Part shown: piece by piece, positions 1 to 64,000 of the stretch
How the letters are laid out: the number at the start of each line of letters is the position of its first letter
Numbering within the stretch: position 1 is the first letter of the stretch
Source of the DNA: Candidatus Krumholzibacteriota bacterium
GTDB taxonomy: Bacteria; Krumholzibacteriota; Krumholzibacteriia; JAJRXK01
Assembly (NCBI GenBank): GCA_029262065.1
Contig: JAJDAC010000022.1
Span: 186,001-250,000, forward strand
Reading direction: 5' to 3'
Length of the DNA: 64,000 nucleotides
Notes under the pieces: generated by a model
What the model was told of the DNA's origin: nothing
What the model saw: only the letters and a program-made list of their open reading frames with translations
Database searches by the model: none
Translations under genes and position numbers: made by a program

Positions 1-1533
1 AAGGGCCCCCATGGGGTCGACATGGAGGGGTACGACGAGTTCATGAACAAGCCGCCCCTCAAGCGCTTCATGCACGCGCTGCTCAGCGGCAACCCCATCA
101 GCGATGCGCTGACGCATCAGTTCCTGTACCTGCGCTGGGCCCGGCACGCCATTGCCGACCACCGCAAATTGCACGAAGAACTCATAGCGGGACTGCAGCA
201 GACGAACCTGATCGACAAGTTGGTACGGGTGGAACACCACACCGCGCACTGCGCCAACGCGTTCTACACTTCATCGTTCGACCGGGCCCTGATCGTCACC
301 ATCGATGCCTACGGCTCGGGCCGCACGGGCCGCGTGAGCCTGGGCCAACGCGGCAAGGCGATCGAGCCGCTGGGCGTGTTCGACTTTCCGCATTCATTCG
401 GCGTGTACTACGAACAACTCACCTCGGCGCTGGGCTTCAAGCCGTCGCGTCACGAAGGCAAGATCCTGGGCCTGGCCGCCTACGGCGATCCGTCGGTCCT
501 ACGCGAGACCCTGCGCGCCCGCTTCAACATCAGCGGCACCACGCTCACCTCGCAGGCGGTACACAACCAATACTTCCCCCGATACCTGGCCAATCATTTT
601 TCCAAGGTCGACGTTGCAGCGGCGCACCAGACGGTCATGGAAGAAATCTGCACCGAAGTGGTCCAGAAGTACGTGGACCAGACCGGATGCGAGAACATTG
701 TCCTGTCGGGCGGCGTGACCGCCAACGTGAAACTGAATCAGCGCCTCCACAGCGTTCGCGGTGTCCACGGCCTGTTCGTTCACCCCTCCATGGGCGACGG
801 CGGCACCGGTACCGGCGCGGCGTTGCATGTCTTTGAAGAGAATGGCGGCATCGAACCCTACAAAATGCCCAACGCCTACCTGGGGCCGGAGTTCACGGAC
901 GAAGAACTCACGACCGAATTGAAAAAAGAAGACCTTGCGTGGGAACGGCCCGACGACCTGGAAGACGAAGTAGGTCGCCTGATCTCCGAAGGTTACGTGG
1001 TCGCCCGTTTCAACGGCCGCATGGAGTATGGGCCGCGCGCGCTGGGCAACCGGTCCATCCTGTACCACGCCACCGAGCGCTCGGTGAACAAGTGGCTCAA
1101 CCAGAACCTGGGACGTACCGAGTTCATGCCGTTCGCGCCGGCCACCATGGCCGAGCACGCAGGCCAGTGCTACGAGCGGTTGGCCGGAGCCGAACACACG
1201 GCCGAATTCATGACCGTCACGTTCGACTGCACCGAGTTCATGACCGACAATTGTCCCGCCGCGGTGCACGTGGACGGAACCGCGCGGCCACAGCTGGTAT
1301 CGGCCGAGTCGAACCTGAGTTTCTATCGGATCATCGAGGCGTACCACAAGCGCACGGGCATCCCCAGCGTCATCAACACCAGCTTCAACATGCACGAAGA
1401 ACCCATCGTGTGCACGCCGTACGACGCCATCCGCGCGTTCAAGCTGGGCCACCTGGACTACCTGGCGTTGGGACCGTTTCTGGTGAAGGGCGACAGTACG
1501 GCCGAGCGCCGGCCGAGCCGAAGCATTCTGTAG
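1..1533 (+). CDS. Carbamoyltransferase, NodU/CmcH family (5' end outside window)
   Basis: Family enzymes move a carbamoyl group from carbamoyl phosphate to a hydroxyl of a sugar, antibiotic or tRNA. The frame is open to base 1 (K-G-P-H-G-V-D before the first ATG at 22), so the N-terminal part of the Kae1-like domain, usually about 80-100 residues, lies outside the window. Visible signatures are the metal-binding H-H-T-A-H (near 235-250), IDAYGSGRTG, SGGVTANVKLNQRL, HPSMGDGGTGTGAA, and the C-terminal YGPRALGNRSIL and INTSFNMHEEP motifs. The gene converges with the minus-strand membrane gene ending at 1559. The acceptor substrate cannot be read from sequence. The neighbouring sulfatase-fold and membrane genes suggest modification of a glycan or small molecule, but that is inference. 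Confidence 0.92.
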   Translation, partial: KGPHGVDMEGYDEFMNKPPLKRFMHALLSGNPISDALTHQFLYLRWARHAIADHRKLHEELIAGLQQTNLIDKLVRVEHHTAHCANAFYTSSFDRALIVTIDAYGSGRTGRVSLGQRGKAIEPLGVFDFPHSFGVYYEQLTSALGFKPSRHEGKILGLAAYGDPSVLRETLRARFNISGTTLTSQAVHNQYFPRYLANHFSKVDVAAAHQTVMEEICTEVVQKYVDQTGCENIVLSGGVTANVKLNQRLHSVRGVHGLFVHPSMGDGGTGTGAALHVFEENGGIEPYKMPNAYLGPEFTDEELTTELKKEDLAWERPDDLEDEVGRLISEGYVVARFNGRMEYGPRALGNRSILYHATERSVNKWLNQNLGRTEFMPFAPATMAEHAGQCYERLAGAEHTAEFMTVTFDCTEFMTDNCPAAVHVDGTARPQLVSAESNLSFYRIIEAYHKRTGIPSVINTSFNMHEEPIVCTPYDAIRAFKLGHLDYLALGPFLVKGDSTAERRPSRSIL

Positions 1534-1558
1534 TCGGCCGGCATGGACGCCTCGCCAA

Positions 1559-2641
1559 CTAGGCCGCTACGGGTGAGCCCTCGCGTACGATGGCGCGATT
1601 TCCATCGGTCGGTTTCAGCCGCCAGATGAACGCGTCCACCACGAAGTGATGGATGTTGATGGCCGCGGTTACCAGGAAGAACGTCTCCACCAGGTCGAAA
1701 CCCACGGTGGTGAACGCTAGCGGTAGAACGCGAAACAGCCCGTAGCCCAGCACCAGGCTCAAGCCGTAGAACTTCACCGCGTGAAACACCGGACCGCGCG
1801 TGTTCTGGGGCTGAAGCATCTGTTCGCGCATATGGAAGATGATGACGATGGCCATGTACTGGATGCCGTGGAAAATCGTGGCCCAGACGAAGGCATCGAG
1901 CGGACTGAGCACCAGCCACCAGATGCCGTTCGAGAACAACAAGACCACGCCGATGACCGGAAACCACGACCGATCGGACTGCCACACGCGCACCAGGAAC
2001 ACCAGGGGCGACGAGAACACCACGATGCGCAAGACCCACTGCAGCGCCGCCATGGGCTGCACCAATCCGGCGTTGGCAAACCATGCGTCGGGCAGAAGCC
2101 AGCGTGCCCCACTGCTCGAGGAGAACAGGAAAGCGTAGAAGAACGGAGACATGGCTACCCACCAGAGCAACTTCTTGTTCGTGGGTGAAAGCGCACATCC
2201 CGAACGATACGAATACATGACCGCCAGACCGTAGGCCTGCGCCGCGTAGTGATACGGCGACCAGGTCAGGTACAGCGACTGCATGTGTGGCCCCAACTGG
2301 CCCGCGAAGCGAATCGCCACCAACAACACCACCAGCGAAACCAGGGGCAAACCCATGGTCAGGAACGGTAGGCTGCGGAACGCGCCCGGCTTCGAATACA
2401 AACGCACCGTCGAGGAAGCAAAATGCGCCATGGTGCTCACGAACACGATGTAGGGAATCAGGCCGGTGCTTACTATGGATGCCCCACCGCGGGCGATCAG
2501 GGCGGCGCTGACCACCAGGCTGAAACCACCACCGATGAGCATGTAGTCGAACAGCGGGTTCACGAACATCTTGCCCCGCAACGCAGCTCCCGGCGGCAAG
2601 CTCACGGCCGCGGCTTGCGAAGCGGTGGCGGCGCGACTCAT
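1559..2641 (-). CDS. Polytopic membrane protein with conserved histidine motifs, unknown function
   Basis: The 360-residue protein has about eight hydrophobic segments. Histidines sit at the ends of several of them: TMAHF, WSPYHYAAQAYG, IFHGIQYM and NIHHFVVDAFIWRL. This pattern recalls membrane enzymes that hold a metal with histidines, such as Brp/Blh-type oxygenases, but I cannot assign it to a family by eye. Its ATG overlaps the stop of the upstream TPR gene by four bases (ATGA), so the two are probably translated together. It is the last gene of a minus-strand run that starts with a sulfatase-fold lipoprotein. The role is unknown; it may be a membrane partner in the same envelope pathway. 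Confidence 0.75.
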   Translation of the reverse strand: MSRAATASQAAAVSLPPGAALRGKMFVNPLFDYMLIGGGFSLVVSAALIARGGASIVSTGLIPYIVFVSTMAHFASSTVRLYSKPGAFRSLPFLTMGLPLVSLVVLLVAIRFAGQLGPHMQSLYLTWSPYHYAAQAYGLAVMYSYRSGCALSPTNKKLLWWVAMSPFFYAFLFSSSSGARWLLPDAWFANAGLVQPMAALQWVLRIVVFSSPLVFLVRVWQSDRSWFPVIGVVLLFSNGIWWLVLSPLDAFVWATIFHGIQYMAIVIIFHMREQMLQPQNTRGPVFHAVKFYGLSLVLGYGLFRVLPLAFTTVGFDLVETFFLVTAAINIHHFVVDAFIWRLKPTDGNRAIVREGSPVAA

Positions 2642-3222
2642 GACGGCCTCCGGGTTTGTTCCAGCCCACGACGGGCCGAGTCAAGAGAAGGATCCAGACG
2701 TAGGGCTTCGGCAAAGTGCCGGGCCGCCTCTTCGCGTTTGCCCTGGTACAACAATGCAACGGCGAGATTGTTGTGGGCCATGGCATTGCGGGGGTTGCGA
2801 CCCAGCGACTCGCGCAGGAGGTCTTCGATTTCCGGCAGGTCGGCGGCGGTCCGCGCGGGGTCGGTCAGCAGCAACGAAGCCAATTTCAGGTAGGCCTGCG
2901 GGTCCTCGGTCAGGCGCATGCTCGTAAGCTTGCGCAACGCGAACACCTGGCTCTCGCGGTCGCCCGCCTTCTCGGCCACCTCCACCAACTTCACCAACAG
3001 TGGTGGCTGCGGATGGATGACCGCGGCCATGCGCAGCCGCGCGGTGGCCTCGGTGAAGTCGCCCCGGGCCACGCCGTCGTCGATGGCATCCAGTACGAAG
3101 TTGGTAGTCAGGTCCGGTGGGTGGCCGGACTGACCGATGGACAATACGACGCCGGCCACCAGCAGCGCGGCGAACAGCGCCACGCCGAGCCAGTAGATTC
3201 CTTTGTAGGGCGAGAAGGCCAT
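2638..3222 (-). CDS. Membrane-anchored tetratricopeptide (TPR) protein
   Basis: I chose the ATG at 3222 (MAFSPYKGIYWLG), giving 194 residues. The open frame extends upstream, but that part is the reverse of sulfatase codons and looks non-coding. Residues 9-30 form one transmembrane segment. The rest is helical and ends in a clear TPR pair (NAMAHNNLAVALLYQGKREE, then ARHFAEALRLDPSLDSA). TPR arrays bind other proteins, so this is probably a scaffold facing the periplasm or cytoplasm. It starts 71 bp after the sulfatase-fold gene and overlaps the next gene by ATGA. Confidence 0.78.
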   Translation of the reverse strand: MAFSPYKGIYWLGVALFAALLVAGVVLSIGQSGHPPDLTTNFVLDAIDDGVARGDFTEATARLRMAAVIHPQPPLLVKLVEVAEKAGDRESQVFALRKLTSMRLTEDPQAYLKLASLLLTDPARTAADLPEIEDLLRESLGRNPRNAMAHNNLAVALLYQGKREEAARHFAEALRLDPSLDSARRGLEQTRRPS

Positions 3223-3293
3223 GCATCGATTCCCGGAATCAGGCGAGGGCGAACGGGGAGCATACCGCATGCGCTTCGCGGCGGGCAAACTCC

Positions 3294-4808
3294 CTAGCGA
3301 CCACCCACGTACCCCAGACTGCGCAAACGCTCCATGGCGTCTTGCGACTGGGCGGGGTTGAAGCGCGAGGGCAACGGCTGGGGATCTCGCGCCCACGCGG
3401 CCAACACCTCCCTCAGCACCTCGGCCTGCGACCGGGTGGCCGCGTCGTCGGCCGGTAGGAGGTTTGTGCGCTCGTGCGGATCTGTCTCCAGATTGTAGAG
3501 TTCCTGGCGCTGCAGGTAGGGAGTGTGAATGTACTTCCACGGACCCCAACGCACGCACCTGGCCTTCATCTGGTTGCGCCATACCTGGTCTCGCTCGAAA
3601 CTCGCCCCCACCGGCTGGGTCGACTCGCTGAACACCGGAACGACCTCCAGTTCCGAGCCGTTCCACGATGACACGAGGCTGCGCCCATCCACTCGTTCCG
3701 GCGTGGGAATTCCGAGAAGTTCACAGAGAGTAGGCAACACGTCGACGGACGAGACCGGCGTATCGATTTGCACCGCCACCGAATTCGCCGGTGGCAAACG
3801 CAGGAGCAACGGCACGTGCACGGTGGATTGGTATACCGCCAGGCCGTGGTTCCAGAAATCGCCGTGGACCCAGAATGATTCGCCGTGGTCAGCGGTGATC
3901 ACGACGATGGCGTCATCGAGAATTCCCTGATCCTGGAGCCCTTCCAACAATCTTCCCACTTGGGAATCCACATACGACACCTCGCCGGCGTACAGCGCGG
4001 CCAGATCCCGATCCAAGGCCGTGGGTTCGCCGTTCGCGCCGTCCAACAGCTCGTTGCTCAGTCCGTGCCGCATGGCTCCCATCAGACCGGGGCCATCGTC
4101 GACAATCGCATCGTGATGACGCTGCACCAACATCTGGAGGTCGTCGAAACTGGAGGTTCGCGGCCCGTCAGCACGACCATACATGGCGTCGTAGGGTGGT
4201 GGCGGGCGATAGGTGGCGTGCACGTCGAAGTAGTGGGCAAACAGGAACAGCCGTTCGGAGCCGGCGTTGCGCCGTCCTGACCACTCGAGCACGGCATCGG
4301 TGACCCGGTCCGCGGTGCGCTGGTTCTGATCGAACGCGTCCATGTCGATCAACTGGTCGAAGTCCTGATCGTAGTGATCGAACCCCGCGCCGAACCCGAA
4401 CATGCGGTCCAGGGCGTAGGACCCCAGGAACGCCGCGGTCGTGAATCCGGCGCTCTTGAGTAGCTCTGGCAGCATCTGGTTCGCGTCGTGAACCGAGAAC
4501 CCGTTTCGGGGAACTCCATGCGTGCGCGGGTACGAACCGGTAAACAGCGAGGTATGCGCAGCCAGCGTGGTGGGGGCGGCGGTCGTGACGTCGACGAATC
4601 GTATCGCCTGACTCGCCAATGCATCGATGGCTGGGGTACCGGCCCGCGAACCAAAACCGCTCGAGTGATCCGCCCGCAACGTGTCGATCGATAGAAGAAT
4701 CACGTGGCGATGGGGCCCGTCGTACGAATCCCGCGAACAACCAATCAACCCGCCCAGCACGAATCCAATCGCCATCAAGCGATGCAGCCGAGAACCGAAA
4801 CCATCCAT
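3294..4808 (-). CDS. Sulfatase-fold (alkaline phosphatase superfamily) lipoprotein with Thr at the nucleophile site
   Basis: The 504-residue protein has the sulfatase fold: metal-binding ILLSIDTLRADH (D42), the nucleophile region APTTLAAHTSLFTG, a DHGESFWVHG metal site near the middle and the usual C-terminal ETDPHERTNL. The position normally held by Cys or Ser (converted to formylglycine in true sulfatases) is Thr81, and the following Arg is His. LtaS-type phosphoglycerol transferases and phosphoethanolamine transferases also use Thr, so a transferase or phosphatase is at least as likely as a sulfatase. I chose ATG 4808 because GGAG lies six bases upstream and the N-terminus then reads as a lipoprotein signal (FVLGGLIGC, Cys24). 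An alternative ATG at 4775 forms a TGATG overlap with the decayed gene upstream. Confidence 0.85.
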   Translation of the reverse strand: MDGFGSRLHRLMAIGFVLGGLIGCSRDSYDGPHRHVILLSIDTLRADHSSGFGSRAGTPAIDALASQAIRFVDVTTAAPTTLAAHTSLFTGSYPRTHGVPRNGFSVHDANQMLPELLKSAGFTTAAFLGSYALDRMFGFGAGFDHYDQDFDQLIDMDAFDQNQRTADRVTDAVLEWSGRRNAGSERLFLFAHYFDVHATYRPPPPYDAMYGRADGPRTSSFDDLQMLVQRHHDAIVDDGPGLMGAMRHGLSNELLDGANGEPTALDRDLAALYAGEVSYVDSQVGRLLEGLQDQGILDDAIVVITADHGESFWVHGDFWNHGLAVYQSTVHVPLLLRLPPANSVAVQIDTPVSSVDVLPTLCELLGIPTPERVDGRSLVSSWNGSELEVVPVFSESTQPVGASFERDQVWRNQMKARCVRWGPWKYIHTPYLQRQELYNLETDPHERTNLLPADDAATRSQAEVLREVLAAWARDPQPLPSRFNPAQSQDAMERLRSLGYVGGR

Positions 4809-4945
4809 CCCACGCTCCATCCCGGCAGCAGAGGCGTACGCACATCGCGGGCAAACAACACGCCTATGATACTAGGCACGATCAGAATACTGAACACCAG
4901 AAGCACGCCCGCGCCCTTCGCGGAACTGGATCCCAGGGCAAAAAG
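4775..4945 (-). pseudogene. C-terminal remnant of a zinc/manganese ABC transporter permease (ZnuB family)
   Basis: A minus-strand frame open from 5020 to the stop at 4775 contains AGVLLVFSILIVPSIIGVLF followed by ARDVRTPLLPGWSVGWMVSVLG. This matches the late transmembrane region of ABC-3 family metal permeases (AGVLLVF..LIVPA....LL.R). Only about 45-50 residues look homologous. Family members are about 260-290 residues and continue past this point, so both ends are missing. The upstream part of the frame is antisense to the flavin reductase start. The stop overlaps an ATG inside the sulfatase-fold gene (TGATG). It looks like a leftover from a rearrangement; the identification is by eye. Confidence 0.5.
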
Positions 4946-4999
4946 AAACCCCCGATTGACGTGGACGACCGCTACACCATCGGGCATCATCGCCTCGCT

Positions 5000-5698
5000 A
5001 TGGCTGAACCCGAATTCCACTCCGCAATCGTCGCGTCAATCGCCGCCGCCGGTCCCGACCTGGCCCACGTACACGTTACGGCCGCGGGTATCGGTATCGA
5101 TCTGGCGCCGTCGGTCCCGGGCCAGTTCGTGCAGATGCGAGTGGGTGAGGACAAGGCTTACCTCGCCGTGGCCTCGCGCGCGGGCCAGACCGATCCGCTC
5201 GAGTTCCTGGTGAAGAACGAGGGAGCGCTGGGCAGCTATCTTACCGGCGTGGCCCCGGGCTCCACCGTCGAGCTCACCGCGGCCATGGGTAAGGGATTTC
5301 CCATCGAAGAACACACCGGCCGCGATCTGGTGCTCTTTGCCACCGGTACCGGCATCAGCGCCCTACGCCCAGTCATCTGGCTGGTAGCCGACAAGCGCGC
5401 CCAATGGAACGACGTAACGCTGTTCTTTGGCGCCCGGCACCCCGACGGCCTCGCGTTTCGCGAAGAATTCGACGACTGGCGTACCGCGGGCATCAACGTG
5501 GAAACCATCGTTTCGCGCCCCGAAGACGCGCCCTGGGACGGCGCCACGGGCTATGTACAGGACCGGTTCGCGGAGTTGCACACCAACGTGTCCAATGCCA
5601 TCGTATTGCTGTGCGGCGTGTCGGACATGCACAAGGATCTGACCAGCATCCTGACCGAAGCCGACGTCCCCGCCGAGCACATCCTCACGAACTACTAG
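5000..5698 (+). CDS. FAD/NAD(P)H-binding ferredoxin-reductase-like oxidoreductase
   Basis: This 232-residue protein has the compact ferredoxin-NADP reductase layout: an N-terminal beta-barrel flavin domain (PSVPGQFVQMRVG; AMGKGFPI) and a nucleotide-binding domain with FATGTGISALRPVIW, FFGARHPDGLAFREEF and LLCGVSDMHKDL. Such enzymes pass electrons between NAD(P)H and a partner protein or small acceptor. The start is ATG 5000 (MAEPEFHS); no strong ribosome-binding site is seen, and the frame is open further upstream without similarity. It has no iron-sulfur domain, so the partner is encoded elsewhere. Its TAG stop is interleaved with the stop of the convergent CDF gene in a shared CTAG. Confidence 0.82.
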   Translation: MAEPEFHSAIVASIAAAGPDLAHVHVTAAGIGIDLAPSVPGQFVQMRVGEDKAYLAVASRAGQTDPLEFLVKNEGALGSYLTGVAPGSTVELTAAMGKGFPIEEHTGRDLVLFATGTGISALRPVIWLVADKRAQWNDVTLFFGARHPDGLAFREEFDDWRTAGINVETIVSRPEDAPWDGATGYVQDRFAELHTNVSNAIVLLCGVSDMHKDLTSILTEADVPAEHILTNY

Positions 5699-6600
5699 TC
5701 GTCTTCGTGGTGGCCCTCGGGCTCCACATGCACAACCACATCGGTCACCCCGTCCAGTTCGCGTTTGATGCGATCGGCCACGTCGTGGGCGGCTTCGTGC
5801 GCTTCCCGCGTCGTCATTTCGGGCGGTACGTGGATATGCAGGTCTACGTGCACGTCGCCCGGTACACCCCGACTGCGCACGCGATGCGCGTGGGTCACGC
5901 TGGACGCCCCCATGGCCAACTCTTCCACTTTCGACGGGTCCACGGCCTGCGCGTCGGCCAGTACCTGAAATGCCGCCAGCACGATCTGGAACCCGGAGTA
6001 GAGAATGAAGCCCACGATCACCAGTGCCGCGATGATATCGATCGACGGGAACGCCAAGCGAGCCGCCACCAAGGAGACGATCACGCCCACGGTCACCAAG
6101 ACGTCGCTCTGCGTATGCTTCGCATCGGCCAGCAGAATTCCACTGTTCAGACGGCGACCGGCGCGGGACTCGTAGCGGGTCACGAACACGTTCACGACGA
6201 GGGTGACGATCATGACGACAAACGTGACGGGAGTGGGATTGACCTCGTGCTCGCTTCCCAGACTCGCCACGACCTCCCGTAACACTTCGGTCGCGCTCAA
6301 GAACAGGAACATGGAAATGCCCACGGACGCGATCGCCTCGAACTTGCGATGGCCGTAGGGGTGATCTTCGTCGGGGCCCTGGGCTGCGATGTGAAGACCA
6401 ACCAGGCCCACGATGTTGGACGCTCCGTCGAGCAATGAATGCAGCCCATCGGCGAGCATGCTGACCGCCCCAGCGAGGTATCCAAACACCAGCTTGGCCA
6501 CCGCCACCGCGATGTTGAGCACGAGTATCTGCCAAAGCACGCGCCGAACTTCCCGGTCGCGGGCCGATCGGGGGTCCGGGACTTGGGTGTCGCTGCTCAC
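5695..6600 (-). CDS. Cation diffusion facilitator (CDF) metal exporter
   Basis: This inner-membrane antiporter exports divalent metals in exchange for protons. The GTG at 6600 is preceded by GAGG at seven bases and gives 301 residues, the normal family length. The longer frame upstream lacks similarity. Six membrane segments are followed by a cytoplasmic metal-binding domain rich in His (VHVDLHIHVPPEMTTREAHEAAHDV). The transport site shows H54xxxD58 in segment 2 (DGLHSLLDG) and HxxxD in segment 5 (KHTQSD), the HxxxD pattern associated with zinc preference in ZnT-type members. A decayed zinc/manganese permease lies 0.75 kb away. The gene is convergent with the flavin reductase and divergent from the pilin gene. 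Confidence 0.9.
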   Translation of the reverse strand: MSSDTQVPDPRSARDREVRRVLWQILVLNIAVAVAKLVFGYLAGAVSMLADGLHSLLDGASNIVGLVGLHIAAQGPDEDHPYGHRKFEAIASVGISMFLFLSATEVLREVVASLGSEHEVNPTPVTFVVMIVTLVVNVFVTRYESRAGRRLNSGILLADAKHTQSDVLVTVGVIVSLVAARLAFPSIDIIAALVIVGFILYSGFQIVLAAFQVLADAQAVDPSKVEELAMGASSVTHAHRVRSRGVPGDVHVDLHIHVPPEMTTREAHEAAHDVADRIKRELDGVTDVVVHVEPEGHHEDD

Positions 6601-6809
6601 AACCAAGCCTCGATCGAGGGGGCTAGGCGACCCAATGGGTGGTGCAAAGTGCACGATTGCGGCAAATGGGATCGAGGCACAGCGATACAGATTTCCGCAA
6701 CTAATTTCATGACAACATCTTACAGGAGGTTCCCGGAGAGCCAGACCCGGCACGGGTCGTGCTCCGAGCGCCTGTGGAGGGACCTCATTCTACCCTTGTG
6801 GAGGCCGGC

Positions 6810-7265
6810 GTGCTCACTGCCGTTCATCAAGAAAACTTCGCCGAGAATCGCGAAGCCGGATTCACCCTGATCGAATTGATGATCGTGGTGTTGATCCTTG
6901 GGCTACTGGTCGCGATTGCGATCCCCAACTATACCAATTTCCAGAACCAGGCCAAGGCTGCCGTCGTGAAGAACAACGTGCACACCGTACAGCTAGTGGC
7001 CGAAGACTTCAGCTCCCGCAACGATGGCGTGTACCCCACGTCGCTCGCCGCGGTGGCCTCAGATGGTTCGACCATGATCACACTGTTGCCCGGACAGCAG
7101 TTGCTGGCCAACCCGTGGACCGGCGCCAACACCGAACCCGTCGACGGTAGCGCCGCGGTGCCGGGACAGACAGGTTACCTGCCGGTGATCGCGGCGGGGG
7201 TTCCCGTGGGATATCTGATAGATGGGTATGGCGCCGATGCCGTGGTCATCAATGTACACAATTAG
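6810..7265 (+). CDS. Type IV pilin / type II pseudopilin-like protein
   Basis: This is a class III signal protein. After a short charged leader (NFAENREAG) comes the prepilin peptidase site G/FTLIELMIVVLILGLL, with the conserved Glu at +5, followed by a hydrophobic N-terminal helix ending IAIPNYTNFQNQAKAA. GTG 6810 is chosen because GGAGG lies five bases upstream and gives a 17-residue leader; an earlier GTG at 6759 is possible. The mature part (about 135 residues, VKNNVHTVQLVAEDFSSRNDGVYP onward) resembles major pilins and GspG-like subunits. No assembly genes are nearby, so this is an orphan subunit that would use machinery encoded elsewhere. It lies 64 bp before a HAMP-only membrane protein. 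Confidence 0.88.
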   Translation: MLTAVHQENFAENREAGFTLIELMIVVLILGLLVAIAIPNYTNFQNQAKAAVVKNNVHTVQLVAEDFSSRNDGVYPTSLAAVASDGSTMITLLPGQQLLANPWTGANTEPVDGSAAVPGQTGYLPVIAAGVPVGYLIDGYGADAVVINVHN

Positions 7266-7329
7266 CTAGGTCGAGAGTTGGCGGCGGCTCGCACCGCCGC
7301 GTCCATGTACCCTAACGAACGAGTGACCG

Positions 7330-7815
7330 ATGAGTGGAACGCAGAAGGTTCAACGACGGACGACAGTGGTCGAAAAGCGACTGCAGTACGGATTCGCCGT
7401 GAAAATCCTGGTCGTACACGCGATCGTGGCGCTGTCCTACCACGCCGCCGTACAGATCCGCATTTCGAAGCATCTATCGGTGGCCAGTGAGGAGCAGGGC
7501 ATTCTCCTGTCTCGCCTCATGAGCGATAGTTTCTTCACATTGCTGGTCGTCACGGCCATTACCGGTCCACTCGTGTTCCTGTTGGCACTGTGGCAATCCA
7601 ATCGGTTGCTCGGGCCCCTACCTCGGTTTCGCCGGGCATTCAGCCAACTGGCTCAGGGTGATTTTGCGGTTCGCGTGGTCCTACGACCCGGCGACACGCT
7701 GGAGCCTTTCGCGGACTGCTTCAATCGCGCGGCCGAGACTCTCCAAGGGCGTGGCGAATCGTCCGAGAAAATGGCCCAGCCAACCGCGGAAGAACCGGTC
7801 GAACAACTGGTCTAG
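7330..7815 (+). CDS. HAMP-domain membrane protein without output domain
   Basis: The 161-residue protein has a basic N-terminus, a membrane segment at about 22-40, a short periplasmic stretch (HAAVQIRISKHLSVASEEQG), a second membrane segment at about 67-88 and then a HAMP-like linker (LLGPLPRFRRAFSQLAQGDFAVRVVLRPGDTLEPFADCFNRAAETL). HAMP units normally relay a signal to a kinase, cyclase or chemotaxis domain; none follows, and the protein ends in a polar tail. It shares strand with the pilin gene and is followed by a strong terminator, so the two could form one transcript. It may be a decoy or an adaptor that pairs with another receptor. Confidence 0.72.
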   Translation: MSGTQKVQRRTTVVEKRLQYGFAVKILVVHAIVALSYHAAVQIRISKHLSVASEEQGILLSRLMSDSFFTLLVVTAITGPLVFLLALWQSNRLLGPLPRFRRAFSQLAQGDFAVRVVLRPGDTLEPFADCFNRAAETLQGRGESSEKMAQPTAEEPVEQLV

Positions 7816-7844
7816 GGGGCCGTCGCCCCGATCGGAAAGAATCG

Positions 7845-7882
7845 AAAGCCGGCCCCCGCGATGGGGGCCGGCTTTCTTTTTT
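7845..7882 (+). terminator. Rho-independent terminator after the pilin/HAMP genes
   Basis: A perfect 13-bp inverted repeat (AAAGCCGGCCCCC at 7845-7857 with its complement at 7863-7875) encloses a five-base loop and is followed by CTTTTTTG. It lies 30 bp after the HAMP gene stop and 63 bp before the TRAP small-permease start. It separates the two transcripts. Confidence 0.9.
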
Positions 7883-7944
7883 GTCTTCGACGCCGCGGTT
7901 CGCTAGTCTTCGCGGGCACGACGCCCCCCAACACGCTCTTCGCC

Positions 7945-8498
7945 ATGACCAGCCTGCTTCACATCGCCACCGGTATCGACCGCATCAGCCGCGTGGCTGG
8001 TCACATAGCCGCCTGGCTTGGCGTGTTGATGATCGCCTTGGGTGCCACCAATGCCCTGGCTCGCTACCTCGGTCGCTACCTTGGTGCCAACCTGAGCTCC
8101 AATGCATACCTGGAACTGCAATGGTATCTGTTTGCCGCCATGTTCTTGTTGGCGGGCGCCCACACCTTGCAACGCGGCGCTCACGTGCGCGTGGATGTCG
8201 TGTCATCCCGCCTGTCCCTTAGAGCCAACGCATGGATTCAGTTGCTCGGAACACTGTTGCTCTTGCTGCCATTCTGCGTTGTTGCCCTGTGGGTCTCGTG
8301 GCCCTCGGTCGTGAGCGCGTGGCAACTGCGGGAAATGTCCCCCGACCCCGGCGGCTTGCCCCGTTATCCTTTGCGCACCCTGCTGCCCATTGCGTTCACC
8401 TTGCTGCTCCTGCAGGGTTTGGCCGAGGCGATCCGCAACATCGCACGAGTGCGCGGTCATGAGATTCCCCGCGAGGAACCGTCCGATCTGGAATCGAC

Positions 8499-8502
<4 letters not shown>
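7945..8502 (+). CDS. TRAP transporter small permease (DctQ type)
   Basis: The 185-residue protein with four membrane segments has the DctQ pattern: an N-terminal helix ending in ALARYLGRYLG, then ELQWYLFAAMFLLAGAHTLQRGAHVRVDV and a final helix before GLAEAIRN. It pairs with the large permease to use a sodium or proton gradient for uptake of an organic acid caught by a periplasmic binding protein. ATG 7945 was chosen by family fit; no clear ribosome-binding site precedes it. Its stop overlaps the start of the large permease by ATGA, showing translational coupling. Confidence 0.9.
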
Positions 8503-9821
<1,319 letters not shown>

Positions 9822-9828
9822 CGCCGGG

Positions 9829-10947
9829 TCAGCTCTGCGAGGTGAAGCGCGAGTAGGCCAACTCGGCCGTTCCGAACCAGCCCACCATCGCATCGCGCGA
9901 GGCTTTCCAGTGGTCGTACAAACCACGGTATTGCGCGTCGGCCGCCGCATGCTCCTCGAGCAGCTGTTGCGAAGCGGTTTGCGCGGCTCGCATGATGTCG
10001 TCGGGGAAGGGGCGCAGCTCCACGCCGCCCGCAACCAGACGCGTCAGGGCCGCGGGGTTCTTGGCGTCGTACCGGGACTGCATCGTGGCTTCGGCTTGTC
10101 GAGCGGCCGCCGTGAAGATCTCCTGGTACGCCACGGGCAGTTGCGCCCAGGCCTTCGTGTTCACGTAGAACGAGAGCGAGGGTCCGGGCTCCCACCACCC
10201 CGGGTAATAGTAGTAGCGCGCGACCTTGTGGAATCCCAGTTTCTCATCGTCGTAGGGACCCACCCATTCGGTGGCGTCGATGGTTCCCAGCTCGAGCGCG
10301 GCGTAGATCTCGCCGCCCGCCAACAGCTGAACCGACACGCCCAGGCGATCCATCACCGAGCCGCCCAATCCGGGGATACGCATCTTCAGTCCCCTGAGAT
10401 CCGACAGGGATTCCACGGGTCGTTTGAACCAACCCCCCATTTGTGACCCGGTATTGCCCGCGGGGAACGTTATGATGTTGAAGTCGGCCAAGATGGCGCG
10501 CATGCGCTCGAGACCACCGGCCTCATGCAACCATGCCGTCTGCTGCCGCGATGTGAGCCCGAACGGTACGCAGGCATCAAAGGCCAACGCGGGGTTCTTG
10601 CCGATGAAGTAATAGCTCGCGGTCTGACCGATTTGCACGGTGCCTTGCTGCACGGCATCCATGACCTGTAGGCCCGGGACCATTTCACCCGCGGGGTAGA
10701 CGCGAATGCGGAAACGGCCTTCGGTCATCGCTTCGACCCGCTCGGCCAATACCTCGGCCGACCCAAACAGCGTATCCAGACCACGCGGGAAGCTGGACGC
10801 CAGCCGCCACTGGATGGCCGGGCGGTCATGGATCGCAGGGCCGGCGGCTCCATTGGTGGCTTCCTGCGGGCCACAGCCCACGGCGCCACTGCCGGCCAAC
10901 GCCGACACTCCCAGAGCCGCTTTGCGGACGAACTCACGTCTTTTCAT
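9829..10947 (-). CDS. TRAP solute-binding protein, TakP-like, with Tat lipoprotein signal
   Basis: This is a DctP-type periplasmic binding protein that closely follows the TakP pattern for 2-oxo acids and related monocarboxylates: YPAGEMVPGLQVMDAVQQG, ASYYFIGKNPALAF, FPAGNTGSQMGGWFKRPV, LKMRIPGLGG, GGEIYAALELGTIDATEWVG and KVARYYYYPGWWEPG. ATG 10947 has AGGAGT upstream and starts MKRREFVRKAALG, a twin-arginine signal, followed by a lipobox ending GAVGC, so the protein is probably exported folded and lipid-anchored. It converges on the DctM gene, leaving 7 bp. The substrate is inferred from the family: 2-oxo acid, pyruvate or lactate class. Confidence 0.9.
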   Translation of the reverse strand: MKRREFVRKAALGVSALAGSGAVGCGPQEATNGAAGPAIHDRPAIQWRLASSFPRGLDTLFGSAEVLAERVEAMTEGRFRIRVYPAGEMVPGLQVMDAVQQGTVQIGQTASYYFIGKNPALAFDACVPFGLTSRQQTAWLHEAGGLERMRAILADFNIITFPAGNTGSQMGGWFKRPVESLSDLRGLKMRIPGLGGSVMDRLGVSVQLLAGGEIYAALELGTIDATEWVGPYDDEKLGFHKVARYYYYPGWWEPGPSLSFYVNTKAWAQLPVAYQEIFTAAARQAEATMQSRYDAKNPAALTRLVAGGVELRPFPDDIMRAAQTASQQLLEEHAAADAQYRGLYDHWKASRDAMVGWFGTAELAYSRFTSQS

Positions 10948-11033
10948 GGTGTTACTCCTGGACGGCTGGAGACGGCGAACGGCCATCGTACCCGGCCCCC
11001 AACAAATGGACTAGCCCCAGAGACATCACACTC

Positions 11034-11042
11034 TGATAGAAT
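11034..11042 (+). promoter_or_regulatory. Candidate extended -10 promoter for the receiver-domain gene
   Basis: TGATAGAAT fits an extended -10 element (TGN plus TAGAAT). It sits 32 bp before the ATG at 11075, with a GGGAGG ribosome-binding site between them. No convincing -35 box is visible. Confidence 0.4.
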
Positions 11043-11074
11043 TCCCCAGGGGGATCGTTGGGAGGTATTGGACA

Positions 11075-11422
11075 ATGTCTGAAAACCGGATCCTGCTGGT
11101 CGACGACGAAGAACTGGTACGCGACGCCATCGCGGCATCGCTGCGTGCCCGGGGCTACCGCGTTGATACGGCCGCTTCGGCGGAACAGGCCCTGGCCGAG
11201 GCCCAAACAGAGCCCGACCTCCTCGTGGCCGACGTTACGCTACCCGGCCGCAGCGGGGCCGAGTTGGCCGGTGAGCTCCGCCACCACTATCCCAACCTGC
11301 CCGTCATCCTTCTCTCCGGCTTCCCCGACGCGGCGAGATGCGAAGGCGCCGTGTTCCTTCAGAAGCCTTTTCTTCCTTCAGAACTCCTGAAAATGGTTTC
11401 CGCGTCCCTGGGTTCAACCTGA
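11075..11422 (+). CDS. Stand-alone response-regulator receiver domain
   Basis: The 115-residue protein is a single CheY-like domain: acidic pair D10/D11 (ILLVDDEE), phospho-acceptor D53 (LLVADVTLPG), the switch Ser in VILLSG and the conserved Lys in FLQKPF. No DNA-binding or enzyme output follows. GGGAGG lies about nine bases before the ATG. No histidine kinase is in the window, so the partner is elsewhere. It lies between the TRAP region and the secreted-protein region, divergent from the binding-protein gene. It may relay phosphate or act by binding a target protein. Confidence 0.9.
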   Translation: MSENRILLVDDEELVRDAIAASLRARGYRVDTAASAEQALAEAQTEPDLLVADVTLPGRSGAELAGELRHHYPNLPVILLSGFPDAARCEGAVFLQKPFLPSELLKMVSASLGST

Positions 11423-11511
11423 CCCTTTCGCGTGAACCAGCTTCATCGGTCACAACCGGGGGCCATCGACGACCCCTGAACTGGGCCCCGTCTGCGCAAG
11501 CAGCCCAGGCC

Positions 11512-11520
11512 TGGTACAAT
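11512..11520 (+). promoter_or_regulatory. Candidate extended -10 promoter for the FlgD-tail protein gene
   Basis: TGGTACAAT is an extended -10 match (TGN-TACAAT) 63 bp before the ATG at 11584. It lies in the 161-bp gap after the receiver gene, where no terminator is obvious. The -35 region is weak. Confidence 0.42.
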
Positions 11521-11583
11521 TGCATTGAATCCCGTTGAAACACCGGGCGCGCTCCCCCGCCCCGTTACAAATCCGGAGACGGC

Positions 11584-13905
11584 ATGCTTCCACTGCTCCC
11601 GCGTCGAACCGCTCTTGGTCTTGTGGTCATGGCCCTGTTCATGGCCCCCGCCGCCCAGGCTCAGCTCACCAACTACGGCCGGTTCGTGGACGAGGGTCAG
11701 GGCACGTACCTGGGCAGTGGATCCATGGACGTTACGCCCTCGGTTGTGGCCGCCAATCAGGCCGACATCAACGGTCAGGCCGATGGGCCGCAATTGCCGA
11801 TCGCACAGAGCACGTGGATGTACGATCTGTTTCTGGCCAGCAACAGTTGGCGCTGGTCGAATCCAGTGACCACACCGCCCGGATTGGCGGTCACTTCCAC
11901 GTCCGGTTTCTACAACTTCAATTTCGTCGGCGGCGCCAACGTCGTGATGGGTCTCAGCCAGAACTACCCCAACGAAACCGGTGACCTCGACCTGTTCCTG
12001 CAGGGACTCCTGCCACAGCCGCCGCCAGATTTTGCCGAACCATTTCGCGTGGAGATCTTCGAAACGTTCAGCGGCGGCGCCAACGGTCAGGTGACCACCG
12101 CGGGCAGCGTGGTTGTGAACGGCACCCACTTCGCCTCGTTTACCTCGAGTCATAGTGTACTGGCCAACCAGAACCTTACGTCGCTGCCCATGGTACAAAC
12201 CGTGTTGGCCGCGCGGGTCACGCCGGGCAATGGCGGCCTCGAAGCAGCCTACGAGGGTACGATCGTCGCGGGCGAATCATTCAATGCCAGCCTGAATCTG
12301 TTCATAGACGAAGGACAGGGCTTCCAGCTTGGCGGCAACGGATCGCTTACGCTGGGACCCAGCCCGCAACCGCAGTGCGTCTCGGTGGATGGGTCGATGA
12401 ACATTTCGGTGTCATCGTGGGAGAAGTACATCGTTCTGGCCAACATGTCGTGGATGAACGCCTGGATACGGGCCCAAAGTGAACCAACGGAGTGGACCGA
12501 CGGTCCGCCCTTGGCGTGGGCTATGACCCAGACCTTCAATCTGGGCACGTTTGGAATCGCCGAGGTGATCGTCATTGCCGACCTGACGACCGGAGGCATC
12601 GACCTGGGCATCGATGTGACCCAATTGGCCCAGGGTTTCACGAGCAATCTGGGCAGCTACGACCTGCGGTCATTGGACACGATCACGCCCACCGGCTCGC
12701 AGTTCTTCGCCGGCACCGGCGACGTCTACACGCAAGGCATCACGCTGGGAACCATTACCGGGACATACGAAACCGAGTCGGGGCTCGACTTCTCGAACGA
12801 ACCCAACGTTCTGGTCGATCTTGAAACCACGAACACCGTCACCGACCTTGGAGCCCAGTTCCCGCGTACCATGATCTTCTCGGGTACCGCCCATATCGAC
12901 CCCGCCAGTACACTCGACATGAACGCCACGTTCAACGTGGGCGGCGGACAGAGCATCACGGCCACCGGTGACTGGAACATCGATCCCGTGGCTACTGTGC
13001 CGTATTCAGGCCAGGGCCCATTGCCGCCGGCCAACCAATTCGATGTGACCGGTCAATTGACCCTGTCACAGCCCCTACCCTCGCGTTCCTTGATGTATGC
13101 GATTGCACCGGCGTTGCACGCGTGGATGCAGGATCAGGCCTCGGTGTCCTTGTACACGTCGGCTCCCGGACCCGGCTTCGTCGTCGACGGATCCTTGAAC
13201 TTCGGCGAAGCAGGCTGGGGGTCGTACTTCTATTCGTACGACGCATACGCCAACTTCCTCGACCTTACCACCGACACCGAGGACGTAGACTACGCTGAAC
13301 TGCTGCCGCTGCCCGAACAGAGCTACTTCAATAGCGACAACACGTCCGAGGGCGAAGACGACGGCACCGAGACCGACGTGGGGTGTGTGACGTTCTGTGA
13401 GATCGTCGACGGTGAGGAGATCTGCACGGCAACCTGCCAGGTGCGACATCGCTCCCGCCTGGTCGTCTTGCCGCGTGGCCCCAACGACGGCGACGACACG
13501 CTCCTGGATCTGTTCGGCGATCTGTTCCTGTGCATGTTGTTCTCGCCAGACGGTCTGACCGTCACGTTTACCGGGTACTACAACCTGACCGACCAGGCCC
13601 CTCAGGTCGCCGCCCCCAATGCTTCATCGAACGTCTTCTTCGCGCCGCCTTCGCCCAACCCCAGTGCCGGCGATACGCAGTTCACGTTCAGGCTGCCCAC
13701 TACCTCCCCCGTGGAACTCAAGGTGTTCGATGCGCGCGGGCGCCTGGTGCGCACGGTCGCGCGGGGCTCGATGGGTGCCGGTCAGCACCAATTGGCCTGG
13801 GACGGTCAGGATGAACGAGGCCAAACGGTGGCCAGCGGCGTATACTGGGCCCGCCTCTCGGTGCGCGAGAGTACGACCAGCCGAAAGGTCGTGATTCTGC
13901 GCTGA
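11584..13905 (+). CDS. Large secreted protein with C-terminal FlgD-Ig/Por-type sorting domain
   Basis: The 773-residue protein has a signal peptide (LGLVVMALFMAPAAQA/Q). ATG 11584 has GGAG at the proper distance. The long middle is beta-rich and of no family I recognise. It holds an internal repeat (FVDEGQGTYLGSGS near 38, FIDEGQGFQLGGNGS near 240). An acidic, cysteine-containing segment (EGEDDGTETDVGCVTFC) is near 590-620. The last 85 residues (APPSPNPSAGDTQFTFRLP, LKVFDARGRLVRTV, WDGQDERGQTVASGVYW) form the FlgD-like Ig tail common on secreted proteins of FCB-group bacteria, which acts as a type IX-like sorting signal or beta module. Nineteen bases separate it from the exported TPR-CHAT gene, so they are probably co-transcribed. 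Confidence 0.8.
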   Translation: MLPLLPRRTALGLVVMALFMAPAAQAQLTNYGRFVDEGQGTYLGSGSMDVTPSVVAANQADINGQADGPQLPIAQSTWMYDLFLASNSWRWSNPVTTPPGLAVTSTSGFYNFNFVGGANVVMGLSQNYPNETGDLDLFLQGLLPQPPPDFAEPFRVEIFETFSGGANGQVTTAGSVVVNGTHFASFTSSHSVLANQNLTSLPMVQTVLAARVTPGNGGLEAAYEGTIVAGESFNASLNLFIDEGQGFQLGGNGSLTLGPSPQPQCVSVDGSMNISVSSWEKYIVLANMSWMNAWIRAQSEPTEWTDGPPLAWAMTQTFNLGTFGIAEVIVIADLTTGGIDLGIDVTQLAQGFTSNLGSYDLRSLDTITPTGSQFFAGTGDVYTQGITLGTITGTYETESGLDFSNEPNVLVDLETTNTVTDLGAQFPRTMIFSGTAHIDPASTLDMNATFNVGGGQSITATGDWNIDPVATVPYSGQGPLPPANQFDVTGQLTLSQPLPSRSLMYAIAPALHAWMQDQASVSLYTSAPGPGFVVDGSLNFGEAGWGSYFYSYDAYANFLDLTTDTEDVDYAELLPLPEQSYFNSDNTSEGEDDGTETDVGCVTFCEIVDGEEICTATCQVRHRSRLVVLPRGPNDGDDTLLDLFGDLFLCMLFSPDGLTVTFTGYYNLTDQAPQVAAPNASSNVFFAPPSPNPSAGDTQFTFRLPTTSPVELKVFDARGRLVRTVARGSMGAGQHQLAWDGQDERGQTVASGVYWARLSVRESTTSRKVVILR

Positions 13906-13924
13906 CCTTCGCCCAAGGATTTGC

Positions 13925-16900
13925 ATGATTGCGCGCACATACCCCGGGCTGATCTGCGCACTCATCCTGTGTCTGTCGGGCTGGCCGGCGACGCCAACGT
14001 CGCACGGGCAAACCACAGTCGTACCGACCGCCACGCAACGGTTGGTCTCGCTCCGGGCGCAGTTGGAGAACCGCGACTTCCGGGGCCTTGCCGAGGCCAC
14101 CACCCAGACACTGCCCGAAAGCACCGGCTGGTCCGCGGCCGAACGCGCCACCCTGCTCGAGCTGGCCGTCGAGAGCCGATGGCAATCCTTGGGCTACGTC
14201 ACCGATGAGACCCTTGCCCTGGCCGAAGAATCCCTGGCATTGAGGGAAGCTACTGCGGCACCCGATTCACTGAACCTCGTTCCCAGCCTGCGTAACCTGG
14301 GCATGTCACACGAATTGCGCGGTGATTTCGACGCGGCCCTCGACAACTACGACCGAGCCTTACAACTGGTCCAACGCTCCGACCCTGGCACGACCCAACA
14401 CGGTGTGGTACTCCGCCACCTGGCCAATGCGCTGCGCATCGTCAGCGATCTGGAAGGGGCTGAGGCGACCTTCAACGAAGCTCTGGCCCTACAACCGCCC
14501 GGACACCCCGAGCGCGTCTTTTCCCTGATACAGCGCTCCCGGCTGAACCTGGCCATGGGAGAGTTCGAAGAAGCAGCGACCGACGCGCGGGAGGCCCTGG
14601 TCATCGCCGATGCCATGGCGCAGTCGCAAGTGCCGGCCGATGTGGGACTCCGGGGCCAAGCCGCGGCCGCGGTGGCCCTGGTGCTCGACCAAACGGGTCA
14701 ACTGGATGCGGCACGGAGCGAATTCGGAAGGGCCATCGCCGATCTGGAAGCCGCCTACGGACAACAGCACATTTTCGTGGCGTACACCCAGAACACCTAT
14801 GGCGTGCATCTGCAGGGCCGCGGAGATCTTCCCGCCGCACGCCTCGCGCTGGAGACCGCACTCTCGATCATGCAGACCTGGCTGCCCCCCGGGCATATCT
14901 ACGTCGTGGCCATTTCGAACAACCTGGCCGAACTGCTCGCCGCCGAGGGAGATTTCGAGAGCGCACGACGAATCCTGACCAGGTTGGTGGCCAACATCCA
15001 GGTCGCCGTCGGAGAGATCCATCCGTACACCGCGGCGTTCCTGTCGAACCTGGCCGGCAATCATTACGACACCTATGACTTCGAGACCGCGCTCCCGATG
15101 TACGAGCGGGCGCGGACCATCTACGAACAGCTGGTAGGATCCGACCATTACATGGTGGGGGAAACGGATACCAGCATGGCCACGGTGCTGCGCGCACTGG
15201 GGCGACTCGACGAGGCGGAAGCCGCGTTCCAACGCGGCCTGAAGATTCTCGAGGAACAGTTCGGAGAAGTGAGCGACGAGGTTGCGTACACGCTCACGGC
15301 CATGGGCGAGTTGTACGTCGCGCGCAACGAACTGGATACAGCTCAGGCGACCGTCGAACGCGCACTGACCATCGCTCGGGAGGCACTGGGCGAAGACCAC
15401 GTCTACGTGGGGTGGAACCTCCAGAACCTGGGCCGACTTGCCGCCCAACGTGGCCAGCTCGAAACTGCACGCGGTTTTCTCGAGCAGGCACTGGGATCGC
15501 TCGAGTCCAGCGTCGGAGCCAACCATCCCGACTCGGGCGAGGTTCTCGCCGATCTGGCGCGGCTCCACGATGAAATGGGGCAAGGCGAGCAAGCCGTCGA
15601 CTACGCCATTCGAACCGAGCATGTCGCTCGCGAGCATCTACGGTTACTGGCCCGCGGTGCGTCCGAACGAAACGCTTTGTTCTACGCCCAGAACCGGAGT
15701 TCCGGACTTGATATCGCCGCGCGGTGGGCAGGAAGATCTGACTCCCCCGCGACGATCCAGATCGTCTGGGACAGCGTCATCCGATCGCGCGGACTCGTCT
15801 TCGACGAGATGGCCGAGCGCCGTCGCGCCGCGCGGATCAATTCCGACGCGGAAACCGAGTCCCTTCTGCAAAGACTGCGCTCGGCGCGAACGGAGTTGGC
15901 GAGTGCCAACGTGCGGGGTCCCGACGGAGCCGGCACCGAGGAATTTCGGGAAGAGTTGACCGAACTCACTCTGGCCAAGGAACGCGCCGAGGAAGAACTG
16001 GCCGAACGCAGCCTGCGTTTTCGCGACAAGCAACGATCTGACCAGGCTGGATTCGACGCGGTCGCCGGCGCGCTGCCAAAGGCAGCCACGCTGGTGGCGT
16101 ACATCAACGTGCGCGACAACGCTGGTGCAGACCGCTACGCCGCGTTCGTGATGGCCCCTGAGCAACCCCTACGGATGGTCGATCTGGGCCCCGCCACTGT
16201 CATCGACCGAGCGATCGAATCATGGCGCCGCGAGATTCGCGCGGGCGCCACCGCCGGCGGACCCTTTGCCCGCAACGCCGAAGCGCGAACCAGACAGGCC
16301 GGGACAACCCTACGCCAGCTCGTTTGGGACCCGTTGCTCGACAGCGCGGACGGAGCCTCTCTGATTTTCGTGGTGCCCGAGGGATCACTGCATCATGTGA
16401 ACTTCGCCGCGTTGCCCGGCGACGGTGGGACGTATCTCGTGGAAACCACTGCGCCCTTCGTCGTGCTTTCCTCCGAGAAGGATCTGATTCCCAACTCGTC
16501 CGATGCCAATACGGGAGGCCTGCTCGCGGTGGGTGGTCCAGATTTCGGGGAGTTTCCAACTTCAAACCAGCGCGGCATCGATCGCGACTGCATCGGACTC
16601 AGCGAACTGTCGTTTGCACCTCTTGCCGCTACCGCGGAAGAGGCCCGCGCCGTGCAATCCAAATGGCAATCTCTGAGGGACGAAGCGTCCACGCTCCGCG
16701 TTGGCGCCGGCGCCAAGGAAGGCGTCGTGAAGCGAATGGCCCCGGGGCGTCGCGTGCTGCATTTCGCCACGCATGGCTTCTTCCTTGGCCAGACTTGTGA
16801 CGTAGCGCCCTCGGCCTCGCGAACGTCGACCAATTGGGCCGTGCGGTCGCACGTGCAACCAAGAGGATCCGCGCTGACCAACCCGCTGTTGGCCAGCGGA

Positions 16901-17323
16901 CTTGCTTTCGCGTCGGCCAACGAACGTTCGACCACCGCCAGCCCCGGATCGGCGTTCGACGACGGAATCCTGAGTAGCGAGGAAATCGTGGCCCTGGATC
17001 TGGACGGCACCGAGTGGGTCGTGCTGTCCGCCTGCGATACCGGCCTGGGAAAGCGGGTACGCAGCGAAGGAGTCCTGGGGCTGCGACGCAGCTTCCAACT
17101 GTCTGGCGCCCGCAGCCTGATCTCAAGCCTGTGGTCAGTGGACGACGACGCCACGCGAGCGTGGATGGAGTCGCTCTACGACCTACGTCTTTCGACCGGA
17201 CGTTCCACTGCTTCCGCGGTGCACGAAGCCTCGCTCGCCATGCTGCGCGCGCGACGCAGCGATGGTCGCACCACCCACCCCTATTTCTGGGGCGCCTTTG
17301 TCGCCGCCGGCGATTGGCGCTGA
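13925..17323 (+). CDS. Exported TPR-CHAT caspase-like protein
   Basis: The 1132-residue protein begins with a signal peptide (LICALILCLSGWPATPTSHG), then about ten TPR units of the kinesin-light-chain type (for example YEQLVGSDHYMVGETDTSMA, REALGEDHVYVGWNLQNLGR) to about residue 560. A helical, partly coiled linker (about 620-700) follows, then a C-terminal CHAT domain. CHAT domains belong to the caspase clan; the catalytic pair is His950 (FATHGFF) and Cys1037 (LSACDTG), both present. It is therefore a candidate Cys protease, with the TPR part sensing a partner. Its export sets it apart from described TPR-CHAT proteases, which act in the cytoplasm. It follows the FlgD-tail gene by 19 bp. Confidence 0.9.
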   Translation: MIARTYPGLICALILCLSGWPATPTSHGQTTVVPTATQRLVSLRAQLENRDFRGLAEATTQTLPESTGWSAAERATLLELAVESRWQSLGYVTDETLALAEESLALREATAAPDSLNLVPSLRNLGMSHELRGDFDAALDNYDRALQLVQRSDPGTTQHGVVLRHLANALRIVSDLEGAEATFNEALALQPPGHPERVFSLIQRSRLNLAMGEFEEAATDAREALVIADAMAQSQVPADVGLRGQAAAAVALVLDQTGQLDAARSEFGRAIADLEAAYGQQHIFVAYTQNTYGVHLQGRGDLPAARLALETALSIMQTWLPPGHIYVVAISNNLAELLAAEGDFESARRILTRLVANIQVAVGEIHPYTAAFLSNLAGNHYDTYDFETALPMYERARTIYEQLVGSDHYMVGETDTSMATVLRALGRLDEAEAAFQRGLKILEEQFGEVSDEVAYTLTAMGELYVARNELDTAQATVERALTIAREALGEDHVYVGWNLQNLGRLAAQRGQLETARGFLEQALGSLESSVGANHPDSGEVLADLARLHDEMGQGEQAVDYAIRTEHVAREHLRLLARGASERNALFYAQNRSSGLDIAARWAGRSDSPATIQIVWDSVIRSRGLVFDEMAERRRAARINSDAETESLLQRLRSARTELASANVRGPDGAGTEEFREELTELTLAKERAEEELAERSLRFRDKQRSDQAGFDAVAGALPKAATLVAYINVRDNAGADRYAAFVMAPEQPLRMVDLGPATVIDRAIESWRREIRAGATAGGPFARNAEARTRQAGTTLRQLVWDPLLDSADGASLIFVVPEGSLHHVNFAALPGDGGTYLVETTAPFVVLSSEKDLIPNSSDANTGGLLAVGGPDFGEFPTSNQRGIDRDCIGLSELSFAPLAATAEEARAVQSKWQSLRDEASTLRVGAGAKEGVVKRMAPGRRVLHFATHGFFLGQTCDVAPSASRTSTNWAVRSHVQPRGSALTNPLLASGLAFASANERSTTASPGSAFDDGILSSEEIVALDLDGTEWVVLSACDTGLGKRVRSEGVLGLRRSFQLSGARSLISSLWSVDDDATRAWMESLYDLRLSTGRSTASAVHEASLAMLRARRSDGRTTHPYFWGAFVAAGDWR

Positions 17324-17382
17324 TCGCACCCGTAGCTCGTGGTATACCCTCAAGAATCCCCACTGGTCGGAGGCAAGACTCG

Positions 17383-17841
17383 ATGGCGATGAAAACCGGG
17401 CGACGGCCCGCCACATCATGGTTGGCCGTGTTCTTGATTACTGTCGTGGCGGCCTGCGCATCGACGCCACCGGACGGCACCGGACGTAGTCGACGCCCAG
17501 TCCTGAAAGGGCATTTCGAAGGCGAATACCAGACCATCGACGGCTTCTCGAAAGTGGAAGCCAAGGTTACCGAAGGGACAATTTCGTTTCGCTTCCGCGA
17601 GGATCGTTTTGAAGTGCGCGGCCGGCGAGAGGGCCATCCGCCACAGGGATGTGGAACGTTCGCCGTGGGAGATACGTTGTTTCTGGATGATACGTGTGGG
17701 CACGGATCGGGTGTCGATACCACGCGCGTATTGCGAGGCGAGTTCGACTTCCAATGGGACGGAACCCATCTGTACATCGAACGGTACGACACCGTGGATG
17801 ATCGACTGTACCGCATGCGCATCGCCCGCGTCGGCAGCTGA
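17383..17841 (+). CDS. Small lipoprotein, unknown function
   Basis: The 152-residue protein starts MAMKTGRRPATSWLAVFLIT and has a lipobox (TVVAAC, Cys about 26). The rest is beta-rich with no recognised family (GHFEGEYQTIDGFSKVEAKV, then EDRFEVRGRREGHPPQGCGT). It has the size and strand pattern of small lipid-bound beta-barrels that bind or inhibit another protein, but that is only a possibility. CGGAGG lies nine to ten bases before the ATG at 17383; the ATG at 17389 is an alternative. It is 59 bp after the TPR-CHAT gene and could be the last gene of that transcript. A hairpin follows the stop. Confidence 0.72.
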   Translation: MAMKTGRRPATSWLAVFLITVVAACASTPPDGTGRSRRPVLKGHFEGEYQTIDGFSKVEAKVTEGTISFRFREDRFEVRGRREGHPPQGCGTFAVGDTLFLDDTCGHGSGVDTTRVLRGEFDFQWDGTHLYIERYDTVDDRLYRMRIARVGS

Positions 17842-17845
17842 CGAA

Positions 17846-17872
17846 GGCCCGCCGACGTAGAGTCGACGGGCC
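17846..17872. terminator. Hairpin between convergent genes, possible bidirectional terminator
   Basis: GGCCCG and CGAC arms pair with GTCG and CGGGCC, with one mismatch and a five-base loop. The hairpin sits in the 112-bp gap between the small lipoprotein and the BNR-repeat gene, which converge. There is no U-run on either side, so termination is only likely, not shown. Confidence 0.4.
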
Positions 17873-17953
17873 TGTTGCCGTGTAGTCTCACGAGCCTTCA
17901 AGAGAGCCAGCGCCGGAACTTGGGCGGTGCCTGGTCTCACGAGCTGGCGTGGC

Positions 17954-20900
17954 TCATTTGATCAGGGTCAGCTTCCGATCCTGCCGAAACTCTCCGGCTT
18001 CGATTCGGTAGACGTACGACCCACTGGCCACCCGCTGTCCGGCGCCGTCGGTGCCGTCCCAGACGATCGAATGCCGTCCCGCCGGCCTCGATTCGTCCAA
18101 CAGGGTCTTCACGGCGCGACCGCGCAGGTCGAACACGCGCAAGCTCACCGTCGATGCCTTCGGTAGCGAAAAGTCGATGGTGGTCTTGGGATTGAAGGGG
18201 TTCGGGTAGTTCTGCCGCAACGCGAACCGGCTGGGAACCACGGCCGGGTCGACCGCCGTGGGATCGTCAGCCTGGATCTGCAGGTTGTCGATCACCCAAC
18301 CCCATCCATTCACAAAGCCGTCGGCGTACAGACGAAACCGCACCAGGATGGTCTCGCCGGCGCTGAAAGTATCCTGCAGATTGATGACGTGGTTGCGCAA
18401 CAGAGAATCGGAAGGAAAGCCGCCGCTGTTGTACTGGGACTCCCATTCCGGAAAACGCCTCGCGTCGTAGCCATCCTCCAGCGGAACCCACACGCAACCG
18501 TCAGAAGTGCCCTCCACGATTACGTAGTCCCAGAAGGAACCATCGCCGAACACCGTGCCGGGGTTCCCAGGCTCCACCAACACGATCTCGTCGAACGACA
18601 ACAACGCGTTCGAAGGACCAACCGCGATCGGCTGCGTAAGCGTGTGGACGAGCGAGGCGCCGTTCGCATAGAAGTGATCGGAGTGCAACGCGTCCGTGGA
18701 AAACCCCGGCTCCGAACGAATCGAGAAGCCGTTGCCCGTGAAGTCCGAACTGGCCACGTCGAAGTTGTTTGAGTACGCGAACTGGGGCGGCGAAGCCACG
18801 TAGGCTTCCACGGTCTTGATGACCGAGTCGAACGATCCGCCGCCTTGTTTTCCCTGCAACTGCACCGTCATGGGACCGGCGGTCACCACGGGATACTGCA
18901 ACGTGACGGCTTGCCGGAAGGTATTGGCGCCGAGGGTTTCGACCACGGCACCGTTCAGCAACACGTCCGTCGACGTGTAGACCGAGCGCAGATTTGCTTC
19001 CACGGTCAGCAACCCGTCCACCGATTGATAGACCTTGTCCACAAGTGGCTTGTAGATCTCGCCGTTGATCAGGGACGGGATCGTGACCGACCAAACACCA
19101 CGACCGTGGGTCGCCACCACGATTTCGTCTTCCACATGGGTCAGGAACCAGATGCCAACGTTGGGCAGGCCGTTGTCGGCCAGGGCCCACGATGCGCCCC
19201 CGTCGAGCGACTCGACCAGCCCGATTTCGGTGCCCACCCAGATCTTCGACGGATCATCGGGGAACACCAACAGATCGTATACGGCGACATCCGGAAACCC
19301 GTTGGTACTCGTGGTTCCACCGGCAAAGCCGCTGATGTCGGTCCAGGTCGCGCCCTGGTCCGTGGTCCGCAAGATCTTGGGAGCCTCGGCGAACGAGAAC
19401 AGTACGTAGGCCGTCTGATCGTCGCTCGGATGCGTCGCCAACCCCGAGATTCCCCCCATGCCAGCAAAATTGGTGGTGGCCGTGAAGGTCAGCCCGCCGT
19501 CGGTGGACACGTGGATCTTGCCGTCCACGTCCATACGCATACCCGCCCATACCACGTCGGGATTCGCCCGCGAAATCCGCACATCGGCGAACGAGCTGAA
19601 ACCCGAGTTTGCCCAGTCGGCCACGGGGATCGCGGTCAACGACCAGTTGCCACCGAAATCGGTGGAGCGCCAGACGCCACTGGCCCCCACGGCGAACAGG
19701 AGCTCGGGATCTGCATTGGTCTTGGCGATCTTGGTAAGAAAGGGAGCCACCCCACCACCTGTGTCGCCCAATCCGTTGGTGGCCGAAGCCCAGGTCTGCC
19801 CGCCGTCCAACGAACGCTGGAGACCATTGAACTGGAAACCACCAATCAACTTGCTGGGATCGTCGAAGTGCCACGAAGCCTCGTAGCCATCGCCGCCAAT
19901 CTGAAATGTCCAGGGATCGGTGGGCGACGGATCAACCGGCGATCGCCAGGTGCTGTTGTCCTGCATGCCGCCAATGTAGGCGCTGGCGCCCGGGCGTTTG
20001 TCCACACCGTAGAACTGCGTGGACAGCATACCGTTGATGGGCGCGCTCCATCCCGTGTCTTCGAAACCAGAAACGCCGATTCCACCATCGTTGGCGTTGA
20101 GGATGCGCCAGTTTCCTCCGTCGAAGAACACGACCAGATTGTGGTGGTCTACGTGCACCGGACCCGAACTGATGAACGACGTACTACGCGTGCTGCCAGA
20201 CACGGTCACGCGGTACAGACGAACACCGCCCACGAACACCGTATTCACGTCGGTCGGGTGGCAGGCAATGGTATTGTCGTACCACCCCTGCCCGCCCAGC
20301 CAGTTGGTTCCGAAGCCGCCGCCGGACTGCGTGGTCTGAATCCAGGTGGAACCACCGTCGGTCGATTTCCACAGGTTCGAGATGGCCTCGTCAGGGTCAG
20401 GCGCGGTGTCGACACCCTCGGCCGCCGCGTACACCACATCGGTGTCGACCGGTGACACGGCGATCTCGAAACGACCGGTGAAATCGGTAATGCCGCTATT
20501 GGAATAAGCCCAGCTACTACCAGCATCGGTGGATACCAGAATGCCCTTCTCGTCCACGGCGGCGTACTGGGTGTTGAAGTCGCCCGGTGTGGCCACGATC
20601 TGCTGGATCTTCTTCACGCGTCCAAACGAGCCCACGTCGGTTTCCACGAACACCTCGGTCCAGGTGGTACCGCCATCGGTGCTCTTGAAAATGCTCGAAG
20701 CCGCATTCACCACCGACTTGTAGCGACCGGTGGTAGCCGCCAACACCACGACATCGGGATCGTCCGGGCTCACCACGATGCGAGCGATGTTGTTGAACCT
20801 TGGATCACCCAGCGTGGCGGTCAACGGCACCCAACTGTCGCCGCGATCCTCGCTCTTCCAGACGCCGTTGCCGTTGATCGTGTCGATGTTGAAGAAACTC

Positions 20901-21544
20901 TCGCCGGTGCCCGCGTACATCACGTCGGGGTTGGACGCCGCCATGGCGATGGCGGTCATGGCCATGCTCGGCAGGTCGTCCGTCAACACGGCCCAGGTGG
21001 CGCCTTCATCGTCGGTCTTCCAGACGCCGCCGCCCGCGCTTCCTACATACCACGTGCCCGGTGAGTCGGGATCGATGATCAGGCCACGCGCCCGCCCGGC
21101 TACGTTGCCCGGTCCACGTGACTGCCACGGCAATGGCGCGCCCTTGCGAGATGCCGCTTTGGCGCGCGAGAATTCCCGCTGCATGTAACCCGGCTGATAG
21201 TTCGACACTTCCTGTCCGGCCGGGATCCGCATCTTGCCGAGTATTTCGGCGAAAAGATCAGGATGCTCGGGGCGTGGGCGTCCGGCGATGAAATTGCGCC
21301 GGCGCTCGATTTTCCGGGTCAGCTTCATGTACTCGGCCGAACCCTCATCATGATGCGCCCGTTGATAGTCGAGGTCGGCAATCTCGGCCTGTATACCAAC
21401 TGGCGCGTCGGCTGATGGGCCTGTCGGTGTGCCGTTTCCCAGTTGATCTGATGTTGCGGAAATATTGAAAGCCAATGGAGCAACGACGAGCAGCACCCAG
21501 GCTCCGAGCCACAGGATTCCCTGTCGGCCAGCGGTCGATGACAT
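17954..21544 (-). CDS. Giant secreted BNR/sortilin-like beta-propeller protein with Por/FlgD tail
   Basis: The 1196-residue protein starts at ATG 21544 (MSSTAGRQG) with a signal peptide; the frame upstream is dismissed. About ten BNR/Asp-box units (pattern S-x-D-x-G-x-T-W: KTDDEGATW, SEDRGDSW, STDGGTTW, STDAGSSW, STDGGSTW, SLDGGQTW, TTDQGATW, SLDGGASW) predict two VPS10/sortilin-type propellers over about residues 150-880. A jelly-roll-like region follows. The tail carries NYPNPFNPKTTIDFSLPKA and WDGTDGAGQRVASGSYVYRI, the classic FCB-group C-terminal sorting/FlgD-Ig signature. It probably acts at the cell surface, in glycan binding, adhesion or hydrolysis; no catalytic residues can be named. 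It has its own promoter and is divergent from the metalloprotease gene. Confidence 0.9.
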   Translation of the reverse strand: MSSTAGRQGILWLGAWVLLVVAPLAFNISATSDQLGNGTPTGPSADAPVGIQAEIADLDYQRAHHDEGSAEYMKLTRKIERRRNFIAGRPRPEHPDLFAEILGKMRIPAGQEVSNYQPGYMQREFSRAKAASRKGAPLPWQSRGPGNVAGRARGLIIDPDSPGTWYVGSAGGGVWKTDDEGATWAVLTDDLPSMAMTAIAMAASNPDVMYAGTGESFFNIDTINGNGVWKSEDRGDSWVPLTATLGDPRFNNIARIVVSPDDPDVVVLAATTGRYKSVVNAASSIFKSTDGGTTWTEVFVETDVGSFGRVKKIQQIVATPGDFNTQYAAVDEKGILVSTDAGSSWAYSNSGITDFTGRFEIAVSPVDTDVVYAAAEGVDTAPDPDEAISNLWKSTDGGSTWIQTTQSGGGFGTNWLGGQGWYDNTIACHPTDVNTVFVGGVRLYRVTVSGSTRSTSFISSGPVHVDHHNLVVFFDGGNWRILNANDGGIGVSGFEDTGWSAPINGMLSTQFYGVDKRPGASAYIGGMQDNSTWRSPVDPSPTDPWTFQIGGDGYEASWHFDDPSKLIGGFQFNGLQRSLDGGQTWASATNGLGDTGGGVAPFLTKIAKTNADPELLFAVGASGVWRSTDFGGNWSLTAIPVADWANSGFSSFADVRISRANPDVVWAGMRMDVDGKIHVSTDGGLTFTATTNFAGMGGISGLATHPSDDQTAYVLFSFAEAPKILRTTDQGATWTDISGFAGGTTSTNGFPDVAVYDLLVFPDDPSKIWVGTEIGLVESLDGGASWALADNGLPNVGIWFLTHVEDEIVVATHGRGVWSVTIPSLINGEIYKPLVDKVYQSVDGLLTVEANLRSVYTSTDVLLNGAVVETLGANTFRQAVTLQYPVVTAGPMTVQLQGKQGGGSFDSVIKTVEAYVASPPQFAYSNNFDVASSDFTGNGFSIRSEPGFSTDALHSDHFYANGASLVHTLTQPIAVGPSNALLSFDEIVLVEPGNPGTVFGDGSFWDYVIVEGTSDGCVWVPLEDGYDARRFPEWESQYNSGGFPSDSLLRNHVINLQDTFSAGETILVRFRLYADGFVNGWGWVIDNLQIQADDPTAVDPAVVPSRFALRQNYPNPFNPKTTIDFSLPKASTVSLRVFDLRGRAVKTLLDESRPAGRHSIVWDGTDGAGQRVASGSYVYRIEAGEFRQDRKLTLIK

Positions 21545-21586
21545 GAATCGTTCCTTCGGAGGGAGGAAGGCGAAAACGAGGACTGC

Positions 21587-21595
21587 ATTATAGCA
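21587..21595 (-). promoter_or_regulatory. Extended -10 promoter of the BNR-repeat gene
   Basis: On the minus strand the bases read TGCTATAAT, a perfect extended -10 (TGN-TATAAT), 42 bp upstream of the ATG at 21544. The usual -35 position is poor, which is common for extended -10 promoters. Confidence 0.55.
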
Positions 21596-21741
21596 GATGG
21601 CCACAACCGCATTGGCAGGCGAAGAAACAACAAACCTCACGGCTCCCCGTCGCAACCCCAGTCCCCCCGCGGTTCCTCATCGTTCCCTGGCACGGAACTT
21701 GGTGTTGTATCGGCTCCATTCCTTCATCGACGGGACATGAT

Positions 21742-22689
21742 GTGTTGAATACGCCGCGCCAAGGACACACTCCCCTACTACGCCGGCGACGCTTGCGCCG
21801 GGAATTCTCCACCGCCCTGGTTGGAACCCTGATAATGATTGCGGCGCCGGCCGCGGTGGCCCAGGACACGTTTGTGCAGGAGATGTCTGGGCCCGGGGAA
21901 GCAACGGCGCTATCGCCGGAGCAGTGGACGAACGCGCGCACGCAACACTACGAACTGCCCGCCCCCGATAGCCGGTTGACCATCACGACCAACACCGCCG
22001 CCGTCGAAGAATGCGCGGCCGTGGCCAACGTCGTCGTGCAGTCCATGGCCTTCGTCCGAAACGCCACCGGCCTCGACCTTCGCGGCGATATCCAGCTCTA
22101 TGTAATGGAGTTCGAGCAGGTTCCGGAATTCTATCGTTTCGAGGCCCAGGTTCCGTCTGGCCGTGGAATCATCGAGGTACGCTTTGTTGCGCTCGAACGC
22201 GGTGAATCCATGGTGGGGTCGCCGGCCATGTCACGTTTCTTGTTCGAAACCCTGCCGCACGAGTTGGGCCACGACGCGCTGAGCAGGATTCCGTGCATTC
22301 GCAAGGGTACGCTGGAAAGCGCCCGGTGGTTCGAAGAAGGCGTCAGCGAGGTGCTCGCCCACCGGTTCACGGCGCAGTTTGGGCCAAATCGAGGCTCCGG
22401 ATTCAAACACACGTCGTCGTCTCGACATGAGGTAGGCGTCGTCACGGTCGACGATCTATACAATTGGGACCATGAGAAGCGGCTACCGGCGAGTGTCGAG
22501 GTCGACTTGTACGCGCACTCTTTTCGCGCCGTCGATCAGATTACCAGTATGGTTCCCTTGCCAAGTCTTCTGCGCGAGCTGGCTCTGGAGAAAGACTGCG
22601 TGCGTCTGACTGAACGAATATTGCGTAGAGCGGGCCTCAGCTTCGCCCAGTTGATAGACGAGCCCGGCCTGGAGTCGCCCGCCCGGTAA
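21742..22689 (+). CDS. Secreted HELGH zinc metalloprotease-like protein (peptidase MA type)
   Basis: The 315-residue protein begins with a basic N-terminus and a signal sequence (STALVGTLIMIAAPAAVA/QD). The zinc site HELGH is at residues 173-177, and about 21 residues later comes WFEEGVSEVLAHRF, supplying the glutamate (E199 or E203) expected as third ligand in gluzincin/peptidase MA proteins. The N-terminal half resembles the fold that places the active site in these small proteases. Translation most likely starts at GTG 21742; no ATG fits the frame. It is divergent from the BNR gene, sharing a 197-bp gap. Its TAA stop overlaps the U-run of a terminator on the other strand. Confidence 0.75.
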   Translation: MLNTPRQGHTPLLRRRRLRREFSTALVGTLIMIAAPAAVAQDTFVQEMSGPGEATALSPEQWTNARTQHYELPAPDSRLTITTNTAAVEECAAVANVVVQSMAFVRNATGLDLRGDIQLYVMEFEQVPEFYRFEAQVPSGRGIIEVRFVALERGESMVGSPAMSRFLFETLPHELGHDALSRIPCIRKGTLESARWFEEGVSEVLAHRFTAQFGPNRGSGFKHTSSSRHEVGVVTVDDLYNWDHEKRLPASVEVDLYAHSFRAVDQITSMVPLPSLLRELALEKDCVRLTERILRRAGLSFAQLIDEPGLESPAR

Positions 22690-22721
22690 AAAAAAACGCG
22701 GGGAAGCCGAAGCTCCCCCGC
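22688..22721 (-). terminator. Rho-independent terminator of the repeat lipoprotein gene
   Basis: Read on the minus strand, GCGGGG-type arms (22698-22703 with 22716-22721), one mismatch, three more pairs and a four-base loop are followed by nine T. The run starts inside the TAA stop of the convergent metalloprotease gene. Confidence 0.82.
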
Positions 22722-22750
22722 ACATCTTCAATCAGCCTGAGACGCGTAGG

Positions 22751-23893
22751 TTAACCTGCGTTAACACCCAGCGACTTCAGGGTCTTCAGGGTGAGACCGC
22801 CGGTGGCCAGACCCTTCTTCTTCTGGTACTCGGTGACCGCAGCGCGGGTCTGACGACCGTAGCGACCATCGATCGGACCCGGGTCGTGTCCGGCGGACTT
22901 CAGCGCACGCTGAACGCCCTCGATCGTGGCGGCACCCATGTTGGTCTCACACAGGACCGGACGCCACTCGAGGTACGATTCCTTCACCATTTCGCGCTTG
23001 GGCACATCGGCGTACTTCGCGGCGATGGGAGTGCGCTTCTCGCGGGCAGGCTCCACCATCTTGCGAACCTTGACCGTCTTGTACTCGGCCGGAATCACCA
23101 CGGGGCGAGTGCTGGCCGGGGTCTTCACGATCCGCTTCGTTACCGTGGTGTACTCAGCCGGGATCTCCCGCTCGCGCGTCGACGCCGGGGTCTTCACCAC
23201 GCGCTTGGACACAGTACGGTACACAGCGGGCTCCTCGATCAGACACATGATCTCGCCGGTGCTGTTGTCGACCTTCTCGACGGGTCCGCGACCCTTCTTC
23301 CAGGACGTGCGGGCGGGCGTAACCAGAACCTTCTCGGTCGTGGTCTCGTAGGTGGCCGGCACCTGCTCCATGACGGTGCTGGCGGGCTTCACCATGACGC
23401 GCTCTTCTACCGTCTCGTAGGTAGCGGGCACGACCTCGAGGCGCTCGGAGGCTTCCTTAACCAGGACGCGCTCTTCACCGGCCTCGAACTTGGCGGGGAT
23501 GATCTGGACGGTCTCGGAAGCCTCATTCACAAGCACGCGCTCGGTCGAGCTGTTGTAGACCTCGGGCACCAACACGCGGGCGTAGCACTCGCCAGCCTTC
23601 GCGTTCGGGGGCAGCATTTCGCCGCCGGTGACCACGGTGCGGGAGCCAGTGTTGTTGGCCGCCGCGGTGCTGGCCGCGTTACGGGCTTGTTCGGCGGCGG
23701 CGCGGGCTTCGGCTTCGGCCTTCTTCGTGGCTTCCTTCTCGGACTCGAGACGGTTCTCGAGTTCACTGATCTTCTGTTCGCGGGCCTGAACCTCACCTTC
23801 GAGGGTCGAGACCTGGGTGGTTGACGTGCCCGAGCAGCCCACGGCCACAAGGGCAATGGACGACAGCACGACAATACGCTGGGACAAAGACAT
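22751..23893 (-). CDS. Lipoprotein with coiled coil, eight 23-residue repeats and peptidoglycan-binding domain
   Basis: The 380-residue protein starts at ATG 23893 behind a perfect AGGAGG. Order of parts: lipobox SIALVAVGC (Cys about 20); a coiled coil (about 28-75, LEGEVQAREQKISELENRLE); about eight repeats of 23 residues with consensus PAxYxTVxxRVxVxPASxxxxxI (for example VPATYETVEERVMVKPAS, IPAEYTTVTKRIVKTPAS), interrupted once by an insert with WKKGRG and MCLIEEP; then CETN and a C-terminal PG_binding_1 domain (ATIEGVQRALKSAGHDPGPI, DGRYGRQTRAAVTEYQKKKG). This reads as an outer-membrane-anchored tether to peptidoglycan, by analogy with Lpp and Pal. It has its own terminator and a 397-bp upstream gap. 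Confidence 0.88.
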   Translation of the reverse strand: MSLSQRIVVLSSIALVAVGCSGTSTTQVSTLEGEVQAREQKISELENRLESEKEATKKAEAEARAAAEQARNAASTAAANNTGSRTVVTGGEMLPPNAKAGECYARVLVPEVYNSSTERVLVNEASETVQIIPAKFEAGEERVLVKEASERLEVVPATYETVEERVMVKPASTVMEQVPATYETTTEKVLVTPARTSWKKGRGPVEKVDNSTGEIMCLIEEPAVYRTVSKRVVKTPASTREREIPAEYTTVTKRIVKTPASTRPVVIPAEYKTVKVRKMVEPAREKRTPIAAKYADVPKREMVKESYLEWRPVLCETNMGAATIEGVQRALKSAGHDPGPIDGRYGRQTRAAVTEYQKKKGLATGGLTLKTLKSLGVNAG

Positions 23894-24290
23894 GGATTCC
23901 TCCTGGAATAATACAGACACGAGCGCTGTGTCCTAAAGCGAGTTTGTTCAAGCGAGTCCGGGAAAATTCCCCCGGATCTCCAGAACATTGGCACACAATA
24001 GTAGCTTGTTGGTTCGATAGCGCTCTAGGTGAAAACCTTATCGAGACTCCGGCCACCAAACATGTGGACCCGACTCTCGAGGGATAGTCACATCAGGATC
24101 TGCGCTGCCCACGAATTAAGGGAAGGCTCCGTCAAAATCGGACGGGGTCGACCAGATCTTGACCGGCCAGATGTGATTCATGATTTCGTACGTCCGGGCG
24201 AGCAGATCACCCGCTTCGGCAACGCGGTGGGCACGGCCAGGCGAGTTGGGTACCATCGCCAAGGACCCCCCACCCAACGAGGCCCCCTCG
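23894..24290. other. 397-bp divergent intergenic region
   Basis: This gap separates the repeat lipoprotein (minus) and the flavin monooxygenase (plus). It holds the AGGAGG ribosome-binding site of the lipoprotein next to 23894 and an inverted repeat TCCGGG/CCCGGA at 23957-23976. Short frames cross it, but none resembles a protein. The composition is less GC-rich than the genes. Both promoters should lie here; I could not place either with confidence. No tRNA or other RNA gene is visible. Confidence 0.6.
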
Positions 24291-25589
24291 GTGAAAGTAG
24301 CGAAGAGTAGTCACGAGCCCATTGCCGTAGTGGGAGCCGGCCCTGGCGGCCTTTGCATGGCCAGGCACCTGGCCGCGAGTGGAGTTCCGTTCGAAGTCAT
24401 CGAAAGAGCTTCGGACGTCGGCGGACTGTGGGACTTTTCGCGGGCGGATACCCCACTGTACGAGAGCGCGCACTTCATATCGTCGAAGACCATGTCGTCG
24501 TTCACCGACGTTCCCATGCCGGGTGACTTTCCCGACTACCCGCATCACGCGCAGGTTCTGAGCTATCTGCGAGACTTCGCCGAAAGGTTCGATCTGCGGC
24601 GCCAAATTCTGTTCGATACAACAGTAGAACGGGCTTGGCCCGAGAGCGACGGGCGATGGACCCTACGCTTCCACGATGGCCGCGAACGTTCCTATTCGGC
24701 CCTGGTCGTGGCGAACGGACACAACTGGGATCCACGGGTGCCAGAATTCGAAGGGACCTTCGACGGTGAAATACGACACAGCGCAACGTACCGTTCGACC
24801 GATGAACTGAAAGGGAAACGCGTTCTTGTCGTCGGCGCCGGCAATTCCGGGTGCGATATCGCCGTGGACGCGGCCATCCATGCCAGGCGGGCGCTGCTCA
24901 GCTTGCGCCGCGGCTACTGGTTCATTCCCAAGCACATTCTGGGCAAACCCGCCGACGTCTTCGCGCACGAAGGACCCCACCTGCCGATGCGCCTGGCCCA
25001 ACCGTTGTTCCAGGGCCTCTTGAAGTTGTTGGTGGGCGACGTGCGAAAGTTCGGTCTGCCCGCACCCGATCACCGCATCTTCGAAACCCACCCCATCATG
25101 AACACACAGATATTGCACTACCTCGGCCACGGCGATCTGCAGGCGCGCGGTGACGTCCAGCGCCTCGATGGATCCACCGTGCACTTCAAAGACGGGCCGA
25201 GCGAAGATGTGGATCTCATCCTGTTGGCCACCGGGTACCATCACTCTATTCCGTTTCTCCCTGAAAGCGTGTTTCGTAGCGGCGATCGCACCGCCCTGTT
25301 TGCCAACGTTTTTCACCGACAACACGAAAACCTGTTCGTGGTGGGCCTATTCGAGAACGACGGCGGAGCGTTTCCGATTCTGGATCGGCAGTGTCAGCTC
25401 ATTGCCGGGCTCGTCCAGGCCCGACGCAGCAACCGTGACCCCGCCCGACGCTTCGCGACCCGCCTGGCCGAGGCAACCCCCGATTTCACCGCCGGCGTGC
25501 GTCACCTACCACTGGATCGCATGTCGACCTATGTAATGACCGAGCCCTACACCAAGTGGCTCGAAGCCGCCCGGCGGGACCTGGAATGA
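24291..25589 (+). CDS. Flavin-containing monooxygenase (FMO / Baeyer-Villiger class)
   Basis: The 432-residue enzyme uses FAD and NADPH to put one oxygen atom onto nitrogen, sulfur or a ketone. Visible parts are the FAD Rossmann motif VVGAGPGG (15-20), the FMO identifier FDGEIRHSATYR (FxGxxxHxxxY), the NADPH Rossmann motif VLVVGAGNSGCDIA, and LATGYHHSIPFL near the C-terminal FAD site. GTG 24291 is preceded by GAGG at eight bases; the longer open frame has no similarity. The stop overlaps the start of the TPR-CHAT gene (ATGA), so the enzyme and the caspase-like protein are made together, a pairing I do not know from described systems. The substrate cannot be inferred. Confidence 0.9.
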   Translation: MKVAKSSHEPIAVVGAGPGGLCMARHLAASGVPFEVIERASDVGGLWDFSRADTPLYESAHFISSKTMSSFTDVPMPGDFPDYPHHAQVLSYLRDFAERFDLRRQILFDTTVERAWPESDGRWTLRFHDGRERSYSALVVANGHNWDPRVPEFEGTFDGEIRHSATYRSTDELKGKRVLVVGAGNSGCDIAVDAAIHARRALLSLRRGYWFIPKHILGKPADVFAHEGPHLPMRLAQPLFQGLLKLLVGDVRKFGLPAPDHRIFETHPIMNTQILHYLGHGDLQARGDVQRLDGSTVHFKDGPSEDVDLILLATGYHHSIPFLPESVFRSGDRTALFANVFHRQHENLFVVGLFENDGGAFPILDRQCQLIAGLVQARRSNRDPARRFATRLAEATPDFTAGVRHLPLDRMSTYVMTEPYTKWLEAARRDLE

Positions 25590-28342
25590 GCGAGCCCTCG
25601 GTACATGACAACGCGCGTCGCGTGCGTGCGTGGATCGACGCACCGCCCGAGGCAAACTGGAACAAATTCTGGAGCGAGGGCGCGCAATCACCGGGCGAAG
25701 CCTTCTACCAGGCGCTCTATCAGCATGGACGTGTCAATCCGGGACAGGCCATGCAGGCGCTCGCACGGCTCGACCGCGGCGCGCTCGACCAGATTCCGGT
25801 GCGGGAGCGGGCTCTGCTGTCCCGCATGCGAGGCCACCTGTCCAAGGGGATCGGCAACCACCTGGACGCTCACACGGCGTACGCCCGTGCGTGGTCGCAA
25901 TTCGAGTCGGCCGGACTACAAGAAGACCAGGTCCGAACCGGACTGGGCTGGATCGGCGCGCTCGCTCAACTGGGCCGGTACGAAGAGGCCCAGGCGCTGG
26001 CCGACCGGTGCCTCGAAATGTACCAGGGGTCCGACACTCGTTTTCGCCTGGAACTGCTGGCCAACAAGACCACCGTGTTCCTGCACAGCGGTCGGTTCCG
26101 CGAAGGTGCCCGCAACCTCCTGGGTATCCTGGACGAATTGGAGCAACATTCCACGCCCGTCAATATGGGGCTGCACTGGTGCAACGCGGGACACCTGCTG
26201 TTGTTCTCAGGGGACGTACCTCGCGGCCGTGAGTACCTGAAGAAGTCACTGCACGTTTTCGAACAAGCTGGGCTCCAGGGTTCGTCGCTCTACCCGCGCA
26301 GTCTCGAGGGCATTGCGCGTATTCTGATGGGAGAGTGGCCCGAGGGCATGGCGGAACTACGTTCCACCCTGGAAGAATCCACAAAGCTGGGTGATGTACG
26401 ACTCGCCGCGGCCATCGAGCGCCAACAGGCCGATTTCCTGTTCTCGGTCGGTGCACTACGCGAAGCCGAACACCTGGCCGCGCGCGCGCTGATTTCCTAC
26501 GGCGAGTTGGGGTTCGAGGGCGCCGCCGCCCATGCGGCCCTCATCCACGGACGGATTCTCGCCACCATGAACCGAAACATCGATGCACGCGCGCGGCTGC
26601 AAGAAGCACTCGCCTACTGGGACCGCTCGGGCAACCTCTGGCGGTATCGAGTAGCACAAGTGGAGCTGGCCGCCGTCCACCTCGAACGTAGCGAGCCCGC
26701 CGAAGCCATTCGTCTGCTGCGGGGTCTCTTGAAGTATCTTGCACGTCGGGACCGACACGGGGTGAGCGTACGTGGCCGTCACCTGTTGGCGCGCGCCTAC
26801 CTGGCCGTGGGCAAACCCGGACTGGCGCATCGCCTGGCCACTTCGGCCTACGACGATGCAACCGCGTACCCATCGAAGCTGGATCGACCGTGGATTGCCC
26901 ATACGCGCGCCGAATGCCTGCAAGAACGCGGAGAGTCGAAGCAGGCCCTCGCCTGGGCCGATCGCGCCATCGAGTCCATGGATGACATCTATCTCATGTT
27001 GGGTTCGCGAGCCATGCGCAACGAAGTAGCCGGGTCGCGCGACCAAGCCTACCGCTCGGCCATTCATCTGCAGTTGAAGAACGGGAGTCGGAATTCTACG
27101 CGTCGCGCCCTCGACCTTGTCTGCCGCTCTCGAACGCCCGCCCTGGTGGAAGATCTCTCGCGGGGAACCAACCTGACGTCTCCGTTCCAGTCGGCCATTT
27201 CGAAGCTCCGGGACGAGCTTTCCGCGGTGTCCGAGGCCGCCCCCAGCTCGACCCGGATGCAGGAGATCGGGGCCGAGATCGAAGAACTCAACGCGAACCT
27301 CATGATGGCCCTGACCCAGAGCCCACCCATCATCAAGCAGGCACTCGACGGTGGTTCCCTGGCGGCATGGGCTCCCCGACTCATGGGCCGCACGCTGGTC
27401 CTCTACGATCAGGAGGGTAATGATTGGTGTGCATACGTGGTTGATTCTGAGCAATCGGTACGAAGGGTCGAATTGCCCAACGCAGCTCGCTCGCTATCGG
27501 CCGACTGGCTTCGTCTTCGTATGCTCATCGAGTCGGCCGCCCATCAGCCCTCCACCCGGCGGCAGATGTTCCTGGATCGAACCGGCGACGAAGCCACGGC
27601 CGCGTTGAACAACCTGTGTCATTCATTGTGGACCCCCCTGGAAATCCAGGCCGGCGAAGTCATCGTGGTACCAGACGGTGCCCTACACGGTGTTCCGCTC
27701 GAGGCAATCGCCAACGTCAACGCCGAGACGATCGCGGTGAGCCGGTGCGCGCACCCGTCACTACTGGGGGATGCGGCCTCGGCACGAGGATCCAGACACG
27801 GGCGGGCCGTGGTTCTTCGCAATCAAGCCGAGGGTACGCAGGCCGAAGGGCACGCTCTCACTTCGCTGTTCGCGCAACATGGGCTGCAGACCGAAGTGCT
27901 GACTCGCCGTGCCGAATTTTCCGCGTTGAACAAACCCCTGGACGTCCTGCACGTGGCCGCTCACGGCCAACACAGTCGCGACCAATGGCTGTTGAACGGA
28001 ATAGAACTGAGTGACGGTTGGCTGGGCATGGAGTCCCTGCGCGGACCGGCCGCCCGCGGCTCACTCATGTTCCTGGCCAGCTGCGAATCAGGCCTCGCCA
28101 CGGAAGGCCCCGGCGCGGAGTTTGGCAGCTGGATTGCCGCGGGCCTGGGAGCCGGAGCGAGAGAGATGGTGCTCACGCTGTGGAAGGTCGATGACGCCAG
28201 CACGCTGGAGTTCGCGAGTCACTTCTACAACGCGTGGTGCGCGGGTGAGCCCGCCCACCGGGCCGCCACGGTAGCAAGAGAACGGGTGCGACAGACCCTG
28301 CCGCACCCGTTCCAATGGGCCCCGTATCTCGCGGTCAGTTGA
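25586..28342 (+). CDS. Cytoplasmic TPR-CHAT caspase-like protein
   Basis: The 918-residue protein has no signal peptide. Residues about 30-480 are TPR-like helical pairs (GLGWIGALAQLGRYEEAQAL, GKPGLAHRLATSAYDDATAY). A linker (about 500-680) follows, then a CHAT domain with catalytic His793 (VAAHGQ) and Cys833 (LASCESG). The C-terminus (LTLWKVDDASTLEFASHFYN, PFQWAPYLAVS) is typical of the family. CHAT proteins include separase-like proteases and the Csx29-type TPR-CHAT proteases of type III-E CRISPR systems; no CRISPR genes are present here. The ATG overlaps the FMO stop by four bases. The facing gene, whose stop directly abuts this one, is a subtilase lipoprotein. Confidence 0.88.
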   Translation: MSEPSVHDNARRVRAWIDAPPEANWNKFWSEGAQSPGEAFYQALYQHGRVNPGQAMQALARLDRGALDQIPVRERALLSRMRGHLSKGIGNHLDAHTAYARAWSQFESAGLQEDQVRTGLGWIGALAQLGRYEEAQALADRCLEMYQGSDTRFRLELLANKTTVFLHSGRFREGARNLLGILDELEQHSTPVNMGLHWCNAGHLLLFSGDVPRGREYLKKSLHVFEQAGLQGSSLYPRSLEGIARILMGEWPEGMAELRSTLEESTKLGDVRLAAAIERQQADFLFSVGALREAEHLAARALISYGELGFEGAAAHAALIHGRILATMNRNIDARARLQEALAYWDRSGNLWRYRVAQVELAAVHLERSEPAEAIRLLRGLLKYLARRDRHGVSVRGRHLLARAYLAVGKPGLAHRLATSAYDDATAYPSKLDRPWIAHTRAECLQERGESKQALAWADRAIESMDDIYLMLGSRAMRNEVAGSRDQAYRSAIHLQLKNGSRNSTRRALDLVCRSRTPALVEDLSRGTNLTSPFQSAISKLRDELSAVSEAAPSSTRMQEIGAEIEELNANLMMALTQSPPIIKQALDGGSLAAWAPRLMGRTLVLYDQEGNDWCAYVVDSEQSVRRVELPNAARSLSADWLRLRMLIESAAHQPSTRRQMFLDRTGDEATAALNNLCHSLWTPLEIQAGEVIVVPDGALHGVPLEAIANVNAETIAVSRCAHPSLLGDAASARGSRHGRAVVLRNQAEGTQAEGHALTSLFAQHGLQTEVLTRRAEFSALNKPLDVLHVAAHGQHSRDQWLLNGIELSDGWLGMESLRGPAARGSLMFLASCESGLATEGPGAEFGSWIAAGLGAGAREMVLTLWKVDDASTLEFASHFYNAWCAGEPAHRAATVARERVRQTLPHPFQWAPYLAVS

Positions 28343-29386
28343 TCAGAATCCCAGCCCACCTCCGGCGGGCATACGACCAGCCGCGGCCGAGAACGCCTGA
28401 TGATGAATGCGCCCGTGAATCGCGGCATTGATCGGGGTGATGGGCGCCGCGGTGTCATACAGGGAATCGACAACCAGTTCCGGATCCCGGTTGGTTTTCT
28501 GGATGGCCAGACAGAGCGCCGAGAATCCTGCACCCACGGCGCTCGCAACCGAGGTACCAGTGGCGCGAACGTAGGTGTTGTTCATGCCCGTGGTTCCCAC
28601 GTAGACACCCGGTGCGGCCATTTCGACCTCGGACCCAACCGCCGACATGGGATGCACGGCATCGAAGGCGTCCGTCGCGGCGAATCCGATGACGTTGTCC
28701 ATCGTGGACGGGAACCTTGCGTTTCCGCCGTAGGTATTTCCCGCCGAGCTGCACACGATGATTCCCGCATCGGTGAGTCTATCTATAGCCCAGGCGACAT
28801 GACCCGAAGGGTGACTCGAACTAAGGCTGAGATTGACCACGTCCACGTTGGCGGCAAGTGCACGGTCCAAACCCGCCGCCACCTGAAGCTCGCTGGCTTG
28901 CGGGTTGGTTGGGTCATGAAAGACCCGAATGGGAATGATCGTGGCCCTCGGGGCGATCCGGTTGATGATGCCGATCATCATGGTCCCGTGACCGTAGAAG
29001 TCCGCATCGTCGGCGGGGTCGCCGGTGAACTCCAGAACGCCGGCGAACTTGGGATGGGACGCATCAACGCCCGAGTCCACCACCGCCACGCGAATCCCGA
29101 GGCCTTCGGTATCATTGTGGATGTCCGCAAGGTTCAACACCGTCAACGATCCGTCGGTGAAATCGTCTTCGGTACCCGTGTCCCAGGAAGACATGACGAT
29201 ATCTATGGGCTCATTGATAGGCGGCGGCTGGGGAGGCGGGTTCTGTTGGACGACGACCCCGCCACCCTTGGCAAGACCAGCGTTCGACGATGGCTCCACC
29301 ACGCCCGAATCTCCGCAACCCGCGGCGCCGAATGCGAAGACAATTATGAGCAAAGACAACAACGGCTTCAGCTTGGAATGCTTCAT
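28343..29386 (-). CDS. Subtilisin-family (S8) serine protease lipoprotein
   Basis: The 347-residue protein starts at ATG 29386 with a lipoprotein signal (LIIVFAFGAAGC, Cys24), so it is anchored in a membrane. After a Gly/Pro-rich linker comes the S8 domain with the complete triad: Asp104 (VAVVDSGVD), His133 (YGHGTMMIG), Ser279 (GTSVASAVG), plus oxyanion Asn217 (SSAGN). There is no long propeptide, and the C-terminal 70 residues are short of recognised domains. The stop directly abuts the stop of the TPR-CHAT gene (TGATCA), leaving no terminator between them. It may process surface or periplasmic proteins; a link with the CHAT protein is suggested only by position. Confidence 0.9.
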   Translation of the reverse strand: MKHSKLKPLLSLLIIVFAFGAAGCGDSGVVEPSSNAGLAKGGGVVVQQNPPPQPPPINEPIDIVMSSWDTGTEDDFTDGSLTVLNLADIHNDTEGLGIRVAVVDSGVDASHPKFAGVLEFTGDPADDADFYGHGTMMIGIINRIAPRATIIPIRVFHDPTNPQASELQVAAGLDRALAANVDVVNLSLSSSHPSGHVAWAIDRLTDAGIIVCSSAGNTYGGNARFPSTMDNVIGFAATDAFDAVHPMSAVGSEVEMAAPGVYVGTTGMNNTYVRATGTSVASAVGAGFSALCLAIQKTNRDPELVVDSLYDTAAPITPINAAIHGRIHHQAFSAAAGRMPAGGGLGF

Positions 29387-29641
29387 GTTCTTTTCTGCCT
29401 CATCTGAGGGAGTTGCAAATCGACTCGGCAACATCGCTTGTGGCGATGCCCAGAGTCACACTCCGTTTCTGGGTCAACGTGACCCGAGCCGTTGGACCTC
29501 GAGGGAGGTTGAAGCCCAACACGAGAAGACCCGATGCCTGACAACTGAGGGTGGGAGCCTACTCGCTGCGCATCCGAGCACTTTTAATGATAGGTTACCT
29601 GCGGCGCGAAAATCAACCCCACGAGAGAGTTACGCCGATTC

Positions 29642-31270
29642 ATGACCGTTCGATCAATCGTCCATAGTGCCTTCTCCTTCCTTGCGATCCTGGGTTGGAC
29701 CACCCACGCGGCGGCCCAACCGGCGTTCGAGGCCGAGCCCCCGGCTCAACTCCTCAGCCAGCCGTTCCTGCAGCTGCCCCGCGCAAATTCGATAAACGTG
29801 GTGTGGTTCACGGATTTCCGGGGAATCGATCATCGTGTGGATCTGCAAACCACGCCGCCGCGGGTCATCGCGGCGACCACCACCCAACTCAGCTCTGTCT
29901 TTGGAGACGATCCCCATGGGGGACTTCCCTATCGGCGAGACATCTACCGGCACGAGGCCATCGTGAACGAGTTGGAACCGGGCGTTCGTTACGCCTACCG
30001 GGTGGCGAGCCATGCCGCCGCCTCCACGGCAAGGTCGCCCCGCTACGAGCTCGCCGCGCTTCCCCCGCGCGGTCAACCTCTTAGAATCCTGCTTACTTCG
30101 GACCATCAACTGAAACCCATGGTCGCGGCCAATCTGACGCAGGTCGCAGCCACGGTTGGTCGGGTCGACGCGGTGTTCATGGCGGGGGATCTGATCAACG
30201 TTGCCGATCGCGCATCCGAATGGTTCGACGACCCACGCGGTCGAGCGTTCTTTCCCAACTTGCAGGGCGTAGGATCTGGTGATTGGCCCGGTGCACCGAT
30301 TCTTCAGCATGCGCCTCTCTTTCCAACCATCGGTAACCACGAGGTCATGGGTCCGCTCGACGATGCCATCTCACTCGACATGCGATTCGCCGCGGTTCGA
30401 CCCGGTGGTTTCAATGCGACGACGTACGAAGAAATCTTCTCGCTACCGTCTGAAGGCCCCGGCGGCGAACGCTACTACGCTCAACCGTTCGGAGATGTCT
30501 TCCTGATTTCCCTGCTGGGCAGTCGGCCTTGGCGACCACCTTCGCTGGATGGCCCCGCTCCGTCGAAATATGGCGAGCCAGATCAGCTCTCCCCCGGCAA
30601 ATGGGGATCAGGCGAATTCCACCTGGAATCGTTGGAGCCAGGTAGCCCTCAACTCGACTGGCTGCTGGCTACTTTGAGTAGCCCGACCTGTCGTGAAGCT
30701 CGGTATAAGGTGCTGATTCTTCACCAATCCGTGCACGGGCTGGGCGAGAATTCTGTCCCGGTGTTCTCCCCACCGCAGGCCCGCGACGGAAGTGACCCTC
30801 CCCGCTACGACTATCCGCGGGCCCACGATACGTGGACGCAGCACGTGGAACCCGCCCTGCGTGCCGCCCAGGTAGACTTGGTACTTGTGGGTCACAATCA
30901 CATCTGGAACCGCTTCGAGCTGGGCGAGGGACTGCATCTGCTGGAATCGTCCAACGTGGGCAACAGCTACGGGTGTTACTGCGAAGAGAATGGACGGCAC
31001 CGTCCCTTCCTGCCGCCCGAACCGGGCTTCAATCTGGCCGACTATCCGGCGTTTGGTGACCCGCACGGGGCCAAACCCGTCGTGCCGAACGTGCGACCGC
31101 TCCAGTTCGCATCCAATGGATTGCCACTGCCGTGCGTGGCCAGCAATGACACAACCATATTCAGCGTATTGGATACCCAAAGGGGTTGCGTCACCAGCTA
31201 CGCGTACGACACCACCGACCCCAACGCGAAGGCCTTCGTGTTCGACGAGTTCTTTCTGGGACGAAACTAG
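29642..31270 (+). CDS. Secreted calcineurin-like phosphoesterase (purple acid phosphatase-like)
   Basis: The 542-residue protein has a signal peptide (LAILGWTTHAAA/QPA), an N-terminal fibronectin III-like domain as in purple acid phosphatases (YRHEAIVNELEPGVRYAYRV) and a metallophosphoesterase domain: ILLTSDHQ, FMAGDLI, TIGNHEV, LILHQSVHG and LVGHNHIWNR. These supply the two-metal site, although the first motif is SDH where GDxH or DxH is usual. Cysteines (CREARY, YGCYCEENG, LPCV, RGCVTS) suggest disulfides in the periplasm or outside. The start is ATG 29642. Its TAG is interleaved with the convergent porin-like gene stop in a shared CTAG. Confidence 0.85.
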   Translation: MTVRSIVHSAFSFLAILGWTTHAAAQPAFEAEPPAQLLSQPFLQLPRANSINVVWFTDFRGIDHRVDLQTTPPRVIAATTTQLSSVFGDDPHGGLPYRRDIYRHEAIVNELEPGVRYAYRVASHAAASTARSPRYELAALPPRGQPLRILLTSDHQLKPMVAANLTQVAATVGRVDAVFMAGDLINVADRASEWFDDPRGRAFFPNLQGVGSGDWPGAPILQHAPLFPTIGNHEVMGPLDDAISLDMRFAAVRPGGFNATTYEEIFSLPSEGPGGERYYAQPFGDVFLISLLGSRPWRPPSLDGPAPSKYGEPDQLSPGKWGSGEFHLESLEPGSPQLDWLLATLSSPTCREARYKVLILHQSVHGLGENSVPVFSPPQARDGSDPPRYDYPRAHDTWTQHVEPALRAAQVDLVLVGHNHIWNRFELGEGLHLLESSNVGNSYGCYCEENGRHRPFLPPEPGFNLADYPAFGDPHGAKPVVPNVRPLQFASNGLPLPCVASNDTTIFSVLDTQRGCVTSYAYDTTDPNAKAFVFDEFFLGRN

Positions 31271-32499
31271 AAGTAACGCAGAAGCTCGAGCTGGAAGAAA
31301 TCGTCGGTGCGTAAAGCGTGCAAAGGGTCGTTGCTTTCGGTGCCGGCAATGGCACGGGCTTCGACCGACACCGTCCAACGGTCGCCGACTCTTCGGCTGG
31401 CCTCGGCGAAGAACGCGGTGCCATCGCTCTGCACGTCGAGAATTGCTCCCACCAACAGAGTGGTGCTCTGCACGTCATTCAGTGCCAGTCGGGCGCCGAC
31501 GAAAATGTCGTCTTCAAGCGGAGTAGGTGCGTCTTCCAGGCGATCGTCGTAGTGATACTCCGACAACAGACCGACGTCCCACGCTCGCTCGAAAATTCCC
31601 ACCAATGTGTACTCGAACCCGCCCGAAATGGCGTTGAACGTGCGGCCCTGGCCGCTGCGATGCAGGGCCTCGAGCTTCCACAGCCAACCACCCGCTGTCA
31701 TCTGGATGTCGGCACTGGTCTGGTCGATCTGATCGTAATAAGGCACCAAGCGCGGCTGACCCGCCACCGGTTCGCCCAACAGAAAACGCGGATCACGCGA
31801 CGTGCCGTGAAAGTGGGAAAGGCCCACGTCGAACGCGCCGATGAAACGTGACCAACGAGCCGCGAAGTCCACGTGCTTTTCCGCAGCGTCGGATTCGAAC
31901 CGCGCGTTGTCGGTATCGATGACCACGGGGAAGCGCAGCCGGCCCTCGGCCCCGGGAAACGTACGCTCACGAAAGCCCGGCAGGGCGAAGAGCGCGACCG
32001 TACCCCAATCCTGCACCCAATCCACGCGGACCATGGGCTGTCCCAGCTTGTCTTCGCCATCGACGTTTTCGACCAGGTCGGTCTGGTTCAGGATGTCGAC
32101 CAGGTGCTGTGTCTCGGTAACGCCCCAGAACACGCGCTGGAGTCCTATCCGCAGCTCCACCGAACCCGACACCATGAGCCACCTGAGTTCGCGAATATCG
32201 AAGTGGGTTCGTTCGTCGTCGCCTTGATCCCAACGGAAGAACGGCGAGAACAGGATCGACTGATCACCATCCGACCAGTCGTGATACAACTCAGGCTGTA
32301 CCACGACGGATCCGTTCTCGGCGTGCTGCTCGGAAAATTGGGCATCGTCGACGAAGGCTCGCGCTTCCACCCCCAACGAGCCAGTCAGTTCAATGGCCTT
32401 TGCCTCAGGGACCAGGCCCGCCACGGCGATCAACCCCGCCACCAATCCACCAGCTCCGATGAGCTCGGGAACTTTCGTCATACGCCACCGCATCAGCAT
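31267..32499 (-). CDS. Outer-membrane beta-barrel protein of the MMPL-type RND set
   Basis: The 410-residue protein has a signal peptide (VAGLIAVAGLVPEAKA/IE), then alternating beta strands ending in aromatic residues and a C-terminal Phe (FFQLELLRYF), the mark of outer-membrane barrels. It is the last gene of a TetR-RND-LolA-like-barrel group; the TAG of the upstream gene is followed at once by ATG 32499 (32493 and 32481 are also possible). Comparable sets in proteobacteria carry DUF1302 barrels and DUF1329 LolA-like proteins next to an MMPL pump, with a suggested lipid-transport role. I cannot confirm membership of DUF1302 by eye. Confidence 0.8.
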   Translation of the reverse strand: MLMRWRMTKVPELIGAGGLVAGLIAVAGLVPEAKAIELTGSLGVEARAFVDDAQFSEQHAENGSVVVQPELYHDWSDGDQSILFSPFFRWDQGDDERTHFDIRELRWLMVSGSVELRIGLQRVFWGVTETQHLVDILNQTDLVENVDGEDKLGQPMVRVDWVQDWGTVALFALPGFRERTFPGAEGRLRFPVVIDTDNARFESDAAEKHVDFAARWSRFIGAFDVGLSHFHGTSRDPRFLLGEPVAGQPRLVPYYDQIDQTSADIQMTAGGWLWKLEALHRSGQGRTFNAISGGFEYTLVGIFERAWDVGLLSEYHYDDRLEDAPTPLEDDIFVGARLALNDVQSTTLLVGAILDVQSDGTAFFAEASRRVGDRWTVSVEARAIAGTESNDPLHALRTDDFFQLELLRYF

Positions 32500-33336
32500 C
32501 TACCTGGCCCGCGCCAGGCTGTTCTTGCTGAAATCGTCCTCTTCCAGGCCCACCTGGAATTCGTAATCACGCCACTCCAGACGGGTGCTCTTGCCGGTCT
32601 GGTGATTTTCCATGGCCATGACGTCGGCTCGCCAGTACTTGCCCGCGTACTGCTGGTATCCCTCGAACAACAACGTCTTCAGGAGTGCTTCCTTGCGGTC
32701 GTAGAACTCCGTTTTCATGGGACGATAGTGCTGCGTGTCGTACCACACGACCTGCCGCGTGTACCCACTCTTCTTGTCCTGCGGGTAGCGCTCGATCACG
32801 TGGCACTCCAGACCATCCATTTCTTCGGTTCGCAGGAACTTGTACGTGTACTCCTCCACCTCTTGGCTCGAAATGTCCTCGTACGCAAATTCGCTTCCCA
32901 TGAAGGGCCCCGACTTGTTGCTCGAGGCAATCCGCTTCACCCGTTTCAACGCCGGCAGATACAACCACTGGTCGTCGTCGCCGTCCTTGTGTGAAAAGGT
33001 CAGGAACGCCGTGCCCTTCACATCGCGAGGGGAGTCGAAGATGACCAACGACTTATCACCGTCTTCGGTCATTTCGTAGTTGCGACTACGAATTTCGCGC
33101 ACGCTTTCTTCGCCGTGACGGTTCTTCAACGTCATGGTCAGGTTGGCGCGGAAATCCTGAAAGCCCACATCGCGGGCATCGACTTCCTGGGCCACGGCCA
33201 AACCGTTCTCTTGGGCGCTGCGACCCTCCTCCACCACGGCGAAGACGTTTGGTGTAGCCAACATGAGAGTGGTCGACACGAGAGCGATCGACACCAGAGG
33301 GGTTCGCAAGAGCATCCGGCTGAGTTGAAACTTCAT
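32500..33336 (-). CDS. Outer-membrane lipoprotein-sorting (LolA-like) periplasmic protein
   Basis: The 278-residue protein begins MKFQLSRMLLRTPLVSIALV with a signal peptide cleaved after NVFA. The body has the LolA/LolB-like half-barrel pattern of COG2834 (FRANLTMTLKNRHGEESVRE, DKSLVIFDSPRDVKGTAFLTF, WLYLPALKRVKRIASSNKSG, FMGSEFAYEDIS, CHVIERYPQDKKSGYTRQVV), a fold that shields a lipid tail. ATG 33336 is preceded by AAAGGACC. ATG 33357 is an alternative that overlaps the RND stop as TGATG. It lies between an MMPL-type pump and an outer-membrane barrel, which suggests it carries a lipid across the periplasm between them. Confidence 0.88.
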   Translation of the reverse strand: MKFQLSRMLLRTPLVSIALVSTTLMLATPNVFAVVEEGRSAQENGLAVAQEVDARDVGFQDFRANLTMTLKNRHGEESVREIRSRNYEMTEDGDKSLVIFDSPRDVKGTAFLTFSHKDGDDDQWLYLPALKRVKRIASSNKSGPFMGSEFAYEDISSQEVEEYTYKFLRTEEMDGLECHVIERYPQDKKSGYTRQVVWYDTQHYRPMKTEFYDRKEALLKTLLFEGYQQYAGKYWRADVMAMENHQTGKSTRLEWRDYEFQVGLEEDDFSKNSLARAR

Positions 33337-33356
33337 TCCGGGTCCTTTCCGCGCCA

Positions 33357-35723
33357 TCAGGCGCCTGCTTCGGCCAGGGCCTCTTGGGCCTGTGGGCTGA
33401 GTTTGGGTTCGGTCTCGCCACGGTCAAGGAACATCAACAGGGCGGGCAACAAGAAGAAGTCGGCCACCAACGCAAACACGATGGCAATGGCGGTAAACCA
33501 TCCCATGTTGGAATTGAGAGCAAACGTGGACCGGGTCATCACCAGGAAACCCGACACCAGAATGAGCGATGTGACCACCAGCGCCTTGCCTACGCGATTG
33601 AATGCGTAGCGCACCGCTTCGGGGGCGTCCAGGCCGTGCTCACGCTTGGCGCGCAGATACTTGCTGAGAAAGTGGACCGTATCGTCCACCACGATTCCCA
33701 GGCTGATGGCCGACACCGTCGATAGCCCCAAGTCCACGCGGCTCACCAGGATTCCCCACAGTCCAAACGCCATGGCGGCGGGTATCAGGTTGGGCAACAG
33801 GCTGATGAAACCGTAACGCGCACTGCGCATGGCAATCATGAGACTGAGTGAAATGAACACCAACGCCACCAGCGTACCCAGAATCATGCTGCGGATGTTC
33901 CGTTCGGAAATATAGGCAAACATGATGGTTGGACCGATACCGTGTGAGAACATTTCGGCCGGGGCGTTGTCCCGCAGCCACTGCTCGCCGGTCTGGGTAA
34001 TGGCCCGCATCTCGCGCGCGGTCATGTTCTCCAACACCACCGATACCCGCGTGGAAGACTTGTCGACGTTGATCTGGTTGTTCAGATCCAAGCCCATGGG
34101 CAGCGACATCTCGTACAACAGCAGATACTGCGCGGCCAGCTCGCGGTTGTCGGGCAGCGTGAACATGGATGGATCGTCACCATGCATGTTCTTGTTCAGC
34201 TTCTTCATGGTGTGGCTCAGGGTGCTTACCTGCTTCACGCCAGGCTGAGCTCGCATGTAGGTCGCGAATTCATCCATGGATCGCAGGTACGCCGGCTCGC
34301 TGATGCCCCCACTGCCCGTCGAGCCCAGCGAGTACTCCACCTGATACAGACCCGTGAGGTTTTCCATGACGAAATCGGAATCGACCCGGAACGAAACCGA
34401 CTGGTCGAAGTAGTCCACGAACTTGTCGTTGGGATCGTTCCGCGGAATGAACGCCATCAGCCCCAGCACCGCGGCCGAGGAGATCCACAGGACCGGACGG
34501 CGGCGCGAGATGACAAAATCGGCCAGGCGATCCATTCCCAGATTGCCCTGGTTGCTGGCTTTGGGCACACGCACGGGCAGAATCGACATGAACGCCGGCA
34601 AGAAAGTCACCGAGTAGACAAAGGCCGCGGTTACGCCCATGGCGGCCATGTTGCCCAGGTCACGAAAGGGCGGCGCATCACTCAAGTTCAGGCTCAGGAA
34701 TCCAATGGCGGTGGTAAGGCTGGTCAGGAAAACCGGTTGCAGGTTCACGCGGATGCTTTCGACGATCGCATCGTCTTTTCGCAGCCCATCGCGCATGGCG
34801 CCCAACATGGAAATCAGGATGTGAATACTGTCGGCCACCGCCAACGTCATGATCATGGTCGGTGTGACCGAGCTGGGCGGCGTGAATTTCATGCCCAGGT
34901 AGCCGGCGATTCCCAGCGCCGCCATGGTCGAGAACGCGATCACCAACAACGTGCCCACGACACCACTGGCCGAGCGTAAGAGGATGATCATGGCCACGAT
35001 CATGATTCCGAACATGATGGGCGTAAGCTTCGTCATGTCGTTCCGGCCGCCCTCGGAGAACGCATTGTTCAGCATCACAACGCCCGTGAGGTAGACCTGC
35101 ACGTCAGGATGCTCAGCCTCGATCCGTTCGCGCCAGGCTCGCATCTCGCTCACGACAGCCGAACCCTCCTTGGGGTCCTCGCCGGGAAGCTCGAAGGTGA
35201 TATTGATGCCCGTGACGCGGGTATCGGCCGGAATCACCCGGTTGAAGAGCAGTGGGTCGTCCAGGGCGATCTGCCGCGCGCCCGCGAGCTGCTCGGGCGT
35301 GGTTGCGCCGGGATCCAGCACGAGATCCTCGACGATCAGGTCGTCTTCCTCGGCGCGCGTGTGTTGGAAGTTGGTCAACGAGTCGACGCGTCGCGCGAAA
35401 GGAAGCCGCCACGCTTCTTCGGTCAGTTCGGCCACCAGCGTCAGGAACTCCGGATCGAAGACGTTCCCGTCCTTGGGCGCCAGGGCCATCATGACGTTGT
35501 CGTTCTTGTTGTAGATGTTCTCGAGCGCGTCGAATGCCTGCAACTGCGGGTTGTCTTCGCTGAAGAACACCCGGTAGCCCGTGTCGAAGCCCAGGAATTT
35601 TCCCCCGTTGCCCAACGCCATGGTAATGACCAGGCTGAGCAACACCACGGGGTAGCGCCAGCGCACGATGAAGCGCGCGTAGTTCACGACTGGGTTGTTC
35701 TCGGCCGCAATCGGATTCGCCAT
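33357..35723 (-). CDS. RND superfamily exporter of the MMPL type
   Basis: The 788-residue inner-membrane protein has the RND repeat: one helix, a large periplasmic loop, five helices, then the same again. Conserved transmembrane acidic sites are seen in LAVADSIHILISMLGAM and GIVVDDTVHFLSKYLRAKREHG. It is shorter than drug-type RND pumps (about 1050) and no membrane fusion protein is encoded with it, as usual for MMPL/HpnN-like lipid exporters. ATG 35723 (MANPIAAENN) follows AAGGTC; the longer frame is dismissed. A TetR gene lies 28 bp upstream on the same strand, so the operon is probably repressor-controlled from 36418-36435. Confidence 0.92.
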   Translation of the reverse strand: MANPIAAENNPVVNYARFIVRWRYPVVLLSLVITMALGNGGKFLGFDTGYRVFFSEDNPQLQAFDALENIYNKNDNVMMALAPKDGNVFDPEFLTLVAELTEEAWRLPFARRVDSLTNFQHTRAEEDDLIVEDLVLDPGATTPEQLAGARQIALDDPLLFNRVIPADTRVTGINITFELPGEDPKEGSAVVSEMRAWRERIEAEHPDVQVYLTGVVMLNNAFSEGGRNDMTKLTPIMFGIMIVAMIILLRSASGVVGTLLVIAFSTMAALGIAGYLGMKFTPPSSVTPTMIMTLAVADSIHILISMLGAMRDGLRKDDAIVESIRVNLQPVFLTSLTTAIGFLSLNLSDAPPFRDLGNMAAMGVTAAFVYSVTFLPAFMSILPVRVPKASNQGNLGMDRLADFVISRRRPVLWISSAAVLGLMAFIPRNDPNDKFVDYFDQSVSFRVDSDFVMENLTGLYQVEYSLGSTGSGGISEPAYLRSMDEFATYMRAQPGVKQVSTLSHTMKKLNKNMHGDDPSMFTLPDNRELAAQYLLLYEMSLPMGLDLNNQINVDKSSTRVSVVLENMTAREMRAITQTGEQWLRDNAPAEMFSHGIGPTIMFAYISERNIRSMILGTLVALVFISLSLMIAMRSARYGFISLLPNLIPAAMAFGLWGILVSRVDLGLSTVSAISLGIVVDDTVHFLSKYLRAKREHGLDAPEAVRYAFNRVGKALVVTSLILVSGFLVMTRSTFALNSNMGWFTAIAIVFALVADFFLLPALLMFLDRGETEPKLSPQAQEALAEAGA

Positions 35724-35751
35724 GTGACCTTGACTCCGGTTTCTGGTTGGG

Positions 35752-36369
35752 TCAGCCCCGCGTTTCCGCGGGCCGGTTGGTTCGTAGAGATTCCAGATAG
35801 GAAAGAAAAGCGGGAACGGGGGCTCTTCCCGCCTCAAGACTTTGAGCGTTCTTCATCAACCCAGACATTCCTTCGATGGCGGCGACCACGAAGTGCGCGG
35901 TCGCCGTGGCATCCACATCTGCCCGCATCGTTCCATGCTGTTGCCCGCGTAGGAACGCCTCGGCCAGCGCCGCGATCCATTTGTCGAAAACCGACCGCAG
36001 GCGGGTTCGGAAGCCCTCGTCGATTCCCGACATCTCCTGCACCAGATTGTTCAGCGGGCAGCCATGCCGCGCTTCGTCCTCGCCCAATTCGTCGGTCAAC
36101 GTAGAGACGCGATCGAGCACCAGGCCAACGGGATCGTCCGTCTGCGAAATGGGCTCGATCCAGCGACGTTCGATGTAGGCGCCCAGCACTTCTTCAACGA
36201 CGGCGTAGCCGAGCGAGGCCTTGTTCGGGAAGTGGTGGTAGAGAGCTCCCTTGGTGACCCCGGTCTCAGATAGGATCGAATCGAGGCTCGCCGACCGGAA
36301 TCCATTGCGATGAATCTCCCAGAATGCGGCGTCGAGCAGCCGCTGGCGGGTTCGTCCTGGGTCTCGCAT
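35752..36369 (-). CDS. TetR/AcrR family repressor
   Basis: The 205-residue protein has the N-terminal helix-turn-helix of the family (TRQRLLDAAFWEIHRNGFRS, LDSILSETGVTKGALYHHFP, NKASLGYAVVEEVL) and an all-helical ligand domain (FDKWIAALAEAFLRGQQHGT, FVVAAIEGMSGLMKNAQSLE). It is the first gene of the minus-strand group that continues with the MMPL-type RND, LolA-like and barrel genes. A perfect ACATAC-N6-GTATGT repeat lies 49 bp upstream of its start. It probably represses itself and the transporter until a hydrophobic ligand binds. Confidence 0.93.
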   Translation of the reverse strand: MRDPGRTRQRLLDAAFWEIHRNGFRSASLDSILSETGVTKGALYHHFPNKASLGYAVVEEVLGAYIERRWIEPISQTDDPVGLVLDRVSTLTDELGEDEARHGCPLNNLVQEMSGIDEGFRTRLRSVFDKWIAALAEAFLRGQQHGTMRADVDATATAHFVVAAIEGMSGLMKNAQSLEAGRAPVPAFLSYLESLRTNRPAETRG

Positions 36370-36417
36370 ACCGTTCTCCTACTGACACTTAGCCCGGCGA
36401 TCGCCTCGCCGGGTGAA

Positions 36418-36435
36418 ACATACCAACCAGTATGT
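36418..36435. promoter_or_regulatory. Probable TetR operator (ACATAC-N6-GTATGT)
   Basis: A perfect 6+6 inverted repeat with a six-base spacer (ACATAC at 36418-36423, GTATGT at 36430-36435) sits between the TetR gene and the divergent DUF5916-type gene. Size and sequence fit TetR/AcrR operators. A further GTATGT-like overlap follows (TATGTATGTC). It could control both directions. Confidence 0.65.
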
Positions 36436-36604
36436 ATGTCAAAAGCGGCTGGTTTGCAAGTGATTCACCCATCAACGGCAACCTTTTCCGCCGCGTGGGT
36501 GTCCAAGGTTTCGAAGTGCGGCTGCCCCGCCAGGGTCCCACTGCCCGCCAAAAACCGCGTCCGCCGATGGTCGGTGGTCGACCGCTGCTCCGGGGGTTCT
36601 GTCC

Positions 36605-39268
36605 ATGGCTCGATGTGCCTGCTTCGCACTGATCTTCGTTTCGTTGATGACACTCGTTGGTGCCGCCCAGGCCCAGACAGAGAGCGAGAACCACTACGAG
36701 ACCAAGCGCTATTTCACGAACCACGCGGGTTCGGATCCCCCCAACATCGACGGCAAGATCGACGACGCGGTCTGGGATGTCGTGGAGTGGGCTGGCGACT
36801 TTCTCCAATGGGACCCGGCCGAGGGCGAGGCGCCCACGTACCAAACCGAATTCAAGATTCTCTACGATCAGGACGCGCTGTACTTCGCGGCGCGCGCGCA
36901 CGATGACAGCCCCGAGAGCATCGACAAGATCCTGGCCCGGCGCGATCGCTTCCCCGGCGACTGGGTGGAGTTGAATATCGACAGCTACTTCGACCACCGC
37001 ACCGCCTTCTCATTCACGGCCAGCGTGTCGGGAACACGCGGGGACGAATTCATCTCCGACGACGGAAACGACTGGGACGGAAACTGGGATCCGGTCTGGG
37101 AGCTGGCCACGAACGTGGACGACGCGGGTTGGACGTTGGAAGCCCGCATCCCCATGAGCCAGCTGCGATTCTCGAGTGAACCCGAGCAGGTCTGGGGCAT
37201 CCAGGTCCAGCGACGCATCTACCGCGAGAACGAGCGTTCGCTTTGGCAACCGAAGACCAAGGATGAGTCCGGCTGGGTCAGCCGCTTCGGTGAGCTGCAT
37301 GGAATCGGCGGCCTCTCGCCCTCCCGACGCGTGGAATTGCTGCCCTACGGCCTTACCAAGGGAGAGACGTTCGAAGAGGTCAACGGTGATCCGTTTCGCG
37401 ACGGCCGCGCTGGCCAGATCACGTTCGGCCTCGATGGAAAGATGGGCGTCACAAGCAGCCTTACGCTCGACTTCACGGTGAACCCCGACTTTGGACAAGT
37501 AGAGGCCGACCCGTCGCAGGTGAACCTGAGCGCGTTCGAGACATTCTTTTCGGAGCGACGTCCGTTTTTCGTCGAGGGCAACAACATCTTCGAGTTTCAG
37601 ATCGCGCCGGCCGCCACGGGAGGAAGTTTCACACAAGACAATCTGTTCTACTCGCGGCGCATCGGACGGCGACCCCGCTTCCGCCCCAGCGTAGCCGATG
37701 ACGAGTACTTTGACATGCCACAGAACACATCCATCCTGGGCGCCGCGAAGTTGTCGGGGAAGACCGCGGGGGGATGGTCAATAGGTATTCTCGAGAGTGT
37801 TACGGCGCGCGAGTCAGCCAGCATCGTAGGCGACGGCCCCAACCGCAACGAAGCCGTGGAACCACTGACCAACTATTTCGTCGGCCGGGCGCAAAAGGAC
37901 TTCAATCAAGGCAACACCCGGCTAGGCACGATGGCCACGGCCGTCAATCGCGAATCACGTGACGACCACCTGAACTTCCTCCACCGCGCGGCGTACACCG
38001 GAGGCATGGATTTCGTCCACCAATGGAACAACAAGACCTGGCAGTTCGGGCTCAATACCGCGTTCAGTCACGTGCGCGGCGAGGCCGAAGCCATCGAGCG
38101 TACGCAAACCTCCTCGGCCCGATACTTTCAACGCCCGGACAACACGCAATCGGATCTCGACCCCACCCGTACGTCACTTTCTGGTAGCGCGGGCGGCATA
38201 CGCCTGGGGCGCATCAGCGGCGGCAACCTGCGCTTCGAGACCGGGGCGGCCGCCCGTACCCCCGGCTTCGAGACGAACGACATTGGCTTCCTGCGGCGAT
38301 CGGATGAGATCAATCAGTTCACGTGGGTTGGGTACCGCATCAACCAGCCGTTCAGCGTGTTTCGCTCGGTTGGCATCAACGGCAACCAGTGGGTCGACTG
38401 GGATTTCGGCGGAACCAATCTTTCGCGCGAGTTCAACACGAACTTCAATGCGAACCTCAAGAACAACTGGAGCTTCGGCGGTGGCCTGAACCGTGGCTTG
38501 GAATCGACCAGCAACACCCGCCTCCGGGGTGGCCCGTCTTCTCGGTGGCCAGGATACACATCGGGTTGGACCTGGGTGAACAGCGACTCCCGCAAGAAGT
38601 TCGACTACGGATTCGGAACGGATTTCAACAACGGAGACGAGAACAGCCAAAAATACCGGGGCGGCTGGTTCTACATGAACTATCGGCCCAGCAACGCCAT
38701 CCGTCTTTCGCTGAACCCGTCGATCTCGCGCAGTGAAAACGAAATGCAGTTCGTGGGAAGCGACAGCTTCGATGGTGAGGACCGCTACCTCTTTGGTTCG
38801 ATCGAACAGAAGACCATCAATTTCACATTCCGCGTGGACTACAGCATTACGCCAAACTTCACACTGCAGTACTACGGGTCTCCGTTCATCTCTTCGGGTA
38901 AGTACTCCAACTTCAAGCGCACCACCAACCCCAACGCCGGCGACTACCGCGACCGCTTCTCGGAGTTTGCGAGTGGGCAGATCCAGTTTGATGAGGCAGA
39001 AGGCGCTTATTTCATCGACGAAGACGAAGATGGCACTTCCGACTACTCCATCGGCCAGCCCGACTTCAACTTCCGCCAGTTCAACTCGAATCTGGTAATG
39101 CGGTGGGAGTTTCAGCCCGGATCCACGCTGTTCCTGGTTTGGTCCCAGGCCCGGACCGGGTTCGTCAACGACGGCGGCTTCTCGTATCGCAACGACCTCA
39201 ACGACCTGTTCTCGGTCCACCCGCACGACGTATTCCTGTTGAAACTGAACAAGTGGTTCTCCATGTGA
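36605..39268 (+). CDS. DUF5916-type outer-membrane protein with N-terminal CBM9-like domain
   Basis: The 887-residue protein has a signal peptide (LMTLVGAAQA/Q). It has a carbohydrate-binding-module-9-like domain at about 35-210 (PPNIDGKIDDAVWDVVEWAG, YDQDALYFAARAHDDSPESI, WTLEARIPMSQLRF). A long strand-rich barrel region follows, with LTLDFTVNPDFGQVEADPSQ and FFSERRPFFVEGNNIFEFQI, which are DUF5916 hallmarks. The last residues (LFSVHPHDVFLLKLNKWFSM) form a terminal strand. Family members occur in FCB bacteria, often near proteolytic or glycan-degrading genes; the function is not established. Its start is 235 bp from the TetR gene, with the probable operator between. Confidence 0.88.
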   Translation: MARCACFALIFVSLMTLVGAAQAQTESENHYETKRYFTNHAGSDPPNIDGKIDDAVWDVVEWAGDFLQWDPAEGEAPTYQTEFKILYDQDALYFAARAHDDSPESIDKILARRDRFPGDWVELNIDSYFDHRTAFSFTASVSGTRGDEFISDDGNDWDGNWDPVWELATNVDDAGWTLEARIPMSQLRFSSEPEQVWGIQVQRRIYRENERSLWQPKTKDESGWVSRFGELHGIGGLSPSRRVELLPYGLTKGETFEEVNGDPFRDGRAGQITFGLDGKMGVTSSLTLDFTVNPDFGQVEADPSQVNLSAFETFFSERRPFFVEGNNIFEFQIAPAATGGSFTQDNLFYSRRIGRRPRFRPSVADDEYFDMPQNTSILGAAKLSGKTAGGWSIGILESVTARESASIVGDGPNRNEAVEPLTNYFVGRAQKDFNQGNTRLGTMATAVNRESRDDHLNFLHRAAYTGGMDFVHQWNNKTWQFGLNTAFSHVRGEAEAIERTQTSSARYFQRPDNTQSDLDPTRTSLSGSAGGIRLGRISGGNLRFETGAAARTPGFETNDIGFLRRSDEINQFTWVGYRINQPFSVFRSVGINGNQWVDWDFGGTNLSREFNTNFNANLKNNWSFGGGLNRGLESTSNTRLRGGPSSRWPGYTSGWTWVNSDSRKKFDYGFGTDFNNGDENSQKYRGGWFYMNYRPSNAIRLSLNPSISRSENEMQFVGSDSFDGEDRYLFGSIEQKTINFTFRVDYSITPNFTLQYYGSPFISSGKYSNFKRTTNPNAGDYRDRFSEFASGQIQFDEAEGAYFIDEDEDGTSDYSIGQPDFNFRQFNSNLVMRWEFQPGSTLFLVWSQARTGFVNDGGFSYRNDLNDLFSVHPHDVFLLKLNKWFSM

Positions 39269-39271
39269 TTC

Positions 39272-39308
39272 AGCCCCGCCCCCTCGGTCGCGATTGAGGA
39301 CTGGGGCT
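39272..39308 (+). terminator. Weak hairpin after the DUF5916-type gene
   Basis: AGCCCC (39272-39277) pairs with GGGGCT (39303-39308), and an inner CCTC/GAGG can pair too. No U-run follows. It may be a transcript end or an attenuator before the TamA-like gene; evidence is weak. Confidence 0.3.
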
Positions 39309-39363
39309 ACGCAGCTCATGGTGTAGATTGTTGGGGTTACTCAGGGCCCCGACAGTCTACCGC

Positions 39364-41181
39364 GTGGAGCGTAAGGTCATTCCCAAAGCCAGTTCGATCG
39401 TGGCGCTGCTACTGGCGGCCCTGACTACGGCTCAACCTCTTTTGGTTTGGTCCAATACGTCTGAGTGGCGCCGCTACCAGGGCCTCTCCGTCGAGTCCCT
39501 GACCGTACAGGGACTAGATGACCGCCTCGCCAGTTCGCTGGCCACGGGGTTGGTCCTGGCGGGACAGGATCGACTGATAGGACGGAATCATGCCCGGTTC
39601 TCCCCCGAATCGCTCACAGCCGACCTCGATCGCGCCCGGCTCTTCCTCGCTCGCCGCGGCTACCCCAATGCCACCGTGACCCCACGGTTCGAGCCGCGTG
39701 GTGAGCAGAGCATTCGATTGAAGCTGGTGGTTTCGCCGGGGCCAGCCGTGCGCGTAACCAACTGGACCTGGGACGGGCTGCCGACCGAGGTTCCCGCCCC
39801 ACAGCCGCGCCCGGCTCCGGGTTCGGTCTTCAACGACGCCGAGGTCAAGGCCACGCTCGCAAGTCTGGAAACGACATTGAAGGCCAGAGGCTACGCCTTC
39901 GCGCGAGTGAAAAGCTCGCTGACCCACGACGATTCGACCCAGGTGCGCGTTGACGTCGTGGCCGAGCCTGGCCCTCGCTACCGAATTGACGATGTGCTGA
40001 TCGAGGGACCCGACGCCGATCTGCTCGAATTGGTGCGCGACTCAGTGCCCGTGAAGAAGGGCGACGTCTTCAATCCGGCGGCGCTGCAACAGGCCGAACA
40101 GAACCTCCGCGCCCTCGACTTGTTTCGGCGCGTGCGCATCACCGTGCAGCCCACATCGGACGATCCCGCCGACCCGCGGCTGACGATCCGGTGTGAACTC
40201 TCAGAGCGATCCCACCGAACGCTCGAGGCGGGTGTGGGGTACTACAGCGATGAAGAGCTCCGCATCAGCGGCAACTGGTACCACCGGAATCTGTTCGCAG
40301 AAGGGCGCGGCGCACGCGTGGGAACACGTCTCACACAGTTCGAGCAATCCGCCGAGATGGAAGTCTGGTGGCCGTCGCTCTGGCATACCCGCACGCGCGG
40401 ATCCATCGGAGTGGGCGCCCATCGAGAAGAGGAGGACGCGTACCGGTTGATGGCCGCGCGGCTCGAGCTACTGGCCACCCGCCAGTTCTCCCCACGGCTC
40501 AACGTGTCGACCGGACTCGTGGTATCCCACATAGACGTGGACGTACTGACGGTCACGCCTGATCTCGATGACCCCGTGGGATTGCTTCCAACCGTACCCA
40601 CCACGGTGACGTTCGACGGAACCAACGACAAACTCTACCCCTCGCGGGGATCGGCCCTGCGACTGAAACTGGAAGCAACGCCTCCGGGGTGGGGCGCGGT
40701 TTCCGAGTTTGCCTCGGCGGAAGTTCAGGTCAGCCGCTACCGCGCGCTGCCGGGCGAATCGGTACTGGCCGGGCGCGTGCTCCTCGGTGTGGCTACGACT
40801 TTCGGCGAGACCAAGACCCTGCTGGCCGACAAGCGATTCTACGCGGGGGGAAGCCGCTCGATGCGCGGCTTCAAACGCCACCAACTGGGGCCAACCTCCG
40901 ACGACGGCGATCCCGTAGGCGGCGAGACCAAGGTGGAAGCGTCGCTCGAACTCCGCATGCCCCTACACGGCCCGGTAGGGCTGGCCCTGTTCTTCGACAC
41001 CGCGCAACTCTGGACGCGATCGGAAGCATTCCGCTTGACGGACCTGGAGTTCGCGGTAGGTCCCGGCCTGGTCATCCGTACACCGGTAGGACCGTTGCGT
41101 TTCGACCTGGGTATTCGCCTGGGCCCCGGTGACGATCAACCCGCCCGGGTCCTTCACTTCGCAATAGGACACCCCTTCTGA
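39364..41181 (+). CDS. TamA/BamA-type Omp85 outer-membrane protein
   Basis: This outer-membrane insertase-like protein has POTRA domains (LSVESLTVQGLDDRLASSLA; YRIDDVLIEGPDADLLELVR; FNPAALQQAEQNLRALDLFR) followed by a 16-strand Omp85 barrel with the conserved GGSRSMRGFKRH lid motif and a terminal strand ending in Phe. GTG 39364 gives MERKVIPKASSIVALLLAAL as signal peptide; TTG 39328 is an alternative. Neither has a good ribosome-binding site. The stop overlaps the TamB start (TGATG). The pair forms a translocation and assembly module for outer-membrane proteins, or a lipid bridge. Confidence 0.9.
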   Translation: MERKVIPKASSIVALLLAALTTAQPLLVWSNTSEWRRYQGLSVESLTVQGLDDRLASSLATGLVLAGQDRLIGRNHARFSPESLTADLDRARLFLARRGYPNATVTPRFEPRGEQSIRLKLVVSPGPAVRVTNWTWDGLPTEVPAPQPRPAPGSVFNDAEVKATLASLETTLKARGYAFARVKSSLTHDDSTQVRVDVVAEPGPRYRIDDVLIEGPDADLLELVRDSVPVKKGDVFNPAALQQAEQNLRALDLFRRVRITVQPTSDDPADPRLTIRCELSERSHRTLEAGVGYYSDEELRISGNWYHRNLFAEGRGARVGTRLTQFEQSAEMEVWWPSLWHTRTRGSIGVGAHREEEDAYRLMAARLELLATRQFSPRLNVSTGLVVSHIDVDVLTVTPDLDDPVGLLPTVPTTVTFDGTNDKLYPSRGSALRLKLEATPPGWGAVSEFASAEVQVSRYRALPGESVLAGRVLLGVATTFGETKTLLADKRFYAGGSRSMRGFKRHQLGPTSDDGDPVGGETKVEASLELRMPLHGPVGLALFFDTAQLWTRSEAFRLTDLEFAVGPGLVIRTPVGPLRFDLGIRLGPGDDQPARVLHFAIGHPF

Positions 41182-44100
41182 TGCGGGCCCGAATCACACG
41201 CATCCTACGGGGCGGCCTCGTGGTCCTGGGGACCGTCCTGCTCGTGCTGGCGATCTTCGTTGGCGTGTTCCTGGTTGGCTCCACTCCGCGCGAGGCATTG
41301 CTCGGACGTGCGGTGGAGATGGCCAAGAAGAAGCTTCCCGGTCAGATCAGCATCGGCAAACTCGGGTGGCCCAGCTTGGGGCAGCTCGTTCTCACGGACG
41401 TGCTGTGGACGGTGGAAGCGGACACGCTGGTAGTCGCGAAAGGAGCCCGCGTCCGGATCGACACCTTGGCGCTGGCCCGAAAAGATGTGCTTCTCCACGA
41501 ACTCACATTGGAAGGACTGCGGGCCGACGTACCCCGGATCGCCGCGCAGTTCCCGGCCAATCCCGATAAGGCCAAAGCTCCGGCCAAAGCGCCCAGCTTT
41601 CCCCGCCCGGGATCCCTGATCGTACTGCCATCGATTCGCGTCGCGCACCTCAACATCGATGCGCCGGCGCTGCGTTTGGTTCCGGAACGACCCACCACCA
41701 GGGTCACGCTCGTTGCGGCGTTCGATGTGGCCTACGGTCACGCGCCATCGCTCTCGATCGAACAACTGAGTGTGGACGACGAGGTCGCCACGCTGAACAC
41801 CGCGGCTGAGCCACTACAAGCCGACCTCAGGGCGCGTTCGGGCGGAGGACACCTCGAGGGGAAGTTGTTCAATGGGTGGGGATTCGAACTCGACCTACAC
41901 GCCGACGACAAGAATCAGTTTACCGTCCGCGTGGTGGTACCCGAAGACAACGTTCCCCGGCTACGGCTCGACCTGACGGGCCGTCTCACCTACGAAGACT
42001 CCAAACTCAGTGGCGGTGAGTATCTGCTGAATGTCGACATGAGGTCGCCCACGATGCTCGCGGAATTCCCCTCGCTGGCGGCCGCCGCGGCGCAACTACC
42101 CGACGAGCCACTGGTATTTGCCGTCAGCGGAACGTTTGGCACCACGACGTCCGTGCAGACCACAGCCACGCTCAAACTGGAGCCAATCGGTCCCATCCAG
42201 GGACTCACTTCCAACTTCACCGTCAGCCGCGGTTCCACGCTCGCCGTCGAGTCCACACTGATGGCGCAGCTTCGAGATCTTCCGATCGACAGCTTGGTGG
42301 TCACCGTGAGTGGAGACCCCCAGCAGGCCATCGACCTGTCGGTCCAGGCTCGAGCCTCGGGCATCTGGGCCTCGGTTCGCGGCAACCTTCAGCGAAGCGA
42401 AACCGAATTGGGCCTGAGATTGGCGCCGATCCGGATCGATGCCGACCAGCCCGGACACGCGCTCGATCTTGCCGACCAGCCGAGCGCCGTGCTGAACACC
42501 GCAACGGGCGAGGTGGATGTACGTCGCCTAGATCTGCAGGGCCTGACCGGACCCGTCACGATCAAGGGTACGTGGCACCCCGAGCGGGGTGGCCGTGCCA
42601 ACGTGACGGCGCGGATGCGAACCATGCCCCCCCTGCTCGAAACATTCGGACTGGCTGAGTTGGGTCGATCGTGGGAAACCCAGACCCAACTGAACATCGA
42701 TGCCACCGTCGACCCTGATCAGCGGTGGGAAGCGCGAGCCAGGTTTCTTTTGCCCGGACCGTCGAACCTGCGATCGTTTCTTCCGCCGGAAGCCCCGGTC
42801 GACGACCTGGGTCCTTTCCGCGGTAACCTCGTGGCCCACGGTACTGGGCCAAACGCCAAGTTCGACCTGGACCTGTCCGCCACGGAATGGATCGAGCGGG
42901 CGGTTGCCGAAGGTCGCTTCGTGGACGCCACCGTGAGCCTGGACTCGCTTCAGATCGAGCTTCCTGGCCTCATGTCGACGGCCACTGGCACCCTCGACGC
43001 CAACCGCCAGATAGCCCTGCGAGCGAACGTGCAACTTGATGACACTCGGTTCGTTGCGCGCTTCGTGCCGGCGGCGGCCGATCTGACGGCCGCGGCGAAC
43101 CTCGATATCGAAGCTAGCGGAACCATGGACGCCATAGACGCCACCGTGAAGCTGGCCGCGCGGGTGGGGTCGGCCCCGACCGATGGGTCCCCTGGTGTTT
43201 TTGTCCCAGAACTCACGGCACGGGCTACGATAGTCGCCGGCAGCCTCGAACGGGTAACCGCGCGCACCACGGAAGTCTGGGCATCAGATCTGAACTTGAA
43301 TTCCGTAGTCCTCGAAGCCGCGCCCCATTCCGGCGAACGACCGTTCCCCATGACCGTCGTCGTGGACGCACAGGGCGATGAAGTCAGTCTTTTCCACGCC
43401 GGTGCGATCGACCTGGCCGACGGGTTCGAGATCTCGCCCGATACGGTCGCCGTGCGACTGGGCGATGCAACGCTGGGCTCGCTGCGGCCATTCACGATAC
43501 ACATCCAACCCGAACAACGAATCAACTTCTCCCCCATTGAACTGAAGGGTTCACTGGGGGAGATTCGCGCGTGGGGTTCCAGTGAGCGTTTCGATGTCGA
43601 CGTGACCATCAATCAGATCCCGCGGGTCTCATTCCTGCCGGTTCCCGCCGAATTCAATTTCGATCGTGCTCACGCCCATCTTGCTGCCCATCCCGATTCC
43701 ATGCAGTTGGACGGAGAGATCACGGGGCTGCACCTGGGGGACATTCCCGACGCAAAGGTCGTGCTGCACGCCAGCCCCGGTGATCAGGGGCTCGACGTGA
43801 CGATCGAAGCGTCGGGCACAAGTCCCGGATCCGACCGCACCACGGATCCGCTTTCGCTTCACGCGACACTGCCCATCCGCATCGCGTCTTCCCCCCTGAC
43901 GCTCACCCGCACGAGCGGAAGCGCAAGACTCGACGCTACCCTCCACGACTTTCCCGTGCCCGCGTCGATCGAACCCCAGGCCATGCAGGCCTTCCTGGCC
44001 GGCCAAGCCGAGCGCGTCGCTCGATTGAATGGATCGGCGCGACTGAACCTTGAATCCACGGCCTCCACGGACTCTACCGAGACACGCAACAACATCGATG

Positions 44101-45455
44101 GACGACTGGATGGCACGATCACGTTTCCGGGATGGCCCCGGCTGGAACCCTACCGTATCGACTTGAGCGCGAACCTCCCGGCGGGGACCGAGCCACAGGT
44201 CGACGTCGGACTTCATTGGCGCACCACGTCCAACAAGGGCCGCGGCAAAGCCGCGATACCGATCGAACCCCTGACGGCAACCGCCCGCGTGCCTCTGACC
44301 CTGAAGGGGCCGCAGCCCATCCAGGTGGACCACTCGCGCCCTTTCGCGGCAAGCGTGGTAGCGAAGGAGTGGGCCTTGGGATCTCTGGCCGCGTGGATGC
44401 CACCGGGGAGCGAGCTGACCGGCCGCGTCAACGCAGACATCCAGGTCGAAGGGCCGTTTGACGACACCGGTCTGGGCGGTTGGTTGAGTGTCACGGACGG
44501 ACACATCCGCACCGACGACGGGAGCCGGGGTAACATCGCCGGGCGAATCGACCTGGCGGGCACCACGACCGCACCCAACGTCACGGGAAACCTCACCATT
44601 TCGCAGGCTCGGATCCAGATTCCGTCTCCGGCTCCCACACTGCTACCGACGCAGGGCCCGTCCATGCTCTGGCAGTTACGGCCGGTCGAAGCCGGGGCCG
44701 ACTCGGCGACCGTTGCTTCAACCACCAACGCAACCGCCATCGAGATGCTCGACCTGGGCATCGACGTCCGTATCCCGGGCGCTTTCTGGCTCCGCGGGCG
44801 CGGCCTGAACGTGGAGTTGGCGGGAGACCTGGCGTTGGTGTTTCGCCGGGCCCGGCCCAGTCTTCTGGGCACGTTGAGAGCCGTGCGTGGCGACCTGAGC
44901 TTCGTGGGATCCCGTTTCCAGATCGAACGTGGTCGAGTCGACTTCTTCGGCGACGACAAGATCGATCCTGAACTCGACCTCAAACTTTCGCGACAACAGG
45001 GCAACGTCACCGTCTCGGTGCAGGTGAGCGGCCGCGCCAGTGACCCGAAACTGGAACTGTCGAGCGTGCCCCAGATGGAACAAGGGGACATCATCTCGTA
45101 CTTGTTGTTCGGACGCCGCAGCGACGATCTGGACCGCGAGCAGTCCGACCTGGTGGAAGCCCAGGCCCTGGGAGCACTGCAGATGTTTGCCATCCCGGGT
45201 CTCGAAGACCAGTTCAGTCAACAACTGGGCCTGGACCTCGTACAACTGAAGAACGGAACCGAAAACGCGGGCCTCTCGGTGGTCGTGGGCAAATACCTCA
45301 GCCCGCGTGCTCTGCTGAAGTACGAGCAGGACCTGACTGACAATCAGTTCGTCATCAATCTGGAATATTGGCTCACGCGCAGCCTCAAACTGGAGACGCG
45401 TACGAACCGCCAGGCCAACTCCGGCATCGAGATCAACTGGAGCCGCGAGTACTGA
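41181..45455 (+). CDS. tamB: TamB (DUF490) translocation/assembly module, inner-membrane partner of TamA
   Basis: The 1424-residue protein has one N-terminal membrane helix (about 9-32, VLGTVLLVLAIFVGVFLVG), then a very long repetitive beta-strand region. The C-terminal DUF490 domain is clear: LLGTLRAVRGDLSFVGSRFQ, IERGRVDFFGDDKIDPELDL, VQVSGRASDPKLELSSVP, QMEQGDIISYLLFGR, LGLDLVQLKNG and a final strand region. TamB spans the periplasm as a groove linking the inner membrane to TamA. The start ATG overlaps the TamA stop. Length is close to the E. coli protein (1259), somewhat longer. The facing gene is the double-PspC protein, separated by a terminator. Confidence 0.95.
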   Translation: MRARITRILRGGLVVLGTVLLVLAIFVGVFLVGSTPREALLGRAVEMAKKKLPGQISIGKLGWPSLGQLVLTDVLWTVEADTLVVAKGARVRIDTLALARKDVLLHELTLEGLRADVPRIAAQFPANPDKAKAPAKAPSFPRPGSLIVLPSIRVAHLNIDAPALRLVPERPTTRVTLVAAFDVAYGHAPSLSIEQLSVDDEVATLNTAAEPLQADLRARSGGGHLEGKLFNGWGFELDLHADDKNQFTVRVVVPEDNVPRLRLDLTGRLTYEDSKLSGGEYLLNVDMRSPTMLAEFPSLAAAAAQLPDEPLVFAVSGTFGTTTSVQTTATLKLEPIGPIQGLTSNFTVSRGSTLAVESTLMAQLRDLPIDSLVVTVSGDPQQAIDLSVQARASGIWASVRGNLQRSETELGLRLAPIRIDADQPGHALDLADQPSAVLNTATGEVDVRRLDLQGLTGPVTIKGTWHPERGGRANVTARMRTMPPLLETFGLAELGRSWETQTQLNIDATVDPDQRWEARARFLLPGPSNLRSFLPPEAPVDDLGPFRGNLVAHGTGPNAKFDLDLSATEWIERAVAEGRFVDATVSLDSLQIELPGLMSTATGTLDANRQIALRANVQLDDTRFVARFVPAAADLTAAANLDIEASGTMDAIDATVKLAARVGSAPTDGSPGVFVPELTARATIVAGSLERVTARTTEVWASDLNLNSVVLEAAPHSGERPFPMTVVVDAQGDEVSLFHAGAIDLADGFEISPDTVAVRLGDATLGSLRPFTIHIQPEQRINFSPIELKGSLGEIRAWGSSERFDVDVTINQIPRVSFLPVPAEFNFDRAHAHLAAHPDSMQLDGEITGLHLGDIPDAKVVLHASPGDQGLDVTIEASGTSPGSDRTTDPLSLHATLPIRIASSPLTLTRTSGSARLDATLHDFPVPASIEPQAMQAFLAGQAERVARLNGSARLNLESTASTDSTETRNNIDGRLDGTITFPGWPRLEPYRIDLSANLPAGTEPQVDVGLHWRTTSNKGRGKAAIPIEPLTATARVPLTLKGPQPIQVDHSRPFAASVVAKEWALGSLAAWMPPGSELTGRVNADIQVEGPFDDTGLGGWLSVTDGHIRTDDGSRGNIAGRIDLAGTTTAPNVTGNLTISQARIQIPSPAPTLLPTQGPSMLWQLRPVEAGADSATVASTTNATAIEMLDLGIDVRIPGAFWLRGRGLNVELAGDLALVFRRARPSLLGTLRAVRGDLSFVGSRFQIERGRVDFFGDDKIDPELDLKLSRQQGNVTVSVQVSGRASDPKLELSSVPQMEQGDIISYLLFGRRSDDLDREQSDLVEAQALGALQMFAIPGLEDQFSQQLGLDLVQLKNGTENAGLSVVVGKYLSPRALLKYEQDLTDNQFVINLEYWLTRSLKLETRTNRQANSGIEINWSREY

Positions 45456-45458
45456 CAC

Positions 45459-45491
45459 AAAAAATGGCCGACCCTGATACGAGGGCCGGCC
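45459..45491 (-). terminator. Rho-independent terminator of the PspC/kinase side
   Basis: On the minus strand a GC-rich hairpin (arms at 45466-45474 and 45483-45491, one mismatch, eight-base loop) is followed by a six-T run. It lies 31 bp after the PspC gene stop and directly behind the TamB stop codon of the other strand. Confidence 0.75.
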
Positions 45492-45521
45492 CATTCGAAC
45501 GCATTGCGCAATGCGAAGCTG

Positions 45522-46316
45522 TCAAGAGGCGTGACGTGATTGCGACTCAGAGGCCGACTCGGTGGTGGTGTCTTCGGGCACGACGATGGCTACGACAAAG
45601 TAGGCTAACAGAGCCACCATGTGGGTGACCAGGATCGCGAAGATCACGCCCAACCGAACGAGCGAAGCATCGACGTTGAAGTAGGCAGCCAGGCCACCGC
45701 AAACGCCCGCCAGTTTACGATCGGTGGTGGATCGAACGAATCGTCGTGGGCGCGCGCCGGCCGGTTGGGATTCGCGCTCGGGCATGGCTTCATCCAGCGG
45801 CGAACGCGGCGTCCGGCGCTTTGACATGAGCAGGTAGAGTCCCACGCCAACCAGGAACAAAGGACCCAGCACTTCGAAATCGTATACGTCAAAGCGCAGC
45901 GGCAGGTAGAACCTGAAACCCAACTCTTCCAACAGAAGATGCACGCCACCGAGTATGAGTACGGCGCCAACGATCATGCCCACGCGCCGCGACTGCGGCC
46001 CGTCGACACTGCCGTCCTTGCTCTCGGGTTCGCCTTCGCGCTCCGGCAGCAGAGCCCACGCAGCCAGGTAGGCCAGCACGCCCAGGCCACCCGCCAGACC
46101 ACAGATAGCCCATACGATGCGAACCAGGAGCGGATCGACCTGGAAGTACTCGGCTACACCGCCACACACACCGCCGATGACGCGTTCATTTCGCGACCGA
46201 AACAGCTGGCGTGGCTTCTGCGACGAAGTGGCATCGGGTTGCGGTTCCGACGCCGGCTCTTCAGAAGCGGTGTCGCCGGGCTCGTTCAATTGCCGGGGGT
46301 CTTCATCGTGAGTCAT
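45522..46316 (-). CDS. Membrane protein with two PspC domains
   Basis: The 264-residue protein starts at ATG 46316 (GAGGTGA upstream). A polar N-terminus is followed by a first PspC domain (LFRSRNERVIGGVCGGVAEY, FQVDPLLVRIVWAICGLAGG), two more membrane segments, and a second PspC domain at about 170-240 (TDRKLAGVCGGLAAYFNVDA, SLVRLGVIFAILV). PspC proteins take part in the phage-shock envelope stress response. A tandem copy is unusual, and no pspA or pspB is nearby. It lies downstream of the sigma factor/kinase pair on the same strand. Confidence 0.88.
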   Translation of the reverse strand: MTHDEDPRQLNEPGDTASEEPASEPQPDATSSQKPRQLFRSRNERVIGGVCGGVAEYFQVDPLLVRIVWAICGLAGGLGVLAYLAAWALLPEREGEPESKDGSVDGPQSRRVGMIVGAVLILGGVHLLLEELGFRFYLPLRFDVYDFEVLGPLFLVGVGLYLLMSKRRTPRSPLDEAMPERESQPAGARPRRFVRSTTDRKLAGVCGGLAAYFNVDASLVRLGVIFAILVTHMVALLAYFVVAIVVPEDTTTESASESQSRHAS

Positions 46317-46415
46317 GGAAACATCACCTCGGGCGGGCTCATGGAGATCGAGGTACGCAAGTGCTTGCATACAATACCACTACGATGGCCCGCGGGCGAA
46401 TGTTGCAGGCGAGCG

Positions 46416-46787
46416 TCAGCCGCTGGCGGGCTCCGATCGACGTCCATATCGCACCGTGGCGTAGCCCACGATCATGCCGGTAACCGCGCCGGGCAGGATG
46501 ATCTTCCAGTAGTAGCTCGTGTTGTCGTAATGGTTTGCGTTCTGGTAGGCAATTGGAAGGGCCAGCATCAGGGCGATCACCAGGCCCACTACCACGCCGA
46601 ATCCCAGGCTCCCCGTGCGCCGGGCAACAAAGCCGGTAACCAGCCCGCCCACCAGCCCCTTGAACGAGGAGCCCAGCACGATCCCGAACAGCTCGGGGCG
46701 CAATTCGGGCGCGGTGGCGTAGGCGGTGGATCCATCAAAAAGGCCCACCAGTCCACCCAGGATGAGTCCAAATAGCGGTCGATTCAA
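46416..46787 (-). CDS. Small membrane protein, unknown function
   Basis: The 123-residue protein has four predicted membrane segments rich in Gly (LILGGLVGLFDG, FKGLVGGLVTGFVARRTG, LGFGVVVGLVIALMLALPIA, IILPGAVTGMIVGYATVRYG). The Gly-rich repeats suggest tight helix packing, like glycine-zipper or channel-like proteins. An upstream GGAGACC fits as ribosome-binding site for ATG 46787. It stands between the Ser/Thr kinase and the PspC gene. No family recognised. Confidence 0.7.
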   Translation of the reverse strand: MNRPLFGLILGGLVGLFDGSTAYATAPELRPELFGIVLGSSFKGLVGGLVTGFVARRTGSLGFGVVVGLVIALMLALPIAYQNANHYDNTSYYWKIILPGAVTGMIVGYATVRYGRRSEPASG

Positions 46788-46867
46788 AACGGTCTCCTTG
46801 CATCGGTCGGCTCGCGGCCGGGGTTACAGTTCTCTCCAACGCCGCGAGCACGTTCTTTGAAACAAAA

Positions 46868-47854
46868 TCAGGAGCCGGCGAAAAAAAGTACCAACGCGCG
46901 CACGGCCAGGTAGGCCAGGATCAAAGCAATCGGCGCGCGGTATCTCCACACGAAGCGCCCCGCTCGCTCATGCCACTGTTCCCGGTAGGCCGAGACCGAC
47001 TCATTCTCGAGAAAACGGGAGATGTCGTTGACCATTTGCTCGACACCCGAGTAGCGGTCTTCCGGTCGCGTTGCGCTGGCCTTGCGCTGCAGGGCGACCA
47101 ACCGACGCGGTGGACTCGTCGACGCCTCGTCTATCAGCTCGCCCAGGATCTTCCCCAGGGCGAACACATCAGCACGCCGGTCCACGAGATCAACCCGGCC
47201 CTCGGCCTGCTCGGGCGCCATGTAGCCTGGTGTGCCAAGCACCGTGCCCACATGGGTAGACCCGGGCTCACCCGCGGCCGCTGGCGGCGATCCTGGCTCG
47301 AGGACCATGGTAGCGGCTTCGTCGGTACCAAGGATCTTGGCCACGCCCCAATCCATGACCAGGACCTCGCCGAACGGCCCCACCATGATGTTGCCCGGCT
47401 TCAGGTCACGATGGATTACATCGTTGGCATGAGCAAACGCAACCGCCTCGCAGATGCGCTCGAAGATACGGAGTCGCTCCCGCAGCGAGGGGCGGTCGCG
47501 CACGTAGTGATCCAAGCGGTTTCCCTGCACCAGCTTCATCGCGTAGAAGACGCGGCCGTCGTCCAGCGCCCCGACGTCGTGGACCGGCACGATACCCGGG
47601 TGCTCCAGTTGCGCCAGGATGCGCGCTTCCTGCATCATCCGTGCTTGCGCGGAGGCACCCGCCTGCGCCTCGTGCAGAACCTTCAGGGCCACCACCCGGT
47701 CGAGCTTACGATCGTAGGCCCGAAACACGGTGCCCATGCCACCGCGAGCGATTTCATCCTGCACGTCGTAGCGAGGGCCGTATGAATCGTCTGATTCGTC
47801 GTGACCCGAGACCCGGCGTAGGTGGTCCATGGCATCATCGGACATCCAGTTCAT
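46868..47854 (-). CDS. Membrane-anchored serine/threonine protein kinase (Hanks type)
   Basis: The 328-residue protein is almost all kinase domain: Gly loop ARGGMGTVFRAYD, Lys in VALKVL, catalytic VIHRDLKPGNIMV, metal motif as DWG (VMDWGVAK) instead of DFG, activation segment GTVLGTPGYMAPEQAEG and ADVFALGKILGELI. A single membrane helix at the C-terminus (APIALILAYLAVRALVLFF) has only a few residues beyond it, so there is no extracellular sensor domain. The ATG overlaps the sigma-factor stop as TGATG, so kinase and sigma factor are translated together. The kinase may control the sigma factor. Confidence 0.93.
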   Translation of the reverse strand: MNWMSDDAMDHLRRVSGHDESDDSYGPRYDVQDEIARGGMGTVFRAYDRKLDRVVALKVLHEAQAGASAQARMMQEARILAQLEHPGIVPVHDVGALDDGRVFYAMKLVQGNRLDHYVRDRPSLRERLRIFERICEAVAFAHANDVIHRDLKPGNIMVGPFGEVLVMDWGVAKILGTDEAATMVLEPGSPPAAAGEPGSTHVGTVLGTPGYMAPEQAEGRVDLVDRRADVFALGKILGELIDEASTSPPRRLVALQRKASATRPEDRYSGVEQMVNDISRFLENESVSAYREQWHERAGRFVWRYRAPIALILAYLAVRALVLFFAGS

Positions 47855-48582
47855 CACCGAGGCGGTCCAAACAACGCCCGCGACTCGGCCTCGAATTCCT
47901 CGCCGTCGACGCACAGCGCGCGTAGGTGATCGAGCACCGTCGTACGAAAGCGTTTGCGCATGGAATGCAGCGAATTGGTTACCTTGGATTCCTTCACGCC
48001 AAACCGATCGGCCAGCTCGACGTAGGTGGGACGCTCTCCGTCTTCGACCAGGTCGTACCGCTGGAAGATCTCGAACTCGGTAGTCCGGCCGGTTTGCTCG
48101 CACACGGTCCGAAGCTCATCGACGCTGGTGATCATGAGACCCCTTACCCATTCGCGGTGGAAGAACTCATCCACATCGGCGTCGACCGCAATGTCGTGGT
48201 ACTGCAGCTCTCCCTCGGCATCCTCGAAGTCGAGCGAGAGGTGGGGTATCGAACCACCCCGCTTCAGACGGGACGCGGCCTTGCGCTCATTGGCCACGTA
48301 GGCATCCAGCCCGCGCCGTAACCACGTGCGAAACTTGGCGCGACCAGCGTCGAATTTCTGCAGGAAGTCACGCTCCAACATGCTGGCGAAGAACCCCTGG
48401 GTCGCGTCCCGCGCCGCGTCGTCGTTCATGCCGCTGCGCAATCGCAGGTACTTGTAGACCGGCCGCCAGTAGCTCGCGATCAACACATCGAAAGCTTCAC
48501 GACGTACGTCGGGATCATCGGCCCCAATGGCATGGACAACCGAGTGCCGGGTAGCAGGAAAACGATCACGACTCTCGTACAA
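47854..48582 (-). CDS. ECF-like sigma factor paired with the kinase
   Basis: The 242-residue protein has the sigma-70 region 2 pattern (FDVLIASYWRPVYKYLRLRS, DDAARDATQGFFASMLERDF, GRAKFRTWLRRGLDAYVANE) and a C-terminal region 4 helix-turn-helix (TYVELADRFGVKESKVTNSL, HSMRKRFRTTVLDHLRALC). This is the group of sigma factors often found beside Ser/Thr kinases in Planctomycetes and Acidobacteria. TTG 48582 is chosen as start: GAGAGAGG lies about seven bases upstream, and no ATG fits before region 2. It follows the RND pump gene after 26 bp on the same strand, so it may be part of that operon. No anti-sigma factor is encoded; the kinase may replace it. Confidence 0.87.
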   Translation of the reverse strand: MYESRDRFPATRHSVVHAIGADDPDVRREAFDVLIASYWRPVYKYLRLRSGMNDDAARDATQGFFASMLERDFLQKFDAGRAKFRTWLRRGLDAYVANERKAASRLKRGGSIPHLSLDFEDAEGELQYHDIAVDADVDEFFHREWVRGLMITSVDELRTVCEQTGRTTEFEIFQRYDLVEDGERPTYVELADRFGVKESKVTNSLHSMRKRFRTTVLDHLRALCVDGEEFEAESRALFGPPR

Positions 48583-48608
48583 ACGAATCCCTCTCTCCCC
48601 AACCAGAT

Positions 48609-51600
48609 CTACGCGCGTGTGTCGCCAGGCGCCGGCGAAGCGCCCACGCCGCGCCGAAACGTACGAACAACGACAACACGCAGATCCAGAAAAAGGCTCA
48701 GCAAGGCCGGAACCAGAAACATGGTGAACACTGTCGACACCACGAGCCCACCCACGACCACGCTTCCCAGTCCGCGGTACAACTCCGACCCCGCGCCCGG
48801 AAACAACACAAGCGGCAACATGCCGAACACGGACGTGCTCACGCTCATGAAAATCGGTCGCACCCTGGTTCGCACCGACTCGCGAATCGCCTCGGCCGCC
48901 AACATCTGATCGTCGCGCATGTGATTGAGAGTCTGGTGCACGATCAGGATGGCGTTGTTCACCACCGTCCCCACCAAAATGATGAACCCCATCATGGTAA
49001 GCACGTCGAGGGCCTGGAACGTAACGAACGCGTTGATGGCGGCTAGCCCCAGGAACCCGCCCAGCGCGGCCAAGGGTACGCTGAACATGATGACGAACGG
49101 ATACACGAAGTTCTCGAACAATGCCGCCATGAGCAGATACGTGATCAGAAGGGCCAGCAGCAGGTTCCAACGCAGCGCGTTCCAGGTTTGGTCGAGGTCG
49201 CGCGCGGTGCCACTGAGCCTCACCTGATACAGCCCGCCGAGCCTGCCCTGCTCCTGCATCGGGCCCAGGATCTGAGTCTGGATGACGGACATGGCCTGCT
49301 CCAACGGCATCTGCTCGTCTGGTGTCACGCGAATGACGATGGCCCTTTGTCGCTCGGAATGGTTGATGGTGGTAGGGCCACTCTCCATCGTGATCTCGGC
49401 TACCGAACCCAGAGTCACCAACTCACCGGTGGGCGTGGCGATGGGCAACTGGTCGATCAGATGGGTTCGTTGGTCTACGTCGACATTGGCCTTCAGTCTC
49501 AGGTCGATTTCCTTGCCCTCGTGCTGAAAGTCACTGGCCTTGGCGCCGTCCACCAACGCGCTGACCGCGAACCCCAGGTCACGATTGCTCAGTCCCAATT
49601 CGGCCGCGCGCCGTCGGTGGGTCCGCACCTGTACCTCTGGATTTCCCAGATCGAGGCTGGGAATAGGCTGCGCTTGGGCCCCCTCCAGTTTCTGGAACAC
49701 GCCTCCGAATATCTCCCCTCCCAACGCGATCAGTTGCGGCAACTCGGGGCCGGTGACCTCCACATCGATCGACCGGCCTTCGCCGATTCCGCGTGAGAAG
49801 ATACTCGACTGCGTCATGATGAAAATGGTGCCGGGCAGCTTGGAGTTGATCTTGCGGAATTCGGGCAGCAGCTCCCGCACCCGCAGCGGCTCGTTGGCCT
49901 GCGCGCCCATGAACGCCTGGTTGGACAGGGCCACGTAGAAATAGTTGCGAATGCCACCGCCCGGCTGCGCCGCGGCGGCCTCTGATCCCGCCTCCTCAGA
50001 CCAAAGCGGGGACAACTCATCGAAGAAAGCGCCCTGCATGGCACTGACCTCGTCGAGGTTGTACCCAGGAGGCGGCAGCATGAACCCAAACAGGAAATTT
50101 TGATTTCCCTGCGGCAGGTAGTCGGTCTTGGGTGCCAACAACCAACTCAGACCCACCGACACCGCGGTAAGACCGAGCACCACCATGAGCCGGCGGAGTG
50201 TAGACGCGTTGATGAAATACACAGCGTTGGCGATGGCCGACGAGATTCGTGGTGAACGAACTTCCTTGTTATCCGAGGCGCCTCCGAGAATCTTCGCCGA
50301 CAAACTGGGAATGACGGTAATCGATACGAGCAGGCTGAGCGCCACGGCACAGCTGATGGCCAGCGCGATGTCGCCGAACAGCTGCCCCGCCTCCTCGCGA
50401 ATGAAAACCACGGGAACGAAGACCGCGACGGTGGTCAACGTGCTGGCCAACACCGCGCCCCATACTTCGCGAGCGCCGTCGTAGGCCGCTTCGGCTCGAC
50501 TCTTGCCCATTTGGCGATGGCGATAGATGTTTTCCAGCACGACGATGGAATTGTCCACCACCATGCCCACGGCGAAGGCCATACCGGCCAGACTGATCAC
50601 GTTCAGCGTGCGGCCGAACAGCCACATCATCAGAAAAGATGCGACGATGCTGACGGGGATGGCCACTGCGACCACCAGCGTACTGGTGACACTACGCAGA
50701 AACAGCAGCAACACGATGATGGCCAACACACCACCAATGATCAGGCTCTGACGCACGAGTCCAATGGAACTCTCGATGTATTCGGTCTCGTCGTAGACGA
50801 GGCGCAGGTACATGCCACGCTCGGTCAGTAATCCCTCGTTCAGGTTGTCGGCGGTTTCCTTCAATCCCCGAACGATATCCAGAACGTTGCCACCCGGCTC
50901 CTTGACCGCGTTGATGGCCAGGACCTGGTCGGCCATCTGGTAGACGCGCGCCACGGGCTTCCGATACCCCAGCTCGGCGTGACCGACGTCGCGCAGGTAC
51001 ACGGGTACGTCGTTGCGCACGGCCACCACGATGTTCTCGATGTCCTCTGGAGACGCGTACTCACCGACCGTGCGCACTACGTACCGACGCTTCCCCTCGT
51101 CAAAGTCGCCACCACTGTAATTGCGATTCTCCCGTTCCAAGGCGCGCGCCAGATCATTCAGCGTTACGCGACGACTGGCCAGGCGCGCCGGGTCGACGAA
51201 CACATGCATCTCCCGTGTCCGACCACCGAAGATGTTGGACTGCGCGACGCCTCGCACCCGTTCGAACGCAGGCTTGATGTTGTCATCGGCGAAATCGAAC
51301 ACGGTGGACATGTCCCCGTCGAAGCCGTTCTCCGGCGTGGGCGCCAGAATGAACCAGGCCACCGCGCTGGAATTGACGTCGGTGCTGGCAATGACCGGCT
51401 TCTCGGCGTCTTCGGGGTAGCTGGGCACCTGTTCGAGACGATTGGATGTGCGCAACATGGCGGCGTCCAGCTCCACGCCAACGTCGAACGTGAGCGTCAC
51501 CGTTCCCGAGCCATCGGAGCTGGAACTTTCCAACTTGCGCAAGCCCTGCAGTGACTTCAGCTGTTCTTCCTGCTCATCGATGATCTCGCGCTCGATCTCG

Positions 51601-51770
51601 CGCGGACTCGCACCGGGCCACACGGTGGTCACGGTGACAATCGGCTCTTCCACGTTGGGCGTGAGCTGAATAGGAATGCGCGTGATGGCGAGTACGCCGA
51701 ACAGAATCAGGAACAGCACGCCAACGCTGGTGGTCACCGGAAGTCGAATTGCATCAGAAATCACTTTCAT
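48609..51770 (-). CDS. HAE1-family RND efflux pump (AcrB/MdtB-like)
   Basis: The 1053-residue protein has the full RND architecture: 12 helices and two large periplasmic loops. Signatures include RIPIQLTPNVEEPIVTVTTV, WPGASPREIEREI, SLAGMAFAVGMVVDNSIVVL (AcrB has DD at 407/408; here DN, with one acidic residue kept), and DVLTMMGFIILVGTVVNNAI in the second half. It uses the proton gradient to expel hydrophobic compounds. The start ATG overlaps the stop of the membrane fusion gene (ATGA). No outer-membrane TolC channel lies in the operon, so a channel encoded elsewhere must serve. Confidence 0.95.
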   Translation of the reverse strand: MKVISDAIRLPVTTSVGVLFLILFGVLAITRIPIQLTPNVEEPIVTVTTVWPGASPREIEREIIDEQEEQLKSLQGLRKLESSSSDGSGTVTLTFDVGVELDAAMLRTSNRLEQVPSYPEDAEKPVIASTDVNSSAVAWFILAPTPENGFDGDMSTVFDFADDNIKPAFERVRGVAQSNIFGGRTREMHVFVDPARLASRRVTLNDLARALERENRNYSGGDFDEGKRRYVVRTVGEYASPEDIENIVVAVRNDVPVYLRDVGHAELGYRKPVARVYQMADQVLAINAVKEPGGNVLDIVRGLKETADNLNEGLLTERGMYLRLVYDETEYIESSIGLVRQSLIIGGVLAIIVLLLFLRSVTSTLVVAVAIPVSIVASFLMMWLFGRTLNVISLAGMAFAVGMVVDNSIVVLENIYRHRQMGKSRAEAAYDGAREVWGAVLASTLTTVAVFVPVVFIREEAGQLFGDIALAISCAVALSLLVSITVIPSLSAKILGGASDNKEVRSPRISSAIANAVYFINASTLRRLMVVLGLTAVSVGLSWLLAPKTDYLPQGNQNFLFGFMLPPPGYNLDEVSAMQGAFFDELSPLWSEEAGSEAAAAQPGGGIRNYFYVALSNQAFMGAQANEPLRVRELLPEFRKINSKLPGTIFIMTQSSIFSRGIGEGRSIDVEVTGPELPQLIALGGEIFGGVFQKLEGAQAQPIPSLDLGNPEVQVRTHRRRAAELGLSNRDLGFAVSALVDGAKASDFQHEGKEIDLRLKANVDVDQRTHLIDQLPIATPTGELVTLGSVAEITMESGPTTINHSERQRAIVIRVTPDEQMPLEQAMSVIQTQILGPMQEQGRLGGLYQVRLSGTARDLDQTWNALRWNLLLALLITYLLMAALFENFVYPFVIMFSVPLAALGGFLGLAAINAFVTFQALDVLTMMGFIILVGTVVNNAILIVHQTLNHMRDDQMLAAEAIRESVRTRVRPIFMSVSTSVFGMLPLVLFPGAGSELYRGLGSVVVGGLVVSTVFTMFLVPALLSLFLDLRVVVVRTFRRGVGASPAPGDTRA

Positions 51771-52882
51771 GGCAAGTCGTACTCCAGGGCTTCGCCCACC
51801 ACTGATTGTCCCGGGCGCAACCGCTCATTGCCCCGCGTAACTATTTTCGTCCCAGCGGTGACGCCACTTTCCGCCACCACCCAGTCGCCGTATCCGTCGC
51901 CGACCTCCACCGGACCCATACTGGCCGTACCGTCGTCTCCGATGGCCCACACGAACAATGCCTCGCCCTGCCGAATCAACGCGTCCTTGGGCACCAACAC
52001 CGACCGCTGCATGCGACCCAACGGCAACGTGACTTCCGCCAACATGCCCACCGACAGTTCCCGGCCGGGGTTTGCCAATGCGACCAGAATCGGAAACGTG
52101 CGAGCGCGCGGATCGGCGCGGGGAATGAGAGCCACGATGGTTCCTTCGACCAACAGGTCAGGGCGCGCGCCGAAGCGGATGGTCGTGGCACCCCCCTCGC
52201 GCAACTGATGAAAATGCTGTTCGGTCACCTCCACACGAACCCGCAGTTCATCCACCGCCACGATCTCCACCACGGGATCTCCCGCGTTCAGCCACTCCCC
52301 AACCTCGGTTCGCTCGCTCACTACCACGCCACCCAGCGGCGCGCGAATCGTGCACCGCTCGATGTCCAGTTCGATACGAGCGATCCTTGCGTTGAGTTGG
52401 GCCACGCGGCCTTGCCAGGCTCGGTAATCGGCCACCGCATCGTCCATACCCTCAGCCGCCACCAGGTCTTCGTCGAAGAGGTTTCGGGCCCGGTTCATGG
52501 CATTCTCGGCGCGTTCCAAACGCGCGTGGGCTTCGGCCAATTCGCCTCGGCCGCCCTGCAGATCGAGCTCAAGCTCATTGGTCTTCAGCTGTACCAGGGT
52601 CGCGCCTTTGCGCACGATGTCACCCTCGCCGGCTCGGCGACTGGCGACCACGCCCTGCACTTCGCTGGCGACAAGGCTGGTCACCGTGGATTCCACGGTA
52701 CCGGGCAGCTTCACACCGGTCCGGACGTCGCGAGTCTGAGCGATCGTGTACCGCACGGGGGCATCGCCCGGGCCCTGGGCCCGCCCGTCGGTAACCGCCA
52801 ACAAGGTCAGGCAGGCGCAGATTGCATGGAAGAACGAGGTGCGCCCGTTTGAAAGGCTAATTGAGGGCATGAACCAACCCAT
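51767..52882 (-). CDS. RND membrane fusion protein (AcrA/HlyD type)
   Basis: The 371-residue protein has an N-terminal signal (ICACLTLLAVTDGRA/Q), a lipoyl-like half-motif (VEGEDIV-type: VVASRRAGEGDIVRKGATLV), an alpha-helical hairpin (about 105-170, GRGELAEAHARLERAENAMN), the second lipoyl half (IRAPLGGVVVSERTEVGEWL) and a beta-barrel domain (LVPKDALIRQGEALFVWAIG). It links the HAE1 pump to the outer membrane. ATG 52882 is used; an ATG at 52870 (MPSISLS) is possible. It is the first gene of a minus-strand run that goes on to the pump, sigma factor and kinase. Confidence 0.92.
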   Translation of the reverse strand: MGWFMPSISLSNGRTSFFHAICACLTLLAVTDGRAQGPGDAPVRYTIAQTRDVRTGVKLPGTVESTVTSLVASEVQGVVASRRAGEGDIVRKGATLVQLKTNELELDLQGGRGELAEAHARLERAENAMNRARNLFDEDLVAAEGMDDAVADYRAWQGRVAQLNARIARIELDIERCTIRAPLGGVVVSERTEVGEWLNAGDPVVEIVAVDELRVRVEVTEQHFHQLREGGATTIRFGARPDLLVEGTIVALIPRADPRARTFPILVALANPGRELSVGMLAEVTLPLGRMQRSVLVPKDALIRQGEALFVWAIGDDGTASMGPVEVGDGYGDWVVAESGVTAGTKIVTRGNERLRPGQSVVGEALEYDLP

Positions 52883-52959
52883 CGCGTAAGGGGGGAATAC
52901 CCAAGAGTCTAGACGAATACTGGGCCAAGGATCGCGAAAAACCTTTGGCTCGAACGCAG

Positions 52960-52977
52960 CGTAGCTGATCTGCTACG
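52960..52977. repeat. Short perfect inverted repeat before the selenoprotein gene
   Basis: CGTAGC (52960-52965), a six-base spacer and GCTACG (52972-52977) lie in the 140-bp gap between the membrane fusion gene and the selenoprotein gene, which are divergent. The 6-6-6 layout is that of a protein-binding palindrome, 45 bp before the GTG start. No regulator is known. Confidence 0.4.
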
Positions 52978-53022
52978 TTTCTGTAACATGACGAGCAAAC
53001 CACCAACCCATGGAGATGATCG

Positions 53023-53358
53023 GTGAAGAAGGCGAGCTGGTACTACCACCGCAAGGGCTGAACGTCCTGCGCGAAGGCGTCCAAGTTCCTGGATGCAAAA
53101 AAGGTCGATACGGCGGAAGTCGTCCCCGCCAGCCGGAAACTCGGCGAGAAGGACGCACGGGAGCTCATCCGGAATGCCAAGAAGGTCTACGTGGCCAAGG
53201 GCAAGAAGCTTGAGGAGTTCGAAGGTGGCCGCGCCACCAAGGACCTGGTGGCCAAGGTGCTCGGTCCCACGGGCAACCTGCGAGCACCGACGATCGTGGC
53301 GGGAAGCAACCTGATGGTTGGCTTCCACCCCGAAAAATTCGAGGATCTGTTCGGCTGA
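53023..53358 (+). CDS. ArsC-family selenoprotein (in-frame TGA = selenocysteine, U-x-x-C)
   Basis: Reading GTG 53023 to TGA 53356-53358 gives 111 residues with one internal TGA at 53059-53061 (codon 13). The flanks read WYYHRKG-U-TSCAKASKFLD, and the C-terminal part reads VLGPTGNLRAPTIVAGSNLM, VGFHPEKF. This is the pattern of the ArsC/Spx-like thioredoxin-fold family, where Cys or Sec heads a CxxC-type redox site. The second Cys (Cys16) is present, and the cis-Pro (RAPTI) is typical of the fold. GGAG lies seven bases before the GTG. A SECIS-like hairpin follows at 53077-53096. The frame stays coding on both sides of the TGA, so a nonsense mutation is unlikely. The role is presumably thiol redox; arsenate reduction is not shown. 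Confidence 0.88.
53059..53061 (+). other. UGA codon predicted to encode selenocysteine
   Basis: TGA at codon 13 stands where homologues of this family carry Cys or Sec, three residues before Cys16. Coding sense continues for 98 codons after it with conserved family motifs. Recoding rather than termination is therefore expected. Confidence 0.85.
53077..53096 (+). promoter_or_regulatory. SECIS-like hairpin downstream of the UGA
   Basis: GCGTCCA (53077-53083) pairs over seven bases with TGGATGC (53090-53096), one G-U pair included, around the six-base loop AGTTCC. In E. coli fdhF the apical loop carries the functional GU at positions 23-24 counted from the U of UGA. Here GU is at 27-28, inside the range seen for bacterial SECIS. 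A bulged U was not identified. Confidence 0.65.
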
Positions 53359-53396
53359 AAAAAAGGGGGAGGACCCGCGACGCGGCTCCTCCCCCC
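53358..53396 (-). terminator. Strong terminator of the glycogen-binding-fold gene, overlapping the selenoprotein stop
   Basis: On the minus strand a nine-base-pair stem (arms 53365-53373 and 53387-53395) with an inner five-pair CCGCG/CGCGG section is followed by seven T. The run begins at the last base of the selenoprotein stop codon. In the plus direction the hairpin is followed by A, so it is not a canonical terminator for the selenoprotein. Confidence 0.85.
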
Positions 53397-53418
53397 AAAA
53401 AACCTGACCATCGCAGGC

Positions 53419-53712
53419 TTAGGGAGTGGTTACTACCACACTGTTCTTGGTGCCATGTTCGTTCGTGCGATAGGCATCGGCGGTGTCATCGTTGACCCAC
53501 TGATCCTTGTCCACCAGGTAGCGGAACTGAAACTCCGAATCCTTGGGTAGGCGCACCTTGGCCTTGAATGGGCCCTTGCCGGACCGTTTCATGACGAGCG
53601 GTTCCCATTCGTTGGCTTCGCAAACCAGTTTCACTTCCTGGGCACCTTCGGCGTTCATCTCGAAGGTCACTTCGCATTCGTCCTTCGTCTTGAAGAACTT
53701 CTTCTTCAGCAT
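53419..53712 (-). CDS. Single-domain CBM48/isoamylase-N-like (glycogen-binding fold) protein
   Basis: The 97-residue protein is one early-set beta-sandwich: KDECEVTFEMNAEGAQEVKL, CEANEWEPLVMKRSGKGPFK, AKVRLPKDSEFQFRYLVDKD, QWVNDDTADAYRTNEHGTKN. It resembles the AMPK-beta/isoamylase N-terminal domain that binds alpha-glucans (W in WEP and W in QWVNDD are the sugar-stacking candidates). No catalytic domain is attached. ATG 53712 is the start. Such stand-alone copies occur in many bacteria with unknown role; they may target partners to glycogen. It ends at the terminator shared with the selenoprotein stop. Confidence 0.85.
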   Translation of the reverse strand: MLKKKFFKTKDECEVTFEMNAEGAQEVKLVCEANEWEPLVMKRSGKGPFKAKVRLPKDSEFQFRYLVDKDQWVNDDTADAYRTNEHGTKNSVVVTTP

Positions 53713-53836
53713 GGGGGTACACCTTTCCGGCGACTCGGGCTTGGTTTGTTGGGCGATGGATCCTGGAGTCGTCCACCTGTTCAGCGTGGCGCAATATAGG
53801 AGTATTCACCCTTCCGTCAAGATCCAGTTCTCGCGA

Positions 53837-55783
53837 TCATTCCTGATTGGCCAAGGCCGCCAGTATGCTTTGCGCGCGAGTGTTGGTGCTCCAGCGACGC
53901 AGGCTCTCCTGGGTCAGGCGTTTGGCCAGTTTGAGGTCACCGCGCTTGGCCGCGACCTCGCCCAGGCCACCCCAACCAAACGGCTCCTGGGGCTCGACCT
54001 GGCATAGATGCTCGAATCGACGACCGGCCTCCGGCAGGTCGTTTTCGCGCAGCGCCACCCACCCCAACAGGCGCCAGGCGACGACGGCCAGAGGGTCGGC
54101 CCTGGTCACCTCTTCCAGGGCCTCGAGGGCCCGAGGGTCTTTCATCTGGTACAAACTCACCGCGTGCCACTCGCGAGCCATGGGAAACGCAAAGGGCGCC
54201 GCCGCCATCGCCGCTTCGAACTTTTCAGCTGAGAGAGACGCGTTCTTGCCCCGCAGGCTCGCGGTGATGCCACGCTCGAACTCGTCTACCAACGCTACGT
54301 TCGTGGCCCGCTCGCCCAACTCGTGTGGTGCGATCCCCGGCCGCCGACGGTAGGCAAAATGCGGTGTCGTCAGAGCCGGGTGCGAACGGAACCGAAACGA
54401 GGCGTAGCTCCGATGGAACTCTTCGTAGAGGAACAGGGCTTTCTCACCGGCGGCGCTGGGACGGGCCCCCGTCGAGAACAGGAAGTACGTGGGACTCGCG
54501 CCCAATACCGCGGCCGCGTTGTATCTCTTTTCCTTCCAACTATCGACCAGGCCGGGCACCGGATCGGGATTTCGCGACACTTCGGGGTTGGTCAGCCCCA
54601 GCATGTCTATGACCCGGCGGTTCGAGTAGTACGCAATGGCACCAATGGCAGTGGCGGCCACCGATTCCTCGGGTTGGAGATTCGCGCCCATCCAGCGCCC
54701 AATGGCTTCCATGCGTCCCAGCGCCCCCGCCCACTGGGTACGGGTGGCTTGCGTGGGCGCCCAACCCGGAAACCAGGAAGCAAGCACGAGGACCGCGCAT
54801 ACCGGGAGGACCAAACGCTTCGCCCGCCGGGCCAGAAGAACCTCCACGCCCAGAACGCACAGCACGGCCACGGTGGGTACCATGGGAACCCAGAATCGGT
54901 GCACCGGAAGCACGTCTCCACCAATGGCGACCACGTAGAGCGACGCCACCGCCAATACGGCCAGGGCACGTCGGGCAACCCCTCGATGCAGCGGGTGCCA
55001 GGCCGCGATCAGCGCAAACGGCACCAGGACCAGACCGCCCTGCATCAAGGCCTCGCCGGCGTATGCGAGTCCACGATCCAGGTAGGCCAGTGTGACCCCG
55101 GCCTTGGCGTAGTAGGTATTGGGCAACAGCTCACCGTACACGCCCCACTTCCACAGAAGGTGGATTCCCAGCGGGGCCGCGAACGCCAGCGCCTCGAACC
55201 CCCTGGCCCGCCAGTTTTTCGCGGGAGCAACCAGGTAGGCCACGACGAAGAACAGAGCCCCATCGGGACGTGTCAGCGCCGCCAGTGCGAAGCCCGCACT
55301 CGCCCACCATCGGATGTCGGCCGCGGAACTCAACCACCCAAAAAGCGCCGCGGTGATCAAACCCGCGAAGAGGGCCGTCTCCATGCCGCTGGTGCTCCAC
55401 AACGCCAACGGTGTGCTCGCCGCCACCAAGGCCGCCGTCGCAGTGGACGTTGCGTCGAACCGACCCCGTACCGCCGCCGCCGCCCACCCGGCCAGCAACA
55501 CACAGGCGGCTCCGAACGCCACACCCAGTACGCGAGATGCTTCGACCCCGTCGACCCCCAGGCGCATGAAAGCCGCCAGGATCATCGTCCATGAGAAATT
55601 CGAGTATCCTTCGACCCATTCACCGGGATTGAAAACCAGTCCGTGGCCACGCACCAGATTCTGCGCGTAGCGCAACGAAATGTACGAATCGTCCATGTAC
55701 AACCGGCTGGCATTCGCGTGCAGCAGGAACACCACGACGCAGGCCGCGAGCGCGAACAGCAATATCAAACGGCGACGATCCAA
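53837..55783 (-). CDS. GT-C glycosyltransferase-like membrane protein with C-terminal TPR
   Basis: The 648-residue protein begins MLDRRRLILLFALAACVVVF and shows the GT-C signature in the first loop: LYMDDSYISLRYAQNLVRGH, GLVFNPGEWVEGYSNFSW. Acidic DD in this loop is the catalytic site of polyprenyl-phosphate-sugar transferases (ArnT, AftB, PMT-like). About ten membrane segments run to about residue 340, then a periplasmic domain and TPR-like helices at the end (DPRALEALEEVTRADPLAVV, ENDLPEAGRRFEHLCQVEPQ). TTG 55783 with GAGGG upstream is chosen; the frame runs on to 56872, but that part is antisense to the nucleotidase gene. The donor is likely a lipid-linked sugar; the acceptor is unknown. 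Confidence 0.82.
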   Translation of the reverse strand: MDRRRLILLFALAACVVVFLLHANASRLYMDDSYISLRYAQNLVRGHGLVFNPGEWVEGYSNFSWTMILAAFMRLGVDGVEASRVLGVAFGAACVLLAGWAAAAVRGRFDATSTATAALVAASTPLALWSTSGMETALFAGLITAALFGWLSSAADIRWWASAGFALAALTRPDGALFFVVAYLVAPAKNWRARGFEALAFAAPLGIHLLWKWGVYGELLPNTYYAKAGVTLAYLDRGLAYAGEALMQGGLVLVPFALIAAWHPLHRGVARRALAVLAVASLYVVAIGGDVLPVHRFWVPMVPTVAVLCVLGVEVLLARRAKRLVLPVCAVLVLASWFPGWAPTQATRTQWAGALGRMEAIGRWMGANLQPEESVAATAIGAIAYYSNRRVIDMLGLTNPEVSRNPDPVPGLVDSWKEKRYNAAAVLGASPTYFLFSTGARPSAAGEKALFLYEEFHRSYASFRFRSHPALTTPHFAYRRRPGIAPHELGERATNVALVDEFERGITASLRGKNASLSAEKFEAAMAAAPFAFPMAREWHAVSLYQMKDPRALEALEEVTRADPLAVVAWRLLGWVALRENDLPEAGRRFEHLCQVEPQEPFGWGGLGEVAAKRGDLKLAKRLTQESLRRWSTNTRAQSILAALANQE

Positions 55784-55915
55784 GAATCGATACCCTCGGG
55801 TTGGGGTCGGCAAGGCAATGAAGATACCACAATGAAGACCGTGACGAGCCGCACGCACGGAGCTACCCTGTGCACGACTCATCCAAACGCAAGCATCAAC
55901 GAAAATGAAGAACTC

Positions 55916-57352
55916 ATGAAGAACAAACTGGTTGGCCCCATCCCTCCGGGCCGTGGCGTGTACTGCAACCGCACCCTCAACTTCCGATCGCTGCGGGCCA
56001 TTGGCTACGACATGGATTACACCCTCGTCCACTACAACGTTGAAGAATGGGAACGGTGCGCGTACTCCGCCCTTCGCGCTCGTTTGGTGGCCGAGGGGTG
56101 GCCGGTCGAAGGACACGAATTCGACCCCAATTGCGTAATACGCGGCCTCATCCTGGACCTCGATCACGGCAACATCGTGAAAGCCAACCGTTTCGGATAC
56201 ATCAAACGCGCCGAGCACGGGGGCAAGGCCCTCGACTTCGACCAACAACGAAAATTCTACGGCCGCACCGTGGTGGACCTGGGCGATCCCCGCTGGGTGT
56301 TCCTGAACACGTTCTTCTCGATTTCCGAGGCTTGTATGTACTCGCAGCTGGTAACGCTGCTCGACGAAGGCAAGCTCAAGCCGGGCACCAGCTATCTGGA
56401 CCTGTACCGGACCGTGCGCGCAATGCTGGACGCAGCCCATGTGGAGGGCGAGCTCAAGAAGATGATCCTGGACGATCCCGAGCGTTTCGTAGAGCTGGAC
56501 CCCGACACACCTCGCGCGCTGCTCGATCAGAAGGAAGCCGGAAAGAAACTGCTTCTCATCACCAATTCCGAGTGGCCCTACACACGCGCCATGATGGAGT
56601 ACAGCTTCGATCCTTTCCTGCCCGGCGACATGAAGTGGCGCGACCTGTTCGAACTGGTCGTGGTATCGGCGCGGAAGCCCTCGTTCTTCACCGAAAGCCC
56701 GCCACTGTTCGAGGTGGTGGACGAAGAAGGCTTGCTGAGGCCCGTGGCCGGTTCGCCGTCCGGCGATCACCACATCTTCCTGGGGGGCAACGCCCATACG
56801 ATCGAAAAGGCCATTGGCCTGGACGGGTCTGACATTCTGTACGTGGGCGATCACATCTACAGCGACGTACACGTTTCCAAGGGCATCACCCGGTGGCGCA
56901 CGGCGGTCATCGTCCGTGAGATTGAAGGCGAACTTCAGGCACGCGAGAGATTCGCGAAGTCACAAGCCATCCTCGAAACGTCCATGGCCGAAAAAGAGGG
57001 CCTGGAATTCGAGATGTCGCAACTACGATTGGCGATCCAACGTCACGAGCACGACCACGAACGCCTGGCCAGCCTGAACGAAGTGCACAAGAAGATTTCC
57101 GATCTTCGCGAACGGCTGACGCAACTGGACGAGATCATCGCACCGCTAGCGCGTTCGGCCGCCACGCTACACAATGAGCGCTGGGGACTCCTGATGCGCA
57201 CGGGCAACGACAAGAGCCACCTGGCTCGTCAGATCGAACGCCACGCCGATGTGTACACGAGCCGCGTCTCCAACTTCCTGTTCGAAACACCTGGTGCGTA
57301 CTTCCGATCCCACCGAGGCAGCCTGCCCCACGACACCTCGCGACGACCGTAG
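55916..57352 (+). CDS. HAD-superfamily 5'-nucleotidase (cN-II-like, HAD-IG)
   Basis: The 478-residue protein has HAD motif I as GYDMDYTLVHY (nucleophile Asp32, acid/base Asp34), motif II LLLITNSEWPYT, and the motif IV region ILYVGDHIYSDVHVSKG. The helical insert LQARERFAKSQAILETSMAE is the coiled-coil part of the family. It removes phosphate from purine nucleotides (IMP or GMP in homologues). ATG 55916 was preferred (GAAG six bases upstream); ATG 55833 is the other option. The gene is divergent from the GT-C gene and convergent with the cupin gene. Confidence 0.87.
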   Translation: MKNKLVGPIPPGRGVYCNRTLNFRSLRAIGYDMDYTLVHYNVEEWERCAYSALRARLVAEGWPVEGHEFDPNCVIRGLILDLDHGNIVKANRFGYIKRAEHGGKALDFDQQRKFYGRTVVDLGDPRWVFLNTFFSISEACMYSQLVTLLDEGKLKPGTSYLDLYRTVRAMLDAAHVEGELKKMILDDPERFVELDPDTPRALLDQKEAGKKLLLITNSEWPYTRAMMEYSFDPFLPGDMKWRDLFELVVVSARKPSFFTESPPLFEVVDEEGLLRPVAGSPSGDHHIFLGGNAHTIEKAIGLDGSDILYVGDHIYSDVHVSKGITRWRTAVIVREIEGELQARERFAKSQAILETSMAEKEGLEFEMSQLRLAIQRHEHDHERLASLNEVHKKISDLRERLTQLDEIIAPLARSAATLHNERWGLLMRTGNDKSHLARQIERHADVYTSRVSNFLFETPGAYFRSHRGSLPHDTSRRP

Positions 57353-57376
57353 AGCCTGGTCACACCCGCGCGGAAA

Positions 57377-57850
57377 CTACTCACAAATGTGACAGGCGCC
57401 CAAACCATCCACGGCCTGGGGCCGATCGCGCGTGGCGTTGACGATACACAAGAACCCGAAGGGCTCGCCGGCATCATCGGGGTTGCGAAACTGGTGCGGA
57501 TCTTCGGGGCTCACATAGATCACGTCGCCAAACCCTACGCGATACACATAGCAGCCGAACTGAACCTCGCCCTGCCCGCGCTGTACGATGACCGCGTGCT
57601 CGTGCTGATGTTTCTCCAGGGTGGAAAACCCACCGGGTTCTATTTCGAAATAACGCACGTGGAAATCGTGGGACTCGCCGCGTTTGCCCAACAGTTCCCG
57701 CCGCGTGATTCCACGCCAGCTCTCGGTGGTGGACTTGTAGTCTTCGAGCGGAACCCCCTCCCACTCGAACTCACCGGTGTGGCGTAGAACCTTGCTATGA
57801 TTGCCATCGAGGGCGGGCGGGGCCGGCACGGAATCGGCGGACGGATCCAA
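57377..57850 (-). CDS. Cupin-domain protein
   Basis: The 157-residue protein holds one cupin barrel: KHQHEHAVIVQRGQGEVQFG supplies the metal-binding His81/His83/His85, and SPEDPHQFRNPDD supplies the second-motif His119. A C-terminal GACHICE is a short Cys pair that may bind metal. TTG 57850 starts the frame; no ribosome-binding site is obvious, so a later start is possible. It converges with the nucleotidase (24-bp gap). Such small cupins bind sugars, acids or metals; the ligand is not predictable. Confidence 0.78.
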   Translation of the reverse strand: MDPSADSVPAPPALDGNHSKVLRHTGEFEWEGVPLEDYKSTTESWRGITRRELLGKRGESHDFHVRYFEIEPGGFSTLEKHQHEHAVIVQRGQGEVQFGCYVYRVGFGDVIYVSPEDPHQFRNPDDAGEPFGFLCIVNATRDRPQAVDGLGACHICE

Positions 57851-57874
57851 GGAGGTCTCCCGAACTGAAGATGG

Positions 57875-58564
57875 TCAGGGCTCTAGAACGAATTCGTACG
57901 GCAGTGTAACCCAGGCGTTCTGCGACGGGGGGCGTCGATCGGGCTGATCATCGTCTTGGGATGTTGCGCGCGGACTGAGTCGGCACTGCCAGGCCGCCAT
58001 CAACGCCTGTTGATCCAACGTGTAACTGACGCCTTTGGCCACGCGAGCGTCGACAACCTGACCGCGGGGACTCACCCGTACCTTCACGATCACCGTCTTA
58101 TCCAGGTCAAGACCCAGCGGCAATGGACCGTAAGCCGGGGTCATGCGAAACACCGGGCGTCCACTGCCTGGCGGCAACGGCTCGAACGCGTAGAGATGCG
58201 CGCGCCGGGGCAAAGACGGTCGAAGGACGGGCGGGGCCATCGACCCCACCGTGTCCAGGATGACACCGTCGTGCGACGGAATCGTCAGCGCCGGCAACAG
58301 GTCGATCCCATCGGCCACCACATTGCTCCGTACGACCGTTACCGAAGGCGGTAGCAGCTCGACAAATTCTGGTGCGGGCCGCGCGCGGACATCTTCGCTG
58401 ACCAACCGATAGGGTGCAATATGGAGATCGGGGGCCCAGACAAAGAACGCGATCAGCAAGCCGAGCGCGGCCGCCACGGAGAGCGCGAGGCTGCGTCCGT
58501 AGTCGTCGCGGTGGGAACCGGGAGTGTGCGCGTACTGGGTCAACCTATGGATCCTCGTGAGCAC
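57875..58564 (-). CDS. TonB-family energy transducer
   Basis: The 229-residue protein has one N-terminal membrane helix (about 26-46, LALSVAAALGLLIAFFVW), a Pro-rich periplasmic stretch (RARPAPEFVELLPP) and a TonB C-terminal domain (VIVKVRVSPRGQVVDARVAK, YTLDQQALMAAWQCRL). It would pass proton-motive force from ExbB/ExbD to outer-membrane receptors; no exbBD gene or TonB-dependent receptor is in the window. The GTG at 58564 lacks a good ribosome-binding site. TTG 58543, with AGGA at eight bases, is an alternative start. Confidence 0.85.
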   Translation of the reverse strand: MLTRIHRLTQYAHTPGSHRDDYGRSLALSVAAALGLLIAFFVWAPDLHIAPYRLVSEDVRARPAPEFVELLPPSVTVVRSNVVADGIDLLPALTIPSHDGVILDTVGSMAPPVLRPSLPRRAHLYAFEPLPPGSGRPVFRMTPAYGPLPLGLDLDKTVIVKVRVSPRGQVVDARVAKGVSYTLDQQALMAAWQCRLSPRATSQDDDQPDRRPPSQNAWVTLPYEFVLEP

Positions 58565-58641
58565 GGGGCCGCGTTCAGGAACTGAGCTACCTACTCAACT
58601 AACGTTCCCCACGCCGTCCCGGCAAGCATAGCACGGTCGAG

Positions 58642-59865
58642 CTAGACGTTGGCCCAGGCCTGGCGCGCGGGTCTTGGTGGCACCGTGAGATTCGCGAGGA
58701 ACAGGCCCAGCACCAGTGACGTTGCGGCCAGCGCCACCGCAAATGCCGTGGCGACGCCGATTTCCACGTCGTTGGACAAGAGAGCCGAAACCGACTGCAG
58801 ACCCATGCCGCCAGGCACCACGATGATCAATCCGGGCACGAGGGAAGTGGCCGCGGGTATCCGGCGCCATCGGGCCAGGGCATTGCTGAGAACCCCCAAC
58901 GACCACGAACCGGCCGCGAATCCAACCTCAGGGCCCAGCAGTTCGCTGCCCCACCGACTGCCGAAGAAGGCCACTATGACCGCCGCCAGTATGATGAATG
59001 AATCCCGCCACCGGCCGTGAAAAACCACCGTCAGGGCCACGGCGGCTACCAGCAACGCTACCAGAAGTGTCCACTCGGGTAGAGCAACGGGCTCGACCAG
59101 CGGTACCCTTCCCACGAGTCGACCGGCAATGCGCTCACCAACCGCAATGCCAAACCCCAATTGGAGGAAGGTCATGATGGCCGCCATCAGACGGGCGGCA
59201 CCGGACACCAGGTGGTCCTGCGACAGCTCGTGCATGGCAATCGTCAGGGTCAGGCCAGGCAGAAGCATGATGAGCGCGCCAACCAGCGGCACCGACGGGA
59301 ACACGTCGATTCCCCAGGCGGGCAACGCGTTGGAGATGACCGACGCCAACAGCGCCGACACCGCCACGTACGCGCGAGCGAAATGCACCGCGCGGCCCGC
59401 CACTTCCGACAGCGATCCCAACAACACGCCCAGCCCAGCCGCCACGGCCAGTTCGGTTGTTCCACCGCCGAGCAACACGGCCGCCGACGCCGACGCGAGA
59501 CTCGCGGCACACACGCGAACCAAGGCCGGCTCACGGGCTGGAGCCGCAAGCAACTCCTTCAACTGCAGCGCGCCATCCTCGGGACTCAGCCGACCCTCCA
59601 GCATGGCTCCGATCAACACGTGAAGTCCGGTGAGTCGCCGTAGGTTCACCTGCCCCGGTTTCACACGGACCATTGCGACCTGCTGCTCGCCGATCGGACC
59701 GATCGTGGTCAAGATGGAAGTGGGCGTGACCAGGAACTGTGCCCGAAGCTCCAAGCGATCGGCCACCCGTTCGAGCGCCTCCTCCAGACGATGCGCGGGC
59801 ATGCCGTGGGAATGCAGCGCGGTGCCCAGCTCGGTGAGAAAGGCAATCTTTCGACGTAGCTTCAT
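58642..59865 (-). CDS. ThrE-like threonine/serine exporter family protein
   Basis: The 407-residue protein begins with the DUF1212 half (FLTELGTALHSHGMPAHRLE, FLVTPTSILTTIG, LTGLHVLIGAMLEGRLSPED), followed by about ten membrane segments, including the helix with LLPGLTLTIAMHELSQDHLV. The DUF3815 half is fused at the C-terminus (FFGSRWGSELLGPEVGFAAG, LVPGLIIVVPGGMGLQSV). This is the single-chain layout of Corynebacterium ThrE-type exporters, which export Thr or Ser. It lies close upstream of the secreted helical gene on the same strand, but its role with that gene is unclear. Confidence 0.88.
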   Translation of the reverse strand: MKLRRKIAFLTELGTALHSHGMPAHRLEEALERVADRLELRAQFLVTPTSILTTIGPIGEQQVAMVRVKPGQVNLRRLTGLHVLIGAMLEGRLSPEDGALQLKELLAAPAREPALVRVCAASLASASAAVLLGGGTTELAVAAGLGVLLGSLSEVAGRAVHFARAYVAVSALLASVISNALPAWGIDVFPSVPLVGALIMLLPGLTLTIAMHELSQDHLVSGAARLMAAIMTFLQLGFGIAVGERIAGRLVGRVPLVEPVALPEWTLLVALLVAAVALTVVFHGRWRDSFIILAAVIVAFFGSRWGSELLGPEVGFAAGSWSLGVLSNALARWRRIPAATSLVPGLIIVVPGGMGLQSVSALLSNDVEIGVATAFAVALAATSLVLGLFLANLTVPPRPARQAWANV

Positions 59866-59875
59866 GCTGCTTCGT

Positions 59876-60922
59876 TCATTCGCGAACCGCCCAGTCCCCG
59901 CGGTAGGCCTCGGTAAGGGCCCACAGCGAAACCAGGGTGGTGTGCAGATAGATGCGTACGTTCAGGTACTCACCCCAGTTCGCTCGGAACTGCTCGTAGT
60001 CACCCCATGACCCGTTTGGATTCTGCGCATCGAGCAGCACGTCGATACCCTCGATATACGCCGGGTCGGATTGCAGACCCAGAAACGTCATGCTCAAGAG
60101 CAGCTCGGCCAGGATATCGATGTTTGTATCGCGCGAATGACGATACACCAACAGCGGCAGGGTCTGGCGAAGGTAGGCGATGGACTCTTCCGAAATGCTC
60201 GGTTCGCGGAGCGTACCGTAGCCAAACGCGACCAGAACATCGTGCGCCAGGTCATAGGCGTCTTTGTGAGGAACCTGGGCCTGGTCCGTGGCCAACACAC
60301 TCTGGTCCAGGCGGTACGACGGTACTCTCCTCGCCAAGACCGTGGCCGACTCGGTCCCCGTGAACTCAAAGCGCGGACGCGGCAGATCCAACCACGCGTA
60401 GTAGCGGCGGAACATCTGCTGTTGCCACGGGCCGCGGCGGGCCAGGTGACCGTCGAGGCGAGCCTGGATGCCGGCAATCCGTTGACGGTAGTCCTGCGTG
60501 TCGAAACCCAATTGGTCCAGCAACCACATGACCCTCAAGTACGACATACTGTTCTCGTCGAACTCTTCGTCGCTGCAGGTCTCCATGTCGTGATACGCGG
60601 GGGTCTCGGTTTGCCTTACCAGTTGCTCGAGACGCTGACGCAGTGCGGGCTTCTCGTCATCCGATGCGGTACGCAGCAGCACCCAATAGGCGTCCAACGA
60701 CTCGGCCAGCTTCTTCTTGGCTTTGATGCCCCGACCATCCAGGTCGGCTACGTCCACGTCCAGCGAGTCGAGCCAGGCCTGGGCGCGGCCGCGAGCCGGT
60801 GCATACTCGTCGAAACGATGATCCGGTGAGAACACCATCGCATCACCCACGGCCGCATACGAATTCACGACCGCGCACGAGACAGCCACGGCCAATCCCA
60901 ACTGGACCAACAACCAACGCAC
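59876..60922 (-). CDS. Secreted helical protein with a QW-type motif, unknown function
   Basis: GTG 60922 with a GGGGG element six bases upstream gives MRWLLVQLGLAVAVSCAVVN as signal peptide (cleavage near SYAA); ATG 60976 is the longer option. The mature protein is almost all helix (LDSLDVDVADLDGRGIKAKK, LRVMWLLDQLGFDTQDYRQR). Near the C-terminus LLDAQNPNGSWGDYE matches the QxxxGxW motif of alpha/alpha-toroid proteins such as prenyltransferases and squalene cyclases, followed by VRIYLHTTLVSLWAL. No DxDD-type catalytic motif is present, so it is a toroid-fold candidate without known activity. It starts 104 bp from the divergent PLP-enzyme gene. Confidence 0.72.
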   Translation of the reverse strand: MRWLLVQLGLAVAVSCAVVNSYAAVGDAMVFSPDHRFDEYAPARGRAQAWLDSLDVDVADLDGRGIKAKKKLAESLDAYWVLLRTASDDEKPALRQRLEQLVRQTETPAYHDMETCSDEEFDENSMSYLRVMWLLDQLGFDTQDYRQRIAGIQARLDGHLARRGPWQQQMFRRYYAWLDLPRPRFEFTGTESATVLARRVPSYRLDQSVLATDQAQVPHKDAYDLAHDVLVAFGYGTLREPSISEESIAYLRQTLPLLVYRHSRDTNIDILAELLLSMTFLGLQSDPAYIEGIDVLLDAQNPNGSWGDYEQFRANWGEYLNVRIYLHTTLVSLWALTEAYRGDWAVRE

Positions 60923-61026
60923 GCTCGACCCCCATATTCGTACGGACTCGACAAAGACCCGGGAAGAGAGCAGCATAGCACACGCTGAATCGTCGTTTTG
61001 CGCACTTAACGCGAGGCCCCAACACC

Positions 61027-62004
61027 ATGACGCCGTACGCCGCCACCCTCGACACCATTCGGGCCGCCCACGAGCGTATTGCCCCGCACATCCACCGCAC
61101 CCCCGTCCTGCATTCCACCGCGCTCGATGCCCTGGCCGGGTTCGAACTGTTCTTCAAGTGCGAAAACCTTCAACGCGTGGGCGCGTTCAAAATCCGTGGT
61201 GCCACCAATGCCATACTCCAGCTTGATGAAAAGATCGCCCAAGCTGGCGTGGTCACCCACAGTTCCGGCAATCACGCCCAGGCGGTGGCCCTGGCCGCCC
61301 GCGACCGTGGCATTCCCGCCCACGTAGTCATGCCAACCAACGCTCCGCGGGCAAAGCGCGAGGCCACCGCCGGTTACGGGGCGCGGATCCATCCATGCGA
61401 ACCCACGTATGAAGCACGCATGGCCACGTGCCTGGATGTCGCCCGTCAGACTGGAGCCACGATCATCCCGCCATTCGACCACGCCCACATCATCGCCGGA
61501 CAGGGCACGGTAGCGTTGGAGTGCGTCGACCAGGTCGACGGCCTGGACGCGATCGTGGCGCCGATCGGTGGCGGCGGCCTGATCTCGGGAATTGCCCTGG
61601 CCGCCCGCGAGCTACCCGGTTCGATCCGTGTCATCGGCGGCGAACCAAGCGGGGCCGACGACGCCGCCCGTTCCAAGGCCTCCGGGGAATTGGTGGGAAT
61701 GCCCAAGCCTCGAACCATCGCCGACGGGCTCCGAACCGGCCTGGGCGAACTCACCTGGCCCGTGGTTCGTGACCTCGTGGATTCGATCGTCACCGTGACC
61801 GACGAGGATATCCTGAACGCCATGCAACTGGTGTGGACCCGCTTGAATATCGTGGTCGAACCCAGCGCTGCGACGCCGTTCGCGGCGGTTCTCTCGCCCG
61901 CGTTCACGAGAGCTGTCGCCAGCCAGGGCGTGCGTCGCATGGCCGTGGTGTTGACCGGCGGAAATCTGGATCTGGACGTTCGCGATCTGGTGCCCGCGGT
62001 TTAG
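61027..62004 (+). CDS. PLP-dependent serine/threonine ammonia-lyase (dehydratase or racemase family)
   Basis: The 325-residue enzyme belongs to fold type II PLP enzymes: the Schiff-base Lys55 is in GAFKIRGATNA, the substrate loop SSGNHAQA is at 79-86, and the phosphate cradle PIGGGGLISG is at 179-188. It turns threonine or serine into 2-oxobutyrate or pyruvate plus ammonia, or racemises serine; threo-3-hydroxyaspartate lyases look the same. The family's regulatory ACT domain is absent, as in catabolic and racemase forms. The ATG is 61027. The next gene starts 30 bp downstream on the same strand, which may mean a shared transcript. Confidence 0.92.
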   Translation: MTPYAATLDTIRAAHERIAPHIHRTPVLHSTALDALAGFELFFKCENLQRVGAFKIRGATNAILQLDEKIAQAGVVTHSSGNHAQAVALAARDRGIPAHVVMPTNAPRAKREATAGYGARIHPCEPTYEARMATCLDVARQTGATIIPPFDHAHIIAGQGTVALECVDQVDGLDAIVAPIGGGGLISGIALAARELPGSIRVIGGEPSGADDAARSKASGELVGMPKPRTIADGLRTGLGELTWPVVRDLVDSIVTVTDEDILNAMQLVWTRLNIVVEPSAATPFAAVLSPAFTRAVASQGVRRMAVVLTGGNLDLDVRDLVPAV

Positions 62005-62034
62005 ACTCCACGTTCCCTCTGCGAAAGGCACGTC

Positions 62035-62802
62035 ATGCGAGTGGCCACCTGGAACGTCAATGGCCTTCGGTCTCGATTCGACTTCGTCCTACACTGGCTA
62101 CGCGAACGCCAGCCCGACCTTGTGGGGCTGCAGGAAACGAAGGTCGAAGACCAGAAGTTCCCCCGCATGGAACTGGAAGCCGAGGGCTACCAGATTCTGG
62201 CTCACGGCCAGAAAGGGTGGAACGGCGTCGCCATTCTGGCCCGCGAACCGCAGACGCTGGTTCACGAGGGGCTCCCCGGCCAGAAGGACATGGGGGCCCG
62301 TCTGCTGGCCGCCCGCGTGAAGGATCTGACGTTTGCCACCGTGTACTGCCCGAACGGAAAATCGGTCGAACACGATGATTACGCTCGCAAACTGGCCTGG
62401 TTCGATTCGCTGCGCGAGCTTCTGGCCGCCGACCATCGGCCCGAGGATCCCCTGGTGGTGGGCGGCGATTTCAACGTATGCCCGACCCCCCTTGATACCT
62501 GGCGCGAAGACCCCGCCAACATCTTCCACACGAAGGAAGAACGCGAACGTATCGCGGCCCTGCATCAATGGGGACTCGGCGACACGTTCCGTCACCTTCA
62601 TCCCGAAACCCAGGCTTTCTCGTGGTGGGACTACCGCGGCGGATCGTTTCACCGAAACCAGGGGCTGCGCATCGATTTCCTGCTGGCCACGCCCCCGGTT
62701 CTCGAGCGCGTGGAGTCGATCTACGTGGATCGGGAATACCGCAAGAAGAAAGACGGCCTGACCGCTTCGGACCACGCGCCGATCATCATGGAACTACGCT
62801 GA
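62035..62802 (+). CDS. xthA: Exodeoxyribonuclease III
   Basis: The 255-residue enzyme cuts DNA at abasic sites and removes 3' blocking groups during base-excision repair. Motifs present are MRVATWNVNGLRSR (Asn7), GLQETKVED (metal Glu34), VYCPNG, GGDFNVCPTPLDTW, FSWWDYRGGSF, LRIDFLLATP and the catalytic His in SDHAPIIMEL. Length is normal for ExoIII. It begins 30 bp after the lyase gene and ends 48 bp before a membrane-protein gene. Confidence 0.96.
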   Translation: MRVATWNVNGLRSRFDFVLHWLRERQPDLVGLQETKVEDQKFPRMELEAEGYQILAHGQKGWNGVAILAREPQTLVHEGLPGQKDMGARLLAARVKDLTFATVYCPNGKSVEHDDYARKLAWFDSLRELLAADHRPEDPLVVGGDFNVCPTPLDTWREDPANIFHTKEERERIAALHQWGLGDTFRHLHPETQAFSWWDYRGGSFHRNQGLRIDFLLATPPVLERVESIYVDREYRKKKDGLTASDHAPIIMELR

Positions 62803-62850
62803 CCGGGTGTGGCAGAATCAGGTGGCGCACTCGCCGCCGGAAGGTCCTGC

Positions 62851-64000
62851 ATGCAGATCCACCTGCAACTTAGTCGAAGACTCGGGCAGCTCGCCCGCAG
62901 CGCTGAGGCCTGGAGTCTGGCCGGCGCCATCGCCATGGTTCTGGCGACCGAAGCCTTCGGTCGCACGCTCGACTCGGACATTGGCGACGCAGTGGTCATC
63001 ATGACTCTGGTCATGCTCGTGGTTACGTTCGGCTTTCTCTACCAGTTGAAGCAACTTCGTTGGATCGGCTGGTTGTGGCACCCGCTGCGTGAAGCCCTGC
63101 CGCGGTTGAAATCGCTGACCTTCGAGGCCGGCGTCGACCTGCGCGAATCACCCCCCATTCCTTCCCGCGTTCCACCCATCCTGGTGCAGGCCAACGTGAC
63201 GCTGTTCGCGGCCATCCTGTTCACCGCGGCCTGGCTCGTGTGGAACCCCGTGGATCCACGCTTCTTTGCCCGCAACATCTTCTACGTCGGGTACGCCAGC
63301 GGCCTGGGCCTGCTGTGGCTAGCCAGCCTGGCCTCCATCGCCTTGATGGTGTTCATGCCCGCCGCGCACATCCATGATCTGTTCGTCACAAACTCGCCCG
63401 TACCCCGGCGGAACGTGCGCGTGGAGTTGCTGTGCATGACCGGCTACTTCGCCTTGGTCGTTGCCATGGGCATTGCGCTGCCCGAGTGGGTACCCACGGC
63501 GGTGATCGCGGTCACGCTGGTAGTGGGCCTGCTGGCCCCCTGGATTCCGCCCCGACGACGGTTGACCTTGCTTTGGCGGGACCGGCGCACGTCCGAAGTT
63601 TTTTCCATGCAATGGCCCATCCACTTGAGCCTCGTGGATGGCATCGTGGTCATGCCTTTCCTGTGCATTGCCCTTCTGGGGCTGGGTCCTCTGTCTCTGG
63701 GAGGCGAGGCCTTCCAGACCCTACCCATCACCCGGGGACTCGGACACGTGAGCGCGTGGTTGGCGGCCGCAGGGTTGTCGTTCATGACCACGCTGTATTT
63801 CATCCAGGGTTGGTCACTGCGAAGGCACGATCCCGCGATGCCCGCGCCCACCTCGATCTACGTGACCAACGAGGTCGACCAGGCCACACGCGAGCAGATA
63901 GGCGCCATCGCACGCCAGGCAAAGTGGCGAGTTCGATTTGCCCCCGAGGCCGCCCGTCCGTTCGATGTGGGCATCGAAGTAGTTCCGCCGCCGACACCTC
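62851..64000 (+). CDS. Multi-pass membrane protein, unknown function (3' end outside window)
   Basis: The frame is open from ATG 62851 (MQIHLQLSRRLGQLARSAEA) to the window end with no stop. GGAAGG lies six bases upstream. About eight membrane segments are visible (LAGAIAMVLATEAFG; VVIMTLVMLVVTFGFLYQLK; ILVQANVTLFAAILFTAAWL; GLGLLWLASLASIALMVF; GIALPEWVPTAVIAVTLVVG; LVDGIVVMPFLCIALLG). A soluble part begins near the window end (TSIYVTNEVDQATREQIGAI). The CDS continues past base 64000. It may be co-transcribed with exonuclease III, but no family is recognised. Confidence 0.75.
   Translation, partial: MQIHLQLSRRLGQLARSAEAWSLAGAIAMVLATEAFGRTLDSDIGDAVVIMTLVMLVVTFGFLYQLKQLRWIGWLWHPLREALPRLKSLTFEAGVDLRESPPIPSRVPPILVQANVTLFAAILFTAAWLVWNPVDPRFFARNIFYVGYASGLGLLWLASLASIALMVFMPAAHIHDLFVTNSPVPRRNVRVELLCMTGYFALVVAMGIALPEWVPTAVIAVTLVVGLLAPWIPPRRRLTLLWRDRRTSEVFSMQWPIHLSLVDGIVVMPFLCIALLGLGPLSLGGEAFQTLPITRGLGHVSAWLAAAGLSFMTTLYFIQGWSLRRHDPAMPAPTSIYVTNEVDQATREQIGAIARQAKWRVRFAPEAARPFDVGIEVVPPPTP

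Follow-up and report, generated by a model that had tools for sequence, protein, structure and literature searches.

Selenoproteins resembling the arsenate reductase ArsC are a known prokaryotic family. Such 'ArsC-like' selenoproteins were tabulated in PMC1794560; a UxxC arsenate reductase-like selenoprotein is entered under COG1393 in PMC9312934, and the tables of PMC13188914 give the number NF041106 for an 'Arsenate reductase-like protein' with the motif UxxC. The original prediction had called this family known, which these papers bear out. Its described neighbours are the ArsC enzymes (TIGR00014; E. coli b3503), which belong to the same fold superfamily and carry Cys12 at the position of selenocysteine (Sec), and the Spx/ArsC_related proteins (TIGR01617, PF03960), which share the thioredoxin fold, a (C/U)xxC pair where helix 1 begins and a Pro loop with a GF motif after it. 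The UXX-star glutaredoxin-like selenoproteins (NF041212, NF041114) are likewise small thioredoxin-fold (seleno)proteins, but their models are shorter (70 positions) and lack the ArsC insert.

The window analyzed here is a stretch of 64,000 nucleotides from a Candidatus Krumholzibacteriota bacterium, and the genome that holds it (5.77 Mb in 59 contigs) is 95.6% complete. On the plus strand of the window lies a frame of 111 codons plus a TGA stop, with a GTG start, that had been described as a coding frame broken by a single internal TGA at the redox site. This TGA was seen again as codon 13 and, together with the terminal stop (53356-53358), is the only TGA in the frame; the coordinates and motifs proposed for the gene proved exact on re-reading. 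The frame reads VKKASWYYHRKG-U-TSCAKASKFL...LGPTGNLRAPTIVAGSNLMVGFHPEKFEDLFG-stop, and the features of the locus are as follows.

53012-53015, plus strand: Shine-Dalgarno-like GGAG, 7 nt 5' of the GTG start (direct reading and relatives).
53023-53358, plus strand: gene for a selenoprotein of the ArsC_rel_Se_1 (NF041106) family (NF041106, PF03960 ArsC, AlphaFold2 pLDDT 94.2).
53059-53061, plus strand: in-frame UGA (codon 13) decoded as selenocysteine, in the catalytic-Cys position of ArsC/Spx/glutaredoxin (TGA in 19/19 members of the phylum; counterpart of Cys12 in the alignment with E. coli ArsC).
53077-53096, plus strand: bSECIS hairpin candidate GCGUCCA - AGUUCC - UGGAUGC (RNA fold; stem at the same position in 19/19; bSECIS model as given in the available part of PMC13188914).
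53275-53289, plus strand: codons of N85-L86-R87-A88-P89, predicted cis-Pro loop facing Sec13 (invariant in alignment A1).

The GTG at 53023 is the sole possible start because the second codon before it is TGA, and a GGAG or AGGAG precedes the start codon in most relatives of the gene. No table-11 open reading frame of at least 60 aa exists in the frame of 53023-53358, and a spurious antisense frame of 139 aa (52909-53328, minus strand) lies on top of it, so that a gene caller without selenoprotein rules misses the gene, as had been anticipated.

The product matches NF041106, 'ArsC family (seleno)protein', over profile positions 2-107 of 107 (110.3 bits, cut-off 85, E 6.8e-32), and TGA codon 13 stands at the first UxxC position, where this model expects Sec (UGA) or Cys. 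Sec site, UxxC motif and full length are those of the family and nothing essential differs. The Pfam model PF03960 (ArsC) is also matched (26.4 bits, cut-off 24). In contrast, TIGR00014 arsC (cut-off 106 bits) gave no match at E<=1, and the product remains under the cut-offs of TIGR01617 Spx/MgsR (25.2 bits against 75) and of the UXX-star model NF041212 (19.5 bits only, against 66). Since the family is already listed in the reviews, the selenoprotein of 53023-53358 is a further member of a known family.

The conservation of this gene was surveyed in 80 genomes of the phylum, using the NF041106 cut-off. Matches over the cut-off were obtained in 19 of them, belonging to 8 genera and two families, and each of the 19 members has exactly one internal TGA, at the same site, Cys being found there in none. 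The protein of the window is 41-59% identical to 17 relatives that share the TGA. Downstream of this codon, the pairwise dN/dS between the window and its nearest relative is 0.33/0.70 and the ratios within the other clade are lower; judged by these rates, the gene is under purifying selection after the TGA. On the combined strength of the NF041106 score, the identity to relatives and dN<dS, the frame is far beyond what chance would yield. The residues W6, Y7, Y8, R10, G12 and U13, followed by N85, L86, R87, A88 and P89, are invariant in 18 aligned proteins. The residue three after Sec is more variable: Cys in 13/19, Ser in 5/19 and Ala in 1/19, the second Cys having been lost in three genera of the phylum (UxxS, UxxA). 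The motif 'UxxC' of the reviews is therefore not essential, six relatives in the phylum carrying UxxS or UxxA where the review tables give UxxC only. A pattern search for relatives outside the phylum returned only Cys-containing Spx-like proteins, and a search of a plasmid collection gave one weak match to the arsenate reductase family. A second ArsC-type selenoprotein, of a different kind, was encountered in another genome of the phylum (G004, L040 1459-1815, plus strand). This Spx/ArsC_related protein has its TGA at the active site (KST-U-STCRKA) and scores over the TIGR01617 cut-off.

The original prediction implied that SelA, SelB, SelC and SelD should be present in this lineage, and all four were found in the genome of the window: selA (468 bits), a full-length selB (354 bits), selD (336 bits; G000:C48:88900-89832, L012) and a tRNA-Sec with a UCA anticodon (71.6 bits). 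A selB-like frame near the tRNA-Sec (L006) was dropped, since it scores 79 bits and its sequence suggests a LepA-like GTPase, the true selB being located on a different contig. The selD gene contains one in-frame TGA at the known Sec/Cys active site (YASAAG-U-AAKLSPG) and is thus a second selenoprotein gene of this genome. At the scale of the phylum, selA is present in 78/80 genomes. UGA nevertheless remains a normal stop codon in this organism, as the following observations show. RF2 (prfB) is over its cut-off, with its gene at G000:C14:173700-175000 (L055). This gene has a frameshift site of the classical RF2 type (GGAGGG-TCTTTGAC; CTTTGAC; sequence at L055: GGAGGGTCTTTGAC), which accounts for its internal TGA. 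The genes neighboring 53023-53358 in the window terminate with TGA.

The hairpin downstream of the UGA consists of a 7 bp stem and a 6-nt loop whose positions 2-3 are GU, the stem beginning 15 nt and the loop 22 nt after the UGA. It is the only structure in the centroid of the RNA fold. The bSECIS model, in the available part of PMC13188914, asks for a loop of 3-9 nt, a stem of 4-16 bp, a G in the first two loop bases and a UGA-loop distance of 16-37 nt, and the loop size, stem size, loop G and spacing of the 53077-53096 hairpin all fall within these rules. Taken from the window alone, this hairpin is a weak candidate: a 7-bp stem occurs in about 8% of synonymous recodings of the gene, about 2.6% of the TGAs found across the window have a comparable stem after them, and the fold reaches a z-score of only -1.2. 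The support for a SECIS element comes from the family as a whole and not from the hairpin of the window by itself. A stem is found at a fixed position in 19/19 family members. One stem pair changes from G-U to C-G in the nearest relative, and a different stem of 6-8 bp occupies the same place in the other clade (17 genomes). The stem codons CAG, CTT and GCG are each kept in 17/17 members of this clade and are thus constrained at their synonymous positions, although CTT accounts for just 3% of the Leu codons in the remainder of these genes; the counts are not independent events because the 17 genomes are related. Judged by total folding energy, the SECIS region did not stand out from its synonymous recodings (mean z -0.48); the test was then switched, after this first result had been seen, to stem length at the fixed position and codon choice. 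A search of the region with Rfam gave only a sub-threshold P31 match, located at the downstream hairpin, which was rejected.

The AlphaFold2 model of the selenoprotein is of the thioredoxin type (pLDDT 94.2, pTM 0.85). Among solved structures, this model comes closest to Spx, ArsC-related proteins and glutaredoxins, with TM-scores of about 0.5-0.6, and its central insert is predicted to form a beta hairpin (strands 54-59 and 62-67). Sec13 aligns with the catalytic Cys12 of E. coli ArsC. The Pro of the NLRAP loop is invariant across the wider ArsC superfamily and, by analogy with the fold family, is presumably cis and facing Sec13.

Two other explanations of the internal TGA have to be considered. 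The codon could stem from a sequencing error, or the gene could be decaying and have acquired a nonsense mutation, which the window by itself could not exclude. All 19 members, which span 8 genera and two families of the phylum, however have TGA at this codon, and the purifying selection downstream of it and the Sec machinery of the genome speak against decay as well; with the TGA conserved in 19/19 and Cys in 0/19, an error or a pseudogene can be regarded as excluded. The original prediction had itself named a lack of sel genes and a read error at the TGA as the findings fatal to it, and the evidence runs the other way on both. A general use of UGA as a sense codon in this lineage, for Trp or another residue and with no Sec involved, might be suggested by the in-frame TGAs also met when reading selD and prfB. 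The TGA of prfB is however explained by the CTTTGAC frameshift site, TGA terminates genes of the window, the 53023-53358 gene itself uses TGG for W and the Sec system of the genome is complete, which makes this possibility negligible. As far as can be judged from sequence, 53023-53358 is almost certainly a genuine selenoprotein gene with its UGA read as Sec.

As for the function of the product, a Sec version of a true arsenate reductase, converting As(V) to As(III), would agree with the name 'arsenate reductase-like' given to the family by the reviews, with the Pfam ArsC match, which is barely over its cut-off, and with an Acr3 arsenite exporter encoded elsewhere in the genome. This function is nevertheless very unlikely. 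The selenoprotein has no TIGR00014 match and, in the alignment with E. coli ArsC, Arg94 and Arg107 are replaced by the invariant Ala88 and Phe101; no Arg occurs in the column of Arg60, where the alignment is less certain. These three arginines are reported to be necessary for arsenate resistance (PMC5155266). Moreover, the genome encodes a separate Cys-containing ArsC that is over the TIGR00014 cut-off and has kept its arginines, directly 3' of acr3 lies a frame that partially matches thioredoxin-type arsenate reductases, and no ars genes are found near 53023-53358. The designation 'ArsC-family' in the original prediction consequently holds for family membership, confirmed by the full-length NF041106 match, but not in the sense of an arsenate reductase, the substrate-binding arginines not being conserved. 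The protein could alternatively be a selenium-based Spx, namely an RNA polymerase-binding redox switch that alters transcription upon oxidation of UxxC. Spx is its closest solved relative by profile (E 2.6e-7) and by fold, and in both the redox pair (C/U)xxC occupies the same position. This role seems equally improbable: the score is far under the TIGR01617 cut-off, the second Cys needed for a disulfide switch is Ser or Ala in 6/19 members, and the TM-score is only 0.56-0.58, the central insert with its predicted beta hairpin being different from that of Spx/ArsC_related proteins. The motifs differ too: in the selenoprotein, W-Y-Y-x-R-x-G precedes Sec, and the Pro lies in N-L-R-A-P where Spx/ArsC_related proteins have K-R-P. 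As for the frame located directly after acr3 (L056 about 3509-4132, plus strand, G000:C13), its middle part matches thioredoxin-type arsenate reductases (CTHNSRRS), far under the cut-off.

The absence of the ArsC arginines and the presence of a separate Cys-containing ArsC in the genome make a selenol-based thioredoxin-fold oxidoreductase likelier than an arsenate reductase. Granted that the gene encodes a selenoprotein, its product is probably a small oxidoreductase, and the reading as a whole, a Sec-inserting gene with a thioredoxin-fold oxidoreductase as its product, can be considered likely. Sec insertion itself and the redox catalysis may be pictured as follows. SelB bound to the 53077-53096 hairpin would guide the ribosome, so that Sec carried by tRNA-Sec would be inserted at the UGA of 53059-53061 instead of a stop. 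The product would be a single-domain protein of the thioredoxin fold with Sec13 at the N-terminus of helix 1, across from the cis-Pro loop predicted at NLRAP. Its selenolate would attack a disulfide, a peroxide or another oxidized or electrophilic substrate, and the intermediate would be resolved by Cys16 in the UTSC members or by an external thiol in the UTSS and UTSA members. A bolder proposal, possible but doubtful, is that of a selenium-only (mono-selenol) enzyme or sensor that would form a separate class within the thioredoxin fold, in which Sec would be the sole invariant redox residue, the partner Cys having been lost in three genera, and in which the invariant Arg10 and Arg87 would form a new anion- or substrate-binding site replacing the ArsC arginines, so that the protein would act on a substrate new to the superfamily.

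A hidden gene, from a lineage that uses Sec (selA in 78/80 genomes), is thereby added to a family known from sequence only, and the alignment speaks against the name arsenate reductase while pointing to a Sec-only redox center. What is new relative to the known family is modest, namely that members across the phylum use Sec only, that three genera have lost the second Cys and that the ArsC arginines are missing; the gene is otherwise that of a routine, well-supported selenoprotein.

The genomic context of 53023-53358 gives no functional hint. This gene is solitary, with a divergent RND efflux operon (48609-52882, minus strand) on one side and a convergent gene (53419-53712, minus strand) of the CBM48/AMPK-type glycogen-binding-like kind on the other, and this arrangement is not kept as orthologous neighbors in the relatives. 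An RND pump is near the gene in the window and in two relatives, but these pumps are only about 33% identical, so no functional link was drawn. In some relatives of one clade (L045, L046, L047), genes for urocanase and for a ThyX-type thymidylate synthase are located on the same strand, 5' of the selenoprotein gene, a neighborhood that is absent in the window. Immediately downstream of the gene, the window contains a G/C-rich hairpin (GGGGGAGGA...TCCTCCCCC, 53358-53402) flanked by A runs on the plus strand, hence T runs on the minus strand, which by its sequence resembles an intrinsic terminator of the convergent gene 53419-53712.
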